Assembly: GCF_947241125.1 (NCBI RefSeq)
Contig: NZ_OX365700.1
Location: 930,001 to 994,000 of the forward strand
Direction of reading: 5' to 3'
DNA from: Nitrospira tepida
Lineage (GTDB): Bacteria; Nitrospirota; Nitrospiria; Nitrospirales; Nitrospiraceae
Length of the DNA stretch: 64,000 nt
Shown here one piece after another: positions 1 to 64,000 of this stretch (position 1 is the stretch's first letter; every line of letters begins with the position of its first letter). Position numbers and translations under genes: made by a program. Below the pieces are notes generated by a model. The model saw nothing but the letters and a program-made list of their open reading frames with translations. It was not told where the DNA came from and ran no database searches.

Positions 1-1
1 G

Positions 2-1471
2 GCGAGCTTCGGTGTGGAGCCGCATGAGCTCTTCGCTGCCGGGAAAATGCTCTCGCTGATCGTGGGGGTGGCTGTTGTCGCAACGTGCTTCCTGATCGCC
101 CGAAACCTTTACGGGAATCTGGTCGCGTATCTGGCCACGCTGCTCTTGGCGTTCAACGTGACCTTCTTGAGAACGGTCTCGCATGTCATGTGCGAGTCTC
201 TCCTCACCCTCTTTGTACTGCTCAGCGTGTACTGGATGATCACCGGAGTGGAAAAAGAGCGCCACTGGCCATGGGCGGGGGCGGCGGCGGGCTTCGCTTA
301 TCTGACAAAGGGAACAGGATTCCTCTTGCTGCCCGTCTTTACCGTGACGGCCATCCTAGGTGCAGGCTTCCGATCGTTATCCAGGCGGTGGTTTTGGCTC
401 TTTTTTGTGTTCTTTGCGTTGATCGCTTCACCGCTGATCGTGCGAAATCTAGTCGTGTACAACCAGCCCTTCTACGAAGGAGCTAACTCCAGGGTTCCCT
501 GGCTCGATAACCTCGAAGGTTTCTATCAGGTCGGGACAGGGTGGGCCATCAAATTCCCTGAAAAGGTCTGGGATGAAGACCGGTTCCCAACCATGCGGTC
601 CTATCTCGCTACCCATTCGTGGGGGGACATCCTTGCTCGACTTCGCCATGGGGTCAAGCAGGAGACGCAATTGCTCCTGGACAGTCTCGACCTGATCCTC
701 CTTCCACAAGAGCGCTATCATGGCGATCTCGTGTTTCTGTTCTTTATGCTCGGTCTCGCACTGGCCCCGACTCGGGCGCAGATGATCTGCATCGTCACGA
801 CCGTGGCGGCATTCTTCGTGCCTTTCTCATGGTATTATCAAGTGGTTCCGAAGGAAGACGGAGCAGTCAGGTTTATTGCCCCCCTTGTTCCCTTGGTCTG
901 CCTGTATGCGGCGGTGGGGATCGTCAAGGTTCTCATGCTAGTGGACCAAGGGCTCGCGGCTCGCTCCTTACGCATGTCCCTGCAAGCATTGGCGCCCCCT
1001 TCTCTGATTGTCTTGCTGCTCTCGGTGACGGGATACGCTCTTGCCACGCAAGATACACATTTTCCCGGGAAGCTCCCGCCGATACCAGAGGATCATGCCG
1101 AGCTACACCAGTGGCTCGTAGAGAACATGACCAACGACGATCTGATCATGACCAGCCACCTGACGCCGTATTGGCAATACCTCTGGCTGGCGAAATTTCA
1201 CGGAAAATGGGCTTTCTGGTTTGCAGATAGCCGTGCGGTCCAGCAAGACGGCATCGTTGAATTGAACCGCCTCCTCAAGGACAAGCATGTGCGTCACAGG
1301 CGATATATCCTGATCCATCGTGAGGACGTGACAAAAATCGCGATTCTGAGGCCCTATTTCAGTTGGAGTGAGTCGCAAGGGTTGTTGTCCGACAAAGCGA
1401 TCGCGGGTTGGACACAGGTCTACCGGCATTCGCAGCATCCCTCGTCGTTTCTTATTTTTCTGGTTGAGTAA
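2..1471 (+). CDS. GT39/ArnT-like membrane glycosyltransferase, copy 1 (5' end outside window)
   Basis: The reading frame is open from base 2, so the start lies upstream of the window. By comparison with copy 2 about 100 N-terminal residues are missing, giving a full protein near 586 residues. It is a multi-spanning membrane protein with at least eight hydrophobic segments, followed by a C-terminal soluble part. It resembles dolichyl-phosphate-mannose-type (PMT_2, GT39/GT83) transferases that move a sugar from a polyprenyl-phosphate donor to an extracytoplasmic acceptor. The motif region LTKGTG followed by hydrophobic helices is typical of the family. It converges on the GT2-GtrA gene, which could make the lipid-linked donor. 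Bases 2-449 are identical to the second copy at 3850-5441 once the IS630 element is removed. The specific sugar and acceptor cannot be read from sequence. Confidence 0.8.
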   Translation, partial: ASFGVEPHELFAAGKMLSLIVGVAVVATCFLIARNLYGNLVAYLATLLLAFNVTFLRTVSHVMCESLLTLFVLLSVYWMITGVEKERHWPWAGAAAGFAYLTKGTGFLLLPVFTVTAILGAGFRSLSRRWFWLFFVFFALIASPLIVRNLVVYNQPFYEGANSRVPWLDNLEGFYQVGTGWAIKFPEKVWDEDRFPTMRSYLATHSWGDILARLRHGVKQETQLLLDSLDLILLPQERYHGDLVFLFFMLGLALAPTRAQMICIVTTVAAFFVPFSWYYQVVPKEDGAVRFIAPLVPLVCLYAAVGIVKVLMLVDQGLAARSLRMSLQALAPPSLIVLLLSVTGYALATQDTHFPGKLPPIPEDHAELHQWLVENMTNDDLIMTSHLTPYWQYLWLAKFHGKWAFWFADSRAVQQDGIVELNRLLKDKHVRHRRYILIHREDVTKIAILRPYFSWSESQGLLSDKAIAGWTQVYRHSQHPSSFLIFLVE

Positions 1472-1516
1472 GGATTGTAGAGCGAGCGAAGACATGGTGG
1501 TGTCCAGCCTCTTTCG

Positions 1517-2614
1517 CTAGTACCTGGCCTTACCCCAGGTATAGAGCTGGGTGACAGCATAGTTCCAAACCGCGCCGACCAACACACCCGCCAATGCTGC
1601 AACCATCCACCCGCTGTGGTTCTCAAACAAGTAGGTGGCAATGCCCACATTTGCTACGGCGCCTACGCTACAGGCTAGCATGAAGCTCAATAGACCCTTG
1701 AGCCACGCCCATCCTTTCAGTTGTTTGTCACGGTAGGTCAACACATTATTGAGCGTAAAGTTGAATATCATCGCAGTTCCAGTAGCAACAGCCTGGGCGA
1801 AGGCGAACCCTAAGCCCGCCCCTTTAAGCATCAATGTCAATACGGTCATATGGATGAATGCGCCCAGACCGCCGACAATTGAAAAAGTCAAAAACCGCAC
1901 CGGAACAAAACGACCGATGATCTTATCGGCCAGGAGCATGCCATACTCCCAGACGACCAATTCCTCGAGCTTGCTTTCCCCAGCGAAGCGGTCGCGGAAG
2001 TGGTAAGGCACTTCAGTGATGCGCAAGGATTCGTCCTTGGCGGTCGCCAGAATGTCGAGTAAGATCTTGAACCCTAGGCCCGAAAGACCGTACACGGTCT
2101 TTTCTAAGACCCTGCGTTGCATCATGAAGAAGCCGCTCATGGGATCGGAAACAGATTGACTCAATATCCCCTGGCTTGCAACCGTGGCCAGTCGACTCAT
2201 GATCTTACGAAACTGTGTCCACTCGCCGGTGCTGCCTCCGGCAGCGTAACGGGTGCCGATCACCATATCCGCTCCGCCGTGTTCAATCTCAGCAAGCATC
2301 TTTGGCAGCACTGTTTCATCATGCTGCAGGTCGGCGTCCATGATGGCGATGATGGGCCCCGAAGCGGCCATCATTCCCTCGATGCACGCCGACGCCAGTC
2401 CTCTCCGTCCAATGCGCTGCAGGCAACGGACCCGATAATCCTCCCGCGCGATGGCACGGACCTTCGACGCCGTTCCGTCGGGTGAATCGTCATCTACGAA
2501 AATCACTTCCCATTCGGCAGCACCGAGGGCGGCTTCGAGACGCCCTAGCAACTCCGACACGTTCTGCGATTCGTTAAAAGTCGGCACCACGATGGATAAA
2601 CGTATCAACGACAA
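1517..2614 (-). CDS. Polyprenol-phosphate glycosyltransferase, GT2 domain fused to GtrA domain
   Basis: This 365-residue protein has two parts. Residues 1-235 form a GT2 domain like dolichol-phosphate mannose synthase: IVVPTFNES at the N-terminus, the nucleotide-binding VIFVDDDSPDGT, and the metal-binding IMDADLQHDE. Residues about 240-360 carry four hydrophobic helices of the GtrA type. The expected reaction is transfer of a hexose from a nucleotide sugar to polyprenyl phosphate, with the GtrA part anchoring or flipping the product. This is a plausible donor source for the GT39-type enzyme that it faces tail to tail. The ATG start is followed at once by the first beta strand, so the protein is complete. 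The donor sugar is unknown. Confidence 0.88.
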   Translation of the reverse strand: MSLIRLSIVVPTFNESQNVSELLGRLEAALGAAEWEVIFVDDDSPDGTASKVRAIAREDYRVRCLQRIGRRGLASACIEGMMAASGPIIAIMDADLQHDETVLPKMLAEIEHGGADMVIGTRYAAGGSTGEWTQFRKIMSRLATVASQGILSQSVSDPMSGFFMMQRRVLEKTVYGLSGLGFKILLDILATAKDESLRITEVPYHFRDRFAGESKLEELVVWEYGMLLADKIIGRFVPVRFLTFSIVGGLGAFIHMTVLTLMLKGAGLGFAFAQAVATGTAMIFNFTLNNVLTYRDKQLKGWAWLKGLLSFMLACSVGAVANVGIATYLFENHSGWMVAALAGVLVGAVWNYAVTQLYTWGKARY

Positions 2615-2837
2615 GCTCCTCGCTATTGACTCAATTCTTCAAGCCAGGACGGTCATCAGACCCTCCCCACGATTTGAAGCAGTGTCCGCATCAGCCATTT
2701 CTGATCTTGATCTGCCTCGCGTCGCCAGATCGAGGTATTGGAACCGCTTTCGAGCGGATGAGGTATGTGAGTCCCTTCGAGAGCTTGTCCTGATCCGGCC
2801 TGAACGACGAAGGTCTCACAGGTTTACGGCGCTCGAG

Positions 2838-3334
2838 TCCTCCGTGACGGATGGACATCCGTTGCGGCGCATCAAAGCGACAACTGATCAGGTGCTGCGC
2901 GTGCCGATCCCGATCTTCATTCATACATACGGCGCCGTGGGCTGTCCCTCAATCCTGTCGAGCGGGGGTTGAACAGGAAGGTGCGGATCGCCCTGTAGTC
3001 GGTATGGAGCCGGCGTCTGTTATGAGTGGCTGGACACCGGCTTATTGTTTCCTTGTTTCCGGGAGCTCGGATGAGCCGGGCGTCGAGCACAGCACTTCAG
3101 TCAGAATAGCGGGCGGCTATTGACCCGTGCTGTGGCCTAGCGGCTTGTCGACACGGCCCACCACGCTACACCCGGGCTACGCCCTCAGTCAACAAGTGCG
3201 GAAGCGAGCGGAAGAGATCTCCGGCTAGGTGAAGACTGTGGGGGCTGCTCCGCAAGGTCAAGCCGCACAACGTGCAGTGAGTCGGTTGGCTCTTTACCTT
3301 AGCGACGACCGTAGATAACCTAGTGCCGATGCGG
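2838..3334 (+). pseudogene. Decayed IS5-like transposase remnant
   Basis: No intact reading frame exists between 2615 and 3559, but transposase pieces are recognisable on the plus strand. At 2844-2900 the translation DGHPLRRIKATTDQVL matches the N-terminal motif of DUF772 transposases (compare THPLRAIKAKADDVLATL in the intact element at 5588-6688). At 3169-3225 the piece HPGYALSQQVRKRAEEISG resembles the C-terminal part VGYGLSQRIRKRVEEIFG of the same family, with the following Trp codon turned into TAG. At 3281-3334, in another frame, VGWLFTLATTVDNLVPMR resembles the family's C-terminal helix. The pieces lie in the right order but are separated by frameshifts and stops. This is an old insertion, distinct from the intact IS5 copy nearby. 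The rest of 2615-3559 shows nothing else I can identify. Confidence 0.7.
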
Positions 3335-4207
3335 ATTTTCATTGAGGCCGTACCATGGGCCGACGAGCCTGAGTGGCAGGTTTGATCGCTCGTCGCGGCC
3401 TCCGTCTTGTGGCGTGGCATTAATCTACCAAGTAGGCGCGTTGCCGATGAGTGCGATGGTGTCCGGAGCGCGGCTAGGTCACTGAGGGGAAAGTTTGCCG
3501 CAGCGCGCGAAGGGGCTATGTCGCAAGTCCAGTCGGGGGAATTGTAATAGAAGCCGGTCATGGAATTGGACCTCCACATGGGAAGGCCCGGAAAAGCTCC
3601 CGATGCGATTTCCAGCACCACAGCCCGCCTCTACACGCTGATCTTCCTGACTCTTGCCTGTCTCGCGTTGTTCCTCCTCGGCTTGGACAAAATCGACGAA
3701 GCGTCCGATCCGGCCTATGAAGACACCATTTCCTATTTAAAGGTAGCGACCTTCCTCCAGGATCACGGGGGCTTGGCCAACTTCTGGACCTTGTTTATCA
3801 AGGGCGAGCACAAGGCCGTCCTTCAACACCCACTCTATCCGTTGTTGCTGGCGAGCTTCGGTGTGGAGCCGCATGAGCTCTTCGCTGCCGGGAAAATGCT
3901 CTCGCTGATCGTGGGGGTGGCTGTTGTCGCAACGTGCTTCCTGATCGCCCGAAACCTTTACGGGAATCTGGTCGCGTATCTGGCCACGCTGCTCTTGGCG
4001 TTCAACGTGACCTTCTTGAGAACGGTCTCGCATGTCATGTGCGAGTCTCTCCTCACCCTCTTTGTACTGCTCAGCGTGTACTGGATGATCACCGGAGTGG
4101 AAAAAGAGCGCCACTGGCCATGGGCGGGGGCGGCGGCGGGCTTCGCTTATCTGACAAAGGGAACAGGATTCCTCTTGCTGCCCGTCTTTACCGTGACGGC
4201 CATCCTA

Positions 4208-5345
4208 GTGTAGTGCGTCCAACGCTTCTTTACATTATTTGGCGACCTTGGCCACAATGCTCTCCGCGGACGCCGTCCAGGTGAACACGCGAGGATTTTG
4301 GTTGTGATTGTTGATGTACTCCTGGATCGCAGCGATGAGGTCGCGCACGTTGCGGAAACTGCCACGGCGAATGCGCTTGTCCGTCAACTCGCGGAACCAC
4401 CGCTCCACCATGTTCAGCCAAGAACTCGATGTCGGAATGAAGTGGAGATGGAAGCGTGGATGCCGCCGGAGCCAGGACTTGACACGTGGGTGCTTATGGG
4501 TCCCGTAGTTGTCCACGATCAGGTGCAGGTCGAGATGGGGCAACGTCTCAGCGTCGATCTTCTTGAGGAATCGGATGAACTCCTGGTGCCGATGCCGCGG
4601 CATGCAATCGCCGATGACGGTCCCATCGAGCATGCTCAGCGCCGCGAACAAAGTGGTGGTGCCATGGCGTTTGTAGTCATGCGTCATCGTGCCGCAGCGG
4701 CCTCTCTTCAGAGGCAGGCCCGGTTGCGTGCGATCGAGAGCCTGAACCTGGCTTTTCTCGTCGACGGAGAGCACCAAGGACCTATCCGGGGGATTGAGAT
4801 AGAGTCCGACCATGTCGTAGAGCTTCTCGATGAACTGTTTGTCGCGACTGACCTTGAACGTCCGAACAAGATGGGGCTTGAGGCCATGCTGCTTCCAGAT
4901 GCGGCGCACCGTGGCTTCGCTGACCCCGTGTGCGTCTGCCATGGTCCGAGTACTCCAATGAGTCGCAACAGGCGGCTTCGTGTGCAGGGTCGCCTCAACA
5001 ATGGCGCGGACCGTCTTTGCCGGAATGCATGGGATGCGGCCAGGGCGTGGGGCATCTTGCGCGAGTCCCGCGACCCGCAGGGCCAGAAACCGCTCGCGCC
5101 ATAGCTGCACGGTCGGCCGCGAGATACCCAACTGCCGCGCAATGTCCTGACTCAGCATGCCGTCAGCCGCCATGGTGACGATCCGGGCGCGTTGCACCAC
5201 ACGCAGGGGCAGGCTTCTCGCGTGAGCCCATGCGGTCAACGTCGAGCGCTCTTGCGGGGACAAGACAATGGGGGGAGCAAGGTTCACGATGCATAAGCTG
5301 CCTCTCGTTGTGGCCCATTGTCAAGTTATTTATGACGCACTACAC
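4208..5345 (-). mobile_element. IS630-family insertion sequence, complete, 1138 bp
   Basis: The element is bounded by the inverted repeat GTGTAGTGCGTC (left, 4208-4219) and its complement GACGCACTACAC (right, ending 5345). It is flanked by a TA duplication at 4206-4207 and 5346-5347, the hallmark of IS630/mariner-type transposition. The uninterrupted target is preserved in copy 1 of the host gene at 357-358, which proves the boundaries. It carries one transposase gene on the minus strand. Sharp ends and an intact gene point to a recent and possibly active copy. Confidence 0.95.
4235..5287 (-). CDS. IS630-family transposase
   Basis: This is a 350-residue DDE transposase filling the IS630 element. 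Residues 1-110 hold a helix-turn-helix region (DIARQLGISRPTVQLWRERF near residues 48-67), followed by a linker and the catalytic domain. The likely DDE triad is the Asp in LVLSVDEKSQ, the Asp in LIVDNYGTHKH and the Glu in SWLNMVERWF, in the usual order and spacing. No frameshift or stop interrupts it, unlike many IS630 members that need programmed frameshifting. It catalyses cut-and-paste transposition into TA dinucleotides. Confidence 0.95.
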   Translation of the reverse strand: MNLAPPIVLSPQERSTLTAWAHARSLPLRVVQRARIVTMAADGMLSQDIARQLGISRPTVQLWRERFLALRVAGLAQDAPRPGRIPCIPAKTVRAIVEATLHTKPPVATHWSTRTMADAHGVSEATVRRIWKQHGLKPHLVRTFKVSRDKQFIEKLYDMVGLYLNPPDRSLVLSVDEKSQVQALDRTQPGLPLKRGRCGTMTHDYKRHGTTTLFAALSMLDGTVIGDCMPRHRHQEFIRFLKKIDAETLPHLDLHLIVDNYGTHKHPRVKSWLRRHPRFHLHFIPTSSSWLNMVERWFRELTDKRIRRGSFRNVRDLIAAIQEYINNHNQNPRVFTWTASAESIVAKVAK

Positions 5346-5441
5346 TAGGTGCAGGCTTCCGATCGTTATCCAGGCGGTGGTTTTGGCTCTTTTTTGTGTT
5401 CTTTGCGTTGATCGCTTCACCGCTGATCGTGCGAAATCTAG

Positions 5442-6770
5442 CAGGGTGTTGAAAAACGACCAGGGACGACCCAATGTTCCCCTTACTTGTTCCACTGACC
5501 GTGGTTGTTGACCGTCTGAAGGAGGCCTGGCCGTCGTTTCTTGGTCTGTTGGTGGCTACTGACCATGACCGTTCCCCCTTGGAGGGATCACGTGGCTGGC
5601 GCCGGCCTCCGCCACTTGCTCATGCGGAGCAGGTTGTACGCGGCGCCGACGAGATAGGCCGCATGCTGCGTCCAGGCGAGGCCCCGAAAGCGGGTTTTGC
5701 GCAAGCCACCGATCGTTTTGCACCAGCCGAAGATTTCTTCCACGCGCTTGCGGATCCGTTGGCTCAGCCCGTAGCCCACCGTGCGGGTGGTCCGGCCATC
5801 AAGGCCCGGCGTGCGCCGTCCCGCCACCTGCGCCAGATGCGGACGAATGTGGCGCCGGCGCAACTGGCGCACGAAGTCCGTGCAATGATAGCCCTTGTCC
5901 GCCCCACGCGTGCGGGGGCGAAGCCCCCGGCGGGCTTGGCGGCGCAGCATGGCCAGCGCCATCTCCCGTTCGACCGTCCCCGTGGCCGGCGCGATCTGCA
6001 CCTCCACGCACAGGCCGTGCCGATTCTCCATCAAGACATGGCCGGAGAAACAGAGCTTGGCTTCCTTGCCTTGGCCCTTGCGCGCCAGGCGGGCTTCCGG
6101 GTCGGTCGTACTCTGATGCGTCGCATTCGTGCGCCGTTCCCCATGGAAGTCTACCGTGGGATTGCCCGGATCGTCTGGGGGCAGCGTCGCGGCGGGGGCC
6201 GCTTTGGGGTTCACGCTCTTGAGCGAGGCCCAGGCCTCAATCAGCGTGCCATCCACCGTGAAATGCTCATCCGAGAGCAGCCCCTCGCGGCGTGCGGTGG
6301 TGACCACCGCATCAAAGAACCGCTGGGCCACCTCGTGCCGGAGCAGTCGCTCACTGTTCTGGCTGAACGTGCTGTGATCGAACCCCGGGTCATCGAGACT
6401 CATATCCAGAAACCAGCGGTACAGCATGTTGTAGTTGAGCTCCTCGCAGAAGAGCCGGTGCCCGCGGATGGAGAACAGCGCGAGCAACAACTCGCTCTTC
6501 AGCAACCGTTCCGGCGGAATCGATGGCCGCCCGGTCGAGCTATACATCTCGTCAAAGGTCCGCTCCAGGGTTGCCAAGACGTCGTCGGCTTTGGCCTTGA
6601 TCGCTCGCAACGGATGGGTGGCTGGCACGCGGGCTTCTGGGGACACATAGCTGAATAGGGCCTGCTGGGGATCCACCTCACCGCGCATCGTTCTCCCTCC
6701 TGGTCGTGTGAACGGCTGCATGGTGATAATACCTATACGACGAAAGTCAAGAGAGTTTTTCAACATCCTG
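5442..6770 (-). mobile_element. IS5-family insertion sequence, complete, 1329 bp
   Basis: The left end reads CAGGGTGTTGAAAAAC (5442-5457). The right end, read inward from 6770, is CAGGATGTTGAAAAAC, giving 16-bp inverted repeats with one mismatch. A CTAG duplication lies at 5438-5441 and 6771-6774, matching the 4-bp YTAR target preference known for the IS5 group. The uninterrupted target is visible in copy 1 of the host gene around 447-450. One transposase gene is encoded on the minus strand. Confidence 0.93.
5588..6688 (-). CDS. IS5-family transposase (DUF772 N-terminus, DDE domain)
   Basis: The 366-residue protein starts with a DUF772-type N-terminal region (HPLRAIKAKADDVLATL, then TGRPSIPPERLLKSELLLAL) that binds the element ends. 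A DDE catalytic domain follows, with the Asp of FTVDGTLIEAW, the Asp of GADKGYHCTDF and the C-terminal Y-(2)-R-(3)-E-like stretch SQRIRKRVEEIFGWCKT. I chose the ATG at 6688 because AGGAGGGAG lies just upstream on the minus strand. Longer frames start outside the element and cannot belong to it. The gene is intact, so the element may be mobile. Confidence 0.92.
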   Translation of the reverse strand: MRGEVDPQQALFSYVSPEARVPATHPLRAIKAKADDVLATLERTFDEMYSSTGRPSIPPERLLKSELLLALFSIRGHRLFCEELNYNMLYRWFLDMSLDDPGFDHSTFSQNSERLLRHEVAQRFFDAVVTTARREGLLSDEHFTVDGTLIEAWASLKSVNPKAAPAATLPPDDPGNPTVDFHGERRTNATHQSTTDPEARLARKGQGKEAKLCFSGHVLMENRHGLCVEVQIAPATGTVEREMALAMLRRQARRGLRPRTRGADKGYHCTDFVRQLRRRHIRPHLAQVAGRRTPGLDGRTTRTVGYGLSQRIRKRVEEIFGWCKTIGGLRKTRFRGLAWTQHAAYLVGAAYNLLRMSKWRRPAPAT

Positions 6771-7103
6771 CTAGTCGTGTACAACCAGCCCTTCTACGAA
6801 GGGGCCAACTCCAGGGTTCCCTGGCTCGATAACCTCGAAGGTTTCTATCAGGTCGGAACAGGGTGGGCCACCAAATTCCCTGAAAAGGTCTGGGATGAAG
6901 ACCGGTTCCCAACCATGCGGTCCTATCTCGCTACTCATTCGTGGGGGGACATCCTTGCTCGGCTTCGCCATGGGATGAAGAAGGAGGCGCAACTGCTCCT
7001 GGATAGTCTCGACCTGATCCTCCTTCCGCAAGAACGCTACGTTGGCCATCTCGTGTTTCTGTCCTGCGCGCTCAGTCTCGCGCTCGCTTCGACTCGCGCG
7101 CGC

Positions 7104-7510
7104 CATGGCCGACATGATTGCTTCGGGCGTGTATGACGTGGCACTCGGCTCGCGCATACTGGGCGGGGACGCGTTGAAGGGCGGCATGCCGGTGTACAAG
7201 TACGTGTTCAACCCGGGTCCCGACCGCGATTCAGAATCTCTAGCTGGGCAGTAAACTGTCCGAATTCCACACCGGCTATTGGGCGTTCTCCCGGCAGGTG
7301 CTGGAATCCCTCCCGCTCAACGAGAACGCCGATGGGTTCATTTTCGACAACGAGATGCTGGTGCAGTTGACCAAATACTCTCCGGAGGCCTCTTCGATCG
7401 ACCTCTGGTCGAGCTGGGTGTACGGACTCGGGGTGCTCCTGTGCAGCCTCAAATACCGGTTGCAGAAGATGCACCTGGGCCAATTCCGGATTTTCAATCC
7501 GAATGGCCGC
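7104..7510 (+). pseudogene. GT2 glycosyltransferase remnant
   Basis: Directly after the truncated GT39 copy, the translation [20 protein letters not shown] (about 7131-7190) is a family-2 glycosyltransferase middle segment. After a jump and frame change, [20 protein letters not shown] and [14 protein letters not shown] follow (about 7250-7360). A C-terminal EEASSI-like segment, here [19 protein letters not shown], is near 7386-7442. Start, catalytic N-terminal half and proper end are gone. The pieces are out of frame with each other, so nothing functional can be made. It probably fused here by the deletion that truncated the GT39 copy. Confidence 0.75.
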
Positions 7511-7573
7511 CTGCTCGGATGGTTGTACAATACGGAGGTCACCTTGCAGGTTGGCGGTTTGTCGACAAACTGA

Positions 7574-7946
7574 CGTTTGTGAACCACCCGCACTTTTCTG
7601 ACATCACTGTTTGTCGACCTGGTCGGGCGATGACTCTGACTGCGGCCGTCGATGTCATTCCTCTTCTTCTCGTTTCTCTCGATGCGCTAAGGCTAGGGTG
7701 GGCTTTCACTCCGCAGAGTCACCCAATTCCATCGCCAGGCTCGTTAGTCTTGACTGCGGAACTCGTTGAGGCTCGGCCACCGGCCTTTCCGAACAACTCC
7801 GTCTCGCCTCTGGCGAGCGGCGGCGACTGTTTGAGATTCTGTTTGGCGTAGTGACGGACGGAACGAGTTTCGCCGCCGAGCAGTGTGAGGATCAGGACGG
7901 TCGAGGCGAAACGTCGAAGCAGGCAGGGACTAACGGGCCGGGCTTC
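7574..7946. other. Gene-free stretch downstream of secA
   Basis: About 370 bases lie between the last recognisable GT2 remnant and the secA stop. Both strands contain open frames, but none has a ribosome-binding site plus recognisable protein features. I see no strong terminator hairpin with a T-run. It may be further decayed sequence from the scarred glycosyltransferase locus. Confidence 0.5.
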
Positions 7947-10649
7947 CTACGCCCCGTGGCACTTCTTGAATTTCTTCCCGCTTCCGCAGGGGCAGGGATC
8001 ATTGCGGCCGACCTTGTCGTACTGATGTTTGACGGTTTTGGAGGCAGCCGGCTCTTCGCCGCGGTTGAGGGAGAGGCGAGGCGGCATCTGAGGGGGAGGC
8101 GAAGGAGCCGCTTCCTGCCTGACCGCTTGGATCTTGAACAGCCGTTCGAGCGTGTCCGATTTGATGCGCTCCATCATGCCCGAGAACATATCGAAGCCTT
8201 CGCGCTTGTATTCGATGAGCGGGTCCTTCTGGCCGTAGCCGCGCAGCCCGATGCCGTCGCGCAATTGGTCCATGCCGAGGAGGTGGTCCTTCCAGTGGTG
8301 ATCGATGACCTGGAGCAGGACGATCTTCTCCAACTGGCGCATGATGTCCGGGCCGATTTCCTCCTCCTTGCGCCGGTAGGCCTGCCGGACGGCCTGCTGG
8401 AGTTCCTCGACCAACGCATCGCGGCCGAGATCCTTCAAGCCCTCGATGCCGCCGGGGTGGCCATGGGCCAGATCCACGCCGAACTGGCCGTGCATCGATT
8501 CGGCCAGGGCCGCATAGTCCCACTCTTCCTGATATTGCTCCTCGGGGCAACAGGCTTGGACGAAGGAGGTCACGACGCTGTCCATCATGCCCATGATCTC
8601 GTCCGTCAGATTCTCGCCGGTGAGGATGGCCCGGCGGTGCTGGTAGACGACTTCCCGCTGCTTGTTCATGACGTCGTCGTATTCGAGGAGCTGCTTCCGG
8701 ATTTCGAAGTTGTGCGCCTCCACCTTCTTCTGCGCGTTTTCGATCGCCCGGGTCACCATGCCGTGCTCGATCGGGACGCCTTCCTCCATGCCGAGCTTGA
8801 GCATGAGGTTGGACACGCGCTCCGAGGCGAAGATCCGCATCAAGTCGTCTTCCAGCGAGAGGTAGAAGCGCGAGGACCCGGGGTCTCCCTGCCGGCCGGC
8901 CCGTCCCCGGAGCTGGTTGTCGATGCGCCGGCTCTCATGCCGCTCCGTGCCCAGGATATGCAAGCCGCCCGCCGCCACGACTTCCTGCTTGTTCTTTTCG
9001 CAGTCGGCCTTGATCTCCTCGAAGACCGCCAGCCGCCGTTCCTCGGGAATGCCTTCTTCCTGATACAGAAGGCGTTTGAAGAGAAAATCCGGATTGCCGC
9101 CCAAGAGGATGTCCGTGCCGCGCCCCGCCATGTTGGTGGCGATCGTCACGGCTGATTTCCGCCCGGCCTGCGCGATGATTTCCGCTTCTTTTTCATGGTA
9201 TTTCGCGTTCAGAACGTGGTGCTTCACCCCCTGCCGGCTGAGCATGCCGGAGAGACGCTCGGACTTCTCGATCGAGATCGTCCCGACCAGCACCGGCTGC
9301 CCATGCTGGTGGCAGTCCTTGATCTCCTCGACGATCGCGTTGAATTTCTCGCGCTCGGTTCGATAGACCACGTCGGCATAGTCTTTCCGGATGTTCGGCC
9401 GGTTGGTCGGGATCACGTTGACGTCGAGGTTGTAGATCTTGGCGAACTCCGAGGCCTCGGTGTCGGCCGTGCCGGTCATGCCGGCGAGTTTCTTGTACAT
9501 GCGGAAGTAGTTCTGGAAGGTCACCGAGGCCAGGGTCTGGTTCTCGTTCGCGATCTTCACCCCTTCCTTGGCCTCCACCGCCTGGTGCAGGCCGTCGCTC
9601 CACCGGCGGCCTGGCATGAGCCGGCCGGTAAACTCATCGACGATGATCACCTCGCCGTCCTTCACGACATAATCCACGTCGCGCTTGTACAGCGAATGGG
9701 CCTGCAGAGCCTTGATCACGTGGTGGACCAGGGTCATATTCGAGAGGTCGTACAGGTTTTCGACCCCGAGCAGTTTCTCGACCCGCGCGTTCCCCTCCTC
9801 GGTCAGCGAGGCCGTCTTGGTTTTCTCTTCGATCGTGTAATCCTGTTCCGGCTTGAGCTGCGGAATGATCGCGTTGATCCGATAGTACAGGTCCGTCGAA
9901 TCCTCGGTGGGGCCGGAAATGATCAACGGGGTCCTGGCCTCGTCGATCAGGATGCTGTCCACTTCATCGACGATCGCGAAGTTCAGCTCGCGCTGCACGC
10001 ACTGGCGGATGTCGTTCACGATCAGGTTGTCGCGCAAATAGTCGAAGCCGAATTCATTGTTGGTGCCATAGGTGATGTCCGCGCGATAGGCCTCCGAACG
10101 GGTGCAGGGACGCAGGTATTGCAGGCGCTTGTCGGCCGCGTCGTAAGTCGGGTCGTAGAGAAACGAGGCGTCGTGCTGGATCACGCCGACCGATAGGCCA
10201 AGGAAATGATAGAGGGCGCCCATCCATTGCGCGTCGCGCTTGGCCAGGTAGTCGTTGACGGTCACCAGGTGGGCCCCATGGCCGGTCAGGGCATTGAGAT
10301 AGAGCGGGAGCGTGGCGACCAGGGTCTTGCCTTCGCCGGTCTTCATCTCGGCGATGCGGCCCCTATGCAGGATCATGCCGCCCAGGAGCTGCACGTCGAA
10401 GTGGCGCATGTTCAGCTTGCGCCGTGAAGCCTCCCGGCAGACCGCGAAGGCCTCCGGGAGCAGATCGTCGAGTGGCTCGCCCTTCTCCAGGCGCTTCCGG
10501 AATTCCTGAGTCTTGTCCGTCAGGGCGTGGTCGGAGAGGGGCGTCAGGCTCGGCTCCAGCGAATTGATCTGCTCGACCACCGGACGCAAGGCCTTGATCT
10601 CGCGATCATTCTTGCTTCCGAAGATGAGGTTGAGGATGCGCGTCAACAT
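7947..10649 (-). CDS. secA: SecA, preprotein translocase ATPase
   Basis: This 900-residue protein is full length for SecA. It drives post-translational export of unfolded preproteins through SecYEG with ATP. Visible signatures are Walker [12 protein letters not shown] near residue 104, the DEAD-type box [15 protein letters not shown], the motif [12 protein letters not shown], the helicase motif [20 protein letters not shown], and the C-terminal zinc-binding tail [13 protein letters not shown] that contacts SecB and phospholipid. The ATG start gives the normal [18 protein letters not shown] beginning. It is transcribed alone and divergently from the metal-handling island; the 167 bp to the next gene must hold both promoters. 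Confidence 0.98.
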
Positions 10650-10816
10650 GTCGGGCCTAGAATCGTGTCAGGAATCTTGGTTTGGCCTGTTTCCGGGAGG
10701 GTCCCAATCAACAATTTGTCGGAGTATACAGCAAACGAAACGGTGAATCCTACCAAGAAAGCCAAACGGTTCGCCATCTTGACAGGGGACCATCGGAATT
10801 CTTAGCATCAGGGCGC

Positions 10817-11164
10817 ATGTTTACGTACCTCCTGTCACGATCCTTCATAGTGGCCGCCGCCCGGTCGCGCGGCCTGGCTCGCCGCGCGACCGCGCTCGGT
10901 CTCGTCGTGGCGCTGGTAGGGCTGGCTGCGCTCCTTTATCCGGCGACTGTTCCCCATCTGATGCACCATGCCCAGCACCACGCGGGCACGCACGGGACGG
11001 CGCTCTGCTCCTGGCTCTGTGCAGCCGGACAGGGAGTGGAAGGTGCTGCCGCTCCGATCGCGCACCGATATGACCCGGTTGATCGTCTGGAGTCGCTCGT
11101 CAGCGTGAATCCGGACCATCCTGACCTGCTTTCCGTTTCGTCCCGCGCCCCACCCACCGTCTGA
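10817..11164 (+). CDS. Small His-rich CxWxC membrane protein, family member 1
   Basis: This is a 115-residue protein with one N-terminal membrane helix or uncleaved signal (about residues 25-43). A histidine-rich segment HLMHHAQHHAGTHG follows, then the motif ALCSWLCAAGQ, a variable tail, and the C-terminal signature SSRAPP. Five more proteins in this window share this plan. The frame continues upstream, but I chose the ATG at 10817 because homologous members begin there. The closing R-A-P-P and the His/Cys content recall DUF2946 and CopL-like small proteins linked to copper in other bacteria; that is family resemblance from memory, not a proven match. A role in binding or passing metal at the membrane is inference. 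Confidence 0.72.
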   Translation: MFTYLLSRSFIVAAARSRGLARRATALGLVVALVGLAALLYPATVPHLMHHAQHHAGTHGTALCSWLCAAGQGVEGAAAPIAHRYDPVDRLESLVSVNPDHPDLLSVSSRAPPTV

Positions 11165-11289
11165 GCTTCACACACGTTCATTCCGGACGGCGCAGTCCGC
11201 CCAGTGGCGGCCGGGCCGTCCGCTTATGGTACTCCTTCAGGTCGCGACCTCCTGCGAGGGAACGCGACAAGAAACGGAACAGGTTCTTT

Positions 11290-11853
11290 ATGAAGACGAC
11301 GGCATTCAGGCTGATGACCCCGGCCATCCTTTGCATGCTGGGTCTGCTGGTACTTGGTTCAGGAGAAGGGGCCTGGAGCATGGGGTCCCGCGTCCCGGCC
11401 GTGGGGATGCCTGCGACCGACTTCAATCTTCTCGACTTGGACGGCAAACCCAGGAGTCTCGCCGAGTTCCGCGGCAAGGTCGTGTTGCTGAATTTTTGGG
11501 CGACCTGGTGCAAGCCCTGCACGACGGAAATGCCCGCCATGCAGAATGCCTATGACAGCTTGAAAGACAAGGGGTTGGTGGTGCTGGCCGTGAACGAGCT
11601 GGAGGATGAAGCCCGCGTCCGGCAACACATCAAAGACTATGGCCACACGTTCCCCGTCCTCCTTGACAGCAAGAACCAGGTTGCCAATCTGTACGGCGTG
11701 TTCGGGCTGCCGGTGAGCGTCTTCATCGACGGCAACGGATCGGTCCAAGAATATGTGAAGGGCAGCCTGCTGACCGAGCAAAAGATTCAGGACGTGTTCG
11801 ACCGGATTCAGAGCCGAGGGAACCTCCAGGCCTCCTCCGCCGACGCGAACTAA
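11290..11853 (+). CDS. TlpA/ResA-like membrane-anchored thioredoxin
   Basis: This 187-residue protein has an N-terminal signal or anchor (residues 8-28) and a thioredoxin-fold domain of the AhpC/TSA-Redoxin type. The active site LNFWATWCKPCTTEMP is at about residues 70-85 and the cis-Pro loop VFGLPVSVFIDGNG near residue 145. Such proteins reduce disulfides in the periplasm, for apocytochrome c maturation or for metal-binding cysteines. It sits between two His-rich CxWxC proteins and overlaps neither. A paralogue lies at 20172-20747 in the same kind of setting, which suggests the thioredoxin acts on the CxWxC proteins. That link is inference. Confidence 0.88.
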   Translation: MKTTAFRLMTPAILCMLGLLVLGSGEGAWSMGSRVPAVGMPATDFNLLDLDGKPRSLAEFRGKVVLLNFWATWCKPCTTEMPAMQNAYDSLKDKGLVVLAVNELEDEARVRQHIKDYGHTFPVLLDSKNQVANLYGVFGLPVSVFIDGNGSVQEYVKGSLLTEQKIQDVFDRIQSRGNLQASSADAN

Positions 11854-11855
11854 TC

Positions 11856-12176
11856 ATGCCCGCCTCCGTGACGAAAACGGTCGCCGTCTGTCTGGCGCTC
11901 GGCTGGTTGGTTCTGAGCGGAGCCGTCTATCCGGCCACGGTGCCGCACGAGCTGCATCACGCCGAGCACCATGCGCACCACCATGCGACGACGCACGCCT
12001 CCGGGCTCTGTTCCTGGCTCTGCGCCGCCGGCCAGACGGCCGAGGTCGCGGTCACGTTCGATCCCGCCCTTTCGGTCCCGGTCGGCTCCGCCGAACAGAC
12101 GGTGGCGGTTCTTCCGCCGCTTCCGACCTTCCAGTCGTTTCTCTCCCGCGGCCCTCCCCGCTTCCTGAACGTATAA
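11856..12176 (+). CDS. Small His-rich CxWxC membrane protein, family member 2
   Basis: This 106-residue protein starts two bases after the TlpA stop, so the two are translationally linked. It has a single hydrophobic N-terminal helix (residues 7-27), then ATVPHELHHAEHHAHHHATT with nine histidines in a short run, the motif GLCSWLCAAGQ, and a tail ending in SRGPPRFLNV. The segment YPATVPHxxHHxxHH is nearly the same as in members 1 and 4, so these are recent paralogues. The His run plus paired cysteines suit Cu or Ni binding on the periplasmic face. Neither metal nor orientation can be read directly. Confidence 0.75.
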   Translation: MPASVTKTVAVCLALGWLVLSGAVYPATVPHELHHAEHHAHHHATTHASGLCSWLCAAGQTAEVAVTFDPALSVPVGSAEQTVAVLPPLPTFQSFLSRGPPRFLNV

Positions 12177-12327
12177 GTCAATCTCTTGGACATCTCTGTT
12201 CCGCGCTGGTCCTCCGCGCCCATCTTTTGGGTGTGAGGCCCTCGTGCGGCGGCTGACGCACACCAATCTTTTTCGGCGCCTCTGATCGAGGAAAGGAAGG
12301 AGCGCCTGCCGAGGAAAGGATACGTTC

Positions 12328-13392
12328 ATGAAGCGGTGCACCGGAACACATCTGAGAGTGCTGCTGGCCGGCGTGACCCTTGCCATGGGACCGGCCCCTC
12401 TCGTCCAGGCCTCCTGCGGCGCCGTGAGCTGTTTTGTGGTAATCGGCTCGCAGCAACAGGTCCCGCAAAAGGGCTTGCTCACGGTCAACGGCATCTTCAA
12501 CTACACGCCCTCCGAAGCGCCGCCCGGCGAGGGAGGCAGCATCCCCTTTGCGAACCAAGGCAACAAGCAGTTGATCCTGGCCAACCTGAACGTCAACCAG
12601 ATCCGGACGCTTGTTCGGACCTATACGCTGGACATGAACTACGGTCTAACGGATCGATTGGGATTGCAGGTCACGATCCCCTACAAGTTCGTCCATGCCG
12701 ATGCGCAACTCGGCCTCGGCACCTCCGCTCCTTACGCGGACCGCGGCATCGGCGATATCCGCGTCACGATGAAGTACAACGTCCTGCCGACCTTGCGCAG
12801 CATGGTCGTGTTCGGGCTGGGCGTCGATATCCCGACCGGAGACTATCGTCAGACCGGAAGCACGGGGCAGCTTGCGGAATCGACCTTGCAGATCGGACGA
12901 GGGAACGTGGGGGTTGTGCCGAGTCTCTATCAGAGCTACGAGATCATCCCCCATCGCCTGAATCAGTTTGCATTGGCCAACTATCGCCATACCTACAGAA
13001 ACCCCGACGGGTATCAATTCGGAGACGAGCTCAACCTGAGCCTGGGATTCAACATCGTCCCCTTTGAATCGACGCCCTGGTTGGTCCTGACCCAACAGGT
13101 CAATTATCGCTGGGTGCAGCAGGACAGCATGGAAGCCGCGCTCTATGCCTTCGATCCGGTGCTCAGCCGGACGATTCTGCTGGATGGGAATATCATCGAT
13201 CGAAAGGTCCCGACGACCGGCTCGACCTATCTGGCCTATTCGCCCGGCATTCTCCTGAATCTCTGGGGTTATGCCTCGGCCTACTTCATCGCGCAGATTC
13301 CCGTGGCTCGCGATTTCAACGGCAATCTGGAACAGCAACTGAGTTTTGTCGGTGGAATCACCAAGACCTTCAACGTGCCGACGCCGTTTTGA
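12328..13392 (+). CDS. Outer-membrane beta-barrel, MetA-degradation/transporter-like, paralogue A
   Basis: This 354-residue protein has a signal peptide (residues 1-24) and a mature N-terminus SCGAVSCFVVIGSQQQVPQK carrying a short C-x3-C motif. The remainder shows alternating beta-strand patterns ending in the aromatic KTFNVPTPF, as expected for an outer-membrane barrel. The general look is that of the Phenol_MetA_deg-like transporter family. A paralogue at 15657-16682 shares the CGAVSCF start, the phrase TLRSMVVFGLGVDIPTG, and YRHTYRNPDGYQFGDE. The ATG at 12328 is preceded by GAGGAAAGGA. It may be a channel for metal or metallophore; the substrate is unknown. Confidence 0.75.
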   Translation: MKRCTGTHLRVLLAGVTLAMGPAPLVQASCGAVSCFVVIGSQQQVPQKGLLTVNGIFNYTPSEAPPGEGGSIPFANQGNKQLILANLNVNQIRTLVRTYTLDMNYGLTDRLGLQVTIPYKFVHADAQLGLGTSAPYADRGIGDIRVTMKYNVLPTLRSMVVFGLGVDIPTGDYRQTGSTGQLAESTLQIGRGNVGVVPSLYQSYEIIPHRLNQFALANYRHTYRNPDGYQFGDELNLSLGFNIVPFESTPWLVLTQQVNYRWVQQDSMEAALYAFDPVLSRTILLDGNIIDRKVPTTGSTYLAYSPGILLNLWGYASAYFIAQIPVARDFNGNLEQQLSFVGGITKTFNVPTPF

Positions 13393-13408
13393 CGCTCCGA
13401 GGGGCCTG

Positions 13409-13765
13409 ATGCTGCAGTCGATTTGGAAAAGCCGGAGTCCCGCGAAGCGAGTCTCCCGGTCCGTCTTTGTCCCCATCCTCATTCTCTTTCTTCTCGCATG
13501 GTTCGGCCTGGGTTTCTCGCTCCAAGCCGGTCTCTGCACGCATGGGGTAGAGAAGGCCGCGATGCACGGGGGCGGGCTCTGTACCTGGCTCTGTGCGGCC
13601 TATGGCCAGGATTTGAGCGTCAGGTTGCCCGAATGGCCTGTGGCCCAGGCCCAAGCCGGATTTTCCGCCGACAGAACAGCGAGCGACATGCGCGCATCCT
13701 TCCTCGACGCGTTTGAGAACCGCGGCCCTCCAACGGCGGTCCTATGCGCCACTTTGTCAGCCTGA
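13409..13765 (+). CDS. Small CxWxC membrane protein, family member 3 (His-poor)
   Basis: This is a 118-residue protein with a hydrophobic segment at residues 18-38, then THGVEKAAMHGGGLCTWLCAA, a variable tail and the closing motif ENRGPP followed by TAVLCATLSA. It keeps the C-T-W-L-C core and the R-G-P-P ending but has only two histidines before the motif. It is therefore the most divergent of the YPATVPH-type members. It starts 16 bases after the barrel gene. The ATG at 13409 sits upstream of the helix; an in-frame ATG exists further upstream at 13346 but lies inside the barrel gene. Function is unknown. Confidence 0.68.
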   Translation: MLQSIWKSRSPAKRVSRSVFVPILILFLLAWFGLGFSLQAGLCTHGVEKAAMHGGGLCTWLCAAYGQDLSVRLPEWPVAQAQAGFSADRTASDMRASFLDAFENRGPPTAVLCATLSA

Positions 13766-13811
13766 TCAATTACCACCATCGTTCTGACCGTTCAGTTTGG
13801 AGGATACATCC

Positions 13812-15434
13812 ATGAGGAACCGCGCATCAGATTCAGTCAAGTCACAGGACCTTCATCATGGCCGCCGTCTGGCATCGATGGCCTTGTTCGTCGGATTGAC
13901 CGCCGGATTGGCCGCGATGACGGGCTGCGGCGGCAGCGACGACCCGGCCTCGACCGCGACATCCAGCGGCAGCGCCGGGCTCACCACGCCGCTCGCGTTC
14001 GTGAACAACCGGGATGACAAAACCATGTCAGTGATCGCGCTCAACGGCGCGAACAATCCGGTCATTACCACCATGCCCGCGTCGAATTTTGAGAATAACG
14101 CCCTGGGCGACATGATCACGTCCAAGGAGGAATGGATTTTCGTCAACCTGGGAGTCGGCAACAAGGTCGCCACCATCGATCCGCTGAGCGGGGCTGTCCC
14201 GATTCACGAGGCGAATCTCCCGACCGGCGAACGGCCCGTGCACATCTATGCGGACACGACCGACAAGGAAGTGATCTGGTCGATGAACGACGGCAATGCG
14301 ACGACCGGGGTGGATAACATCAATTGCGCTACCTCAGGAGGCGGGTCGGTCACGATTCTGCACAACTCGCATCTGGGGCCGGGCGGGAATCCGCCTCACG
14401 TTGAGAAGACGATCTGCTTGCTTGGGGCTGGCCACAAGGTGGCCGCCTTTTCACAACCGACCGCGACGACCCCCGGCATTCCGAAGCGGGTGTTCATTTC
14501 CAGCACGACGGCCGGCGAAATCGCCGTGATCGACAACGAGCCGGCGTCGGCACAGTTCCGGACGCTCATTCATCGCATCGATCTCTGCACGGATGCCGGA
14601 GAAGCCGCCCAGACTCCGCCCCAGCCCGCCTGCGACGTGAACGCCAACCAGTCGAACGTCCTGAACACGCCTAACAAGTCCAACCCGCACGGCATCCGCT
14701 GGTCGCAGGCCGCGGGCAAGGTCTACAGCATTCAGGAAGGCTACAAGACCATCGTCGAGATTGACCCGGTGTCCTATGCGATGACCCGGACGCTCGATCT
14801 GGCCGGAACCCCCTATACGGCCTTCGGCATCACGCCTGACGGGCGGTTTCTCTTGCTGCGCGGGACCGACCTCGCCACCGACTCGGCCCATATTATCGGA
14901 CGGTTGGCGGTGGTCGATGTGACGGCGGGCAGTCCACTCACGATCATACCGGTGGCCGCTCTGACCGATGTGGTCCCCTCCACCTTCAAGTTTGCGCCGG
15001 ATGGGAAGCGCCTCTACATGGTCGCCGCCAACACGGCGACGGGGAACGGCGCCCAGGCGGCGGCTCAGAAGAAAGACCGGCTGTTCGTGTTCGACCCGTC
15101 CGGATTCCCCGCCGCGATCAGCCCCTTGGCGGAAGTGACCTTGCCCGCCGCCACGGGCCATAGCTTCGATGTCGTGGTGAAGGGGGCGGGCGCCGCCTCC
15201 GATGTGGTGGTGTCCAACGGGACCGTTGGGACGCCCGGGTCGGTCACGATCATCAATGCCTCGACGAACGCGGCGGGGGCGTCGATTTCCGTGGGCCTGA
15301 ATCCGGGAGCGGTAATGGCCTATGTGAACGGGGCCGTGAGCAGCGGGAACGTCGCCACCGCAGAGGCGGTCAGGCCCTCCGGAGGCGAGGCCGGTCTTCC
15401 GGAGCGGCTCGACGACCACGGGATGCCTGAGTAG
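13812..15434 (+). CDS. YncE-like beta-propeller lipoprotein
   Basis: This protein of about 540 residues has a lipoprotein-type signal ending AAMTGCGGSDD (Cys near residue 39). The rest is made of repeating blades typical of YncE/YVTN propellers, with phrases such as LAFVNNRDDKTMSVIALNG, EWIFVNLGVGNKVATIDPLS and VYSIQEGYKTIVEIDPVS. GGAGG lies 9 bases before the ATG at 13812. YVTN/YncE proteins are extracytoplasmic scaffolds and some are induced by metal limitation. Here it lies between the two outer-membrane barrel paralogues, so it may work with them. Ligands cannot be deduced from the repeats. Confidence 0.8.
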   Translation: MRNRASDSVKSQDLHHGRRLASMALFVGLTAGLAAMTGCGGSDDPASTATSSGSAGLTTPLAFVNNRDDKTMSVIALNGANNPVITTMPASNFENNALGDMITSKEEWIFVNLGVGNKVATIDPLSGAVPIHEANLPTGERPVHIYADTTDKEVIWSMNDGNATTGVDNINCATSGGGSVTILHNSHLGPGGNPPHVEKTICLLGAGHKVAAFSQPTATTPGIPKRVFISSTTAGEIAVIDNEPASAQFRTLIHRIDLCTDAGEAAQTPPQPACDVNANQSNVLNTPNKSNPHGIRWSQAAGKVYSIQEGYKTIVEIDPVSYAMTRTLDLAGTPYTAFGITPDGRFLLLRGTDLATDSAHIIGRLAVVDVTAGSPLTIIPVAALTDVVPSTFKFAPDGKRLYMVAANTATGNGAQAAAQKKDRLFVFDPSGFPAAISPLAEVTLPAATGHSFDVVVKGAGAASDVVVSNGTVGTPGSVTIINASTNAAGASISVGLNPGAVMAYVNGAVSSGNVATAEAVRPSGGEAGLPERLDDHGMPE

Positions 15435-15469
15435 GCGGCTATCTGGTTTTGCGCAGTATGGAGGGGTGA

Positions 15470-15507
15470 GGATAGAGAGCACCTGCGGAGGCGGGTGCCC
15501 TCTATCC
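15470..15507 (+). terminator. Strong hairpin after the propeller gene (possible terminator)
   Basis: GGATAGAGAGCACC (15470-15483) pairs with GGTGCCCTCTATCC (15494-15507) with one mismatch over 14 bp and a 10-base loop. No T-run follows, so it is either a weak terminator, an RNA-stabilising structure or a protein site. It lies 35 bases after the propeller stop and about 150 bases before the second barrel gene. Confidence 0.45.
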
Positions 15508-15656
15508 GGCGCGAGGTGTCCGGTCAGATGACTGTTGAAGTAGATGAGGACCCTCTGTTACAGGGTCAGGTTGCATCGGCTGGCTGTGGGATGAGCGCTG
15601 TGGTTGTGGTATTGGAACCCCGATTGGGGAAGCGCAGGAAATATTCTGGAGGGACC

Positions 15657-16682
15657 ATGCGTGATCGATTGTCTCGGATGATCTGGGTTTGGCTGGGGTG
15701 TGTGATCGGCTCCGGTCTCGTTCCAATCGGTCAGGCGGAAGCCTCGTGCGGGGCCGTCAGTTGCTTTGTCACGATCGGATCGCAACAACAGGTTCCCCAG
15801 CATGGGTTGCTCACGGCGAACTTTATTTATAGCTACACTCCCATGACCCTGCCATCAGGGTCGAACGGCATTATCGCGGAAGCGGATCAAGAGAACCGCC
15901 GAATCATTCCCAATCACCATCGCGAGCTGGGTACGATCACCAACAGCTACACGCTCGATGTGAACTACGGCATCACGGACAGACTCGGCGTGCAAGTCAC
16001 ATTGCCCTGGCTGAACCGACACCACGAGCACTTCCATCGTCATGGCGGAGGAGACGCCGAATTGCATCAGTGGGTCGGGCAGGGCATCGGCGATCTCCGG
16101 GTGACCACCAAGTACAATGTGTTGCCGACCCTGCGAAGCATGCTGATCGTCGGATTGGGCGTGGAGCTTCCCACGGGCGGCACGGACACGCGCGACAACT
16201 TGGGGCAAAAGCTCGAGCCATCCGGGCAACTGGGGCGCGGAAACGTCGGTCTCATTCCGTCCCTGTATCAGACCTATGAGCTGATTCCGCACCGGTTGAA
16301 TCAATTCACCTTCGCGAGTTACCGGCACACGTTCAAGAACAACGACGGCTACCAGTTTGGAGATGAGTTTATCGTGAACGCGGGTCTCAACCTGGTGACG
16401 TTTCCCTGGCTCGTGCTTACCGGACAGGTGAATTATCGCTATATGGTCCATGACACGATGAGCGCCAGCCTTGGAACGGAGCCGATCATGGACCGGGCGG
16501 TGCCCAATACCGGCTCGTCCTGGTTCGGGGTGTCGCCGGGGGTGCTCTTTAATCTCGGCGAGAGTTGGCAAGCCTATTTCTTTGCCCAGGTCCCGGTGGT
16601 GCGTGACGCGAACAACAATCTGGCTCAAGGCACCAGCTATACCTTCGGCATCACGCGCTACTTTTCCTTCTCCAGCTCCTAA
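15657..16682 (+). CDS. Outer-membrane beta-barrel, MetA-degradation/transporter-like, paralogue B
   Basis: This 341-residue protein has a signal peptide of about 26 residues. The mature start SCGAVSCFVTIGSQQQVPQH is almost the same as in paralogue A. Barrel strands follow, including TLRSMLIVGLGVELPTGG and YRHTFKNNDGYQFGDE, with the terminal strand YTFGITRYFSFSSS. A His-rich loop HHEHFHRHGG near residue 125 is absent from paralogue A and could bind metal. GGAGGG precedes the ATG at 15657; longer in-frame starts lack a site. The stop codon TAA is formed by the first bases of a MITE-like element. Probable role: outer-membrane passage of metal or a chelate (inference). Confidence 0.76.
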   Translation: MRDRLSRMIWVWLGCVIGSGLVPIGQAEASCGAVSCFVTIGSQQQVPQHGLLTANFIYSYTPMTLPSGSNGIIAEADQENRRIIPNHHRELGTITNSYTLDVNYGITDRLGVQVTLPWLNRHHEHFHRHGGGDAELHQWVGQGIGDLRVTTKYNVLPTLRSMLIVGLGVELPTGGTDTRDNLGQKLEPSGQLGRGNVGLIPSLYQTYELIPHRLNQFTFASYRHTFKNNDGYQFGDEFIVNAGLNLVTFPWLVLTGQVNYRYMVHDTMSASLGTEPIMDRAVPNTGSSWFGVSPGVLFNLGESWQAYFFAQVPVVRDANNNLAQGTSYTFGITRYFSFSSS

Positions 16683-16884
16683 CCCGCATTATTCATGAAC
16701 GCTTCTGCTGCAATCGCGGATTCGCCGCTGCGACAGAGCCTGACGGCGGGCGTGCTCGCCGTTCAGTACCTCGACGTACTGTTTCAAGTACGCCTTGGTC
16801 CTTCCCGGCTGTGCTTGGGGGTACCCGTTGCTCTTCCCGATGCAACGGGTGCAACGCGACGAACCATCATGAATAATGCGGGCT
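16681..16884. mobile_element. MITE-like element, copy A
   Basis: A 204-bp element with 18-bp terminal inverted repeats: the left end is AACCCGCATTATTCATGA and the right end TCATGAATAATGCGGGCT, one mismatch. No protein is encoded. Copy B at 33420-33614 matches the first roughly 130 bp in inverted orientation, while the far third differs. The left end overlaps the stop codon of the barrel gene. This is likely a non-autonomous element mobilised by a transposase encoded elsewhere. Confidence 0.8.
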
Positions 16885-16940
16885 GACGCATAATAGCCCA
16901 CGTCTTGCGGATTGGGCGGGTCACATCATTATGTCTAACC

Positions 16941-16993
16941 ATGATTCATGAGCGGTTCTGTTGCAATTACGCGTTCACCGCTACGACAAGCCG
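16941..16993 (+). repeat. Degenerate fragment of the MITE-like element
   Basis: ATTCATGAGCGGTTCTGTTG and the following bases to CGACAAGCCG match the left part of copy A (ATTCATGAACGCTTCTGCTG ... CGACAGAGCC) with scattered changes. It is an older, partial third copy just downstream of copy A. The remaining bases to the next gene contain a short near-repeat, GTGAGCAGACGTGAGCACG, and nothing else I recognise. Confidence 0.6.
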
Positions 16994-17121
16994 ACGAATG
17001 CCGCGCCAATGAGAGCACGTATCCCGTTCCACGGTCTCCCGCGATCTGTAGCATGCGTGAGCAGACGTGAGCACGCATCGGTAGACGTGAGGACGTCTTC
17101 TCACTACGATTCCCTACCGTG

Positions 17122-17463
17122 ATGAAGCCTCTCTTGCCTCGCCTTGTGGCGACAATCAGCGATGGATGGCGCCTGTTGATTGCCTCGACGCTGGCAGGTT
17201 GTCTGGTGCTGCTGCTGGCGCTCGTCTACCCGGCGACCGTTCCTCACGCACTGCATCATCTTCACCATGGCGTGGCCACGCATGGCACTCTGATCTGTTC
17301 GTGGCTCTGCGCCGCAGGGCAGGAGGCCGAGGGGGTGGCCCTCGGCCTCCCTGGCGTCTCACTCGCTCCCGAGCGCGCGTTGTGCTTGCCGGAGCGCGCG
17401 GCTCCCTCACTGTTCGCTATCGAGGGCTCTTCCCGCTCCCCTCCGTCTCGTCATTCCGTCTAG
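17122..17463 (+). CDS. Small His-rich CxWxC membrane protein, family member 4
   Basis: This 113-residue protein (GTG at 17119 is an alternative start) has a hydrophobic helix at about residues 18-40 that runs into VYPATVPHALHHLHHGVATH. The motif LICSWLCAAGQEAEG and a tail closing in SRSPPSRHSV follow. It is nearest in sequence to members 1 and 2. It is preceded by the MITE-like copies and followed by the Asp-box propeller gene. The plan is the same as in the other members: one membrane anchor, a His cluster, a C-x-W-x-C pair and a terminal S/R-x-PP motif. Function is inferred only from metal-binding residue content and neighbours. Confidence 0.74.
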   Translation: MKPLLPRLVATISDGWRLLIASTLAGCLVLLLALVYPATVPHALHHLHHGVATHGTLICSWLCAAGQEAEGVALGLPGVSLAPERALCLPERAAPSLFAIEGSSRSPPSRHSV

Positions 17464-17585
17464 CTTGCGGTTGTCAAGATCCGATGTCCAGGTGTCTCGC
17501 GTAGACATCACAAATAGTGAGGATGCTCTGCCCCATCCGAGCGGGTGGCGTGGACAGGTGTCATCCTTTGAGAAGGGGAATCCCT

Positions 17586-18860
17586 ATGCGATCCATCGTG
17601 GTTGCCGCTTGTGTTCTCCTGTCGCTGAGGGGGACCGTCGGCTTGTTGCCGGCGGCCGATGTGGCGGAGTTATCCGAGGCTGCGGGTCTGTCCCTGCTCG
17701 AGAGGCCGCTGAGCGTCATCGAGACCCCCGGCCAGCTTTCGCCACCGGCTCTTCAATTCGACCAGAGAGGCCTCCTCTACCTGGCGTGGTTTGAAAAGCA
17801 GCAGGGAGGAGCGAGTGTCAAGTTGGCGCAGGTCGAGGGATCGGCCATTTCCGCCGTTGCCCAGGTCAACAGGAAAGGGGAGGGGCCCAGCACCGTGCAT
17901 CAGTCCCCCGGGGTCGCGGTCGGAGCCGGCGGCCTGTACGTAACCTGGTCGTCGGCCAACCGGACGCCGGGAGCAATGTTCGCCTCCGACCTGCGGGTTG
18001 TCCGATCGACGGACAGCGGCCGCACCTTCGACTCCCCGGTCCAGGTCAATGATGACGGGCTGCCGATCTCCCACACGTTCGAAGATGTGACAGCCGTTCC
18101 CGAGGGAGATGTCTATCTGGCCTGGCTGGATGGGCGCAACAAGGAGCGGAGTGGAGCGGGAATCCTCTTTGCCCGATCCACGGATCAGGGTGGCTCGATT
18201 GAGCGCAATTTCCAGATCGACGGCATGGCCTGTCCCTGCTGCCGTCCCATGCTGGCCGTGGCTCCCGACGGCCAGCTCTGGGTCGCGTGGCGGAAAGTAT
18301 TCGACGGGAACGTGCGCGATATCGTCGTCGCCAAGTCCGCCGACCGTGGCCGTTCCTTTGATCGGCCGCGGCTTGTCCGGAAGGACAACTGGGTCTTCAC
18401 GGCCTGTCCGCACCGGGGGCCGTCGGTGGCGTTCGATCGGTTCGGCCGGATGTATGTGGGATGGTACACGGAGGAGACGGACGAACAGCCGCGTCTGTTG
18501 GTGGCCACGTCCGACGATCAAGGGAACACGTTTACGGATCCCGTCTCCCTGCATCTCTCCAGGACGTCCGTGCCCGATCAGTTGCGGATGGCGGTGCATC
18601 CCGACGGGGCGGTTGTCGCCGTGTGGGAGGAACTGACTGGGGTGCGTAAGGAAACCGTCATGCGCATCTCCATGGATCGGGGCCGATCGTTCGGTCCGCT
18701 CAAAAAGCTGAGTACCGCAGCCAAGGCCGAGCACCCGACGGTGGCCATTGATCGGAGCGGTCGCGTCGCGCTCAGTTGGATAGAACATACGTTCCCGATG
18801 AACCGGCTCCTAGTGCAACAGGGGCAACTTGATCTGGAGAGAATCACCGGAAAGCCGTGA
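17586..18860 (+). CDS. Secreted Asp-box (BNR/sialidase-fold) propeller protein with CPCC motif
   Basis: This 424-residue protein has a signal peptide (residues 1-22). The body is a sialidase-like propeller with four visible Asp-box repeats: STDSGRTFDSP, SADRGRSFDRP, SDDQGNTFTDP and SMDRGRSFGPL. The catalytic Arg triad and Tyr/Glu pair of true sialidases cannot be assigned, so enzymatic activity is doubtful. A striking insertion, IDGMACPCCRPM, near residue 220 offers adjacent cysteines for metal. It ends by overlapping the TonB gene (GTGA), so the two are co-translated. A structural or metal-presenting role for the receptor system is more likely than glycan cleavage. Start chosen at 17586 for its signal peptide and upstream AAGGGG. 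Confidence 0.75.
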   Translation: MRSIVVAACVLLSLRGTVGLLPAADVAELSEAAGLSLLERPLSVIETPGQLSPPALQFDQRGLLYLAWFEKQQGGASVKLAQVEGSAISAVAQVNRKGEGPSTVHQSPGVAVGAGGLYVTWSSANRTPGAMFASDLRVVRSTDSGRTFDSPVQVNDDGLPISHTFEDVTAVPEGDVYLAWLDGRNKERSGAGILFARSTDQGGSIERNFQIDGMACPCCRPMLAVAPDGQLWVAWRKVFDGNVRDIVVAKSADRGRSFDRPRLVRKDNWVFTACPHRGPSVAFDRFGRMYVGWYTEETDEQPRLLVATSDDQGNTFTDPVSLHLSRTSVPDQLRMAVHPDGAVVAVWEELTGVRKETVMRISMDRGRSFGPLKKLSTAAKAEHPTVAIDRSGRVALSWIEHTFPMNRLLVQQGQLDLERITGKP

Positions 18861-20152
18861 CTCGAACGGGATTTCTCATGACGTATGACGCGCGATGCCG
18901 GATATCGGGATGGGTGGTGTCCGCACTGCTCCACCTGTGCGCCGTCGGCGTCGCCCTGCTCCTGGTTGCGGAAGTCACACCTCCGACCGACCCTGCTCCC
19001 TTTCAGTGGGAGGTTTCGCTGGTCGAAGCCGTCAACAGGTCCGACTCCGCGCCACCGCTTGCGCAGCCGGCCGAACCCTCGCCGACGTCTCCAACGGTTC
19101 AACAGAGCGCCCCTCCCAAACCCACCATGGTGACCAGGCAGGTCCATACGAGGGTTGAGACGAGGGTGGAGCAGGATCGGCAGGAGAGGCAAGAGAAGAT
19201 GGAGCGCCAGGTCCAGCCGGTCGTTCAGCAAGTGGACGCTGTTCAGGAGGTGATGCGGCAGGCCATCCGTCCCGTGACGGAGAGCGCACCTGCCGGTGAA
19301 CGACAACCGATGCAGGAGCGAACTCCTGCGATGTCGGCGAATCCGGTGCAGACCGCCGCGGTGCCTGTCCCGGTGGAGTCGGCGACGGTAATCGAGCGGG
19401 TCGAAACGAGGCCTGCCGTGGTCTCGACAGCTCCGGCGGAGGTGGCGCGCGCTGTAGCGGTCCGCCACGCTGAAGAGCCCGCAGCCGCTCCAGTTCCGAC
19501 TGTGGTGGAGCGTGCCGCGCTGGTTGAGGCCACGACGCCCCTCGTCGACAGGGACCAGTCAGCGGTCTCGCGCCCGGAGACGAGTGTGCCGGCGCTTGCA
19601 GCGCCTAACAGTAGTCCGACCGCCAGCCTGCCGGCGACGGAACCGGCGCCATCCGCACAACTGTCGGCGGCGGTCTCGCCACAGACGCCGGCCGCTCCCC
19701 CGACTCCCGCGGCGACATCTGTCCCGGCGATGCCGGAACCTCAACCGCCGAATTCCGTACCGGAGGCAGCCGCGTCGGCTGCCGGTGATTCCCGGGAACC
19801 GGTCGGGCGGGAGACCGATCCGGTGGTTGCGAAATCGGCCATGCCACAACCGGCGGCCAAGGCGGACTACCGCTGGCTGGCCGAGTCGCTCTATCGCCGC
19901 ATCGCGGAGTTGAAGCGCTACCCGAGCGTCGCCCGGCTCAACGGTTGGGAGGGGAAAGTCGTCCTCCGCGCGGTGATCACAGCCGACGGGAACTTGGCCG
20001 ATCTACGGATCCAAACGAGTTCCGGATTCGACGCCTTGGATCAGGCCGCGCTCGAAGCGGTCCGCCAAGCCTGTCCATTGCATTTGCAGCATGCCCTGGG
20101 CCGGCCGCAAGTGGTGGTGAGTTTGCCGATCGTCTATAGCTTGTCGAATTGA
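18857..20152 (+). CDS. tonB: TonB-type energy transducer
   Basis: This protein of 431 residues (424 if the ATG at 18878 is used) has an N-terminal membrane helix at about residues 20-40. A very long Pro/Ala/Glu-rich periplasmic spacer (about residues 50-335) follows, then a C-terminal TonB domain with VVLRAVITADGNLADLRIQT and the final VVVSLPIVYSLSN. The spacer exceeds that of E. coli TonB. TonB couples the proton-motive force, through ExbB/ExbD, to outer-membrane receptors; no exbB or exbD lies in this window. Neighbours are the Asp-box propeller upstream (4-base overlap) and TlpA, a His-rich protein and a TonB-dependent receptor downstream. The obvious client is the receptor at 21230-23533. 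Confidence 0.88.
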   Translation: MTRTGFLMTYDARCRISGWVVSALLHLCAVGVALLLVAEVTPPTDPAPFQWEVSLVEAVNRSDSAPPLAQPAEPSPTSPTVQQSAPPKPTMVTRQVHTRVETRVEQDRQERQEKMERQVQPVVQQVDAVQEVMRQAIRPVTESAPAGERQPMQERTPAMSANPVQTAAVPVPVESATVIERVETRPAVVSTAPAEVARAVAVRHAEEPAAAPVPTVVERAALVEATTPLVDRDQSAVSRPETSVPALAAPNSSPTASLPATEPAPSAQLSAAVSPQTPAAPPTPAATSVPAMPEPQPPNSVPEAAASAAGDSREPVGRETDPVVAKSAMPQPAAKADYRWLAESLYRRIAELKRYPSVARLNGWEGKVVLRAVITADGNLADLRIQTSSGFDALDQAALEAVRQACPLHLQHALGRPQVVVSLPIVYSLSN

Positions 20153-20171
20153 TGTGGCCGGAAGTGTCGTG

Positions 20172-20747
20172 ATGCGCGGCGGCAGATTGAAACGAAGCGT
20201 CGGAGCCTGGGCGCTGCGGAGCCTCTGCGCGGCTGGCCTCATCCTCTGGATGTCGGGATGGCCGGCTCATGCGGGGGACCAGGAGGATCCGATGACGGCC
20301 ATGGGAATGGCGCGGATCCCTCCCGGGACCTCGGCGGCATCATTTGACCTGCCTTCCTTGGACGGCGGCAGGATGGGCTCCAAGGATTTCGCCGGAAAAG
20401 TCGTCCTGCTCAACTTCTGGGCCACCTGGTGCGGACCTTGTAAGGACGAGATGCCTTCCCTGGGACGCTTGCGGGAGCAGCTCGATCCGAACGTCTTTGC
20501 GGTGGTGACGATGACGACGGATGTGCAGGCGGACGGGATTCGGCGGTTTCTGGCGCAGCTTCGGGTGACGTTGCCCGTGCTCTTTGACGAACAGCAGGAC
20601 GTGTCACGCGCGTTCATGGTGCGCGGGCTGCCGACGACGTTTTTGATTGCGGCGGACGGCACGGTGCTCGCTCGCGCGGTCGGGCCGAGAGAGTGGGACA
20701 GCGCGGCGGCCGTGGCGCTCATGCAGCAGGCGCTGGGGCAGAAATGA
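20172..20747 (+). CDS. TlpA-like periplasmic thioredoxin, second copy
   Basis: This 191-residue protein has a signal/anchor (residues 10-30) and a Redoxin-type thioredoxin domain with VVLLNFWATWCGPCKDEMPS and the cis-Pro loop VRGLPTTFLIAADG. A start at the GTG at 20154 would add six residues. Compared with the first TlpA (WCKPC), the active site here is the classical WCGPC. It starts 19 bases after tonB and overlaps the next gene by four bases (ATGA), so it belongs to one operon with tonB and the receptor. A role as reductant for Cys pairs in the adjacent CxWxC or LCLWACN protein is inference. Confidence 0.87.
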   Translation: MRGGRLKRSVGAWALRSLCAAGLILWMSGWPAHAGDQEDPMTAMGMARIPPGTSAASFDLPSLDGGRMGSKDFAGKVVLLNFWATWCGPCKDEMPSLGRLREQLDPNVFAVVTMTTDVQADGIRRFLAQLRVTLPVLFDEQQDVSRAFMVRGLPTTFLIAADGTVLARAVGPREWDSAAAVALMQQALGQK

Positions 20748-21088
20748 TCGCGCGAACGGGGTCCAAGCCATGGCGTCGGCTTGCCGGTCTCTGCGTGGTG
20801 CTCTATGTGCTGCTCCTGGCTGCCGCCGCGTTCTGTCCGCTGGTTCATCATTCAGGCGATACCCACGCTCACCATCATGATGGGCGGGCGCCGGCCGGCG
20901 GCCTGCACTCCGCCCTCTGCCTCTGGGCCTGCAACATCTCCACCACCGCGAGTCTTCCTGCCGCGCCGGTTCAGCTTATTGCGGCGACAGCCCTGTTGCG
21001 GCTCCCGGTGCAGGATTTCCTTCCTCCAGCCGGCTCGTCTGACCTCATGGGCCGGACTCGTGCGCCTCCCCGGCTCCCCGTCCTGTAA
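20744..21088 (+). CDS. Small His-rich CxWxC membrane protein, family member 5
   Basis: This is a 114-residue protein whose start ATG overlaps the TlpA stop (ATGA). It has a membrane helix at about residues 11-31, a His cluster in HHSGDTHAHHHDG, the core LHSALCLWACNIS (C-L-W-A-C), a hydrophobic middle stretch and the closing TRAPPRLPVL. It belongs to a second subtype together with member 6, in which YPATVP is replaced by other residues and the core is C-x-W-A-C. Translational coupling to TlpA on one side and its position before a TonB-dependent receptor on the other tie this family to receptor-mediated uptake. Confidence 0.75.
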   Translation: MIARTGSKPWRRLAGLCVVLYVLLLAAAAFCPLVHHSGDTHAHHHDGRAPAGGLHSALCLWACNISTTASLPAAPVQLIAATALLRLPVQDFLPPAGSSDLMGRTRAPPRLPVL

Positions 21089-21229
21089 GGCAACGTCACA
21101 ACGCTGAAGGCCTGCGGTCATCGGTGTGCCGATGAACGTTTGCGCACGGAGCCAAGGGATGCCGGTCCCTGCGTCTGGTCTTCGAGACAGGCAGAGCCGG
21201 GATTGGGGAGCGAAGGAGCGATTTCGACC

Positions 21230-23533
21230 ATGAAGGACCTACGAGGAGTTGGAGCGGATGGCGAGCGGAAACGAAGCGGATTTGGATGGATGCTGTTGGT
21301 TCTGCTGGGGTGGAGCATGATGCCGGCGGCAGGCGCAGTCGGTCATGCGACGGAACGGGAATCGAGTGATGTCTCGACCGGGACGGCTGAGCGGGCCAGT
21401 GAACAGCCGACCCTGCAGGAATATGAGCGGCAACTGGAGCGGAACCCGGAATCGAGCGACGAACTCGTCCGGATGGACCCGGTCACGATCACCGCTACAA
21501 GAACGCCGAAACACGTGACTCAGGTCCCCGGCGCGGTCACGGTTGTGGAACAGAAACAGATTCTCCAGGGGAGGCCGGCGACGGGCGTCGATGAGACCCT
21601 ACGGATCGTCCCCGGCGTTCAGGCGGAGCGGCGATTCGGTCCCGATGATGTGCGCATTTCGATTCGAGGGAGCGGCGTGCGCTCGACGTTCGGAGTGCGG
21701 AGCATACGAGTCCTGATCGACGGTATTCCATTGACCGAGGTGGACGGGCAAACCCGTCTGGAACCGATTGATCTGGACGCCGTGGCGCGGGTCGAGGTGT
21801 TGAGGGGCCCAAGTTCCACGCTCTACGGCAACGCGTCGGCAGGGGTGATCAACTATGTGCTGGAAGAGGGTTCGCAAGGGAATACCTATGTCGAGCCACG
21901 GTTCGTCTTCGGGGCGTATGAGTTTTACAAGTATCGACTCAAAGCGGCCGGAGCGAGCGACAAGTTCAGTTGGATGGGGAACTATTCCTTTTTGGATTCC
22001 GGCGGCTATCGGGACCATTCAACTACCCGCAATCAGCGGTTTCTCGGAAAGTTCAAATACAAGTTCAGCGATCATTCCGATCTGTCGCTGGTCGTCACCT
22101 ATGGGCAGATGGACGGGGATATTCCCGGCAATCTCTTTCGATCGGAGTTTGAGACCAACCCCCGCCAACAGCAGCAAACCCCGCATCCGATCCCGCCGGC
22201 GTTGTTCCCGGCCACGACCCCTTATGCCGCCTTTCAGCCGGCCCGCAAAGATGAGCGCTTCCGTCCGGCCCTGACCTATCGGAATCAATTCACCGAGCAT
22301 CAGGAGATCAGCGTCACAGGGTTCTTCGCGACGCGCGATCTGTATCATCCGCTGTGTTGTTTTCCCGGCAGCCTGATCACCCTCACCAGGATCGAAAATG
22401 CGGCGTTCATCAAGTACGCAAACACGGTGTCGCTTTTCGACCATGACAACCGCCTCATCATCGGGTACGACTGGCAGGATCAAAACTCGGTGAACAAGAA
22501 TTATGCGAATGTGCTCGGATCGCCGGGGGCGCTTCAGGAATATTCACAGGCGCGGATCAATCAAGACGGGGTCTATGCGCAAAACGAATTCAAGTTGACG
22601 GACACCGTCGAACTCATCGGCGGCGTGCGCTACAGCCAAGTCCGATTCAAGGTGGAGGACCATCTTCAGCTCGGCGGAGTGAACGGGTCGGGGCGGCGCA
22701 ATTTCGCGCAAACGACGGGGCTGGCGGGCATTCGCTACAGCCCCGTGAAGTGGGCCAATTTTTATTTCAGCTTCGGGCAATCGTTCGAAACCCCGACGGG
22801 AACCGAATTCCGGAATCCTACCACCGCCACCGGCGTGGGGTTGAATCCCAACATCACGCCCCAGAAGTCCTCGAACTACGAAGTCGGCGTGAAAGGGGCG
22901 GTCGGCGACAAGCTGTTCTACGACATCGCCCTCTATCGCCAGCATTTTACGGATGAACTGCTGCAATTCAACACCGGGTTCACCGGGCCATGCAGCATTT
23001 TCGCCCCGTGCTTCCGCAACGCCGGCAAGAGCGATCATGACGGATTTGAAATCGGCCTGGCTTACCGTCCGGTTCCGCCGGTCACCGTTCAGATGGCCTA
23101 TACCTACGCCGACTATCGCTTCCGGGACTATGTGGTCAACGGGGTGCAACTGGCCGGCCGGCGGCTGCCCGGAGTGCCGGAACACCGGCTGATTATCGAT
23201 CTCACGTACGAACAGCTCACCGGGGTTCTGGCGGGGGCATTCGGCGGGGTGGAATGGCAATACCAGACGGACTACTTCTTGAGCGACACCAATCTGGAAA
23301 CATCGTCTCCATTGAACGGCCAGAAAAATCCTAGTTACACGGTCACGAGCCTCAAGAGCGGCTACAAGACGATGCTGGATCGCCACTGGGGCATCGAGGT
23401 GTTCGGAAGGCTCGAGAATATTTTCGACGCGAATTACGCGTTTGCCACCGTGAATCCGGGTAATGCACCGGCCTTCGGTCCGTTTGTGGGCCGCAATGTG
23501 TTCGGCGGGCTCTCGGTGCGATACGTGTTCTAG
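21230..23533 (+). CDS. TonB-dependent outer-membrane receptor 1
   Basis: This 767-residue protein has a long signal region (residues 1-40). A TonB-box-like segment, DPVTITATRT, lies near residue 86, followed by the plug domain (VTVVEQKQI, GVQAERRFGPDDVRISIRG, VEVLRGPSSTLYGNASAGVI) and a 22-strand barrel ending in LSVRYVF. An extracellular loop carries the paired cysteines HPLCCFPG and another the CSIFAPCF stretch. The start was set at the ATG at 21230, because longer frames add a non-secretory leader. The plug resembles siderophore/metal-chelate receptors of the FecA/FepA class; the ligand is unknown. Upstream tonB, TlpA and a His-rich protein support metal-chelate uptake, copper being my favoured guess. 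Confidence 0.9.
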   Translation: MKDLRGVGADGERKRSGFGWMLLVLLGWSMMPAAGAVGHATERESSDVSTGTAERASEQPTLQEYERQLERNPESSDELVRMDPVTITATRTPKHVTQVPGAVTVVEQKQILQGRPATGVDETLRIVPGVQAERRFGPDDVRISIRGSGVRSTFGVRSIRVLIDGIPLTEVDGQTRLEPIDLDAVARVEVLRGPSSTLYGNASAGVINYVLEEGSQGNTYVEPRFVFGAYEFYKYRLKAAGASDKFSWMGNYSFLDSGGYRDHSTTRNQRFLGKFKYKFSDHSDLSLVVTYGQMDGDIPGNLFRSEFETNPRQQQQTPHPIPPALFPATTPYAAFQPARKDERFRPALTYRNQFTEHQEISVTGFFATRDLYHPLCCFPGSLITLTRIENAAFIKYANTVSLFDHDNRLIIGYDWQDQNSVNKNYANVLGSPGALQEYSQARINQDGVYAQNEFKLTDTVELIGGVRYSQVRFKVEDHLQLGGVNGSGRRNFAQTTGLAGIRYSPVKWANFYFSFGQSFETPTGTEFRNPTTATGVGLNPNITPQKSSNYEVGVKGAVGDKLFYDIALYRQHFTDELLQFNTGFTGPCSIFAPCFRNAGKSDHDGFEIGLAYRPVPPVTVQMAYTYADYRFRDYVVNGVQLAGRRLPGVPEHRLIIDLTYEQLTGVLAGAFGGVEWQYQTDYFLSDTNLETSSPLNGQKNPSYTVTSLKSGYKTMLDRHWGIEVFGRLENIFDANYAFATVNPGNAPAFGPFVGRNVFGGLSVRYVF

Positions 23534-23573
23534 CGCAAGTCTCGCATGACGGCATAGTTCACGGAGGTGCGGT

Positions 23574-23807
23574 ATGGGCAAGATTCTCCTGCGAGTCAAC
23601 GAGGCGGCGGAGGCGCTGAGTGTCAGCCGTTGGACGATCTACCGCTGGGTGGAGGAAGGCAAGCTAAAGGGGACGAAGATCGGCAAAGGCAGTCTGAGAG
23701 TCCTGAAAGAATCGGTGGTTCAACTGATCGATCAAAACCGGCTTGATCGGTGGGACGAGAGCGCAACCGTTGAGAGACGGAGCCCCCGTCCGGTCCGGCC
23801 ATCCTGA
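23574..23807 (+). CDS. Small excisionase/MerR-type helix-turn-helix protein
   Basis: This 77-residue protein has a winged helix-turn-helix of the excisionase (HTH_17) type: LLRVNEAAEALSVSRWTIYRWVEEGKLKGTKIG, here seen in parts as RVNEAAEALSVSR and TIYRWVEEGKLKG, with the wing KIGKGSLRVLKESV. A GGAGGTGCGGT site lies a few bases before the ATG. No integrase, attachment site or phage gene is nearby, so a transcriptional role for the surrounding metal island is as likely as excision. It sits 40 bases after the receptor gene. Confidence 0.8.
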   Translation: MGKILLRVNEAAEALSVSRWTIYRWVEEGKLKGTKIGKGSLRVLKESVVQLIDQNRLDRWDESATVERRSPRPVRPS

Positions 23808-23968
23808 ACGGCCATGCAAGGGCGCATCTTGCAGACGATGATGGACTCCATATTGGGATCGGCCCCGGCTGGGACCAATATGTCGCCGATTGTGTAGCGG
23901 GCGTGAGCAGCCGTCGGTAGACCGACTGAGGCGAACAGCGTATACAACATTGGTCTTGTGATGAGTTC

Positions 23969-24289
23969 ATGATGACAGGCATGCTCCGACCTCAGACGCT
24001 GACGGCCGGCCTTCTGGCAGCGACCTATGCCGGCCTCCTCATGCTCGCGGCTATCTGTTCGATGGGGCAGCTTCCGGCCTCCGCGCATGATCATCACGGA
24101 AGCCATGCTCCACACTCGCTCCTCTGTGCCTGGGCTTGCCAGGCGGCTTCGGATGAGCAAGGCGGAGATGTCGAAACGGTCGCCGTATTCCGTCCCTTGA
24201 TTCTCCTGACTTTGCTGCCTCCTCCCTCTCCTCTTCCGTCGATCGATCCAACCGGCTGTCCCAGCCGGGCTCCGCCACTCTCCGCCTAG
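23969..24289 (+). CDS. Small His-rich CxWxC membrane protein, family member 6
   Basis: This 106-residue protein has a hydrophobic helix at about residues 12-32, the His cluster SAHDHHGSHAPHS, the core LLCAWACQAASDEQ (C-A-W-A-C) and the closing segment CPSRAPPLSA. It groups with member 5. It stands alone between the helix-turn-helix gene and a heme-less P460-like gene, so it may be the last gene of the receptor operon or have its own promoter in the 160 bases upstream. Same inferred role as the other members. Confidence 0.72.
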   Translation: MMTGMLRPQTLTAGLLAATYAGLLMLAAICSMGQLPASAHDHHGSHAPHSLLCAWACQAASDEQGGDVETVAVFRPLILLTLLPPPSPLPSIDPTGCPSRAPPLSA

Positions 24290-24541
24290 CAGGTTGTGGA
24301 GAGTCGGACGTCCGACGATGCCGAAGCCGGTATCCGGAGGACGGCCCTGCGCTCCAAACCGGTGTCATCAGTTCTAAACATCCCGGATTTTCGCAGAAGG
24401 CGAAACCGAGACATGTCCGAGCGGACCGCACCTCCGTCCGGACATCATCCGGGGTGGGCTGGTTGACTGCCTCCCCCACCCCGGCCCTTCGGCGCTCCTC
24501 TGCCGTGACAAATCAACCTGAAGGATGTGAGAGGTGATGTG

Positions 24542-25114
24542 ATGTTCATCGGCACAAATAAAGAGAGCACAACTCTTCACCGGCCTGCCGGAGACCAGAT
24601 CAATCGGCACACGTCGACGACCACAGAGGAACGGATTGTCAAGCCGCAATCGCATCTCGCGATGCCGGTCATCCGCTTGCTGGCCATTGCGCTGAAGGTG
24701 ACCGCCGACAACCCTCAACCATTGGAGGGAAATCAACTTCGTATTCCGCCCGACTACCGATCCTGGCCGGTGCTGTCGTCCAAACTGGGGGGCGGGGGGT
24801 TCCATCGGAGCGTTCGGTTTTATCTCAACCCCAAGGCCGCGTCCACGTCGGGCTCCCAGCCATTCCCGGCGGGCAGTACCTTTGTGGTCGAAACCTTTCG
24901 GTTAGGTCAGGACAGTTGTCGTGACGCGCCGGACTCTCAGGGAATGAGGAGTGATGTTCTGTTCATCATGACGAAATGCGCCAGCGTTCTGAATTCAGGA
25001 ACCGGCGCGGATGACGCAGAGGTCTGGCTTCATGCCAACTATGACGGGGAGGGCCGACCCCTTGGCACCGGATGGTCGTTGTGCCGGGCGTGTGCGGCTC
25101 CGGTCACCGATTAG
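24542..25114 (+). CDS. Cytochrome P460-like protein lacking the heme-binding His
   Basis: This 190-residue protein has the P460 beginning IPPDYRSWPVLSSKL, the middle RFYLNPKAASTSGSQPFPAG, and an end at the heme site that reads WSLCRACAAPVTD. The normal CxxCH is therefore CRACA: the axial His is replaced by Ala, and the usual tail after it is missing. The ATG at 24542 has GAGAGG upstream but no clear signal peptide follows. An internal ATG at 24662 starts a signal-like MPVIRLLAIALKVTA. The paralogues at 25607 and 42037 have intact CRACH. This one is either decaying or has lost covalent heme for another role. The protein lies 127 bases before an SmbP-like gene. Confidence 0.7.
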   Translation: MFIGTNKESTTLHRPAGDQINRHTSTTTEERIVKPQSHLAMPVIRLLAIALKVTADNPQPLEGNQLRIPPDYRSWPVLSSKLGGGGFHRSVRFYLNPKAASTSGSQPFPAGSTFVVETFRLGQDSCRDAPDSQGMRSDVLFIMTKCASVLNSGTGADDAEVWLHANYDGEGRPLGTGWSLCRACAAPVTD

Positions 25115-25241
25115 CCCGACCCGAAGATGAACGTGCACCGGGGTCCTTCAGGCATGGATGACCGGTTAGAGGGATCGCCTGTCCTGCAGACAATCGTCAA
25201 GTTGTGTCGGCGGGAGGGGCGGTTCAATCACAGGGGAGGAC

Positions 25242-25547
25242 ATGATGCGAAAGACGACGAGAAGGATTGTCGGGGCAACGGCTGCAGTGGGAATCCTGTT
25301 GGCCGCCATGGTGTGGGCGGGAGGGACCGGCCCCCACGCTCAGGAGGGTGTGAATCACGCCAAGGAGGGGATCGTCCATGTGAAGGAAGCGATCGCGCAT
25401 CTGGAGGAGTCGGTCAAGGTCGGCGGTGATCCTCATGCGAAGGAGTCCCTGGCGCATGCAAAGGAAGCGATCAAGCACGCGGAGGAAGCGATCAAGCATG
25501 CGGAGCAGGCCGCAGAACAGACCCCTGCGAAGAAGCCCCCTCGATAG
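25242..25547 (+). CDS. SmbP-like small periplasmic metal-binding protein
   Basis: This 101-residue protein has a signal peptide (residues 1-27) followed by helical heptad repeats rich in His, Glu and Lys: HAKEGIVHVKEAIAHLEE, HAKESLAHAKEAIKHAEEA and IKHAEQAAEQ. SmbP of Nitrosomonas europaea has the same repeat pattern and binds copper and other divalent metals in the periplasm. Size, export signal and repeat register all agree. It precedes an intact cytochrome P460 gene by about 60 bases in the same direction. A role in scavenging or buffering copper follows from the family; the metal in this organism is inferred. The C-terminus ends in a short basic KKPPR tail. Confidence 0.87.
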   Translation: MMRKTTRRIVGATAAVGILLAAMVWAGGTGPHAQEGVNHAKEGIVHVKEAIAHLEESVKVGGDPHAKESLAHAKEAIKHAEEAIKHAEQAAEQTPAKKPPR

Positions 25548-25606
25548 ACCGAACAAGAGGCACGGTAGTCGTTGTCATCCTACGATTGATAAGGGAGGCC
25601 CAGGTG

Positions 25607-26158
25607 ATGAAGGCCACGATCACGGTCGCAGCGGCGTGTGTGGGGTTTGGGTTGCTGGGAGTAGGTTGGCACCTGATCGTTCACGCAGACAGCGCTCCCA
25701 AGGACGGCGAGTTGGCCTTGCCGGGCGAGTACCGGAGTTGGCCCAAGTTCTTAACCGAAGTCCAGCGTGAGGATGCCAAACAGGTGCGTGAACTCTATGT
25801 CAACCCGGTTGGGGCCAGGGCCTGTCCCGTCTCAGCCTTTCCCAACGGTACGATGATGGTCATGGAACTCTACAAAGCGAAGGCTGACGGAGGAGCTCTG
25901 GCGAAGGGGTCGGACGGCAAACTCGTGAAGGGGGAACTGGCAAGGATTTTTGTCATGGGCAAGAACGAGGGGTGGGGACAGGGCCATCCGGACCATCTCA
26001 AGAACGGCGCCTGGGTCTATGCGGCATACGGGCCTGGCGGCAAGGCGTTGGCCGAGGATTTTACGAAATGCCGGGCCTGTCATGCGCCGTTGGCCCAGAA
26101 GGATTTTGTCCATCGCTACGACGAATTCTGCGCGCAACGGGCGTATTCATCCCATTGA
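25607..26158 (+). CDS. Cytochrome P460-type c-heme protein
   Basis: This 183-residue exported protein has a signal peptide to about residue 25. The P460 fold follows, with [61 protein letters not shown] and the heme-attachment site CRACHAPLAQKDFVHRYDEF. P460 cytochromes oxidise hydroxylamine or NO in ammonia oxidisers, using a c-type heme with an extra lysine cross-link. Many relatives lack the cross-link and have other roles. GGGAGG precedes the ATG at 25607. The C-terminal domain of the hemoglobin fusion at 42037-42957 is closely similar. The substrate in this organism is not known. Confidence 0.88.
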   Translation: MKATITVAAACVGFGLLGVGWHLIVHADSAPKDGELALPGEYRSWPKFLTEVQREDAKQVRELYVNPVGARACPVSAFPNGTMMVMELYKAKADGGALAKGSDGKLVKGELARIFVMGKNEGWGQGHPDHLKNGAWVYAAYGPGGKALAEDFTKCRACHAPLAQKDFVHRYDEFCAQRAYSSH

Positions 26159-26186
26159 GGCCTAAAAGGCGATTGAGTGGCCGGAT

Positions 26187-26260
26187 CCGAGGCTCGTGTT
26201 CCTCGATGTCCTACCTCCACACGAGCTTCGGCCAGGGGGGCGGCTCCCAGGCTGCCCCCC
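26187..26260 (+). promoter_or_regulatory. Two-hairpin repeated element, copy 1 (candidate structured RNA)
   Basis: Hairpin 1 (26187-26231) pairs CCGA-GGCTCGTGT with ACACGAGC-TTCGG around a 19-base loop ending CCTACCTCC. Three bases later hairpin 2 (26235-26260) pairs GGGGGGCGGC with GCTGCCCCCC around TCCCAG. Copy 2 at 27241-27314 has the same stem lengths, the same 19-base loop and the same 3-base spacer, with compensatory changes in hairpin 2. It lies 170 bases before the first HMA-like gene. No T-run follows, so a simple terminator is unlikely. Confidence 0.6.
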
Positions 26261-26434
26261 CACCATTCGTCCCTTCACGGATCAACAGCGGCAGCCTGCA
26301 GACTGTGGACCAGTGCGTGGGTCGTAAGTCCGAGACTTTGGACGGCCACCTTGGCTTGGACTTACGCGAGGAAGGGACGCCGATCCCCAGCGTCCTTTCC
26401 TCCCTATTTTCTTGGGGCGATGTGAAGGTGCGGT

Positions 26435-26842
26435 GTGAAGCCTGGATTTCTGATTGATCGTGCTCGAATTGCGCTGGCGGCGATGATGCTTGCCGCTTGT
26501 CCCATCACATGGGCGTCCGCGGATTCAACTCCGGGCGTGACGCCGGACCGTGTGGAGTCGCCCGCTGACGGAGAGCTTATTGTGCAGATCGTCGGGCGGT
26601 TTTGCGAATACCAACGGCGTGACGTGGAAGCGGCCTTGGAAGGGATCTGGAGCGTGCGCCGCATCGAGTTTCTGAACGACCATGGAACCCTTCGCCTGTC
26701 TTACGAGAGCCGCAGCGGCACGGAGGCGGAGCTGGCCAGCGCCGTGGAGCGGGCGTTGTCGCTGGGGTGGTTCTGTTCAGCCCATGTCGATCCTGACGGG
26801 CGGGCCGATGCGCCCGTTCGTCTCGTGGAGGTGATCCGATGA
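26435..26842 (+). CDS. Secreted HMA-like small protein 1
   Basis: This 135-residue protein (GTG start) has a signal peptide ending near ITWASAD. A domain with a beta-alpha-beta-beta-alpha-beta rhythm like heavy-metal-associated (HMA) domains follows: ELIVQIVGRFCEYQRRDVEA, then IEFLNDHGTLRLSYES, then LGWFCSAHVDPD. The usual HMA loop M-x-C-x2-C is absent. Instead one Cys follows the first strand (GRFC) and one lies at the last strand (WFCSAH). The next gene has the same unusual placement. It overlaps that gene by four bases (ATGA), so they are co-translated and probably work as a pair. Metal binding is plausible but inferred. Confidence 0.68.
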   Translation: MKPGFLIDRARIALAAMMLAACPITWASADSTPGVTPDRVESPADGELIVQIVGRFCEYQRRDVEAALEGIWSVRRIEFLNDHGTLRLSYESRSGTEAELASAVERALSLGWFCSAHVDPDGRADAPVRLVEVIR

Positions 26843-27144
26843 GAGAACGATTGAGTAGTTTCCTGGTGATCATGATCTGTGCGGAATGGTTCCTTGCGCC
26901 GGTGTATGGAGCGGAGAACAAGGTGATGCTGATGCTCGGAGGAGAGTTCTGTGATGCCTACCTCGATGAGGTCGAAGAAGCGGTCAAGAAGGTTGTGGGG
27001 GTGAAAGCGGTGGATCTCAAGAGTATGAAAGGGCATGCCGTGGTCACCGTCGACGCGAGCAAGGCCAAACCGGAGCAGATCGTCCACGCCGTGAATCAAG
27101 TCAAGGGACAGAGGTGGCATTGTACCGCGCAGATCATGAAATGA
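26839..27144 (+). CDS. Secreted HMA-like small protein 2
   Basis: This 101-residue protein has a signal peptide (residues 1-24) and one HMA-like domain: NKVMLMLGGEFCDAYLDEVE, VVGVKAVDLKSMKGHAVVTV, and the end RWHCTAQIMK. The pattern E-F-C after the first strand and W-H-C in the last strand mirrors the preceding gene (R-F-C, W-F-C), so both arose from one ancestor. The standard CxxC metal loop is missing. If the fold is right, the two cysteines could come together at one edge of the sheet, as a single metal site or disulfide. It starts inside the stop of the first protein. The TlpA proteins upstream could keep such cysteines reduced. Confidence 0.7.
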   Translation: MRERLSSFLVIMICAEWFLAPVYGAENKVMLMLGGEFCDAYLDEVEEAVKKVVGVKAVDLKSMKGHAVVTVDASKAKPEQIVHAVNQVKGQRWHCTAQIMK

Positions 27145-27240
27145 TCGCGCAGGTCGGCGTGACCGCGGCTGCGCCGTTCGAGGCGTTCGGCGTACATGCG
27201 GATCGAACTTTTGAAGTGTGCGATGGAATGAACGTGGCAT

Positions 27241-27314
27241 CCGAAGCTCGTGTGTCGGTCTGACCTACCTCCACACGAGGTTCGGATTGGGGAGCGGATC
27301 ACAGGCCGCTCCCC
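27241..27314 (+). promoter_or_regulatory. Two-hairpin repeated element, copy 2 (candidate structured RNA)
   Basis: Hairpin 1 (27241-27285) pairs CCGAA-CTCGTGT with ACACGAG-TTCGG (one internal mismatch) around a 19-base loop ending CCTACCTCC. Hairpin 2 (27289-27314) pairs GGGGAGCGG with CCGCTCCCC. Compared with copy 1, a G-C pair has become A-T in hairpin 2, which preserves pairing. It lies about 110 bases before the amidohydrolase/receptor gene pair. The loop's CCTCC could mask a Shine-Dalgarno sequence; this is inference. Confidence 0.6.
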
Positions 27315-27423
27315 GCCACACCACGCGGCGTGTGCATGGCGCGACTCTGGGTCGCCGCCTCGTCGCAACGATGTCATGTCTCGGCTTCGTGTCATCACTG
27401 CGCTTTAGCTCGGGAGAGTCTCT

Positions 27424-28803
27424 GTGAAACAGGTTTCCGTTCTGGTCGTCTTCCTGATCTGCGCCGCCCTAGATGATCGAAACTTCCTTCCCTCTCAGAC
27501 CCTGGCTGGGTTGGCGGATGCCCCCCCGCCGCAGGCCTACGCCTTCATTAATGGGCAGTGGTTTGACGGGGCAAGCTTTCAACGCACGATCTGGTATGCG
27601 GTCGAGGGGCGATTGACGCAGAGGCCTCCGGCGGGCGCCGTTGAGACCGTCGATCTGGCTGGCGCCTTCATCGTTCCTCCGTTCGGTGAAGCGCATAATC
27701 ACAACGTCGAAGGCGAAGGGAACCTCGACTCCGTCGTCGCTCGATACCTGAGGGATGGCATCTATTACGTCAAGATTCCCAACAACGTCCGGGAATTCGC
27801 CGTGAAGATCAGGAGCAAGGTCAATCGATCCTCCACCATCGATGTGACCTTCGCACACGCGGGCCTCACGGGAACCGGAGGCCATCCCGGCACCTTGTAC
27901 GAGGATGTCCTCCGAGCCGGTCGCTATGAACCGGTCGTCGGCCCGCTGGAACGGGGATGGTTCCGGAATCGGGCCTATGTCGAGATGGACACGAGGCAGG
28001 AGGTGGAGGACAAGTGGGCAATCGTGCTCAACGGCGAGCCTGATTTCATCAAAGCCTACCTGGTGCATTCGGAGGATGCCGGGACCGAGAGGCTCGGCGC
28101 AACGACGGGAGTCCGGAGGGGCCTGAATCCCACGCTCCTACCCGTGGTCGTCGCCAAAGCGCATGCGTCCGGAAAGCGAGTGACCGTCCATGTCGAAACA
28201 GCGGCCGATTTCCGCCTGGCCGTTCAAGCGGGGGCGGATGAAATCGCCCATCTGCCCGGTTGGCTCGTGCGGAACGCGCGCGATGTCGAGCTTGCCCGCC
28301 TGACCGAGGACGACGCGAGGTTAGCTGCGGAACGAGAGGTGATCATTGTGACTACCACGGTCGCCGGAAAAGCCATGCCCGCGGCCGCGACGTCGCATCT
28401 GCACGATGATCATCCTGGCGGCGACCACGACTTAGGGGACGGCGAGCGCCATGGAGATGCCCCCGCACTTCGCCATGACGCGCGGAAGGTGCAGGGCGAG
28501 AACCTCGCGTTGCTGCGTCGGCATGGTGTGCGATTGGCCATTGGGAGCGACCATGCCGACACCTCCCTTGCCGAGGTCACTCATCTTCGTACCTTCCACC
28601 TCTTCGATAACCTCACGTTGCTCAAGATGTGGTGCGAAGCCACGCCGGCCGCTATTTTCCCCGAGCGCAAGATCGGCCGGTTCGCAGAAGGGTATGAGGC
28701 CAGCTTCCTCGCCCTGGCCGGCAATCCGCTCGACGAATTCGAGGCCGTGCAGGCGATCCGCCTTCGAGTCAAACAGGGCCGGCTGCTCCCGGCACCGCCG
28801 TGA
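27424..28803 (+). CDS. Secreted amidohydrolase-superfamily protein with His-rich insert
   Basis: This 459-residue protein (GTG start) has an N-terminal signal peptide and a metal-dependent amidohydrolase domain. Metal-site residues visible in order are GEAHNHNVEGEG (H-x-H), the candidate bridging lysine PDFIKAYLVH, VTVHVETAADF, DEIAHLPG and the catalytic AIGSDHADTS. Between the last two comes an unusual stretch, TSHLHDDHPGGDHDLG followed by GERHGD, full of His and Asp; it is not part of the conserved fold and could bind extra metal. The substrate is unknown; the superfamily hydrolyses amide, ester or similar bonds, often in rings or dipeptides. It is followed by a TonB-dependent receptor, so processing of a metallophore or imported chelate is a fair guess. 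Confidence 0.82.
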   Translation: MKQVSVLVVFLICAALDDRNFLPSQTLAGLADAPPPQAYAFINGQWFDGASFQRTIWYAVEGRLTQRPPAGAVETVDLAGAFIVPPFGEAHNHNVEGEGNLDSVVARYLRDGIYYVKIPNNVREFAVKIRSKVNRSSTIDVTFAHAGLTGTGGHPGTLYEDVLRAGRYEPVVGPLERGWFRNRAYVEMDTRQEVEDKWAIVLNGEPDFIKAYLVHSEDAGTERLGATTGVRRGLNPTLLPVVVAKAHASGKRVTVHVETAADFRLAVQAGADEIAHLPGWLVRNARDVELARLTEDDARLAAEREVIIVTTTVAGKAMPAAATSHLHDDHPGGDHDLGDGERHGDAPALRHDARKVQGENLALLRRHGVRLAIGSDHADTSLAEVTHLRTFHLFDNLTLLKMWCEATPAAIFPERKIGRFAEGYEASFLALAGNPLDEFEAVQAIRLRVKQGRLLPAPP

Positions 28804-28894
28804 GGGGAGAAACGGTGCCCGTCTCTACGGCCGATCCTGTGGTTCGGGCGCTCCATCACCCGAACCGGTTTAAGTCAGATGAGAGGATGCGTTG

Positions 28895-31153
28895 ATGATG
28901 AACGGTGCATTAGGTCGAGGGTGCCGATGGGCGTTGCTGGCTGCCGCCGTGACGTGCGTCTGTATGTCGTTCCCGTCTGAGGTCTGGAGCGCCAGCGAGG
29001 AGGCGCCGCTGGTCGAGGTGGCGCCTGTGGAGGTGAGAGGACAACGGATCGAGAACGTGAACGACGTCAAGAAGGAGTTTGCGCGAAGGCCGGCCAGCAA
29101 TATCCTGATCGAAGAAAAGCAGATTACGGAGTCGCGCGCGCTGAATTTGCAGGACGTGCTGCAATTTGCTCCGGGAGTGCGCTTCCAGTCCAGGTTCGGC
29201 GCGGACGAAGGACAGTTTCAGATCCGGGGCACTTCACTCCGAAACAATTTTCACCATCGCGGGATCAATATCCTGATCAACGGGATCTTCTTCGGCGACG
29301 CCGACGGGTTCTCGGATTTCGAGTCGATCGACTTGCTGGCCTACGAACGGATCGAGGTCTACAAGGGCGCCAACGCCCTGCGCTACGGGGCCAATGCGAT
29401 TGGTGGCGCGATCAACTTCGTGCCGCGGACCGGCTACAGCGCCTCCCAGTTGCAGATGCGGTTCATCGGCGGCAGCTTCGGCATGGTGAGCGGACAGGTC
29501 TCAAGCGGCAAGGTGACGCAGCCATTCAAGGTGGGCCACATGGACGCCACGATGGATTACTACGTCAGCGTGAGCGCCAACCACCAAGACGGGTTTCAAA
29601 GCAACAGCCAGCAATCGCGGGAGCGGGTCAACGCCAATATCGGCCTCCAGTTGGGATCCCATCAGGAAATGCGCACGTATTTTCTTCAGGCGAACGTGGC
29701 CGAACGGCTGCCCGGAGCGCTCACCACGGCCCAATTGTTCGCCGATCGACGGCAGGCCGGAGGACAAACGACTCCACCCCTGCCGCCGCCCTTCTTCGCC
29801 TGCGTTCAGAACAACCAGACCTGTAACTGGGGGCGGTATTACAATCTCCAGCGGATCGGCATGGCCTATCGGAACGAATTCGCCGCGAATCAATTCTTGG
29901 AAATCATTCCCTACTATTCTTACCAGTATCTCGACCATCCGATCTTTCAGACGATCAAGCAGGACAATAACAACGTCGGCGGTGAGGTCCGATACCGGAA
30001 CGCGAATCACCTCTTCGGCCGGCCGAACGTCTTCGTCGTAGGCGTTCAGCCTCGTTACGGCGATCAACATCAATGGCGTCTCGTGAACATCAACGGCAAC
30101 AACGGCGCGATGACGCAGAATGCGCACATTCGCACGACCTACTTCGGCGCGTACGCGGAGGATCAGTTCGACGCCACCGAGGCGCTGACCATCGTCCTTG
30201 GCGGCCGGTGGGACTACAGCGGCCGGCAGGCCAATATCCAGAACTTCGGGCCGGCCGGCAATCCATTCGATCCCAGCATCCCGTCCGTCCTCACCAACAC
30301 GCAACAACCGCTTCAACATTTTGACGCCATCAATCCCAAGCTCGGGTTCGTGTACCGGACGTCGTCGCACGCGCAACTCTATTTCAACGCGAGCCGCGCC
30401 TACGAGGCGCCGCTCAATGTCGAGTTGACGTCGGCCAATAACCCCGACGGCAGCCCCAATACGGGTTTCCTGAATCTTGACGCCCAGCGGGCCTGGCAGT
30501 TTGAGATCGGACATCGCGGCAAGGCCGCCAATGGACGGTACTTCTGGGACATCACGGCCTACGATTTGGAAATGCAGAAGGAGATCATTACGAACCTGAT
30601 CAACAACAACAATACGTTCCGCAACGCCAACGCGACGAGACATACCGGAGTGGAAGCCGGCGGCGCCGTCGTCGTGGCGAGGGGGTTGTGGGCGAACGGA
30701 CCTGGGCAAGAGGCGGATCAGGTCACCATGCGGGCGGCCTATACCTGGTCTCTGTTCAAATTTACCGACGACGTGTACGGGGCCACGACGACGGGAGGAC
30801 CCAATGTTCTGATCGCCAGGAGTGGGAATCGCATTGCCGGGGCGCCGGAGCACAGTCTGGCCTACGAAGTCCGTTACGATCATCCGAAAGGCTGGTGGGT
30901 GGCGCCGAACTTCGAGTGGGTCCCGAGCGGGTTCTACGTGAACTATCTGAACACTGTGAAAAATCCCTCGTACTTCGTACTCCATTTGAAGTCTGGCTGG
31001 AATATCACGCCTCACCTGACCCTCTATGCCGAGGCACGAAACTTGACAGACAAAACCTACGCCGGTGCCGTTACGGTCAATGATCCGTTGTTCCGATATG
31101 CAAACGTGGCACAGGGGATCAGCGGGTATGCCGGGCTCGAATACAAATTCTAG
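28895..31153 (+). CDS. TonB-dependent outer-membrane receptor 2
   Basis: This 752-residue protein has a signal peptide ending near EVWSA, a TonB-box-like VEVAPVEVRGQ, a plug (LNLQDVLQFAPGVRFQSRFG, FQIRGTSLRNNFHHRGINIL, RIEVYKGANALRYGANAIGG) and a barrel ending YAGLEYKF. The acidic and His-containing plug loop NNFHHRG may contribute to ligand binding. GAGAGGATG precedes the ATG. It differs clearly from receptor 1 and is closer to FecA/CirA-type siderophore or metal-complex receptors of Proteobacteria. It shares a probable transcript with the amidohydrolase just upstream. The ligand cannot be named from sequence. Confidence 0.9.
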   Translation: MMNGALGRGCRWALLAAAVTCVCMSFPSEVWSASEEAPLVEVAPVEVRGQRIENVNDVKKEFARRPASNILIEEKQITESRALNLQDVLQFAPGVRFQSRFGADEGQFQIRGTSLRNNFHHRGINILINGIFFGDADGFSDFESIDLLAYERIEVYKGANALRYGANAIGGAINFVPRTGYSASQLQMRFIGGSFGMVSGQVSSGKVTQPFKVGHMDATMDYYVSVSANHQDGFQSNSQQSRERVNANIGLQLGSHQEMRTYFLQANVAERLPGALTTAQLFADRRQAGGQTTPPLPPPFFACVQNNQTCNWGRYYNLQRIGMAYRNEFAANQFLEIIPYYSYQYLDHPIFQTIKQDNNNVGGEVRYRNANHLFGRPNVFVVGVQPRYGDQHQWRLVNINGNNGAMTQNAHIRTTYFGAYAEDQFDATEALTIVLGGRWDYSGRQANIQNFGPAGNPFDPSIPSVLTNTQQPLQHFDAINPKLGFVYRTSSHAQLYFNASRAYEAPLNVELTSANNPDGSPNTGFLNLDAQRAWQFEIGHRGKAANGRYFWDITAYDLEMQKEIITNLINNNNTFRNANATRHTGVEAGGAVVVARGLWANGPGQEADQVTMRAAYTWSLFKFTDDVYGATTTGGPNVLIARSGNRIAGAPEHSLAYEVRYDHPKGWWVAPNFEWVPSGFYVNYLNTVKNPSYFVLHLKSGWNITPHLTLYAEARNLTDKTYAGAVTVNDPLFRYANVAQGISGYAGLEYKF

Positions 31154-31313
31154 GCACAGGAGGCCTCGACGAAGGGCGACGAGTTCAGGCGCAACAGAAG
31201 ACAATCACCGGGCAAGATTGAGTTGGTGCAACGATGGGCAAGGATTGGCGGGTGTGGGTAGACAGTGGGAGGCATTGAGCCTATAAGGACTGCGCGAGAT
31301 TAGGAGGATACTC

Positions 31314-31658
31314 ATGCGCACGGTGTGGTGGGCGATGCTGATGTGGGTGCTCTGCGGGTCCGCTCCGGCGTGGGCCGGGAATGATACGGCCTTGCGCACG
31401 CTGCTGCGCGCACAGGCCTTCAATAAAGAGTTCGAAGGATTCGATTCGTATGATGTCCTCATTGAGGAGGATCGAGCGTTCGACAATGGCTCACGGGAGG
31501 TGACGGCCGTCGCCGTGGGAAAGTTTTTGGACCATCATAAGCGGCTCAAGGTTCTGTTTCTCGTCGCCGGGGACCTCATTATAGGTGGACAGATCCTGGA
31601 AGGGACGGACCTTCCGCCCTGTGTGGCTTCGGGCAATCATCCGGCTTCATCACTTTAA
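31314..31658 (+). CDS. Small secreted protein of unknown function
   Basis: This 114-residue protein has a clear signal peptide (residues 1-21, cleavage after WAG) and a mature part with LLRAQAFNKEFEGFDSYDVL, EVTAVAVGKFLDHHKRLKVL and LVAGDLIIGGQILEGTDLPP. The order of strands and the helix resembles small periplasmic or YfiR-like proteins, but I cannot assign a family. AGGAGG precedes the ATG. It lies between receptor 2 and a cupredoxin-like gene in the same direction, so it is likely part of the same unit. Confidence 0.65.
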   Translation: MRTVWWAMLMWVLCGSAPAWAGNDTALRTLLRAQAFNKEFEGFDSYDVLIEEDRAFDNGSREVTAVAVGKFLDHHKRLKVLFLVAGDLIIGGQILEGTDLPPCVASGNHPASSL

Positions 31659-31681
31659 CCTTTTACAAGGAGGTAGTCGGT

Positions 31682-32164
31682 ATGTATCGGCCTTTGATGG
31701 TCGTAATCATGGTCATAGTGGAAGTGTTCGCGGGGAGCCCGGCCGTGTTCGCATTGCAATCCGGCGGCGTGGAGATCGGCGATCTGGAAAGCGGGTCCGT
31801 CGTGGGCCAATCCTTCAAGGAGCTGCCGGTCGATCTGGAGCTTCAGGCGCTGGAAGGCGTGGGGGGCAAGAGCGTCTGGTATCCGCCCGTAGCCGTGCTC
31901 AATATGGTCGGACGCGCCGGGACGCCGGTGCTGCTGAAAGTGACCAATGCCACGAAGGCGGAGCAGACATTCGGATTGTCCGCCGAGGAAAACATTTCGG
32001 CCCCCACGACCTTGAACGTCAAATTGACGCTCAAGCCGGGCGAGACGAAGTACATCGGCATCCCGACCAGCGACCTGACCTATGTCACGGCTGGTAGTGT
32101 GCTGCGATACCATTCGCTCACTGATAAGAGCGTGTTGGGAGGACAATTGATGGTGATGAAGTAA
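31682..32164 (+). CDS. Cupredoxin-like periplasmic protein
   Basis: This 160-residue protein has a signal peptide (residues 1-24) and a beta-sandwich pattern resembling cupredoxins. In order are VEIGDLESGSVVGQSFKELP, the Greek-key strand TPVLLKVTNATKAEQTFGLS and TTLNVKLTLKPGETKYIGIP; a late YVTAGSVLRYHSLTDK follows. The classic type-1 copper loop C-x2-4-H-x2-4-M is not present, although a His (YHS) and terminal Met residues (QLMVMK) occur. It could be a copper-free relative or a different metal carrier. AAGGAGGTAG precedes the ATG. A strong terminator hairpin follows the stop, ending the transcript. Confidence 0.65.
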   Translation: MYRPLMVVIMVIVEVFAGSPAVFALQSGGVEIGDLESGSVVGQSFKELPVDLELQALEGVGGKSVWYPPVAVLNMVGRAGTPVLLKVTNATKAEQTFGLSAEENISAPTTLNVKLTLKPGETKYIGIPTSDLTYVTAGSVLRYHSLTDKSVLGGQLMVMK

Positions 32165-32191
32165 AGGGCTGGATTCGGTTCCGTGCGAGAG

Positions 32192-32240
32192 AAGCCCTGT
32201 GACCTGACAATCAGGTCACAGGGCTTGTCGTTTTGTCTTC
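32192..32240 (+). terminator. Rho-independent terminator
   Basis: AAGCCCTGTGACCTGA (32192-32207) pairs perfectly with TCAGGTCACAGGGCTT (32211-32226) around a 3-base loop, giving a 16-bp stem, followed by GTCGTTTTGTCTT. It closes the receptor/cupredoxin transcription unit. Confidence 0.88.
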
Positions 32241-32311
32241 TCTCGATCCGCCTCTGCATTGATTTCGCGGTACCCCGCCATTATAGTCACACGAATATGG
32301 GGGGGAGGCTC

Positions 32312-33421
32312 GTGAAACTTCGGTGGCCGCCAGTGTGCCTGCGGGCCGGGGGCAGGAAAGTTCCGGCTCGGTGGGCCGATAAAGCCAGTAGACTTTTAAC
32401 CATCGGGTGGGTGCAGGCGCTTGTCGTCGTGCTTCCGTTGGTCGCTGAGGCCGCTCCGTCCGAAAGCGCGAGGCGAGCCTATGACCATGGGCTGCAACTC
32501 GTAAAAGAACGTCAGATCGATGGCGCGATCGAGGCCTTCACCAGGGCGACGGAGGCGGACCCTCGATTTGCGGAGGCCCATTACCAACTGGGGCTCGCGC
32601 TGCTCACGGGAAAGCGGCAGCGGCAGGAGGCGGCGGATGCGTTCCGCCGGGCGCTGGTGGCTTCCCCCAAACATGTCGAGGCGCAATATGAGTTGGCCAT
32701 CTTGGCTTTGCAGGACGGCCAGACGCGCGAGGCCGAGCAGGGGTTGATCCGGGTCATTGAGTTGGCGCCCAAACATGAGCAGGCCTATTTGGAACTCGGC
32801 CGGCTCTACGAGCGCCGGCCCGCGGTCGAGCAGGCGGTCAAGACCTATCGGGCCCTCCTCGCCGTTGATCGAGACCACCCGGAAGCCCTCTATCGGCTGG
32901 CCGGCCTTGCGGATGCCGCCGGCGACGCGGCCGGCGCCAAGCTGTACCTGGACCGGCTGTTGAGAGCCCGCCCGAAGCATGCCGATGGGTGGTACCTCAA
33001 AGGCCGCCTCGCCGAAAGGAACAACGATCTGGTGGAGGCGGCCTACGCCTATCGGCAGGCCATTCAAGCCAAGCCGGGATTCATCGACGCGAGATACAAC
33101 CTAGCCTTCATCCTGCGGAGCCAGGGACAGACGGCGGAGGCGGCCAAGGAACTGTCCGACATCATCAGGCTGAAGCCGGAACATGCCGACGCCCATATGA
33201 ATCTCGGCTTGGCCTACACGAGTCTCAACCGTCTCGACGAAGCGGAGCGGGAATATGAGGCGGCGGTGAGCTTCAACCCCGACCTGGCCGAGGCCCACTA
33301 CAACTTCGGCGTGTTTTTGGAACTGCACCGCAAGGACATGGTCAGGGCCCTCGCGCAATATCGAAAATATCGCGAATTGGGGGGACGGGATGATCGGGTG
33401 GAGCGCATCCTCGGGCACTAG
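32312..33421 (+). CDS. TPR-repeat protein, probably exported or membrane-anchored
   Basis: This 369-residue protein starts at GTG 32312, preceded by GGGGGAGG; an ATG at 32297 is an alternative but sits before the ribosome site. A hydrophobic segment near residues 30-47 acts as signal or anchor. Eight or so tetratricopeptide repeats follow, for example DGAIEAFTRATEADPRFAEA, HYQLGLALLTGK and AEHADAHMNLGLAYTSL-type units, ending LAEAHYNFGVFLEL. Such repeats build a superhelix for protein-protein contact. The partner is unknown. The stop codon TAG coincides with the first bases of MITE-like copy B, so the last residues may have been altered by that insertion. Confidence 0.85.
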   Translation: MKLRWPPVCLRAGGRKVPARWADKASRLLTIGWVQALVVVLPLVAEAAPSESARRAYDHGLQLVKERQIDGAIEAFTRATEADPRFAEAHYQLGLALLTGKRQRQEAADAFRRALVASPKHVEAQYELAILALQDGQTREAEQGLIRVIELAPKHEQAYLELGRLYERRPAVEQAVKTYRALLAVDRDHPEALYRLAGLADAAGDAAGAKLYLDRLLRARPKHADGWYLKGRLAERNNDLVEAAYAYRQAIQAKPGFIDARYNLAFILRSQGQTAEAAKELSDIIRLKPEHADAHMNLGLAYTSLNRLDEAEREYEAAVSFNPDLAEAHYNFGVFLELHRKDMVRALAQYRKYRELGGRDDRVERILGH

Positions 33422-33614
33422 CCCGCATTATTCATGACGATTCGTGGCGAAATCGCGCAGTCGCCAGGCGAGACGGGCAAGCACAGCCGCGAAGAACCAA
33501 GGCGTACTTGAAACAGTACGTCGAGGGACTGAGCGGCGAGCACGCCCGCCGTCAGGCTCTGTCGCAGCGGCGAATCCGCGATTGCAGCAGAAGCGTTCAT
33601 GAATAATGCGGGCT
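33420..33614. mobile_element. MITE-like element, copy B
   Basis: A 195-bp element with perfect 18-bp terminal inverted repeats AGCCCGCATTATTCATGA and TCATGAATAATGCGGGCT. Read on the minus strand, it matches copy A at 16681 for roughly 130 bp, so the two copies sit in opposite orientation. The other third differs between copies. No protein is encoded. The left repeat overlaps the stop codon of the TPR gene, as copy A does for the barrel gene. Confidence 0.82.
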
Positions 33615-33622
33615 AGCGCCTG

Positions 33623-34159
33623 CTACCACCAGGGATAGCGACCATAGGGTCCCCAAAAATAGTAATAGCCAGGGTAGACCGGCCGGTAGAGGTACCGGGT
33701 TTCAGTAGGCGGGCTCCAGACGTGGAGCTGTTTGATGGTGAGGATGGGATAGACATAGTCGATCTCGTCGAGCGGGAGCGTGGCGCTGCCAGTGACTTCC
33801 CCGACGACGGTCACGCGCGCGCCGGGCGGCAGCGCCGCCGGGTCCATCGGCTTCGTTTCCATCGCGAAGAACCGGCCTTGTGTCGCCATGCGATCCGTCG
33901 CAGGTTCCTGATTGTCTTCCAGGGGAAGCTGCAAGACCTCGACCCTGGTTCCTGTCTTGAGACGCTTGGCGGCAAGCACTTCCCCGCCGAACATGACGAC
34001 CCGCCCGCGATAATTTTCGGGCGCCTCGATGAGCTGGGGAAAGGCGACGCTCCGGTCGATCTGCTCCGTCTGCGTGATCTCCAAACTCGAAGGAGATTTC
34101 GTACAGCCAGCGGCGACGAGCCACGCAGGCAGGGCGGCGATCAGCAGCCAGCGAGTCAT
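33623..34159 (-). CDS. Slp-family outer-membrane lipoprotein
   Basis: This 178-residue protein has a lipoprotein signal (WLVAAGCTKS, Cys near residue 18) and the Slp-family body: VAFPQLIEAPENYRGRVVMF, GGEVLAAKRLKTGTRVEVLQ, GARVTVVGEVTGSATLPLDE and YVYPILTIKQLHVW. Slp lipoproteins sit on the periplasmic face of the outer membrane and are often induced by stationary phase or starvation. The tail YRPVYPGYYYFWGPYGRYPW is rich in Tyr and Trp. The ATG at 34159 begins right before the lipobox signal; longer frames have no site. It is transcribed away from the DsbA-like gene. Confidence 0.83.
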   Translation of the reverse strand: MTRWLLIAALPAWLVAAGCTKSPSSLEITQTEQIDRSVAFPQLIEAPENYRGRVVMFGGEVLAAKRLKTGTRVEVLQLPLEDNQEPATDRMATQGRFFAMETKPMDPAALPPGARVTVVGEVTGSATLPLDEIDYVYPILTIKQLHVWSPPTETRYLYRPVYPGYYYFWGPYGRYPWW

Positions 34160-34248
34160 GCTGGGATTATAGCAAGGGCATGGCCCCGGTTCATCGACTA
34201 TAATGAAGCACGTGTCCGGAGAAGATCCGGAAAAGAAAGGAGAGCCCT

Positions 34249-34908
34249 GTGAATCGTGGTGGACAGATCTGGAAGGTAGTCGCGCTGGCATGGCTGGCCG
34301 GTCTGTGGTCCGTTTCCGCCGGACCGGCAGTCGCCGCGCTGGAGAAGGCCGACAAGGCGGAGTTGAAAGGCAAGTACGAGCTGCTCAATGAGCCCTCCAC
34401 GCACGTGAAGGGCAAGGTGAAGCTGGTCGAGTTCGCCGATTTCTACTGTCCCCATTGCCATCACTTTGAGGAGGCCGGGCTGCCGGTCCTGAAAAAGGAG
34501 TTCGGCGATAAGTTGGAAGCGACGATGGTGGGATTCCCCGTCTTCCGGCAGATGTTGCCGACCCCGTTCGAGATGTATGAGCAGGCCAAGACGATGGGGA
34601 AGGGCGAGGAAATGAAGAAAGTCCTCTTCCGAACCATCCACACCGACAAGGTCAAGTTCCTGGATAAGTCGCTCCGCGCCGTGCTGATCAAGGAAGTCGG
34701 GCTGGACCCCGTGGCCTTCGAGCAGGGCTTGGAGAGCGGCAAACCCATCAAGGCGCTCGAAGAGGGAAAGCGGTGGGGCGAGCGCATCAATTTGCAGCAG
34801 ACGCCCACGTTGTTGCTTGACGGGAACATCAAAGTCACCGACATCAATCCTGAGAACGTGAAGCTCGTCATTCAGAGCATTCTCGACCAGGATGCGAAGA
34901 AGAAGTGA
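34249..34908 (+). CDS. DsbA-like periplasmic thiol-disulfide oxidoreductase
   Basis: This 219-residue protein (GTG start, preceded by GGAGAG) has a signal peptide and a thioredoxin-fold domain with the CPHC active site in VEFADFYCPHCHHFEEAG. A helical insertion and the cis-Pro stretch NLQQTPTLLLDGNIKV complete the DsbA/DsbC-type layout. CPHC is the typical DsbA dithiol, used to introduce disulfides into exported proteins. Downstream, short purine-rich repeats separate it from the copper ATPase gene. It could oxidise cysteines of the many Cys-containing small envelope proteins in the metal island, but a housekeeping role is equally possible. Confidence 0.88.
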   Translation: MNRGGQIWKVVALAWLAGLWSVSAGPAVAALEKADKAELKGKYELLNEPSTHVKGKVKLVEFADFYCPHCHHFEEAGLPVLKKEFGDKLEATMVGFPVFRQMLPTPFEMYEQAKTMGKGEEMKKVLFRTIHTDKVKFLDKSLRAVLIKEVGLDPVAFEQGLESGKPIKALEEGKRWGERINLQQTPTLLLDGNIKVTDINPENVKLVIQSILDQDAKKK

Positions 34909-34915
34909 GAAGAAA

Positions 34916-34968
34916 GAGTGAGGAGTAAGGAGTGAGGAGTAAGTAGCAAGGAGTAAGGAGCGAGGAGG
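34916..34968 (+). repeat. Short purine-rich direct repeats
   Basis: Units such as GAGTGAGGAGTAAG and GCAAGGAGTAAGGAGCGAGG repeat imperfectly every 7-8 bases, in the gap between the DsbA-like gene and the copper ATPase gene. They are not coding and do not form a terminator. Confidence 0.7.
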
Positions 34969-35017
34969 CCGCGGCACGCTGCCGCTTCCTGATCACTTTT
35001 CACGCTGCACGAGGACT

Positions 35018-37687
35018 ATGGCGCGCGATCCCATCTGCGGCATGACGGTTGATCCGGCCAGGGCGGCCGGCCAACAGGTCCACGAGGGCACGACCTACTA
35101 TTTTTGCAGCCAGCACTGCCTGCACACCTTTCAGGCGGATCCCGCTCGCTACGCCAACGCTTCCTCCGCCGGGTCCTCCTCGACTGCACCGGCGCCCCTG
35201 ATGATGCCGCGCCCCTCCAAGAAGGGGCTTGTCATGGTCGAATCCCCTTCTTCTCCGACCGGTCCCACGGCGAAGGACCCGGTCTGCGGGATGACGGTCG
35301 TGCAGGCCTCGGCGGCCGCCACTTTCCTGCACGAAGGGACGACGTATTATTTTTGCTGCACCGGCTGCCGCGACCGGTTTCAGGCCGATCCCGACCGTTA
35401 CCTCCACCCGGAGCGGGCCAAGCCCGCCGCTCCGGCGACGGGAACCGCGTCACGCTATGTCTGTCCGATGTGTCCGGAGGTCGAGTCCAAAACGCCGGCC
35501 CCCTGCCCGAAGTGCGGGATGGCGCTCGAACCGGCGACCGTGCAGCCGTTGACCGGCACGGAGTACGTCTGCCCGATGCATCCGGAGGTGCGGCAGGCAG
35601 AGCCGGGCTCCTGCCCGATCTGCGGGATGGCGCTGGAGGCCAGGACGGTCACCACACAGCAAGAGGACAATCCCGAGCTGAGGCTGATGAGCCGGCGATT
35701 CTGGCTCTGCCTCCCGTTGGCCTGCATCGTGTTGGTCACGGCGATGTCGGACATGATTCCCGGGCAACCCTTGCAGCGGATCGCCTCCCGGACGCAGCTC
35801 AACTGGCTGGAGTTCATCCTCGCCACGCCGGTGGTCCTGTGGGGAGGCTGGCCGTTTTTCGAACGGGGCTGGCATTCGCTCACGTCGCGCCATTTCAACA
35901 TGTTCACCCTGATCGCGATGGGGACGGGCGCGGCCTACTTCTATAGCGTCGTCGCGACGCTGGTCCCCGACTGGTTGCCGGCCTCGTTCAAGCATGCCGA
36001 TGGCGCGGTCGCGGTCTATTTTGAGGCGGCGGCCGTGATCACCGTCCTGGTCCTCCTGGGACAGGTCCTCGAACTGCGCGCCCGCAGTCAAACCAGCAGC
36101 GCCATCCGTTCGCTGTTGCAACTGGCTCCCTCCATCGCCCACCGTCTCCGCGGCAGCGGGCAGGAGGAAGAGGACGTCTCGCTGGACCTGGTCCATCCGG
36201 GCGACCGGCTGCGTGTGAGGCCCGGCGAGCACGTTCCCGTGGACGGCGTTGTCATCGAGGGAAGCAGCGCGGTCGATGAATCGATGCTGACCGGGGAATC
36301 GCTGCCGGTGGAGAAGGCGGCCGGCTCACGGGTGACGGCCGGTACGCTCAATGGGACCGGCTCCTTCGTGATGAAGGCCGAACGAGTCGGCTCGGAGACG
36401 CTGCTCGCCCGCATCGTGGCGATGGTCAGCGAGGCGCAGCGGAGCCGGGCGCCGATTCAACGATTGGCCGATGTGGTCTCAGGCTACTTCGTCCCGGCGG
36501 TCGTGGCGGTCGCTGTACTGGCCGGCCTCGCCTGGTGGGCCTGGGGGCCGGAACCCCGCATGGCTTATGCGCTGCTGAACGCGGTGGCGGTGTTGATCAT
36601 TGCCTGTCCCTGCGCGCTGGGGTTGGCCACGCCCATGTCCATCATGGTCGGGACGGGCCGGGGGGCGACTGCCGGCGTCCTGGTCAAACATGCGGAGGCG
36701 TTGGAGCGGTTGGAGAAAGTTGATACGCTGATTTTCGACAAGACCGGCACCTTGACCGAGGGAAGGCCGAGGCTGAAAAGTTTCCGGTTCGTCCCTCCCT
36801 GGGATCAGCAGGAATTGCTCAAGCTCGTGGCCAGCCTGGAGCAGGCCAGCGAACATCCGTTGGCTTCGGCGATTGTGGCGGCGGCGGATGAGCAGGGAGT
36901 GAAGCGCAACGCGGCGAAACAGTTCCAAGCGGTCATGGGCAAGGGGGTCAAGGGGGCCGTCGAGGGCAAACAGGTGGCGGTCGGCACGGTTTCGTTCCTC
37001 AAGGACGACATGGGGGTGCCGGCGGCGGAGTTGCAGGCCTTGGCGGGGGAGGGAGAACGGTTGCGGCAGGACGGACAAACGGTCGTGTTTGTCTCGGTGG
37101 AGGGCCAGGCAGCGGGATTGATCGGCGTGGCGGACCCGATTAAGGAAACGACGCCCGAAGCCGTTCGCCTGCTCAAGGAAGACGGGTTGCGATTGATCAT
37201 GGTGACCGGCGACAATCGCACCACCGCCCAGGCTGTTGCCGCCCGGCTGGGGATCACGGAGGTGCGCGCGGAGGTGCTCCCTGATCACAAGGGCGCCATC
37301 GTCAAGCAGTTGCAGTCGGAAGGGCGGATCGTGGCCATGGCCGGGGACGGCGTCAACGACGCGCCGGCGCTGGCTCAGGCCGATGTCGGGATCGCGATGG
37401 GAACCGGCACCGCCGTGGCCATGGAGAGCGCGGGCATGACTTTGATCAAGGGGGACCTTCGCGGGCTTGTGCGGGCCCGGCGGCTGAGCCGGGCGACCAT
37501 GCGGAACATCCGCCAGAATCTGGTGTTCGCCTTCCTATATAATACGATCGGCGTCCCGATCGCGGCCGGGGTCCTCTATCCAGTCTGGGGACAATTGCTG
37601 AGTCCCATGCTCGCCAGCGCGGCCATGACCTTCAGTTCGGTGTCGGTCATCGGCAATGCGCTCCGGTTGCGGCGGATCCCTCTTTAA
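35018..37687 (+). CDS. copA: Copper-type P1B ATPase with two YHS and two heavy-metal-binding modules
   Basis: This 889-residue protein starts with two YHS-type modules ([20 protein letters not shown] and [20 protein letters not shown], each followed by YYFC). Two short Cys-rich modules follow ([20 protein letters not shown] and [20 protein letters not shown]). The P-type ATPase core has TGES, the intramembrane [10 protein letters not shown] metal site, the phosphorylation motif [18 protein letters not shown], the hinge [20 protein letters not shown] and C-terminal helices. CPC with this core marks copper or silver transport out of the cytoplasm. The N-terminus lacks ordinary GMxCxxC HMA domains. 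HtrA follows after 4 bases and is probably co-transcribed. Copper export and delivery is the likely role. Confidence 0.93.
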
Positions 37688-37691
37688 ATAG

Positions 37692-39113
37692 ATGCGAAAC
37701 AGGATGCGACACCGGCGGGCTGCGCTGATCCTCCTGTGTCTGCTTGCCGCCGGGGGGCAGAGTTCCGAAGTTCCGGCGGCCGAACGGAGCAACGGCCTCG
37801 CCTCCGCGAGCGACCTGCAAACCCAGATCAAAACAACCGCCTCGAAGGTCACGCCCGCCGTCGTCAGCATTGCCTCCACCGTGTTCGTGCCGGATCAAGC
37901 CCTGAGCGACGAGAACCTGCCCTTCGGTCTGTTCCGCGACCAGCCGCCGCTCCGCCGGCAATATGGGCAAGGCTCAGGCGTCATCGTGTCGTCGGACGGG
38001 TACATTATCACGAATAACCATGTGGTGGCCGATGCGGTCGATGTGGAAGTGCTGTTGACCGACCGCCGCCAGTTCAAAGGCCGGGTCGTGGCCACCGATC
38101 CGAGGACGGACGTGGCCGTCGTGAAGATCCAGGCCTCCAATCTTCCGACCATTCCCTGGGGAGATTCGAGCAAGTTGTCGGTCGGGGATTTCGTGTTGGC
38201 CATCGGGAACCCGCTGGGGTTGAGCCGGACCGTGACGTTCGGCATCGTCAGCGCGGTCGGCCGCGCCGATGTCGGGGTGGCGGATTACGAAGACTTCATC
38301 CAGACGGATGCGCCGATCAACCCGGGTAATTCGGGCGGCGCGCTGGTGAACATCTGGGGCGAGCTGGTCGGGATCAACACCGCCATCGCCAGCCCCACCG
38401 GCGGGAGCGTCGGGGTCGGATTTGCCGTGCCGAGCAACATGGCGCGGGCGGTCATGCAAAGCCTGCTGAAGACGGGGCGGGTGGTGCGGGGATTTCTGGG
38501 CGCCTCGACGCAAGATGTGACCCCGCTGCTCAGCAAAGTGTTCAAGCTTCCGGACGTGAAGGGCGCCATCATTACGGACTTGCAGGCCAAGGGGTCGGCG
38601 GAACGGGCGGGCCTCCGTCGCGGAGACGTCGTGGTGCGGTTCGACGGCCGGGAGATTCTCGACGGCGGGCACCTGCGCAACCTGATCGCGGCGGCGCCGA
38701 TCGGCAGCCGGCACAAGGTCGAGATCGTGCGCGACGGGCGCTTGTTCCATGCGGAGTTGGTGGTGCAGGAAGCGCCGCGGGAGCGGGCGAGGAGGACCGA
38801 GCCGCCGGACTTGGAAAGCCAGCGCACCCATCCCCTGGCCGGGCTCATGGTCGATGAACTGACTCCGATGATGGCCAAGCAAATGGGGGTGCCGAGCAAC
38901 TCGGGAATCGTCGTGACCGACCTCGAAGAGGGCAGTCTCGCCGAAGCCTCCGGCATGCAGCCGGGCGACATCATCCTCGAAGTCAATCGCCAGCCGGTGC
39001 CCAATCTGGCCTCCTACCAACAGGTCGTCGAGCCGATTCGCCCCACCGACTTGACCCTCCTCCTCATCAACCGGCAGGGGACGGTGCTCTACGTCCCGAT
39101 CCAGAGCGAATAG
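37692..39113 (+). CDS. HtrA/DegQ-like periplasmic serine protease
   Basis: This 473-residue protein has a signal peptide and a trypsin-like protease domain with the catalytic His in YIITNNHVVADAV, Asp in TDPRTDVAVVKIQ (written here as ATDPRTDVAVVKI) and Ser in INPGNSGGALVNIWGE. Two PDZ domains follow, GFLGASTQDVTPLLSKVFKL onward and PSNSGIVVTDLEEGSLAEAS onward. HtrA proteins degrade or refold damaged envelope proteins. It begins 4 bases after copA, so it is translationally close to the copper ATPase; envelope stress from copper would be a reason for the link. No regulatory site was recognised. Confidence 0.94.
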   Translation: MRNRMRHRRAALILLCLLAAGGQSSEVPAAERSNGLASASDLQTQIKTTASKVTPAVVSIASTVFVPDQALSDENLPFGLFRDQPPLRRQYGQGSGVIVSSDGYIITNNHVVADAVDVEVLLTDRRQFKGRVVATDPRTDVAVVKIQASNLPTIPWGDSSKLSVGDFVLAIGNPLGLSRTVTFGIVSAVGRADVGVADYEDFIQTDAPINPGNSGGALVNIWGELVGINTAIASPTGGSVGVGFAVPSNMARAVMQSLLKTGRVVRGFLGASTQDVTPLLSKVFKLPDVKGAIITDLQAKGSAERAGLRRGDVVVRFDGREILDGGHLRNLIAAAPIGSRHKVEIVRDGRLFHAELVVQEAPRERARRTEPPDLESQRTHPLAGLMVDELTPMMAKQMGVPSNSGIVVTDLEEGSLAEASGMQPGDIILEVNRQPVPNLASYQQVVEPIRPTDLTLLLINRQGTVLYVPIQSE

Positions 39114-39861
39114 GGTCGAGGGCCGGCACGGGCCGGCGGCTTGCGCTCACGCGCTTCCCTTCATTACGGCCCGGCAGGCAGCGGATTCCCCCTGCGCATC
39201 CGATCCCTTGCGTGAAGCGTTCCACGCGCGCTCGCCGCATGCTCGAGCCGGTTCTTGCCGGTGACCTTGACGCCCCAGGATTCCTGGGCGCCGGTCACGC
39301 GCGATCGAGCGCCATGGGCAGAGGAACGAGGTCGAGTGATTCTGCGGGCGGCATCATGCCGATGTGAACCACGGGATGGGTGATTCGACGTGGAGAGGGA
39401 GTTAGGTGAGCGGCGGCGGGCATGCTGGATGCCGGTTTCGGCTTCGGTCTCGGAACAGCGGGCTGGTTGGGCGGCGCGTGATCGTCTGCCGGTCCATGCG
39501 GAGTCGCATCGTGAGGGGCGAGGAGGTGGCTATCGTAGTCGGTCCGGCTTGACGAGAGCAAATGGAAAATGGCGTCGGTTCTGCGGGCCTGGCGAGGACG
39601 ATGCTTGCGGTCCGATCCGGAGCGAGTAGGGAACGCCTCACCTCGATCCTCGTATCCGATTCGATACCTCCTGTATCTCTTCGGATACGGCATGGTCGTT
39701 CATCCGGAGCCCGATATTCCGAAGACAGTCGGAGCTGCGGCTCTGGGGGCTTAATCCATGGTTTGGCCGGTGGCGCGGGCGAACCGGTACCCAACTTGCC
39801 TCCTATTCATTCCGACGGAGACACATGATTCGTGCTGAAGTTCCGGCGTAAGGAGAGGCTC
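39114..39861. other. Long intergenic stretch without a confident gene
   Basis: About 750 bases separate htrA from the next membrane protein gene. The minus strand has an open frame at 39295-39693 (132 residues, Pro/His-rich, ending VPLPMALDRA), and the plus strand has short frames. None has a good ribosome site, signal peptide or family motif. A GGGCCGGCACGGGCCGGC hairpin just after the htrA stop may slow transcription. I call no gene here. Confidence 0.5.
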
Positions 39862-40494
39862 ATGAATAAACGATTGGCGACGGGGCTCGGGGTTCTGGGC
39901 ATGATGGTCTGGCTGTCGTTATTTGCCGCCGGCCTGCTGCTGGATTCGAAACCCTATCGGAAGGCGATCGAGGGTGCGTTGAAGGCCAACCAGCCGGTGT
40001 CGGCCGAGCATGTGCTGTTGGCGGCGCTGCTGTTCACCCCGACCAACGTGGCGTTGCTCAGCGTGCTGGCCGGTTTTCTGGGCGGGTGCGCCAGCGTGCT
40101 GAACGATCGCAATCTCTTGCAGCACGAGATGCAGCAGGCTCAAGCCGGCGGAGATGCGGCGCGGGCTTCGCGACTGGAGCGGCGGATCAGATTCATGGGA
40201 GAGTCCCCGATCGTGTCGATGATGCGGGGATTCGTGGTCTATCTCGCCATTATCTCGGGCATCTTCCTGGTGATCTCGAATCCATTTGAAAACCCGACCA
40301 TGGACCAATTCATCCGCCTGGCTGGCCTGTTCTCGGTCGTGGCCTTTATGATGGGCTATGATCCGACGAGGTTCGAAGAGTTGCTGGAAAAATTGTCCTC
40401 CGTTGGCCAAAAAGCCCAGCCGCGCAATCCGTGGCGGTCTTCGGAAAACGGGACTGCTAGGTTCGGCGCGAGAAGAACCGCGACAGCCTGGTGA
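39862..40494 (+). CDS. Inner-membrane protein of unknown function
   Basis: This 210-residue protein is preceded by AAGGAGAGG. Hydrophobic segments lie at about residues 8-26, 47-70, 120-140 and 150-172, so four helices are likely. Between helices 2 and 3 is a charged stretch, LLQHEMQQAQAGGDAARASR, that probably lies in the cytoplasm. The C-terminal 40 residues are basic and loosely composed, and its last bases overlap the end of the convergent anti-sigma gene. I recognise no family or motif. Confidence 0.72.
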   Translation: MNKRLATGLGVLGMMVWLSLFAAGLLLDSKPYRKAIEGALKANQPVSAEHVLLAALLFTPTNVALLSVLAGFLGGCASVLNDRNLLQHEMQQAQAGGDAARASRLERRIRFMGESPIVSMMRGFVVYLAIISGIFLVISNPFENPTMDQFIRLAGLFSVVAFMMGYDPTRFEELLEKLSSVGQKAQPRNPWRSSENGTARFGARRTATAW

Positions 40495-41146
40495 AGAAGG
40501 AGGCGAGGTTGAAGACCAGGGACGCAGCCGCGGAGTACAGGCGGGAAGGCGTCGTTCCAAGCGTTTCGTTGAACGGCGAGAAGGTAATGAGCAGGAGGCA
40601 TCCGTCATCGGTGGACGTTTCATGGTGCCGGCTGCCGGCCGCCGACCGGTGATAATCGCCGGGGAACAGCGCCTGTCCTTCGCAAACACAGCCACCCTCC
40701 AGCACGAACAGTTCTTCCACCGCCGCATGCCTGTGCGGGGCATGCCGATAGCCCGGAGCGAACCGGACCAGCGCCGTTGTCCGCCGCGTGACCGGGTCAT
40801 TGTAAAGCACCTTCATCTTCATGCCGGCCGAGACTTCCAGCCAGGTCCCTTCCGAGGCCCTGATGAAGGTGAACTCGGCTCCGGCGGAGGCCGGCCGCTG
40901 CGGTTCGGTTTCGATGCGGGCCATCAGCTTGGCTTTGAGATCAGCCGGAGGCGGGACAGGCGGCGCCAAGGCTGCCAAACGGGCGGCCGTCTGCCGGAAC
41001 TCCGCCACTTCGGCCCTGGCCGCTTGCGCGTCGGCCCCTTCATCCTCGAGAAGCCGCTCGAATTCAATCTGCTCCTGCCCGTCGAGAGCGTTCAGCGCAT
41101 GCAACGGGGCCTGGTCCTGTCGATCATCCGGTCGCGCTGGTGTCAT
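40457..41146 (-). CDS. ChrR-like anti-sigma factor with cupin domain
   Basis: This 229-residue protein has an N-terminal helical region (LHALNALDGQEQIEFERLLE) like anti-sigma domains and a C-terminal ChrR-type cupin domain. The cupin carries the metal-ligand-like stretch GYRHAPHRHAAVEELFVLEG and later HRSAAGSRHHETSTDDG. It overlaps the sigma-factor gene by four bases (ATGA/TCAT), the usual arrangement for a sigma/anti-sigma pair. ChrR-type factors release sigma on singlet oxygen or related stress. The zinc ligands HxxxCxxC of the classical ZAS domain are not visible. The 3' end overlaps the convergent membrane protein gene by about 38 bases. Confidence 0.83.
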   Translation of the reverse strand: MTPARPDDRQDQAPLHALNALDGQEQIEFERLLEDEGADAQAARAEVAEFRQTAARLAALAPPVPPPADLKAKLMARIETEPQRPASAGAEFTFIRASEGTWLEVSAGMKMKVLYNDPVTRRTTALVRFAPGYRHAPHRHAAVEELFVLEGGCVCEGQALFPGDYHRSAAGSRHHETSTDDGCLLLITFSPFNETLGTTPSRLYSAAASLVFNLASFFTRLSRFFSRRT

Positions 41147-41739
41147 GACACGAGTCCTTCTCCATGGGGAGCGAGAAGATCGCGCAATTTGATCATGCCC
41201 AATCGCATGCGCGTTTTGATGGTTCCAAGAGGAATGCCGAGCCGTTCCGCGATCTCGCTCTGACTGTACCCGCCGAAGTAGGCCATGAGAATCGGCTGCC
41301 GCTGTTCCGCGGATAGGGCCTCCAGCGCCTGTTGCACAATCCTTCGCTGTTGCCCTTCGGCGGACTGCGCCTCGGGCGTCGCCTGATCCGATGGAAGCCA
41401 CTCGGCTTCCTCCATCGAGGCATGCAGGGCGCGCTCGGTGCGTCCGGCCCTGATACGGTCGATCGCGCGGGTGCGGGCGAGGGTCATGAGCCAGCCGGCC
41501 ACTGTGCCGCGTTGGCGATCATAGGTATGGGCCTGCTTCCAGACCTGCGTGAAGACGTCCAACATGACCTCTTCGGCCGTGTGGGTGTTTTCGACCATGC
41601 GCAGGATCAGTCCATAGACCTGCGGGCTGGATTGATCGTAGAGCCTGCCGAACGCAGTCTGGTCGCCCTGCGCCGTCCTGGCGATGAGGTCGAGCCATTC
41701 CCGCTCTTGCGCCGATTGCTCAGCCAGCACGCCGACCAT
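41143..41739 (-). CDS. ECF-type RNA polymerase sigma factor
   Basis: This 198-residue protein has sigma region 2 (FGRLYDQSSPQVYGLILRMV, then TAEEVMLDVFTQVWKQAHTY and the -10 recognition helix region) and sigma region 4 (LEALSAEQRQPILMAYFGGY, SQSEIAERLGIPLGTIKTRM). It is of the SigK/ECF11-like type that pairs with ChrR anti-sigma factors, the partner being the next gene. No target promoter is obvious, although the flanking P460 and nickel operon might be regulated by it. Confidence 0.93.
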   Translation of the reverse strand: MVGVLAEQSAQEREWLDLIARTAQGDQTAFGRLYDQSSPQVYGLILRMVENTHTAEEVMLDVFTQVWKQAHTYDRQRGTVAGWLMTLARTRAIDRIRAGRTERALHASMEEAEWLPSDQATPEAQSAEGQQRRIVQQALEALSAEQRQPILMAYFGGYSQSEIAERLGIPLGTIKTRMRLGMIKLRDLLAPHGEGLVS

Positions 41740-41887
41740 CCGTCTGCTCTCCTCCCATCTCTACGAGGTGAGAGGAACTATTGGATTCATCGCTGATCCC
41801 CATTCCGTCCTGCCAGAGAATCCCGTAGGGCGGGACCCAAAGGGTAGCACCGGGAGCCGTTCCCTTCAACCGGCCGCCCTTACCATC

Positions 41888-41930
41888 CGAAATTTAAAAT
41901 TTGAAATTCGAAATTTGAAATGTGAAATCC
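41888..41930 (+). repeat. AT-rich near-tandem repeat
   Basis: Imperfect units of about 8 bases, GAAATTTAAAATTTGAAATT then CGAAATTTGAAATGTGAAAT, form a 40-base AT-rich block in an otherwise GC-rich region, about 110 bases before the hemoglobin-P460 fusion gene. It may be a promoter-associated bend or a mobile simple repeat. Confidence 0.7.
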
Positions 41931-42036
41931 AAACACCCCGCATCTCCCGTAGAGGCGAACGAGAGCCGGCCGAGCGCACCGGGGAATCGGAGCGTTTCAC
42001 TCGCGCAATTCAATCCATCAACAGGAGGGAGCAACC

Positions 42037-42957
42037 ATGAAGACGGGATTCGCCATGTGGATGGTCATCGGGCTGCTGGGGATCGCCACCGCAGGCTGCA
42101 ACACGATGGAGTCATCGCCGGGCGGGAGGATGGCGGACGCATCGCTCTACGAACGGTTGGGAGGCAAGCCGGCGATTACGGCGGTGGTGGACGATTTTGT
42201 CGGCCGCGTGGCGGCTGACAACCGGATCAACGGGAAATTTGCCAACGCGAACATCCCTCGCCTCAAAACCATGTTGGTCGATCAAATCTGCGAAGCGTCC
42301 GGCGGACCGTGCAAGTACCGCGGGCGCGACATGAAGACCGCCCATGCCGGGATGCAGATCACCGGCGGGGAATTCGATGCCCTGGTCGAGGATCTGGTGG
42401 CCAGCCTCAACAAGTACAAGGTCGGCGACCGCGAGAAAAAGGAACTGCTCGGCGCGCTCGGTCCCATGAAGGGGGACATCGTCTCCTCCTCGGCCATGGG
42501 ACCGAAGGATGGGGATCTGGCCTTGCCGATGGGTTACCAATCCTGGCCCAAGTTCCTGTCCTTCGTCCAGAAGCTGGACGTGAAGCAGGTGCGGGAACTC
42601 TACATCAATCCCACGGGATCGAGGACCAGACAGGGAGAGCCGTTCCCCAACGGCACCGTCATGGTGATGGAGATCTACAAGGCCAAGATGGACGGAGACC
42701 AACCGGTCAAGGACCCGGACGGCAGGTTGATCAAGGCGGATCTCGCGAAGGTCTTCGTGATGGGGAAGAACGAAGGTTGGGGACAAGATCAACCGGAGCA
42801 TCTCAAGAACGGATTATGGCTCTATGCCGCCTACGGACCGGACGGGAAGAAGCTCATGGAGAATTTCGGGAAATGCCGCGCCTGTCACCAGCCGCAGGCT
42901 CAGAAAGATTTCGTCCACAAGTACGACGAGTATTTCCAACAGCGGTCGGCCATGTGA
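42037..42957 (+). CDS. Truncated hemoglobin fused to cytochrome P460-type domain
   Basis: This 306-residue lipoprotein (lipobox ATAGCNTM, Cys near residue 22) has two domains. Residues about 38-150 form a group I truncated hemoglobin: [40 protein letters not shown] and the region [20 protein letters not shown] with the heme-ligand His of KTAHAGM. Residues about 165-306 are a P460-type cytochrome with [31 protein letters not shown] and the c-heme site [20 protein letters not shown]. Both halves bind heme, so NO or hydroxylamine detoxification with internal electron transfer is an attractive idea. GGAGGGAGC precedes the ATG. It is the first gene of the DUF4331/nickel operon, 36 bases upstream of DUF4331. 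Confidence 0.88.
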
Positions 42958-42993
42958 TCGGCCGGCCGAACGCCACGGAAGGAGAAGCCTGTC

Positions 42994-44523
42994 ATGAGAC
43001 ACATCAGCAGCCGTCACTGGGATCAGATGGAGAACAGAGCATGGCGGACGGCCCTGCGCGGCGCCGCCCTATGCATCGGGATGGTCGCTCTTGCGGCGGG
43101 CGTCGCCATGGCATCGAGCCACCGCGAAGCGCCGTTCATTACCGAACTGCCGAAGGTGGACGGAACGGATTTCTACATGTTCCGGAGCTATGAGCCGGGC
43201 CGGCAGGATTATGTGACGCTCATCGCCAACTACCTGCCCCTACAGGCCCCGTATGGGGGACCCAACTACTTTCAATTGGACCCGGAAGCGCTCTACGAGA
43301 TCCACATCGACAACAATGGCGACGCGAGGGAAGACCTGACCTTTCAATTCCGGTTCAAGAACAGCCTGCAAGACTTGTCCGTGCCGGTCGGGCCGAGCGG
43401 TCAGACCAAGAACATCTCGGTGCCGTTGATCAATATCGGGCCGATCTCCTCCGGCAACATGCAGGCCCAGAACATTATCGAGACCTACACCATCGACCTC
43501 GTAAGGGGGAATCGTCGGACCGGGAACCGGCAGCCGGTCGTCAACGCCGGCACCGGCTCGACGACCTTCAGCAAGCCGCTCGACAACATCGGCAGCAAGT
43601 CCATCCCGAACTATGACCACTACGCGAACAGCTTCATCCACACCATCACGATACCCGGCTGCGGGACGCCCGGCAAAGTGTTCGTCGGGCAAAGGAAGGA
43701 ATCCTTTGTCGTGAACCTGGGCGAGATCTTCGATCTGGTCAATCTGAATCCGCTTGGCCCGCCAGACGGCCGGCGCAACATCATCGACGATGCGAACATC
43801 ACCTCGTTGGTTTTGGAAGTCCCGATCGCCTGTGTGACGAACGGGAGCGAGAAGGTCATCGGCGGCTGGACGACGGCGAGCCTGCGGCAAGCGCGCCTGC
43901 TGCGGCCTGCCGCCACCTTCGACCGTCCGGCGTTGGAGGGCGGGGCCTGGACGCAGGTCTCCCGGCTTGCGATGCCGCTCGTCAATGAAATCGTGATCGG
44001 GCTCAAGGACAAGAACCGGTTCAACGGTTCCAAGCCGGAGGATGACGCGCAGTTTGCCGATTACGTCACCAATCCCTCCTTTCCGTTCCTGATTCAGGCC
44101 CTGTTTCCAAGCGCGCCGGCCCCGACGCTCTTTCCAAGGGCGGATCTGGTCGCGGCGTTTCTGACCGGGATCAACACCCCGGCGACCGGCAATCTCAACC
44201 AGCCGGCCAACGTGGTGGCCTCCGAAATGATGCGCCTCAATACCGGCATCGCTCCCACCCCGAAGGCCGCTCAGAACAATCTGGGGGTGATTGGGGGAGA
44301 CCTGGCGGGGTTTCCGAACGGGCGTCGTCCCGGCGATGATGTGGTCGACATCGAGTTGAGAGTGGCCATGGGGAAGCTGATTTCCGCCGGCCTGTTCGGC
44401 AACCAGAGCCAGGCGCCCGCCGGCGAAGCGCCGCTCACCGACGGGGCCCTGGTGAACGCCTCGTTCTTTGGCGACACATTCCCGTATCTGACGACGCCCA
44501 TCCCCGGTGCGCCAATTCAGTAG
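42994..44523 (+). CDS. DUF4331 family secreted protein
   Basis: This 509-residue protein has a signal peptide (residues 15-40, cleavage near AMASS). It begins with the DUF4331 hallmark SSHREAPFITELPKVDGTDF, followed by YMFRSYEPGRQDYVTLIANY and later IDNNGDAREDLTFQFRF. The family is mostly beta and extracytoplasmic; its biochemical role is not known. Members are often found next to HupE/UreJ and TPR genes, as here. The His and Asp residues around HREAP and VDGTD are conserved and could bind metal. GGAAGGAGAAG lies upstream of the ATG. It is tightly spaced with the fusion protein before it and the lipoprotein after it. Confidence 0.9.
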   Translation: MRHISSRHWDQMENRAWRTALRGAALCIGMVALAAGVAMASSHREAPFITELPKVDGTDFYMFRSYEPGRQDYVTLIANYLPLQAPYGGPNYFQLDPEALYEIHIDNNGDAREDLTFQFRFKNSLQDLSVPVGPSGQTKNISVPLINIGPISSGNMQAQNIIETYTIDLVRGNRRTGNRQPVVNAGTGSTTFSKPLDNIGSKSIPNYDHYANSFIHTITIPGCGTPGKVFVGQRKESFVVNLGEIFDLVNLNPLGPPDGRRNIIDDANITSLVLEVPIACVTNGSEKVIGGWTTASLRQARLLRPAATFDRPALEGGAWTQVSRLAMPLVNEIVIGLKDKNRFNGSKPEDDAQFADYVTNPSFPFLIQALFPSAPAPTLFPRADLVAAFLTGINTPATGNLNQPANVVASEMMRLNTGIAPTPKAAQNNLGVIGGDLAGFPNGRRPGDDVVDIELRVAMGKLISAGLFGNQSQAPAGEAPLTDGALVNASFFGDTFPYLTTPIPGAPIQ

Positions 44524-44554
44524 GCCGACATTGATAAATCGAAAGGGGGACAAC

Positions 44555-44794
44555 ATGATTCGACTCCCATTCAGAGGCTTGGCGGTCGGCTGCCTGTTGG
44601 TTCTGGCCGGATGCAGCGGCGATGACGGCGGTGTGCCCGGAGGCCAGGCTGGCGGAACGACCGGCGGGTCATCGGACTCGTTCACGGCGATGGTGTCTCA
44701 GATCGCCTCCACGTCGCCGGAGGATACCGAGCCGGCCGACGTGGACCGGCTTGCACCCTCTCAGCCGGAGGAGGCCGAACCGGCCGCACTGTGA
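44555..44794 (+). CDS. Small lipoprotein of unknown function
   Basis: This 79-residue protein has a lipoprotein signal with the lipobox LVLAGCSGDDG near residue 20. The mature part is short, low in hydrophobics, and acidic: SFTAMVSQIASTSPEDTEPA and VDRLAPSQPEEAEPAAL. It lies between DUF4331 and the TPR gene and probably ends up at the outer or inner membrane. AAAGGGGGACA precedes the ATG. No family is recognised; a role as accessory to DUF4331 is inference from gene order. Confidence 0.72.
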   Translation: MIRLPFRGLAVGCLLVLAGCSGDDGGVPGGQAGGTTGGSSDSFTAMVSQIASTSPEDTEPADVDRLAPSQPEEAEPAAL

Positions 44795-44856
44795 CGTATC
44801 GGACGGGCGGGGAGGACCATGGGCCCCTCCGCCCTCGCAGGAGAGGATGGCGAGAG

Positions 44857-46047
44857 ATGCGGAGATTCGTGTCGAGGATGGTGTTCCCGGTTGCGGTGCT
44901 GCTCCTGATCCCCCTGGTCCCATGGACAGGCAGCGCCGCCCCGTTTCTTCCATCGGACGACAAGCAAGTGTTGGAACGGGTCAGAGAGCGGCCCCTTGAT
45001 CCAGCCTGGCAAGAATTGCGACGGCTTCGGGAGGCGGTCGCCCGGAAGCCGGGCGATCTTGAGTCGTCAACCAGGCTGGCCGCGCGCTACATCGAACAGA
45101 GCCGGAGCGAAGCCGACCCCCGATACCTCGGCTATGCAGAAGCCGTCCTCGTTCCGTGGCTGGGGCGGGAGCAGCCGCCTGCGGAGGCGTTGCTGTTGAG
45201 GGCGACGATCCGGCAGAGCCTGCATCGCTTCGACGAGGCGCTGGAGGACCTTCACCTGGTCCTGAGCCGGAAACCCCAGTCCGCGCAGGGCTGGCTGACG
45301 GCGGCGCTGCTCCATCAGGTCCGAGGCGACTATGGGCAGGCGCGACGGCACTGTACGCCGTTGATTCGGTTGGCCGGAGAGGTCGTGGCCGGCGCCTGCC
45401 TCGCCTCGGTCGGAAGCCTCACCGGCCAGGCGGAGCCCAGTTACGACTTGCTTCATCGGCTTTCCCGCCGCGGAGGCGTCATGAATCCTGCGGAACGCCA
45501 ATGGGTGGCGACGTTGCTGGCCGAAATGGCTGAGCGACGAGGAGCTGCGGCCGAGGCGGAAGGCCATTACCGAGCGGCCCTGCGCATCGGCCTCCATGAT
45601 TCCTACCTCTTGGCGGCCTATGGAGATTTTCTGCTCGACCGAGGCCGCGCGGAAGAAGTCATCCAATTGCTCAGACATGAGCGTAAGGCCGATGCGCTGC
45701 TTCTCCGGTTGGCTCTGGCGGAACAGATGGCAGGTCATCCCGACGCGACAGCGGATCGGGAGGCCTTGCGGGCGCGGTTCGAGGCGGCCGGGCGCCGCGG
45801 TGATCGCATTCACCTGCGCGAAGAGGCCCGCTTCACATTACGGTTGTTGGAGGATGCCGCCGCAGCAGTGCGTGTGGCCCGGGAGAATTGGGCGATCCAG
45901 AAGGAGCCGGCCGACGCCAGAATCTTGCTGGAAGCGGCCGTCGCTGCGAAAGACCGACCGGCCGCCCGCGCGGTGATGGATTGGATCGAGGCCAATCACC
46001 TGGAGGACGTGCGCCTGCACGACCTCATGCGCCGGATCAAGAGGTAA
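44857..46047 (+). CDS. TPR-like exported protein
   Basis: This 396-residue protein has a signal peptide (residues 1-28, cleavage near GSAAP) and helical repeats of the TPR/Sel1 kind, e.g. AEALLLRATIRQSLHRFDEA, LEDLHLVLSRKPQSAQGWLT and AALLHQVRGDYGQARRHCTP. It shares operon position with DUF4331 and HupE, as commonly found for this trio. It probably forms a scaffold in the periplasm. The HupE gene begins 4 bases after its stop. I chose the ATG at 44857 over an upstream in-frame start because the signal peptide begins there. Confidence 0.83.
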   Translation: MRRFVSRMVFPVAVLLLIPLVPWTGSAAPFLPSDDKQVLERVRERPLDPAWQELRRLREAVARKPGDLESSTRLAARYIEQSRSEADPRYLGYAEAVLVPWLGREQPPAEALLLRATIRQSLHRFDEALEDLHLVLSRKPQSAQGWLTAALLHQVRGDYGQARRHCTPLIRLAGEVVAGACLASVGSLTGQAEPSYDLLHRLSRRGGVMNPAERQWVATLLAEMAERRGAAAEAEGHYRAALRIGLHDSYLLAAYGDFLLDRGRAEEVIQLLRHERKADALLLRLALAEQMAGHPDATADREALRARFEAAGRRGDRIHLREEARFTLRLLEDAAAAVRVARENWAIQKEPADARILLEAAVAAKDRPAARAVMDWIEANHLEDVRLHDLMRRIKR

Positions 46048-46050
46048 CGC

Positions 46051-47190
46051 GTGAGGCGGATTGTCGTTCAGATCGTCGTGCTGGTCTTGTGGATCTGCGC
46101 GTCGGCCTTGCCGGCGCTCGCGCACAAACCCAGCGACAGTTATCTCACGCTCTCGGTCGAGTCGGATCGCATCGACGGCCGCTGGGATATCGCCCTGCGC
46201 GATCTGGACTATGCGATCGGCCTGGATGCCGACGACGACGGCCAATTGACCTGGGGCGAGGTGCGATTCCGCCTGTCGGTGATTCGCGACTACGTTCTGC
46301 CTCGACTTGCCGTGAGTATGGGAGAAGTGGTCTGTGCCAGCCGGCCGACGGCCGATCTCTTGGATCAGCACACGGACGGAATTTATGCCGTGTTGAAGTT
46401 TTCTCTCGATTGCCCGCACCCAACGCTTCGGATGGAAGTCCACTACAATCTCTTGTTCGATCTCGATCCTCAACATCGCGGGTTGGCCCAGATCATCAGC
46501 AGTGAGGGCGTCACTAGCGTCATATTTTCGCCCGAGCATCCGCAATACAGCGTGATGGTCGGCGCCAGTCGTCCATGGGGCGCGTTGCTGTCGTATGCGC
46601 ATGAGGGAGTGCATCACATCTGGAGCGGGATCGATCATCTCCTGTTTCTGATGGCCCTGCTCCTCCCGTCCGTGTTGCGCCGTCGCGGCGGGGTCTGGGA
46701 AGCGGTGCCGGCCTTTCGCCCGGCGCTGATTCAAACCGCGGCCGTCGTCACGGCCTTCACGGTGGCCCATTCGATCACGCTGAGTCTGGCCGTGTTGGAC
46801 CTGGTTCGGTTGCCTGCTCGTCTGGTCGAGTCCGCGATCGCCGCCTCCGTTGTGCTGGCGGCTCTCAACAACATCGCGCCCCTCGTGGCCGAACGTCGAT
46901 GGGTCGTGGCCCTAGGCTTTGGTCTGTTGCACGGGTTCGGATTCGCCGGCGCCCTGGCCGATCTGGGCCTTCCGCCCAACGCGACTGTGGCGGCGCTGGC
47001 CGGGTTCAATCTCGGCGTGGAAGCAGGACAACTGCTGATCGTCGGCCTGTTCCTCCCGATCGCCTACGGCCTCCGCGGCTTGCGGCTCTATCGGCGCGGG
47101 GTCGTCGCCGCCGGTTCCTGCGCGGTCGCGGCCTTGGCCCTCTGTTGGCTGGTCGAGCGCGCCTTCGATTGGCAAATCCTGAATTTTTGA
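46051..47190 (+). CDS. HupE/UreJ-family protein, probable nickel (or cobalt) permease
   Basis: This 379-residue protein (GTG start) has a signal or first helix (residues 5-22), then a periplasmic domain of about 170 residues with HKPSDSYLTLSVESDRIDGR and LDADDDGQLTWGE, an EF-hand-like acidic loop. Six or so membrane helices follow. The first of these carries HHIWSGIDHLLFLMALLLPS, matching the H-x5-D-H signature of HupE/UreJ nickel permeases. A second motif HGFGFAGALADLGLPPN contains another conserved His and Gly-rich helix. Family members move nickel or cobalt across the inner membrane. NikR three genes downstream makes nickel the best guess. It lies 4 bases after the TPR gene. Confidence 0.87.
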   Translation: MRRIVVQIVVLVLWICASALPALAHKPSDSYLTLSVESDRIDGRWDIALRDLDYAIGLDADDDGQLTWGEVRFRLSVIRDYVLPRLAVSMGEVVCASRPTADLLDQHTDGIYAVLKFSLDCPHPTLRMEVHYNLLFDLDPQHRGLAQIISSEGVTSVIFSPEHPQYSVMVGASRPWGALLSYAHEGVHHIWSGIDHLLFLMALLLPSVLRRRGGVWEAVPAFRPALIQTAAVVTAFTVAHSITLSLAVLDLVRLPARLVESAIAASVVLAALNNIAPLVAERRWVVALGFGLLHGFGFAGALADLGLPPNATVAALAGFNLGVEAGQLLIVGLFLPIAYGLRGLRLYRRGVVAAGSCAVAALALCWLVERAFDWQILNF

Positions 47191-47201
47191 CGGCGCGGAG
47201 G

Positions 47202-48359
47202 ATGAAGAGGTTCAAGATGCGCCTGCCTGGTCTGCTTTCGTTCGGAGAGGACACAGGGCGGTCGCGGAAGGCCTTCGCATACAGTTGGGGCGCCTCGCTG
47301 ACAGCTCATCTGTTGGTGATCGGGGTTGCAGTCATGCTCGGGCCACGCGCGTTTCCCACTCTGCCACGGCCGGAGGTCGTTGCCTGGCAGGTCCTGTTGG
47401 TTGACTCCGATGGTTCGGAGAAGAGGGGACCGGCCGATGCCGATCAATCGCCGCTGGCTGACGCCACCACACACATTTCTGCTCAGCCCGCGTCGGAACC
47501 GCCGGATTTGCCCTCTCCGATAATCCAGACCACGCGGCCATCATTCGTGTCTCGGCGTGCTGAGAGCCAACCCGAGGGCGTGGAACAAGGTGCCAGGGCG
47601 ACACCGGCTGAGCGAAGGGTGGCCATGGCCGATAAGGTGCGGCAGCCAAAGTCGACAGACTCGACCGTCTCAACCAAGCCGGAAGCTGAAACTACTGCGG
47701 TCGTAAGACCCGTCACCGCGGAATCACCGGCGCAGGACCAGCCGGCTTCTCCTGGACCCTCGACTGACGTATCCGAGCCAACGGTCCCGGCGCTCTCGAC
47801 CGTTCCTGAATCCGGGCAGCCCGAGATGACGGCGTCTCTTCGCCAGACGGCCGAGGAGCAAACGTCCTCCATGCCGGATATGGTCCGCCATGACGCAAGC
47901 GCCATAGAGGAAATCCGAGATCGTGTTCCTGCGCCGCAGGGAACAGGATCGCCTGAGCCGGGTTCCGAAGGCCTGCGGCCGGCGGCCAACCTGGCATCCG
48001 AACCAACGCGTCCTCTCGTAAATTCAACCAACGGCTCGAACGCGCTTGTGGGACGTTCCACCAGAGACGTGGATTACGGCTGGCTGGTGAAGTCGATTCG
48101 AGGGCGGATTCTCGATCTGAAGCAATACCCGATCGAAGCAAGGCTGAATCGATACGAAGGACGTGTGGTCGTTCGCGCGGTCATCAGCGAGGCCGGCGAG
48201 CTGCTCGACGTCTCCGTCGTGCAAAGTTCGGGGCACGAGGTGCTCGATCGCAATGCGATCGACCTCCTGCGCCGGGTCTGTCCGATCACGATGCGCGAGC
48301 CCTTGCAGCGGCAAGCGGTGGCGGTCAAGGTGCCGGTCAGCTACAGCTTGCGCAATTGA
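47202..48359 (+). CDS. tonB: TonB-type energy transducer, second copy
   Basis: This 385-residue protein has a membrane helix near residues 28-48, a long Pro/Ser/Thr-rich spacer (residues 60-280) and a C-terminal TonB domain: [20 protein letters not shown] then PVSYSLRN at the end. The segment [20 protein letters not shown] matches DYRWLAESLYRRIAELKRYP in the first TonB, so both are paralogues with the same layout. ExbB/ExbD are absent from the window. The start ATG at 47202 is preceded by GGAGG; longer in-frame sequence overlaps the HupE gene. Its likely client is the receptor at 48846-50891, on the far side of nikR. Confidence 0.87.
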
Positions 48360-48388
48360 CCGAGAGGGAAGGGTTTGTTACAGTCGCG

Positions 48389-48415
48389 GTGTCACGAATC
48401 GTACGATCGTAACAC
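48389..48415. promoter_or_regulatory. NikR operator upstream of nikR
   Basis: GTGTCAC-N13-GTAACAC: a 27-base imperfect palindrome with one changed base per half-site. This matches the NikR binding motif described for Geobacter/Desulfovibrio-type bacteria (GTGTTAC-N13/14-GTAACAC) far better than the E. coli GTATGA-N16-TCATAC form. It is 17 bases before the nikR start and so would also control the downstream receptor gene. Confidence 0.75.
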
Positions 48416-48432
48416 GCACAAAGAGGCATGCC

Positions 48433-48849
48433 ATGACGCAACTTTCCCGCTTCGGCGTATCCCTGGACCGTACGTTGCTGGCTGAATTCGACCGATTGAT
48501 CGACCGGAAGGGCTATGCGACACGGTCGGAGGCGCTGCGCGACCTGATCCGCGCCAATCTGGTCGAGGAGGAATGGAGCGACGGGCGCGAGGCCGTCGCC
48601 ACCGTGACCATCGTCTACGATCACCACGTCCGTGACCTCACCGATAAACTCACGAGCGTGCAACATGACTCGCAGCATCTGATCGTGTCCAGCCTGCACG
48701 TCCATCTTGACCGCGACCACTGCCTGGAAGTGTTGGTCCTACGGGGCAAGGGCCGCGAGATCAGACATGTGGCCGACGTCCTCATCGGCACCAAGGGAGT
48801 CAAGCACGGTCAATTGGTGCGGACCACGACCGGGACCAGGTTGCGATGA
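48433..48849 (+). CDS. nikR: Nickel-responsive regulator NikR
   Basis: This 138-residue protein is full length for NikR. Residues 1-50 form the ribbon-helix-helix DNA-binding domain ([20 protein letters not shown], then [20 protein letters not shown]). The remainder is the ACT-like nickel-binding domain with the square-planar site residues His in VQHDSQH, the pair in [12 protein letters not shown], and the Cys of that motif. In the nickel-bound state it represses uptake genes through the palindrome just upstream. The stop overlaps the receptor start (ATGA), so nikR and the receptor are one unit. The AAGAGG site lies upstream of the ATG. Nickel rather than copper or iron is the metal of this operon. 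Confidence 0.96.
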
Positions 48850-50891
48850 ACGCGAGATGCCTGTTGCTGCTGGTGGGATTGGTCCTCGCGATTGTCACGG
48901 GCAGGGCCTGGGGCCATGACCCGGATAGTCCGGAACTCGAAGTGTCGGAAGTCGTGGTGGAGGCCGATCGTCCGGTCGCAGCCTCCTCCCAGCAGTTCAT
49001 CCCCGACAAGGAATACCTGCTCCAGCCTCAAGGGCGTCCGGCCCAGGTCCTGCGCCTGATTCCCGGCTTTATTGCGGTGGAACATTCCGGCGGCGCCGGC
49101 AAGGCGGATCAATATTTCCTCCGCGGGTTCGATGCCGACCATGGGACCGACGTGGCCTTCTTTGCGGATGGGATGCCGATCAATTTCCGCTCGCACGCCC
49201 ATGGCCAGGGCTATACCGATCTGAACTTCATCATTCCCGAAACCATCGAAGGGTTGGATGTGTATAAAGGCGGTTATCACACCGAATTCGGGGACTTTGC
49301 GACGGCGGGCGCCGTGAATTTCAGGACGAGGGAGGCGGTCAAGGAGGGGGTCATCCAGGCCGCGGGCGGACAGTTCGACACGCAACGGTATCTGCTCATG
49401 CTGTCGCCGACGGTCGACAAGGTGAAGACGTTGTTTGCGGCCGAGGGGTATTACACAAATGGGCCGTTCATCAACGACAACCGGTACTTTCGAGGCAATC
49501 TGCTCGGAAAGGCGACGTTCAACCCGACCACGCGTTCCGAATTGAGCCTGACCGGCACCTTCCATAAGGCGCAATGGAACGGCTCGGGCGAGATCCCGTT
49601 GCGCGCGGTGACGGACGGGTCGTTGGATCGATTTGGATCCATCGATCCGTCGGAAGGCGGCAGGACCCTCCGCTCCACCGGACGGCTCAACTACCATTAC
49701 GATACGACCTCCGGCGGACGGTTCTTCGCCGATGCCTACGGACAGTATTACAAGTTCGATCTCTATACGAATTTCACCTTCTTTCTGAACGATCCCGCAA
49801 ATGGGGACGGGTTCCAACAGTCCGATACACGGCTGGTGTACGGCGGCCATGTCGGTTACCGCCAGGTGGTTTCGGCGCTGGGAGCGCCAGGAGCCGTCAC
49901 GCTGGGCGTCCAAGCGCGAGTGGACGACATCCATGCTCGATTGGGGCCGCAAGTCAAGCGGACCATCCTCGGCACGACCCTCGACAGTGAGATTCAAGAG
50001 GCCTCCTATGCCCCCTATATCAAGGCGGAGGTACAGCCGCTCTCATGGATGCGATTGGCGGGAGGACTGCGCAGCGAGATCTTTACGTTCGACGTGCGAA
50101 ATCGCTGTCTTGATTGTGCCGAACAGCCGGCCGGCCGAACCACGTCCGGCGTACTCTTGCCCAAGGCCAATGTGATCTTGGGACCCTGGGCCGCAACCGA
50201 GTTCTTCCTGAACTACGGAGATGGCTTTCACAGCAACGACGCACGATCGGCCATTGTGCCGGGATCCGCGCCCATCGCCAGGGCGCGCACCTACGAAGCC
50301 GGCATCCGTTCCAAACCCTGGGGGTCTGAGGGCGTGGAGCTGATTGCCACCCTGTGGGCTTTGGACCTCAAACAGGAACTGGTATTCGTGGGAGATGAGG
50401 GGACCACAGAAGTACGCGGCGCCACCCGCCGGCGCGGAGTGGAAGTGGCGGCGCGCGGACAGGTCTACGGACCGCTGTATTTTAACGGCAGCTTTACGTG
50501 GACGAAGGCCGAGTTCCGCAACGGCGATGCGATTCCTCTGGCTCCGGAGTTTACGGCCTACGGGGCCTTGCTGTTGAAATGGCCGGAGGGGCTCACGTCG
50601 CAATTGCAGGCCACCTACTTGGGCGAGCGGCCGCTCATTGAAGATCGGAGCGTCAAGGCGCCGTCCTGGATCGACTTTGATCTGTCCGAACGCTATCAGT
50701 TGCCGATCAAGCTGTCCCACGGCCGCCTGGAGGCCTTCTTGTTCATCCAAAATCTGCTTAATACGAAATGGGAGCAGGCGACGTTCTTCTTCGAGTCCCG
50801 GCTCCGGAACGAGGCCGCTGGGGTCAACGATATCCACTTCGTGCCGGGGAATCCCCGATTTGTGATGGGCGGCCTCGCATGGTACTTTTAA
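48846..50891 (+). CDS. TonB-dependent outer-membrane receptor 3, probable nickel-chelate receptor
   Basis: This 681-residue protein has a signal peptide (residues 1-23, ending WGHDP), a TonB-box-like [11 protein letters not shown], a plug ([60 protein letters not shown]) and a barrel ending in [10 protein letters not shown]. The plug carries an unusually His/Asp-rich segment, FDADHGTD and [13 protein letters not shown], which could handle metal. It is translated with nikR (ATGA overlap), so nickel chelate is the best guess for its ligand. Other candidates are cobalt or another metallophore. It is shorter than receptors 1 and 2. Confidence 0.9.
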
Positions 50892-50927
50892 CCCGCCGTT
50901 GGCAGTCGGTCAGGGATCGAGGGGGCG

Positions 50928-51503
50928 ATGCAGGGCGCCATTTTAGGACAGAGGTTTTTCGACCGGCCGACCTTGCGGGTCGCTCGGGACCTGATCGGCA
51001 AGTATCTCGTCCGGCAACGGGGTCCGGAGCTGCTGGCCGGACGGATCGTGGAGGTGGAAGCCTATATCGGTCCGAAGGACTTGGCCTGTCACGCCTCGAA
51101 GGGGCGAACGGCGCGGACGGATGTGATGTTCGGCCAGGCCGGCGTGGCGTATGTCTATCTCATTTATGGAATGTATCACTGCCTGAACGTCGTGACGGAG
51201 GCTGTGGATGTTCCGGCTGCGGTCCTGCTGCGGGCGGTGGAGGTGGAAGGGCGACTGATCGACGGGCCAGGCCGGCTGACGCGCTCGTTTTCAATCGATC
51301 GGTCGCTCAACCGGTGGGACCTGACGAAAGGCGAGGCCCTGTGGTTTGAAGATCGGGCCCAGCCGGTGCGGCGAACCTCCATCAAGACCTATCCCCGGAT
51401 CGGCGTGGACTATGCCGGAACCTGGGCGAACAAGCCCTGGCGGTTCCGGCTTGACGGCGATGGAGTGATTCCACGGCAAATGGCAAGAGCCGGCGCTGGA
51501 TAG
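50928..51503 (+). CDS. mpg: 3-methyladenine DNA glycosylase (AAG/MPG family)
   Basis: This 191-residue protein matches the AAG/MPG family along its whole length. It has RFFDRPTLRVARDLIGKYLV, the catalytic-pocket GRIVEVEAYIGPKDLACHAS, the region GVAYVYLIYGMYHCLNVVTE, and the C-terminal YPRIGVDYAGTWANKPWRFR. It excises alkylated or deaminated purines to begin base-excision repair. It lies 36 bases after the receptor in the same direction but has no functional link to nickel that I can see; read-through is possible. Confidence 0.93.
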   Translation: MQGAILGQRFFDRPTLRVARDLIGKYLVRQRGPELLAGRIVEVEAYIGPKDLACHASKGRTARTDVMFGQAGVAYVYLIYGMYHCLNVVTEAVDVPAAVLLRAVEVEGRLIDGPGRLTRSFSIDRSLNRWDLTKGEALWFEDRAQPVRRTSIKTYPRIGVDYAGTWANKPWRFRLDGDGVIPRQMARAGAG

Positions 51504-51697
51504 ACCCTCCTGCCGATCAGATCTTCTCTCAACGTAGCTCGGGCATTCTCGTCTTGTTCCCAAAGACAATGGCTACCATTGTTCCATCACCCATGCGGTG
51601 GAGGACAAATCTACCCGCTGAGTGATGGTGTTCCCTCGTGCTTCTCCGATATGACACAAGGAGTCGAGTATGGGTGAACAAGCGAAAGGAGGCGGCC

Positions 51698-52189
51698 ATG
51701 AGGGACATTCAACGACAAGTGGGAGTGCTGCTGCTCGTTCTGAGCGCGCTCCTGTGGGCGACCTTGGGAACGGCAACGGCGGCGGACAGGACATGGGTCG
51801 ATGAGATCTGGGGCATGGTGAGTTTCGAGAAGGCGACCTACCCCTCGTCGAACTTCGACCCATACTTCGAGAAACTGACCGTCATTCAAGAAGGGTTGGC
51901 CCGTCAGGACCGGCAGGCGGTGAAAAAGGAGACGGACCGTTTTCTGAAGATGTTGGCCGATCGGGCCCATGGCATTAACGATGTCGCCGCCGACGAGATT
52001 TACAATTTCGCCCTTGGCGTGAGGCCCGCCGAGGAGATCACCCCGGCCGCCCTGCTTGAATTGGGGATTGGGACCGAACGGCCGATGGGGGTGCCGAATC
52101 ACAGCACGGACGGGGCCTCTGACGCGACCACGGACTGCGGAGCAGGCTGCGATTTCTGGGCGGAGGACGCGCTCATCCCCGGAGGGTGA
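51698..52189 (+). CDS. Small secreted protein of unknown function
   Basis: This 163-residue protein has a signal peptide (residues 8-29) and a mature part beginning ADRTWVDEIWGMVSFEKATY. A helical stretch, LTVIQEGLARQDRQAVKKET, follows, then a Cys-containing C-terminus (TDCGAGCDFWAEDA). The pair C-G-A-G-C could hold a metal or a disulfide. GGAGGCGG precedes the ATG. I recognise no family; it is only known as a plausible envelope protein. Confidence 0.72.
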   Translation: MRDIQRQVGVLLLVLSALLWATLGTATAADRTWVDEIWGMVSFEKATYPSSNFDPYFEKLTVIQEGLARQDRQAVKKETDRFLKMLADRAHGINDVAADEIYNFALGVRPAEEITPAALLELGIGTERPMGVPNHSTDGASDATTDCGAGCDFWAEDALIPGG

Positions 52190-52288
52190 GGCACCTGTGA
52201 GGACAGGCTGAGTTCGCGAGGGTCCGGTTAGTGGATCTGATTTGGCCGGGAAGATTTTGGACGATTGTCGGCAGGTCGGCGCAAATGA

Positions 52289-52320
52289 AAAGGGGACCGG
52301 CCTTGCGACCGGTCCCCTTT
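52289..52320. terminator. Bidirectional terminator hairpin
   Basis: AAAGGGGACCGG pairs perfectly with CCGGTCCCCTTT around an 8-base loop (CCTTGCGA). Purine/pyrimidine ends give short A/T runs on both sides. It lies 24 bases past the end of the minus-strand gene at 52344 and could also end transcripts from the plus-strand gene at 51698. Confidence 0.82.
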
Positions 52321-52343
52321 GTGCTTGCTATGGTCTGCGAGGA

Positions 52344-52709
52344 TTACTTCGCGCCCAAGCTCGCGTCGGCCTTGGTGGCGGAGGTCACAGGCGGCTCCAC
52401 CTTGATCTGTGGTCCCTGCACCTGCGGCAGGCGGCCGGCGCCTTCCTTCTTCACGATCCGGTTGTTGTTCAGATCCATCAGCTTCTGCTCGGCATGCTTG
52501 ATGGATTCAGACGATTGGAGAATGGCGGCATCGCCATGACCATCTTTCTGTCCCGGATCATTGGCCGTCGGTTGGCCGGTCACCGGGCTCCCGTCGTTCT
52601 TCATCGGGTAGCCGGGATGCTTGGGCAGCAACGCGGGGTTCGCCATTGCGGTGGAGAGAGCAAACAGCACGCCTGAAACCATGGCACCGACACCGAGTAG
52701 GATTTTCAT
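52344..52709 (-). CDS. Small secreted protein of unknown function
   Basis: This 121-residue protein has a signal peptide (residues 1-23, AMA|NPA). The mature part has a low-complexity start, ALLPKHPGYPMKNDGSPVTG and QPTANDPGQKDGHGDAAIL, then SSESIKHAEQKLMDLNNNRI, which looks helical, and a Lys-Pro-rich end. It has several His but no strong motif. AAAGGAGTTG lies upstream of the start on the minus strand. A hairpin terminator lies just downstream. No family recognised. Confidence 0.72.
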   Translation of the reverse strand: MKILLGVGAMVSGVLFALSTAMANPALLPKHPGYPMKNDGSPVTGQPTANDPGQKDGHGDAAILQSSESIKHAEQKLMDLNNNRIVKKEGAGRLPQVQGPQIKVEPPVTSATKADASLGAK

Positions 52710-52888
52710 GGCCTCAACTCCTTTGAAAGAATGAAAGAGTGAAGAAACCTGGTCGGGTTCATAAAAAGTCGCGAGAAAGCGGCGGCATCATAACGGGCTG
52801 AAGAAGGCCTGTCAAGAGTGGAAAAGACAGGCTGTGGATAGCCACCCGCGGACAGCAGGACGGTGATCCCATCGATGCGAAGGAACGG

Positions 52889-54703
52889 CTAATGTCGCGG
52901 GCTCCGGCGGCCTCGGCCTCGGTGGCGGAAGGGGGGTCTCCGCACCATGGCCGGCAGCCGGATCGTCGTGGTCGTGCCCTGTCCTTCGCCGCTGGCCAGG
53001 CTGATGTGTCCGCCGTGCTCCTCCACGATCTTTTTGACGCTGGCGAGCCCCAGGCCGGTACCGCTCCGTTTGGTGCTGAAGAAGGGCTCGAAAACCTTGC
53101 TCAGGTGTTCCGGCGGAATCGGGGCCCCATCGTTCTTGATCACGATCTGCACTTCGTGATGGCGGCCGGCCCGGTGCTGGCTCAGCCCGATATGGAGCTG
53201 GCCGCCCGGCGACATGGCTTCGATCGAGTTCTTGAAAATGCTGAGCAACACCTGCTGCATCTTCGCCTCGTCGCAGCGGACCGGCGCCAGATGGGCGGCG
53301 TAATCCTTGGTGACCTGAATGCGGGTCACCTCCAGCTCGGTCGAGACGACGGCCAGCGCGTTTTCGATGATCTCCGGGACGCGGCAGAGCCGGCGGTTGA
53401 GTTCCAGCGGCTTCGCGAAGTCGAGGATCTCGTTCAGCAGTGCTTCGATCCGAATCAGGTCGCGCATGGCCTTTTCGACGCGCGTTTGCGGATCGAAGTC
53501 GAGAATGCCTTCGCCCGTGACCTCTTCGAGCTGGGCGCGGATGGAGGCGAGCGGCTCGCGCAGCTCGGTGGCCAGAAAGGCGCTGAACTCCCCGATGGCA
53601 GCCTGGCGCTCCTGCTTGCGGATCGCCGGCTCCAACGATTCCACCGGCTGGACGCGGGCCGGTTCCGAAGAGCCGGAATCGGCGGCGGCCGCGGGCGGCG
53701 CGGCCGGCGTCAGGGGCTTCTGGAACAGGTCGACCAATTTCAGAATGATCGGCTCGATCGCCGAAGCGTCGGCGGGACTGTACCGAGAGGCCTCCTTGGA
53801 AGCGAGCGTCAGGGTCCCGCCCACCTGGCCGCGCACGAAGAACGGCAGGACGAATGAAGAGAGGAACCGGTCCTTATAGAGATGCTTGTGATCGGCGAAC
53901 CGGCCTTGGGTCGAGGCCAAATCATGGTCCACCCGCGGTTTGCGGTGTCGGACCGCCCATCCCGACGCCGAGGCCTCAAGGGCCAGGCGCAACCCCGCCT
54001 TGAGGTCCCGCTTTCCGTCGCTCTTCTGCTCGCCGGCCACGGTGATGACTTCCACGGAACCGGCCAGTGGATCGTAATGGGCGACCCAGGCCCGGTCGTA
54101 GGGAAGGATCTGGGCGCATTCGGACAAAATCGCCAGGGCCTGGTCCTGAACTTCGGGCGTGGCGTACGAGGGGGTACTGCTCAGGGTGTCAAGCGTGTCC
54201 CGCTGGGCCGAAATCGGCTCCGGCGAGACCAGCGGGCGGCTCAGGATCACGGAGCCGTCAAAGAGCTGCTCCTTTTCGAGGGCCTTCGTAATGGCCTCGC
54301 AGGCGCTCTCGATCATGGCTCGTTCTTTGCGCTGGAGCGGCGCCTGATCCCGCCGCCCCAACACCAGCGCGCCGTAGGTGCGTTGGCGGTACCGGAGCGG
54401 GACCACCAGCAGGTTGCGCGAAGAGGGGGTGATCAATTTCAGTCGCGCGCCGGTTCCGCCCTCCTGCTCTTGGGAGGGAGTGGTCACAAGCGTCCGCAGG
54501 CTGCTCGACAGGGTGCGAAGAATCGTATGCACCTCCCGTGGCGTCAACCCTTTCGAGCCGTGCGCGGTCAGGGGACCGCCTTCCCGGTGGAAGATGGCGG
54601 CCAGGGCCGCATCGAGGGTGAGGTCATTCAGCGCAGTGGTGAGCACCCTCTGCAACTGGGTCTGTTTCGTCGTCAGGGCGTTTTCGACGGCGGAGGTCGT
54701 CAT
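52889..54703 (-). CDS. GAF-domain sensor with histidine-kinase-like ATPase domain lacking the phospho-acceptor His
   Basis: This 604-residue soluble protein has two GAF-type regions (about residues 20-155 and 190-345), with phrases such as [20 protein letters not shown] and [21 protein letters not shown] DHp-like helix pair and a HATPase domain follow, with [20 protein letters not shown] (N box), [20 protein letters not shown] and [20 protein letters not shown] (F and G2 boxes). Where the phosphorylated His should be, the sequence reads [15 protein letters not shown]: Thr in place of His. Without it autophosphorylation is not expected. Start set at the ATG at 54703, since upstream codons overlap the next gene. 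No response regulator is adjacent. Confidence 0.83.
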
Positions 54704-54786
54704 CAGCGATTCGTCGAGATGGAGGTCGTCATCGGTTATGTGCGGGGGCGCAAAGTGGGTGATTCTAGCAGCGCGGGCGAGGGAAT

Positions 54787-55188
54787 TCAATTGATGATGC
54801 GCGGTGGACGTCGCTCGTGCCGGTCGTCCAAGCGCGCGCTGTAAATCTGGGTCGAGGTCATGGCGGTCAGGATCGTGGTGACGATGCTGATGACGAGGGA
54901 TCCGAGCATGGCGGGCCAGAGGCCGGTCACGATGAAGCCTTTTACCAGGTAGGCCACCAGCTCCAGCAACACGGCGTTGATGATGACCATAAACAGGCCG
55001 AACGTGAGCAGGATGAGCGGGAGCGACATGACGTAGAGGATCGGCCGCACGAGCGCGTTCAGGATCGTCAAAACCAAGACCGCCGCCAGGCCGGCGGACC
55101 AGGACTGGACCTCGATGCCGGGCACGATGCTGATCGCCAGAAACACCGCAATGCCCGTCACGAGAATTCGGGTGAGCCATCCGGTCAT
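54787..55188 (-). CDS. YvlD/phage-holin-4_2-like small membrane protein
   Basis: This 133-residue protein has four hydrophobic helices: WLTRILVTGIAVFLAISIVP, SAGLAAVLVLTILNALVRPI, LILLTFGLFMVIINAVLLEL and LGSLVISIVTTILTAMTSTQ. The pattern N-A-L-V-R-P in the second helix is characteristic of the Phage_holin_4_2 (YvlD) family, found widely in bacterial chromosomes without phages. Despite the name no lytic role is implied; function is unknown. The ATG at 55188 begins the first helix. Confidence 0.83.
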   Translation of the reverse strand: MTGWLTRILVTGIAVFLAISIVPGIEVQSWSAGLAAVLVLTILNALVRPILYVMSLPLILLTFGLFMVIINAVLLELVAYLVKGFIVTGLWPAMLGSLVISIVTTILTAMTSTQIYSARLDDRHERRPPRIIN

Positions 55189-55237
55189 GGGGTCCTCTGC
55201 ATCATCACCCGTGGCACGGCCCACGGCGCCGTCTGTT

Positions 55238-55567
55238 CTACTTGGCCGGCTTGGCGGGAGCCGGCTTGTTGGAGAACAGCACCTCGGTGGCGACCAGGCG
55301 TTCTCCTTCCTTTGTGGTTTCCACCACGACCCGATCGCCGATTTTCGGAAGCGGCCCGCTGGTGCTGGCTCCGCGCGGTCGGAATTGGGTCTTCTCGTTC
55401 AACAGGATCGAGAGTTTCTCGCCCTTTTGCGTGGTGACGTCGAGTTGCGTGCCGGTGATGCCGGTGACAGTCCCCAGCACATGTTGGCCGGGGCCGTGGG
55501 CGGCGAGGTTCGGGACATGGGCGGCGAGCAGAAACGCCATCAATGCCAACAGACGAAGTGTGATCAC
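55238..55567 (-). CDS. Small secreted beta-barrel (OB-like, DUF5666-type) protein
   Basis: This 109-residue protein has a signal peptide (residues 1-23) and a compact beta domain: HVLGTVTGITGTQLDVTTQK, GEKLSILLNEKTQFR, and GDRVVVETTKEGERLVATEV. The pattern of a strand series about a conserved G-x-V-x-G-I looks like the DUF5666 fold. The mature start has two histidines (AAHGPGQH). The function is unknown. It lies between the membrane protein at 54787 and the cytochrome c gene, all on the minus strand. Confidence 0.75.
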   Translation of the reverse strand: MITLRLLALMAFLLAAHVPNLAAHGPGQHVLGTVTGITGTQLDVTTQKGEKLSILLNEKTQFRPRGASTSGPLPKIGDRVVVETTKEGERLVATEVLFSNKPAPAKPAK

Positions 55568-55587
55568 GGCATGCTCCTTCGGTCGTG

Positions 55588-56220
55588 TTAATGACTATGC
55601 GACGGCTGGCTTGCCGGCTCCTGGCCCTGGAGGAACTGTTCAAACTCCGCTTCTTCCTCGATTTGGTGCTTGCTCTTGGGGTTGAGCTGCTTCATCTCGT
55701 CCAGTTCCTCCGGGGTGATCTGAGGCAGGTGGCGGATGAAGTGCACGAGCTTCCAACTGTCCAGATCGTTCCGGGGATCGCCTTCGCCCCAACCAGGCAT
55801 GGCCGTGAACCGCACGCCGTAATGGATGGTGTAGAAGAGGATGCCGTCCGACAGGTCCTGCGTGTCCGGCAGGCGAAGGTCCGGCGCGGGCGGGTAGACG
55901 TTCTTCCCAATCTTCGTCTGGCCGCTGCCGTCGTTGGCATGGCAGCTCGCGCAATGGTCGGCGAAATGCGCCCGCCCCTCTCCCAGCGCGACGGGCGACA
56001 GCGGCACGGGATTCTGCGCCTCCCGCCATTCCTTGGGGATGGCCCAGTAGCGGGCGGTGCGCGCCGCCCAGATTTCGATCGCGCTGGGCTGCCCCTTCGC
56101 GCTGAATCCGCTGGAGAAGTGGTCGTAGGCCATCCAGCCCGCGCCGGCCAGTCCCACGGCCAACACGATCAACAGGAGATACCAGAGCGTCTTGAGGGGA
56201 TTCAGAATAAAACCTGGCAT
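55588..56220 (-). CDS. Membrane-anchored monoheme cytochrome c
   Basis: This 210-residue protein has an N-terminal helix (LKTLWYLLLIVLAVGLAGAG) that anchors it to the membrane. A class I cytochrome c domain follows, with the heme site AHFADHCASCHANDGSG (CxxCH) and the distal Met region in FTAMPGWGEGDPRNDLDSWK. It is an electron carrier in the periplasm; partner complexes are not encoded next to it. The ATG at 56220 begins the anchor; an upstream ATG lies a few codons ahead. The His-rich C-terminal tail (SQPSHSH) is unusual. Confidence 0.88.
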   Translation of the reverse strand: MPGFILNPLKTLWYLLLIVLAVGLAGAGWMAYDHFSSGFSAKGQPSAIEIWAARTARYWAIPKEWREAQNPVPLSPVALGEGRAHFADHCASCHANDGSGQTKIGKNVYPPAPDLRLPDTQDLSDGILFYTIHYGVRFTAMPGWGEGDPRNDLDSWKLVHFIRHLPQITPEELDEMKQLNPKSKHQIEEEAEFEQFLQGQEPASQPSHSH

Positions 56221-56326
56221 ACGCATCGAGCATGTTCCGCGCGCGGCACCGACCAAACCTGTTCAGTATAACGGGACTTGAGGGGGATCGCCACTCTCCG
56301 CTCGCCGTAACACGGCGCGTCCGCCG

Positions 56327-57172
56327 TCACGTCGCCGTTTGCTTGTGAGGAACGCGCACCTCCAGCCGGCCGAACAGGCGGAGCAGGGCCAAGGTCGTGA
56401 CGGGAATATAAAGCAACAGCCCCACCAACCCCAAGAGCGTTTCGCCGATCCAGAACGTCACGCTCAGATTAAACAAGAGCACGCCATAGTACAAGCCGCA
56501 ACCCAACAAGACATCAACCGTCGTCGAGGCCGATGGAGCCGCCTCGCGATCATCCGGCAAGTGGCGGTCGATCACGCGATAGATGCCGAGCGCGATGATG
56601 CCCACGAAAGCCCAGCCGAAAAAGTTGGCGAGCGGAATCCCGAAATAGACGCCGGCTTCCGGATAGAAATAAATCTTGCCGAGAAACCACCGGTCTCCCC
56701 GCAGCGCCACCGGGTCGATGACCACGTCGATCAAGGCGAACAGGAGGCTGGCGAGCCCGAGCACCGGCCAGGAGCGGCGGACGGTGGCATCGGAGGTCAA
56801 AGCCGGGAGGAGGGGCAGTCGTTTCGAACGGGCATCGTCCTGCGGTGACCGAGCCGGCAGCACAAACCAGAGGGCCAGGCAATAGCTGGCGAACAGCAAA
56901 AACGTAAACGAGAGCGAGTCCATGAACGGCACGTCCCACAGGTACAACTCCCGGCCCACGGTCGAACCGGTGTAAAAGTACCATCCGAACGGGATGCCCG
57001 TCCTCGTGGACGACAGCTCGCACAACAGGGCAGTGAGCCAGGTGTTGACGAAGAAAAACCAGGTGCGCGGCCATCCGAGCAGGCGGGAGGCCGTGAACAG
57101 AAACGCCGCCAGGAATAGAAAGACGTAAGGACGGAGCAGGACGGTCTTGCCAAGGAGAATGAGCGTGTCCAC
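56327..57172 (-). CDS. CruF-like carotenoid biosynthesis protein
   Basis: This 281-residue membrane protein of the DUF422 family has about seven hydrophobic helices. Typical features are TASRLLGWPRTWFFFVNTWL, SSTRTGIPFGWYFYTGSTVG, WDVPFMDSLSFTFLLFASYC and LLFALIDVVIDPVALRGDRW, with conserved acidic and His/Tyr residues. CruF hydrates the psi-end of gamma-carotene or bacterioruberin precursors. It lies next to hpnA and ispA on the minus strand, so isoprenoid metabolism is shared. The exact carotenoid is not known. Confidence 0.87.
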   Translation of the reverse strand: MDTLILLGKTVLLRPYVFLFLAAFLFTASRLLGWPRTWFFFVNTWLTALLCELSSTRTGIPFGWYFYTGSTVGRELYLWDVPFMDSLSFTFLLFASYCLALWFVLPARSPQDDARSKRLPLLPALTSDATVRRSWPVLGLASLLFALIDVVIDPVALRGDRWFLGKIYFYPEAGVYFGIPLANFFGWAFVGIIALGIYRVIDRHLPDDREAAPSASTTVDVLLGCGLYYGVLLFNLSVTFWIGETLLGLVGLLLYIPVTTLALLRLFGRLEVRVPHKQTAT

Positions 57173-57184
57173 GATGTCGATGCC

Positions 57185-57290
57185 AGCGTTATTTCGTCAA
57201 TCGTCATTCGTCAATCGCAGAGAACCTTCGGGTCCTTCTGTGCCTGACACGACTGACGCTTGGCGGTTGACGACTGACGTTCCTGCTTAC
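57185..57290. repeat. Short GTCA/ATCG-type imperfect repeats
   Basis: Units such as CGTCAATCGTCATTCGTCAA and GGTTGACGACTGACGTT recur in the gap between cruF-like and hpnA genes. They are 7-8-base near-repeats that do not code and form no clear terminator. Confidence 0.6.
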
Positions 57291-58273
57291 GCATATCCAT
57301 GGTCGCGGAACCAGCGCACGGCCTTCTCCAGCGCGATCTCGACCGGGGGCTGCGGGAGGCCGAGTTCTCGCACGGCCTTGGAACAATCATAATGCATTGT
57401 GTACCTGGCCATCTTCACCCCCTCCAGCGGAATGCGTGGTGGCCGATGGATGACGTAATCGGCCAGCCAGCGATTCAGATGGGCCAAGGGAAGAATCAAT
57501 CCACGCGGGAGCTTCACGCGCGGCATGGGCACGCCGGTGAGCCGGCTGAGGATTGCGAAGATCTCCTTCAGGGTCAAGTTCTTGTTCCCCAGGATATAGC
57601 GTTCGCCGATCCGGCCTCGTTCCATCGCGGCCAGGTGGCCGGCCGCCACGTCGTCCACGTCGATCAGGTTCATGCCGGTTTCGATATAGGCGAACATGCG
57701 GCCCTTCATGAAATCGACGATCATCTGTCCGGTGGGCGTGGGCTTCACATCCCCCGCGCCGACCGGCGCGCTGGGGTTGACGATCACGACGGGGAACCCG
57801 GCCCGCGCGAATTTCAGCACCTCCTGTTCGGCAAGATATTTTGATCGCTTGTAGTCCCCGGCCATCTGCGACAGGGAGACCGGGGTCTCTTCCGTGCCAA
57901 CGCCGCTGTCGGGCGGCAGGCCGATCGCGCCGATCGTGCTCGTATAGACCATCCGCTCGATCCCGGCTTCGCGGGCCGCTTCCATGAGGTTGACGGTCCC
58001 CTGCACGTTGATGTCGTAAAACACGGACGGCTCTTTCGCCCACAGGGCGTAATGGGCGGCGACATGGTAGACCTGCCGGCAGCCGGTCAGGGCCTGGCGC
58101 AACGACGAACGGTCGCGCAGATCGCCGATCGCGCGCGAAACCGGAAGCCCCTGGAGGTTGCGTAAATCGCTGTCGGGCCGGGCGAGGACGCGCACGTCCC
58201 GGTTGGCGGCAGCCAGGGCTCGGACGACAGCCGCTCCGACAAAGCCGGTGGCGCCTGTGACCAGCGTAGTCAT
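57287..58273 (-). CDS. hpnA: NAD-dependent epimerase, hopanoid-associated (HpnA-like)
   Basis: This 328-residue short-chain dehydrogenase/epimerase begins with the Rossmann motif LVTGATGFVGAAVVRALAAA. The catalytic YxxxK is in AGDYKRSKYLAEQEVLK, and the Ser/Thr partner in VYTSTIGAIG. The conserved PSAPVGAGDVKPTPTGQMIV and GMNLIDVDDVAAGHLAAMER are the hallmark of the hopanoid-associated HpnA sub-family. It is thought to act on a sugar in bacteriohopanetetrol or related side-chain synthesis. It lies between cruF-like and ispA, also isoprenoid genes. Substrate not certain. Confidence 0.9.
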   Translation of the reverse strand: MTTLVTGATGFVGAAVVRALAAANRDVRVLARPDSDLRNLQGLPVSRAIGDLRDRSSLRQALTGCRQVYHVAAHYALWAKEPSVFYDINVQGTVNLMEAAREAGIERMVYTSTIGAIGLPPDSGVGTEETPVSLSQMAGDYKRSKYLAEQEVLKFARAGFPVVIVNPSAPVGAGDVKPTPTGQMIVDFMKGRMFAYIETGMNLIDVDDVAAGHLAAMERGRIGERYILGNKNLTLKEIFAILSRLTGVPMPRVKLPRGLILPLAHLNRWLADYVIHRPPRIPLEGVKMARYTMHYDCSKAVRELGLPQPPVEIALEKAVRWFRDHGYA

Positions 58274-58283
58274 GGAAAGTACA

Positions 58284-58423
58284 GAGTGCTGAGGGCTGAG
58301 GGCTGAGTCGGAAAATTAGGAGTCGTGAAACGGACAGGCGGACCGTAGCGGTCCACAAAAAGAAGGGCGGTGGTCAGCAGCGTCGTTTTCAACTCAGCAC
58401 CCAGCACTGAGCACTCAGCACTA
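58284..58423. repeat. Two clusters of GCTGAG/CTCAGCA-type repeats
   Basis: GTGCTGAGGGCTGAGGGCTG at 58287-58306 and CTCAGCACCCAGCACTGAGC followed by ACTCAGCACT at 58393-58422 are near-repeats of seven bases in opposite sense. They could pair with each other as a long hairpin between hpnA and ispA. The 70 bases between them hold nothing recognised. Confidence 0.65.
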
Positions 58424-59311
58424 ATTCTTGCGGGCGACGATGTACCGGGCGAGGTCCCGCAGTGGGTCGGCCGTCTCGCCGAACGAGGTCAGATGGTGGA
58501 TGGCTCGCTCGACGCACTCGTCCGCAAGCTTCCGCGCGCCGTCCACGCCATAGAACGTCGGGTACGTTTTCTTTCCTCGCTGTGCATCCGCGTTCGGGCT
58601 TTTGCCGAGTTCCTCCTTGGTGCCGGTCACGTCCAACACGTCGTCGGCGATCTGAAACGCAAGCCCGATCTGTTCGGCATAGGATGTCAGGTCGGCCAGT
58701 TGGCCGGCCGACGCGCCGGCGGCAATCGCGCCCATCCGCACGGCGGCGCGGATCAACATCCCGGTCTTGTGCCGGTGAATGGTTTGCAAGGTCGGCAGGT
58801 CGATGTCCTGGTTTTCGGCTTGGATATCCAGGACCTGTCCGCCGACCATGCCGAGGTGCCCGGACCCGACGGCCAGCTCGTAGATCAATTGGACCCGGCG
58901 GGAACTCTCCAACCCATCTCCGTAAGCCGGCGCGCTACAGAGTTCAAACGCCAAGGTCAGGAGCGCGTCGCCGGCGAGGATCGCCATGGCCTCGCCGAAC
59001 ACCTTATGGTTGGTCGGCTTGCCTCTCCGGAAATCATCGTTGTCCATGGAGGGCAGGTCGTCGTGGATCAAGGAATAGGTATGGATGAGCTCCAATGACG
59101 CGGCAATCGGGAGGATGGCGGGCGCGCGATAGCCGAGCGACTCGGCGGCGGCCAGAGTCAGGATCGGACGAATCCGTTTTCCGCCGGCGAACAGGCTGTA
59201 TCGCATGCTTTCATGCAAGGTGATCGGTTGCGTCTGTGCAGATGGGTGGACCGACTCCAGAAAGCGATCGACGAGGTCTCGCTGCTGTTCGAGATAGCGA
59301 CGGATGTCCAT
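58421..59311 (-). CDS. ispA: Farnesyl diphosphate synthase-type polyprenyl synthetase
   Basis: This 296-residue protein has the first Asp-rich motif ELIHTYSLIHDDLPSMDNDD and the second FQIADDVLDVTG. The positions LFAGGKRIRPILTLAAAESL and RRGKPTNHKVFGEAMAILAG are typical for FPP/GGPP synthases. It condenses isopentenyl diphosphate with allylic diphosphates for hopanoid and carotenoid precursors made by neighbours. The two small-side-chain residues before the first DDxxD suggest farnesyl or geranylgeranyl length, not certain. Its promoter lies in the 300 bases upstream (59312-59612), where I see no gene. Confidence 0.94.
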   Translation of the reverse strand: MDIRRYLEQQRDLVDRFLESVHPSAQTQPITLHESMRYSLFAGGKRIRPILTLAAAESLGYRAPAILPIAASLELIHTYSLIHDDLPSMDNDDFRRGKPTNHKVFGEAMAILAGDALLTLAFELCSAPAYGDGLESSRRVQLIYELAVGSGHLGMVGGQVLDIQAENQDIDLPTLQTIHRHKTGMLIRAAVRMGAIAAGASAGQLADLTSYAEQIGLAFQIADDVLDVTGTKEELGKSPNADAQRGKKTYPTFYGVDGARKLADECVERAIHHLTSFGETADPLRDLARYIVARKN

Positions 59312-59612
59312 TGAGCGAATTGATCGATGGATGGCGACCGCCCGATGCCGTCTGTCTACGGTGGGCTGGTTCCGAACCGGGGTTGATTGCTCAGAGCGGT
59401 CTCTTCATGGCGGTCTGCCGAGAACCAACCGGTTGGTTCTCGGGAAATCCGCCGTCCGTGCCCCTTTCGCCCGCAACGCGCGCGAGGGTAACAGGGAGCG
59501 GCGCACCTGTCAAACGAGATCAACAGGCGGCGAGTCCGATCATGCTTCATTTCTCGCTCGTTGATCCCGCGGCACTTGTCATTCAAAAGTGTGGTTGGCT
59601 ATACTGCGCCCC

Positions 59613-59882
59613 ATGAGCATTCGCATGGCCGGCGGCGACTGGGAACCGCTCTTGTTGAGCATCGAACCGCGCCGCTGCAAAATTTGCCAGCAGGGTCTGT
59701 ATCGCGACCAAACGCTGTTCCGCGGCGGCTGGTCCCGCTGCACGGTCTGCGACGAATTCGTCCACTACAGTTGTCTCGCCAGCGGGAGATTCAAGTTCCT
59801 GAAGCGGCGGCCCCGCGTCTGCAAACGTTGCGCCTCATCCGAACCCTCTTCCACGCCCAAGCCGGGCGACCAGGCCGCGTGA
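59613..59882 (+). CDS. Small zinc-ribbon/PHD-like protein
   Basis: This 89-residue protein has two pairs of Cys (RRCKICQQGLY and SRCTVCDEFVHYSCLASG), plus RVCKRCASS further on. The pattern CxxC-x15-25-CxxC-x4-HxxC-x15-CxxC looks like a treble-clef or PHD-type zinc site. No membrane segment. The next gene starts within its stop codon (GTGA). Function is unknown. Confidence 0.72.
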   Translation: MSIRMAGGDWEPLLLSIEPRRCKICQQGLYRDQTLFRGGWSRCTVCDEFVHYSCLASGRFKFLKRRPRVCKRCASSEPSSTPKPGDQAA

Positions 59883-60232
59883 GCCTTTCCTTTCCGATGT
59901 CGCCTGACGCGCCGGGCGGATCGTCTGCATGGCCGGAGCGGTTTGCCACGGTCGTGCGGCTGGCGCTGGCGCCCCTCATCTGTTGCTGGAGCGGCCTGTT
60001 TACCGCCGATTTTGTCTTGAGCGGCTATTACACGTGGCCCCGAACAAGCCGCGTGTTTGTGTTGACGATCACGTTGATCATCCTGGCGTATGAATTCGTG
60101 TATCGGGAGCAGCGGTCCCGCGACGTTCCCGGGTCCGAAGTCCAGGCGCGCAAGGCGGTGCTGTACTCCTGCGTGATCCCCTATGTCGTCGGGGTCGGCC
60201 TGCTGTTGTTGCTGGTCGCCGTCCGATTCTAG
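59879..60232 (+). CDS. Small inner-membrane protein of unknown function
   Basis: This 117-residue protein (GTG start; ATG at 59897 is an alternative) has three hydrophobic helices: VVRLALAPLICCWSGLFTAD, VFVLTITLIILAYEFVY and SCVIPYVVGVGLLLLLVAVR. The GTG overlaps the stop of the zinc-ribbon gene, so both are co-translated. No motif recognised. Confidence 0.65.
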   Translation: MSLSFPMSPDAPGGSSAWPERFATVVRLALAPLICCWSGLFTADFVLSGYYTWPRTSRVFVLTITLIILAYEFVYREQRSRDVPGSEVQARKAVLYSCVIPYVVGVGLLLLLVAVRF

Positions 60233-60271
60233 CTCGGCAGTCTGTGCCGTGCCTGTGCCGATCGACTCGCC

Positions 60272-60646
60272 ATGGCACCCATCTATCAGAGCGGGGCGTT
60301 CATTCAGCAATGTTTCGCCGTGCATCCGCTCTGCCTCAACGTCAAACGGTTCGAGGGCGGCGAGCGCCTGTTGTTCGGCTGCACCTCCTGCCACCTCACG
60401 CATCGTGTCAGCCTGCGGTCGGTCCTGGCGCGGATGTCCGCCGTGCCCACGGAGTCGGGTGAGCCGCCGGCGGAAGGGAGCGGCAGGCCGGCGGCGGCGC
60501 TGCTTGCGGACTGTGCGGCGCAACATGCGCCGTCACTGTCGGTCCGCCTGTTGGACGTGATGGAAGATCTGGTGGGCCTGCGGTGCAGTGAATGCCGCCG
60601 CGTCTACGAGTTACGGGTCCACACCTTCGAAACGCATCAACGGTAA
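60272..60646 (+). CDS. Small Cys-rich protein of unknown function
   Basis: This 124-residue protein has two Cys pairs, FGCTSCHLTHRVSLRSVLA (CxxCH) near residue 37 and GLRCSECRRVYELRVHTFET near the C-terminus. The CxxCH might suggest heme but the protein has no signal peptide, so zinc binding across the two pairs is more likely. It lies 39 bases after the preceding membrane protein gene. Function is unknown. Confidence 0.65.
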   Translation: MAPIYQSGAFIQQCFAVHPLCLNVKRFEGGERLLFGCTSCHLTHRVSLRSVLARMSAVPTESGEPPAEGSGRPAAALLADCAAQHAPSLSVRLLDVMEDLVGLRCSECRRVYELRVHTFETHQR

Positions 60647-60745
60647 GCGGCAGGACGCCGGCCGGATGAAGGCGCGGGATGGAGGCCGGATCGCCCGGGC
60701 GCGGCCTCGGGGGCCTGCCGGGCCCTGTCGCAAAATGGTGAACCG

Positions 60746-61366
60746 ATGCAGGAACCCCTCGGCTTCGACCAAGCCGAAGTCGGGCTGTTGGCGGATCGGG
60801 CGTTTTTCACGGCCAAGGAACGGATCAGCCGGAAGATCCGCGCGACGCTGGAGCAGCTCCATGCGCTGCTTCGGGACGAGCTTGCGTCGGCTCGACTGCT
60901 CTCGCCTCCCGGGTTCGATCCGGCCAAGTCCCAGTTCGTGAAGGGAGAGCACCTGGAAACCTGCCCCTATCAGTATCTCGACTACCCCAAGCACTTTGCC
61001 GGCGACGAGACCTTCACGTTTCGGACGCTGGTGTGGTGGGGACACCATGTCGCGTTCGCCTGGCTGCTCGGCGGGCAGATGCTGCCCTCGTTCAAGAAGC
61101 GCCTCATCGACCGGTATCAGGAATTGGCCGGGCGGGATCTCGAACTGTCGCTCGCGCCGACGCTCTGGGAATGGAAGCGCGGCGAGGGCTATACGATGCC
61201 GCTTCTGTCCGCGAGCAGGGCTCAGGCCGCGGCGGTGTTGGAGCGGCGCCCCGCGATCAAGATCGCCCGATTCGTCCCGTTGGACGATCCAGCGATCCGG
61301 GAAGGCCGCGTGGCGGAAACGGGCCGCGAGGCGTTCCGGCGCCTCCTGCCGCTCGTCCGCGAATGA
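60746..61366 (+). CDS. Conserved-looking protein of unknown function
   Basis: This 206-residue soluble protein has a helical start (DRAFFTAKERISRKIRATLE), then a central YLDYPKHFAGDETFTFRTLV and WWGHHVAFAWLLGGQMLPSF, and the end GREAFRRLLPLVRE. The mix of aromatic and charged residues suggests an enzyme-like fold, but no family is recognised. The reading frame shows normal codon use for the region. The start ATG at 60746 has no strong ribosome site. Confidence 0.65.
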   Translation: MQEPLGFDQAEVGLLADRAFFTAKERISRKIRATLEQLHALLRDELASARLLSPPGFDPAKSQFVKGEHLETCPYQYLDYPKHFAGDETFTFRTLVWWGHHVAFAWLLGGQMLPSFKKRLIDRYQELAGRDLELSLAPTLWEWKRGEGYTMPLLSASRAQAAAVLERRPAIKIARFVPLDDPAIREGRVAETGREAFRRLLPLVRE

Positions 61367-61510
61367 CCCGGTAGGGGCGTGTGCCGTACCGATTTGTCTC
61401 GCTCCGCGAACTCCGCTAGACTACGCGCCGTTCTTCGATCGCGCGAAATCTTTCACGGCAATCGTGTCAGGAGGCTAGCGGTTCAACCGAAGGGTGGTAT
61501 GGAGGATGGT

Positions 61511-62152
61511 ATGACTGGAGAGGCGGGACGCCGTGCGGGGCTGTGGGTCTTGGTCGTGAGCATCTTCTGCTTGGGCGGATGCGCCGGCAAGGGGGAAGTG
61601 ATCAATTTGGACTTGACCGTCAAGCCGATGGCGCAGGAAGTGGCGCCGGATGAAACGGTCAAGATCGTCGTGGAGCCGTTGCAGGATCAGCGTCCGGATC
61701 AAACGCGCCTGGGCATCCGCACGCATCTGACCGGAGGCGCCACGTATTTCAACGTGCCGGGGGGCAAGACCAGCGAAGCGGTGGCGCGGACCTTGGCCGA
61801 CTATCTGCGCTATAAGGGCTGGCAGGTTGGATTCCAAACGGCGGGGCTGACCCCGGCGGAGGGGAAGACCGACATTCTTGTCAGCGGGACCATCCGGGAG
61901 TTGTGGGCGACGGCCAAGAGCCGCTTCCTCTCGACCAAGATGGAGGTCAAGAGCAGCATCGTCGTGCGGGCGCAGAACAATGTGGACGGCAGCGTGGCGA
62001 GCATTACGCTCGACGGGGCCGCCTCGGATACCGTGTGGTTCTTCACCCAGACCAAATTGCAGGATCTCGTGAACTCCGTGCTGAAAGACAGCTATCACAA
62101 ACTGATGATGGACACGCGCATCGAGAACCGCGCGTGGCGTCTCCGGGAGTAG
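61511..62152 (+). CDS. Lipoprotein, YajG-like
   Basis: This 213-residue protein has a lipobox in SIFCLGGCAGKGEVI (Cys near residue 22) and a body with IVVEPLQDQRPDQTRLGIRT, VARTLADYLRYKGWQVGFQT and ILVSGTIRELWATAKSRFLS. The pattern matches YajG-like lipoproteins of unknown role in Gram-negative envelopes. GGAGG lies 5 bases upstream of the ATG at 61511; an in-frame ATG at 61499 is an alternative. It stands alone between unknown genes. Confidence 0.78.
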   Translation: MTGEAGRRAGLWVLVVSIFCLGGCAGKGEVINLDLTVKPMAQEVAPDETVKIVVEPLQDQRPDQTRLGIRTHLTGGATYFNVPGGKTSEAVARTLADYLRYKGWQVGFQTAGLTPAEGKTDILVSGTIRELWATAKSRFLSTKMEVKSSIVVRAQNNVDGSVASITLDGAASDTVWFFTQTKLQDLVNSVLKDSYHKLMMDTRIENRAWRLRE

Positions 62153-62197
62153 CGCGCGAGGCCGTGCGTCGCGGCGCCCGCGGAAGGCAAGGGAACC

Positions 62198-63259
62198 ATG
62201 CGCGAGCGACGATGGGAATCGGCGGCCGGACTGGTGTTCGAGGACATCCTTCACCTCGGCGATCGGCTGGCGAAGCTGGGTTTGAAGCCGGCGGTGCCGG
62301 CCAAGGACATCATCGGCTATATCGAAGAGTGGACCGTCGAGGGGCCCGACGATTTCGATAAGCTCGATCCTTGGGCGACCGAGGATGTCACGCTCGTGCA
62401 TGTCCGGGACCACTGGCAGGGGGATTTTTTCCTCCTTGCCGGGGGCTACCACACGGTGTATCAGCGGCACCAGGCTGTCGGGACCTATTGTTCCATCAGC
62501 CATCCCTGGCGGACGGCCGAGGTGCTGACCCGCCACGACCAGCGGGGGATGCTCTGGTTGGGTTTCCGCCACGCCCATTCCTTCATCAGGGTCCGGCTGA
62601 AGACCACCGAGGTGATCACGCCGGGCGAAAGCCGCGCTGATCACGAGCGGGCGCTGTGGCTGGACGAACGGCAGCGCGCCTTCCAGGCGGCGATCCAGAT
62701 CCTCGATCTTCCGATCGACGCGGTGCGGGACAAGGACATGGTCGCGTTGCAACCGATCGACGCGACCGTGCCGTTCTTTTGCTCCTGGCCGGACGCGTTC
62801 GGTCCCTGCCAATTCGAATACAATTCCTCCGACCCCTTTGAGTTCCTCGTGCCGGCCAGCAAGCTGGCCGCCACCTGCGGCAGCGAACTGGTCACGGTCC
62901 GAAACTACCTCACGGGCTTTTCCGAAGAGGCCCTCGCGGAGTTTGCGGATGTGGCGCCGGGCGCCCGGGCCTGTTACCGCTGTTCCGTCCATTGCCCGTT
63001 GGATGAAGTCCCGGAGATTCTGGAAGCCATCCAGCCGGACGGGCGCCTCTATGCGACGCTGTGCGAGTTTCAGACGCAGGAGCTGTTGCCCGCCGGGGAC
63101 GATGCCTCGGCGATCGTGGGATTGGTCGGCTGCCGCGGGACTTATCAGGTCGAAGTTCGGCTCAACCGGGCGCCGCTCCCCGAATCGCAGATGCCGGCCT
63201 GGATCGAGCGGTTGATCGGCCTGCCGGTGACCTATGCGCCGCTCCCGCCCTTTCCGTGA
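62198..63259 (+). CDS. Protein of unknown function
   Basis: This 353-residue soluble protein has no signal peptide. Visible features are an N-terminal acidic part, a middle with FRHAHSFIRVRLKTTEVITP and PFFCSWPDAFGPCQFEYNSS, and a C-terminal part with ARACYRCSVHCPLDEVPEIL, which has three Cys near each other, and YQVEVRLNRAPLPESQMPAW. The Cys cluster CYRCSVHC could bind metal or an Fe-S cluster. I recognise no family. Confidence 0.65.
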   Translation: MRERRWESAAGLVFEDILHLGDRLAKLGLKPAVPAKDIIGYIEEWTVEGPDDFDKLDPWATEDVTLVHVRDHWQGDFFLLAGGYHTVYQRHQAVGTYCSISHPWRTAEVLTRHDQRGMLWLGFRHAHSFIRVRLKTTEVITPGESRADHERALWLDERQRAFQAAIQILDLPIDAVRDKDMVALQPIDATVPFFCSWPDAFGPCQFEYNSSDPFEFLVPASKLAATCGSELVTVRNYLTGFSEEALAEFADVAPGARACYRCSVHCPLDEVPEILEAIQPDGRLYATLCEFQTQELLPAGDDASAIVGLVGCRGTYQVEVRLNRAPLPESQMPAWIERLIGLPVTYAPLPPFP

Positions 63260-63385
63260 CAGGATGCCTCAAAAATGTTTTCCGCTTTGTCAGGGCACCC
63301 CGTTACCGTATTTTTGGGATGCAACGGGCTTACTCCAGTCGGCTCAACCCTGAAACGGCGATCCAAAGAGATCACGAGAGAACCA

Positions 63386-64000
63386 ATGGGATCACGAGAA
63401 AACAAGGCCAGTATTGGAAGATGGTCGGGGGAATGGGTCATCACGGCGGGACTATATCTCATAGAAGTGTTCGTGGTGATCTTGGTGATGAGTTTGTACC
63501 GTGCAGAAGGCAAGTCAAGCCTGTTCCTATTCCTCGTGTCCCGTCCCGGTCTCGTCAGCCTGATGCTGGCGTTCGTGATCGGAGCGTTGATCATCCTGGT
63601 GATTCGACAATGTCGGCACGCAGCCCGAGCAGGATCGAGGAAATGGATCCTCGCGATCGCGATGAATGTCGTAGTGGTCGTCACGGTTCTTCTGGTCTCG
63701 GAGGTCAGCCTCCGAATCCTAGCCGTGCCGAATAATCTTGGAGAGAATCTCGGCGGAAAACTGCTCTATCCAAAACAGTGGGCGCGATTCAAAGAAACCT
63801 ACTCTGCCTTACTGCAGAAGGCCAAAACTCAACCGACCTTTGAGGTGTTCGATGAGATACTGGGCTTTACCGTGGGCCCGAATCGTCGCAGTGAGGATGG
63901 GTTGTATTTTAGCAGTATGGAGGGGCTTCGAAGTGCTCGGGTTGGCGAGTCGTTTCAGGGGGGGGCCAACTGTCGTATCGCCCTGGTGGGAGACTCCTAC
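63386..64000 (+). CDS. Membrane-anchored SGNH-hydrolase-like protein (3' end outside window)
   Basis: The frame is open to the window end, giving at least 205 residues. Three hydrophobic segments are visible (WVITAGLYLIEVFVVILVMS, LVSLMLAFVIGALIILVIR, WILAIAMNVVVVVTVLLVSE), then a soluble part ending in CRIALVGDSY. GDSY resembles the first block of GDSL/SGNH esterases, which would put the catalytic Ser here. An in-frame ATG at 63275 could be an earlier start. The remainder and function lie outside the window. Confidence 0.65.
   Translation, partial: MGSRENKASIGRWSGEWVITAGLYLIEVFVVILVMSLYRAEGKSSLFLFLVSRPGLVSLMLAFVIGALIILVIRQCRHAARAGSRKWILAIAMNVVVVVTVLLVSEVSLRILAVPNNLGENLGGKLLYPKQWARFKETYSALLQKAKTQPTFEVFDEILGFTVGPNRRSEDGLYFSSMEGLRSARVGESFQGGANCRIALVGDSY

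Follow-up and report, generated by a model that had tools for sequence, protein, structure and literature searches.

Small RNAs (sRNAs) derived from 3′ untranslated regions (3′-UTRs) in general lie directly after a stop codon, have a structured 3′ end and are processed from the mRNA. The CcsR1–4 or cuckoo RNAs of alphaproteobacteria (CcsR1 being Rfam RF02791) expose an anti-Shine-Dalgarno (anti-SD) motif in a hairpin that is followed by a G+C-rich hairpin; these RNAs occur in several copies after a short protein gene, whose transcript is cleaved to yield them, so that they are released from a protein-coding message (PMC10253847). In rhizobia, αr14/NfeR1 presents unpaired anti-SD seeds, and those of NfeR1 block the start regions of its targets, as in the silencing of ntrBC (PMC10746234); NfeR1 has three hairpins with seeds that do not differ, and it is controlled by a promoter of its own. 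For Nitrospira, no base-pairing sRNA was found in the literature searched or in Rfam, and a transcriptome study of N. moscoviensis was carried out with small RNAs removed (PMC6606698).

The element described here occurs twice in the window, by which we mean the whole stretch of 64,000 nt of the Nitrospira tepida genome that was analysed. In the best registration the copies span 26185–26260 and 27239–27314 on the plus strand, are 76 nt long, 78% identical and 1054 nt apart from start to start; as annotated features they cover 26185–26262 (75.8 and 67.5 bits with the covariance models R2 and R3, respectively) and 27239–27316 (84.7 and 77.5 bits). The original prediction of duplicate copies with one architecture at these positions was confirmed, each copy folding into hairpin 1, in which 13 pairs close a loop of 19 nt that ends in CCUACCUCC, and, after a spacer of 3 nt, into hairpin 2, which is G+C-rich and has 9–10 pairs. 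Hairpin 1 of copy 1 (26187–26231) pairs 26187–26199 with 26219–26231 around the loop 26200–26218, which ends in CCTACCTCC, and its G+C-rich hairpin 2 (26235–26260) has 10 pairs; in copy 2, hairpin 1 (27241–27285) has its arms at 27241–27253 and 27273–27285, a single internal G-G mismatch and its loop at 27254–27272, and hairpin 2 lies at 27289–27314. The G-C to A-U swap that had been pointed out in hairpin 2, with pairing kept, is present. RNA folding gave −47.0 kcal/mol for copy 1 and −48.7 kcal/mol for copy 2 (z of −4.4 and −6.8), and none of 200 dinucleotide shuffles was as good. Neither copy has a T-run, as had been noted before, and no T-run, consensus terminator or sigma-70 promoter-like site was found in 25400–27450, though 4–5 T stand downstream of hairpin 2 in some homologues (G002, G093, G094). 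The source genome, one 4.73-Mb contig, contains only these two copies.

The order of the parts, an exposed anti-SD hairpin and then a G+C-rich hairpin, is that of the CcsR RNAs. The element scored 19.3 bits against RF02791, where the gathering score is 65.3, and its homologues gave no match, and this weak score reflects similar architecture, not membership. The anti-SD motif of the CcsRs is CCUCCUCCC, whereas the loop of the Nitrospira element contains CCUCC within the consensus seed GACCUACCUCC; the CcsR host gene encodes a DUF1127 protein, whereas the gene upstream of our element encodes a cytochrome P460, an FCEYQR-type protein, an HMA protein or an HTH_17 protein; and the CcsRs belong to a different phylum. 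With NfeR1 the element shares the unpaired anti-SD seed, but it has one seed in one hairpin, with a complementarity of 12–18 nt that changes with one target. Like 3′-UTR-derived sRNAs it follows a stop codon, has a structured 3′ end and is likely processed from the mRNA; unlike them, some copies stand after other genes of the cluster or where P460 is gone. By analogy, the element would work like the anti-SD sRNAs of alphaproteobacteria while being a separate family in another phylum.

Past the closest genera, a DNA similarity search returned a single true homologue (in G020), and we therefore used covariance models, a first one and then two richer ones. By these models, 36 genomes out of 236 in the order carry the element, and all 36 belong to the Nitrospiraceae, in 13 genera; it was detected nowhere else among 346 genomes sampled across the phylum, and it was not found in the N. 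moscoviensis genome G108. Early hits without the loop motif (L018–L021, L023, L038, L040 and L041) were excluded. In two further genomes the copies are degraded, and in four genomes of genus g18 (G102, G090, G084, G042) P460 is present and the element is missing between similar flanks. Across 28 distinct sequences, 91.6% of the cells in paired columns were paired and 18 of the 23 pairs had changed on both sides (89 such cells), in an alignment that was fitted to the structure and so somewhat favours it; no shuffle out of 500 reached any of these measures, and sliding the structure by 1–3 columns lowered the paired fraction to 45–53%. Both hairpins also emerged, with 8 pairs changed on both sides, when 14 members were aligned by MAFFT without structural guidance. 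Since the paired columns, in the plus reading, hold 69 G-U against 6 A-C cells, the RNA is most likely the plus strand, which is also the strand of the upstream genes. No Rfam family was matched at its gathering threshold, the scores being otherwise at chance level, and no description of the element was found in the literature searched, whose coverage mostly leaves out subscription papers. The double hairpin that occurs twice in the window represents a genuine, conserved RNA family of Nitrospiraceae that had not been listed before.

Two loci showed variations on this arrangement. On the minus strand of locus L039 in G035, three copies lie within about 1 kb (1124–1202, 1501–1577 and 2053–2130) and their loops differ. 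In N. defluvii (L255:5041–5119), and likewise at L256 and L273, another element of two hairpins was observed after a degenerate P460 gene and upstream of a gene resembling those for small metal-binding proteins (SMBP-like); its loop lacks CCTCC and has GCTGACCACGCA instead, and it could be a divergent relative directed at a different target.

In the window, copy 1 begins 26 nt past the stop codon of a cytochrome P460 gene (25586–26158, plus strand, likely start ATG at 25607; PF16694, 94 bits), whose mRNA is its probable host transcript. On the same strand there follow a gene for a conserved small secreted protein of the FCEYQR type (26435–26842), without Pfam match and recurrent in element clusters, and a gene for an HMA-domain metal-binding protein (26839–27144), 94 nt after which copy 2 begins. 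Among 38 copies inspected, 20 directly follow a P460 gene (PF16694) on the same strand, at 14–42 nt from its stop in 19 copies and at 184 nt in one, which is the position of a 3′-UTR; the remaining copies come after the gene for the FCEYQR-type protein, the HMA gene (as for copy 2) or the HTH_17 gene of the same cluster. The upstream context is more regular than the downstream one: the next gene varies among genera, an HTH_17 gene starting about 20–35 nt past the element in many genera and for almost half of the copies inspected. It had been proposed that each copy is a leader of the metal-related unit that follows; the recurrent neighbour turned out to be the P460 gene upstream. Covarying homologues across Nitrospirota upstream of metal genes had been expected of a regulatory RNA; covarying homologues do exist, the element being present in 36 genomes, but they do not usually lead metal genes. 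Two genomes without a P460 match keep the element, namely G013 and G083, in the latter with 90% identity over 84 nt to the N. defluvii element, and it is therefore not merely a part of the P460 gene.

Several features of P460 genes and their surroundings were recorded alongside. Ahead of the P460 gene that precedes copy 1, the window contains a weak, perhaps degenerate P460 gene (24527–25114) and a small metal-binding-protein-like gene (25242–25547), and a further P460 gene at 42526–42918 (L112) is without an element after it. Simple G+C-rich hairpins were seen downstream of other P460 genes. In G037 (L013/L074) there are about 150 nt extra between the P460 stop and an intact element. Elsewhere in the source genome, a P460-type gene occurs in two identical copies separated by 4.5 kb (L131 and L132; G000:C1:2108251 and 2112721), and repeats of TTCCGAC...CGGCCAC form an array after each of them.

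The predicted target, cupredoxin A, is encoded outside the window, on the minus strand of the source genome (G000:C1:4211769–4212242), with GGAGGTAGGTCA at the gene start; its product is a secreted cupredoxin-like protein of 159–160 aa. It scored 17.5 bits against the nitrosocyanin model TIGR03096 (cut-off 142.85), for which reason "nitrosocyanin-like" is used here as a description and not as membership, and a PDB sequence search with it gave nothing useful. The reverse complement of the loop, GGAGGTAGGTC, immediately precedes the cupredoxin A ATG in each of the nine element-bearing genomes searched, and in ten genera the loop is a perfect 12–18-nt complement of the cupredoxin A ribosome-binding site and start codon. 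For the window pair, the putative seed of copy 2, TGACCTACCTCC (27261–27272), is a perfect 12-nt complement of GGAGGTAGGTCA, and the loop motif of copy 1, CCTACCTCC (26210–26218), is complementary over 9 nt to the cupredoxin SD, GGAGGTAGG, the match being stopped there by one mismatch (TGTCC for TGACC). In three g18 genomes (L161, L172, L182), AAGGAGGTAGGTC is located directly before the ATG of a tyrosinase-family gene (PF00264), just as at the cupredoxin site, and the sequence match makes this gene a possible second target. The same AAGGAGGTAGGTC directly precedes the ATG of mscL in the source genome (L164, G000:C1:488778). Nine genomes where the element was not found retain AAGGAGGTAGGTC, the standard cupredoxin site, which is therefore not kept only for the RNA.

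The loop and the target site change together between genera. In g7 (G006) the loop exactly complements the site, GCAAGGAGGTTGGC, with 14 nt for its own target and 6–9 nt in crosses; in g12 (G011) the site is CAAGGGAGGTAGGT, with 14 nt for its own target and 13 or less for others; in g8 (G035) it is CCAAGGGAGGTAGGC, with 15 nt. Of the three copies in G035, one matches the cupredoxin start over 15 nt and another over 11 nt, and the remaining one hardly fits. For g19 the loop of G038/G043 was read first and predicted CCAAGGGAGGTAGGC; the site was then found at the cupredoxin A start in G038, where the full site has 18 nt of perfect complementarity reaching into the AUG. When targets were permuted among 14 genera, the observed total was reached in 38 of 200,000 permutations, a procedure that treats the genera as unrelated. 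In the target tree g8, g19 and g20 are grouped, with g7 and g12 elsewhere, and since g8, g19 and g20 form one clade, the co-changes over four genera amount to about three or four events. Cofolding gained most with the own target or that of a close relative in G006, G011, G035 and G038; it showed no gain for the window's own pair, the method being unable to model loop contact within a closed hairpin. The fit to cupredoxin A is only 5–9 nt in g6, g10, g2 and g20, and for the shorter GACCUCC loops of g6 and g10 a target search gave many SD matches, none of them long or convincing.

As controls, we compared the loop with other gene starts. Cupredoxin paralogue B, present in 29 of 34 genomes searched, usually inside the element's own cluster, and found in the window at 31682–32164 on the plus strand (8 nt complementary to the loop), has an ordinary SD and matched by 6–10 nt, essentially the SD core, and was rejected as target; the start region of the downstream HTH gene matched by 6 nt or less. 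The separately encoded cupredoxins mostly keep a CHLH ligand-like motif, which the window paralogue B has lost. Among 677 ORFs sampled in 340 kb of N. defluvii, only cupredoxin and tyrosinase reached 13 nt, the next best having 9, in a sample for which the two stretches with the 13-nt hits were chosen deliberately to include them. The earlier suggestion that the CCTCC loop pairs with a Shine-Dalgarno sequence is strongly supported by computation, through co-change with a specific target: what was found is a conserved, accessible seed complementary to the start of a distant mRNA and kept so as both change. On sequence grounds, the loop appears to be fitted, from genus to genus, to the site where translation of one copper-protein mRNA starts, and the element most likely switches that protein off.

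Other readings were weighed against the same data. That the element is a structured 3′ end of P460 or cluster mRNAs, a terminator or stabiliser with CCUCC in its loop for unrelated reasons, would account for its place right after the stop codon in many genomes, for the G+C-rich hairpin 2 with 4–5 T after it in some homologues and for the simple hairpins downstream of other P460 genes. However, hairpin 1 and the 11-nt loop are kept, neither being required by a terminator, the loop tracks the target start site, and the frequent start of the HTH gene 20–35 nt downstream fits a free-standing terminator poorly; we regard this explanation as unlikely. The same HTH_17 start, together with the metal-related genes around the window copies, could instead point to a cis-acting leader, an attenuator or metal riboswitch of the following gene or, in many genera, of HTH_17. 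Against such a leader, which we hold to be quite improbable, the downstream genes are not the same between genera, the loop matches the HTH start region by 6 nt or less, and neither an alternative terminator nor an anti-SD switch is visible. A metal riboswitch or 5′ leader finds support neither in the gene context nor among the Rfam riboswitches, none of which matched; of the original prediction of a conserved structured regulatory RNA, the structure with its many compensatory changes stands and the leader or riboswitch role for the following metal gene falls away.

An element in the P460 3′-UTR that carries an anti-SD motif might also feed back in cis, its loop pairing with the SD of its own mRNA. 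The gene starts of the window cluster, like the window genes in general, match only at chance level (10 nt or less), however, and P460 itself has AAGGGAGGCCCAGG, which fits the core only, making cis feedback very improbable. A mobile repeat of REP or MITE type, which had been named as the better explanation should homologues lie at random or inverted positions, would be in line with the 1-kb distance between the two window copies, the group of three in about 1 kb of G035 and the four g18 genomes in which similar flanks enclose no element. Such a repeat would leave numerous copies, scattered over differing contexts and in either orientation, and these were not seen; there are 1–3 copies per genome, at a constant strand relative to one gene cluster across 13 genera, and covariation and target co-change add to these in leaving the mobile repeat with almost no credibility.

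The explanation that we consider probable is that the element is a base-pairing sRNA of Nitrospiraceae, about 76 nt long, probably released from a 3′-UTR and masking the cupredoxin A SD. Structure, strand, genomic position, complementarity and co-change with the target come directly from computation; for transcription, processing, repression, the inducing signal and the physiological role, we infer the following course of events. The sRNA would most likely be released from, or co-transcribed with, the 3′-UTR of the P460 gene or of its cluster neighbours, with hairpin 1 displaying an unpaired seed of the GACCUACCUCC type and hairpin 2 shielding the 3′ end. On the mRNA of the separately encoded nitrosocyanin-like cupredoxin (AAGGAGGUAGGUC-AUG), the seed would pair with the SD together with the start codon and prevent ribosome binding; pairing that spans the SD and extends to the start codon should block initiation, as the NfeR1 anti-SD seeds do (PMC10746234). 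When the P460 cluster is expressed, less of the copper protein would then be made and, in some species, less of a tyrosinase-family copper enzyme with the same site.

More tentatively, this would be a nitrifier-specific RNA through which induction of the P460 cluster might repress the nitrosocyanin-like cupredoxin, and tyrosinase in some species, in a copper-sparing or iron/copper-switching circuit whose seed is re-tuned by co-evolution with the target. If so, a haem protein of nitrogen-oxide metabolism, P460, would be tied to a copper electron-transfer protein, and the genera would offer naturally orthogonal sRNA–target pairs, cognate and non-cognate. It would be the first base-pairing sRNA with a named target in Nitrospira, the most widespread nitrite oxidisers, backed by a seed–target co-change across genera that is rarely to hand before any experiment, and it proposes a testable link between the P460 haem protein and a nitrosocyanin-like copper protein in nitrite oxidisers.
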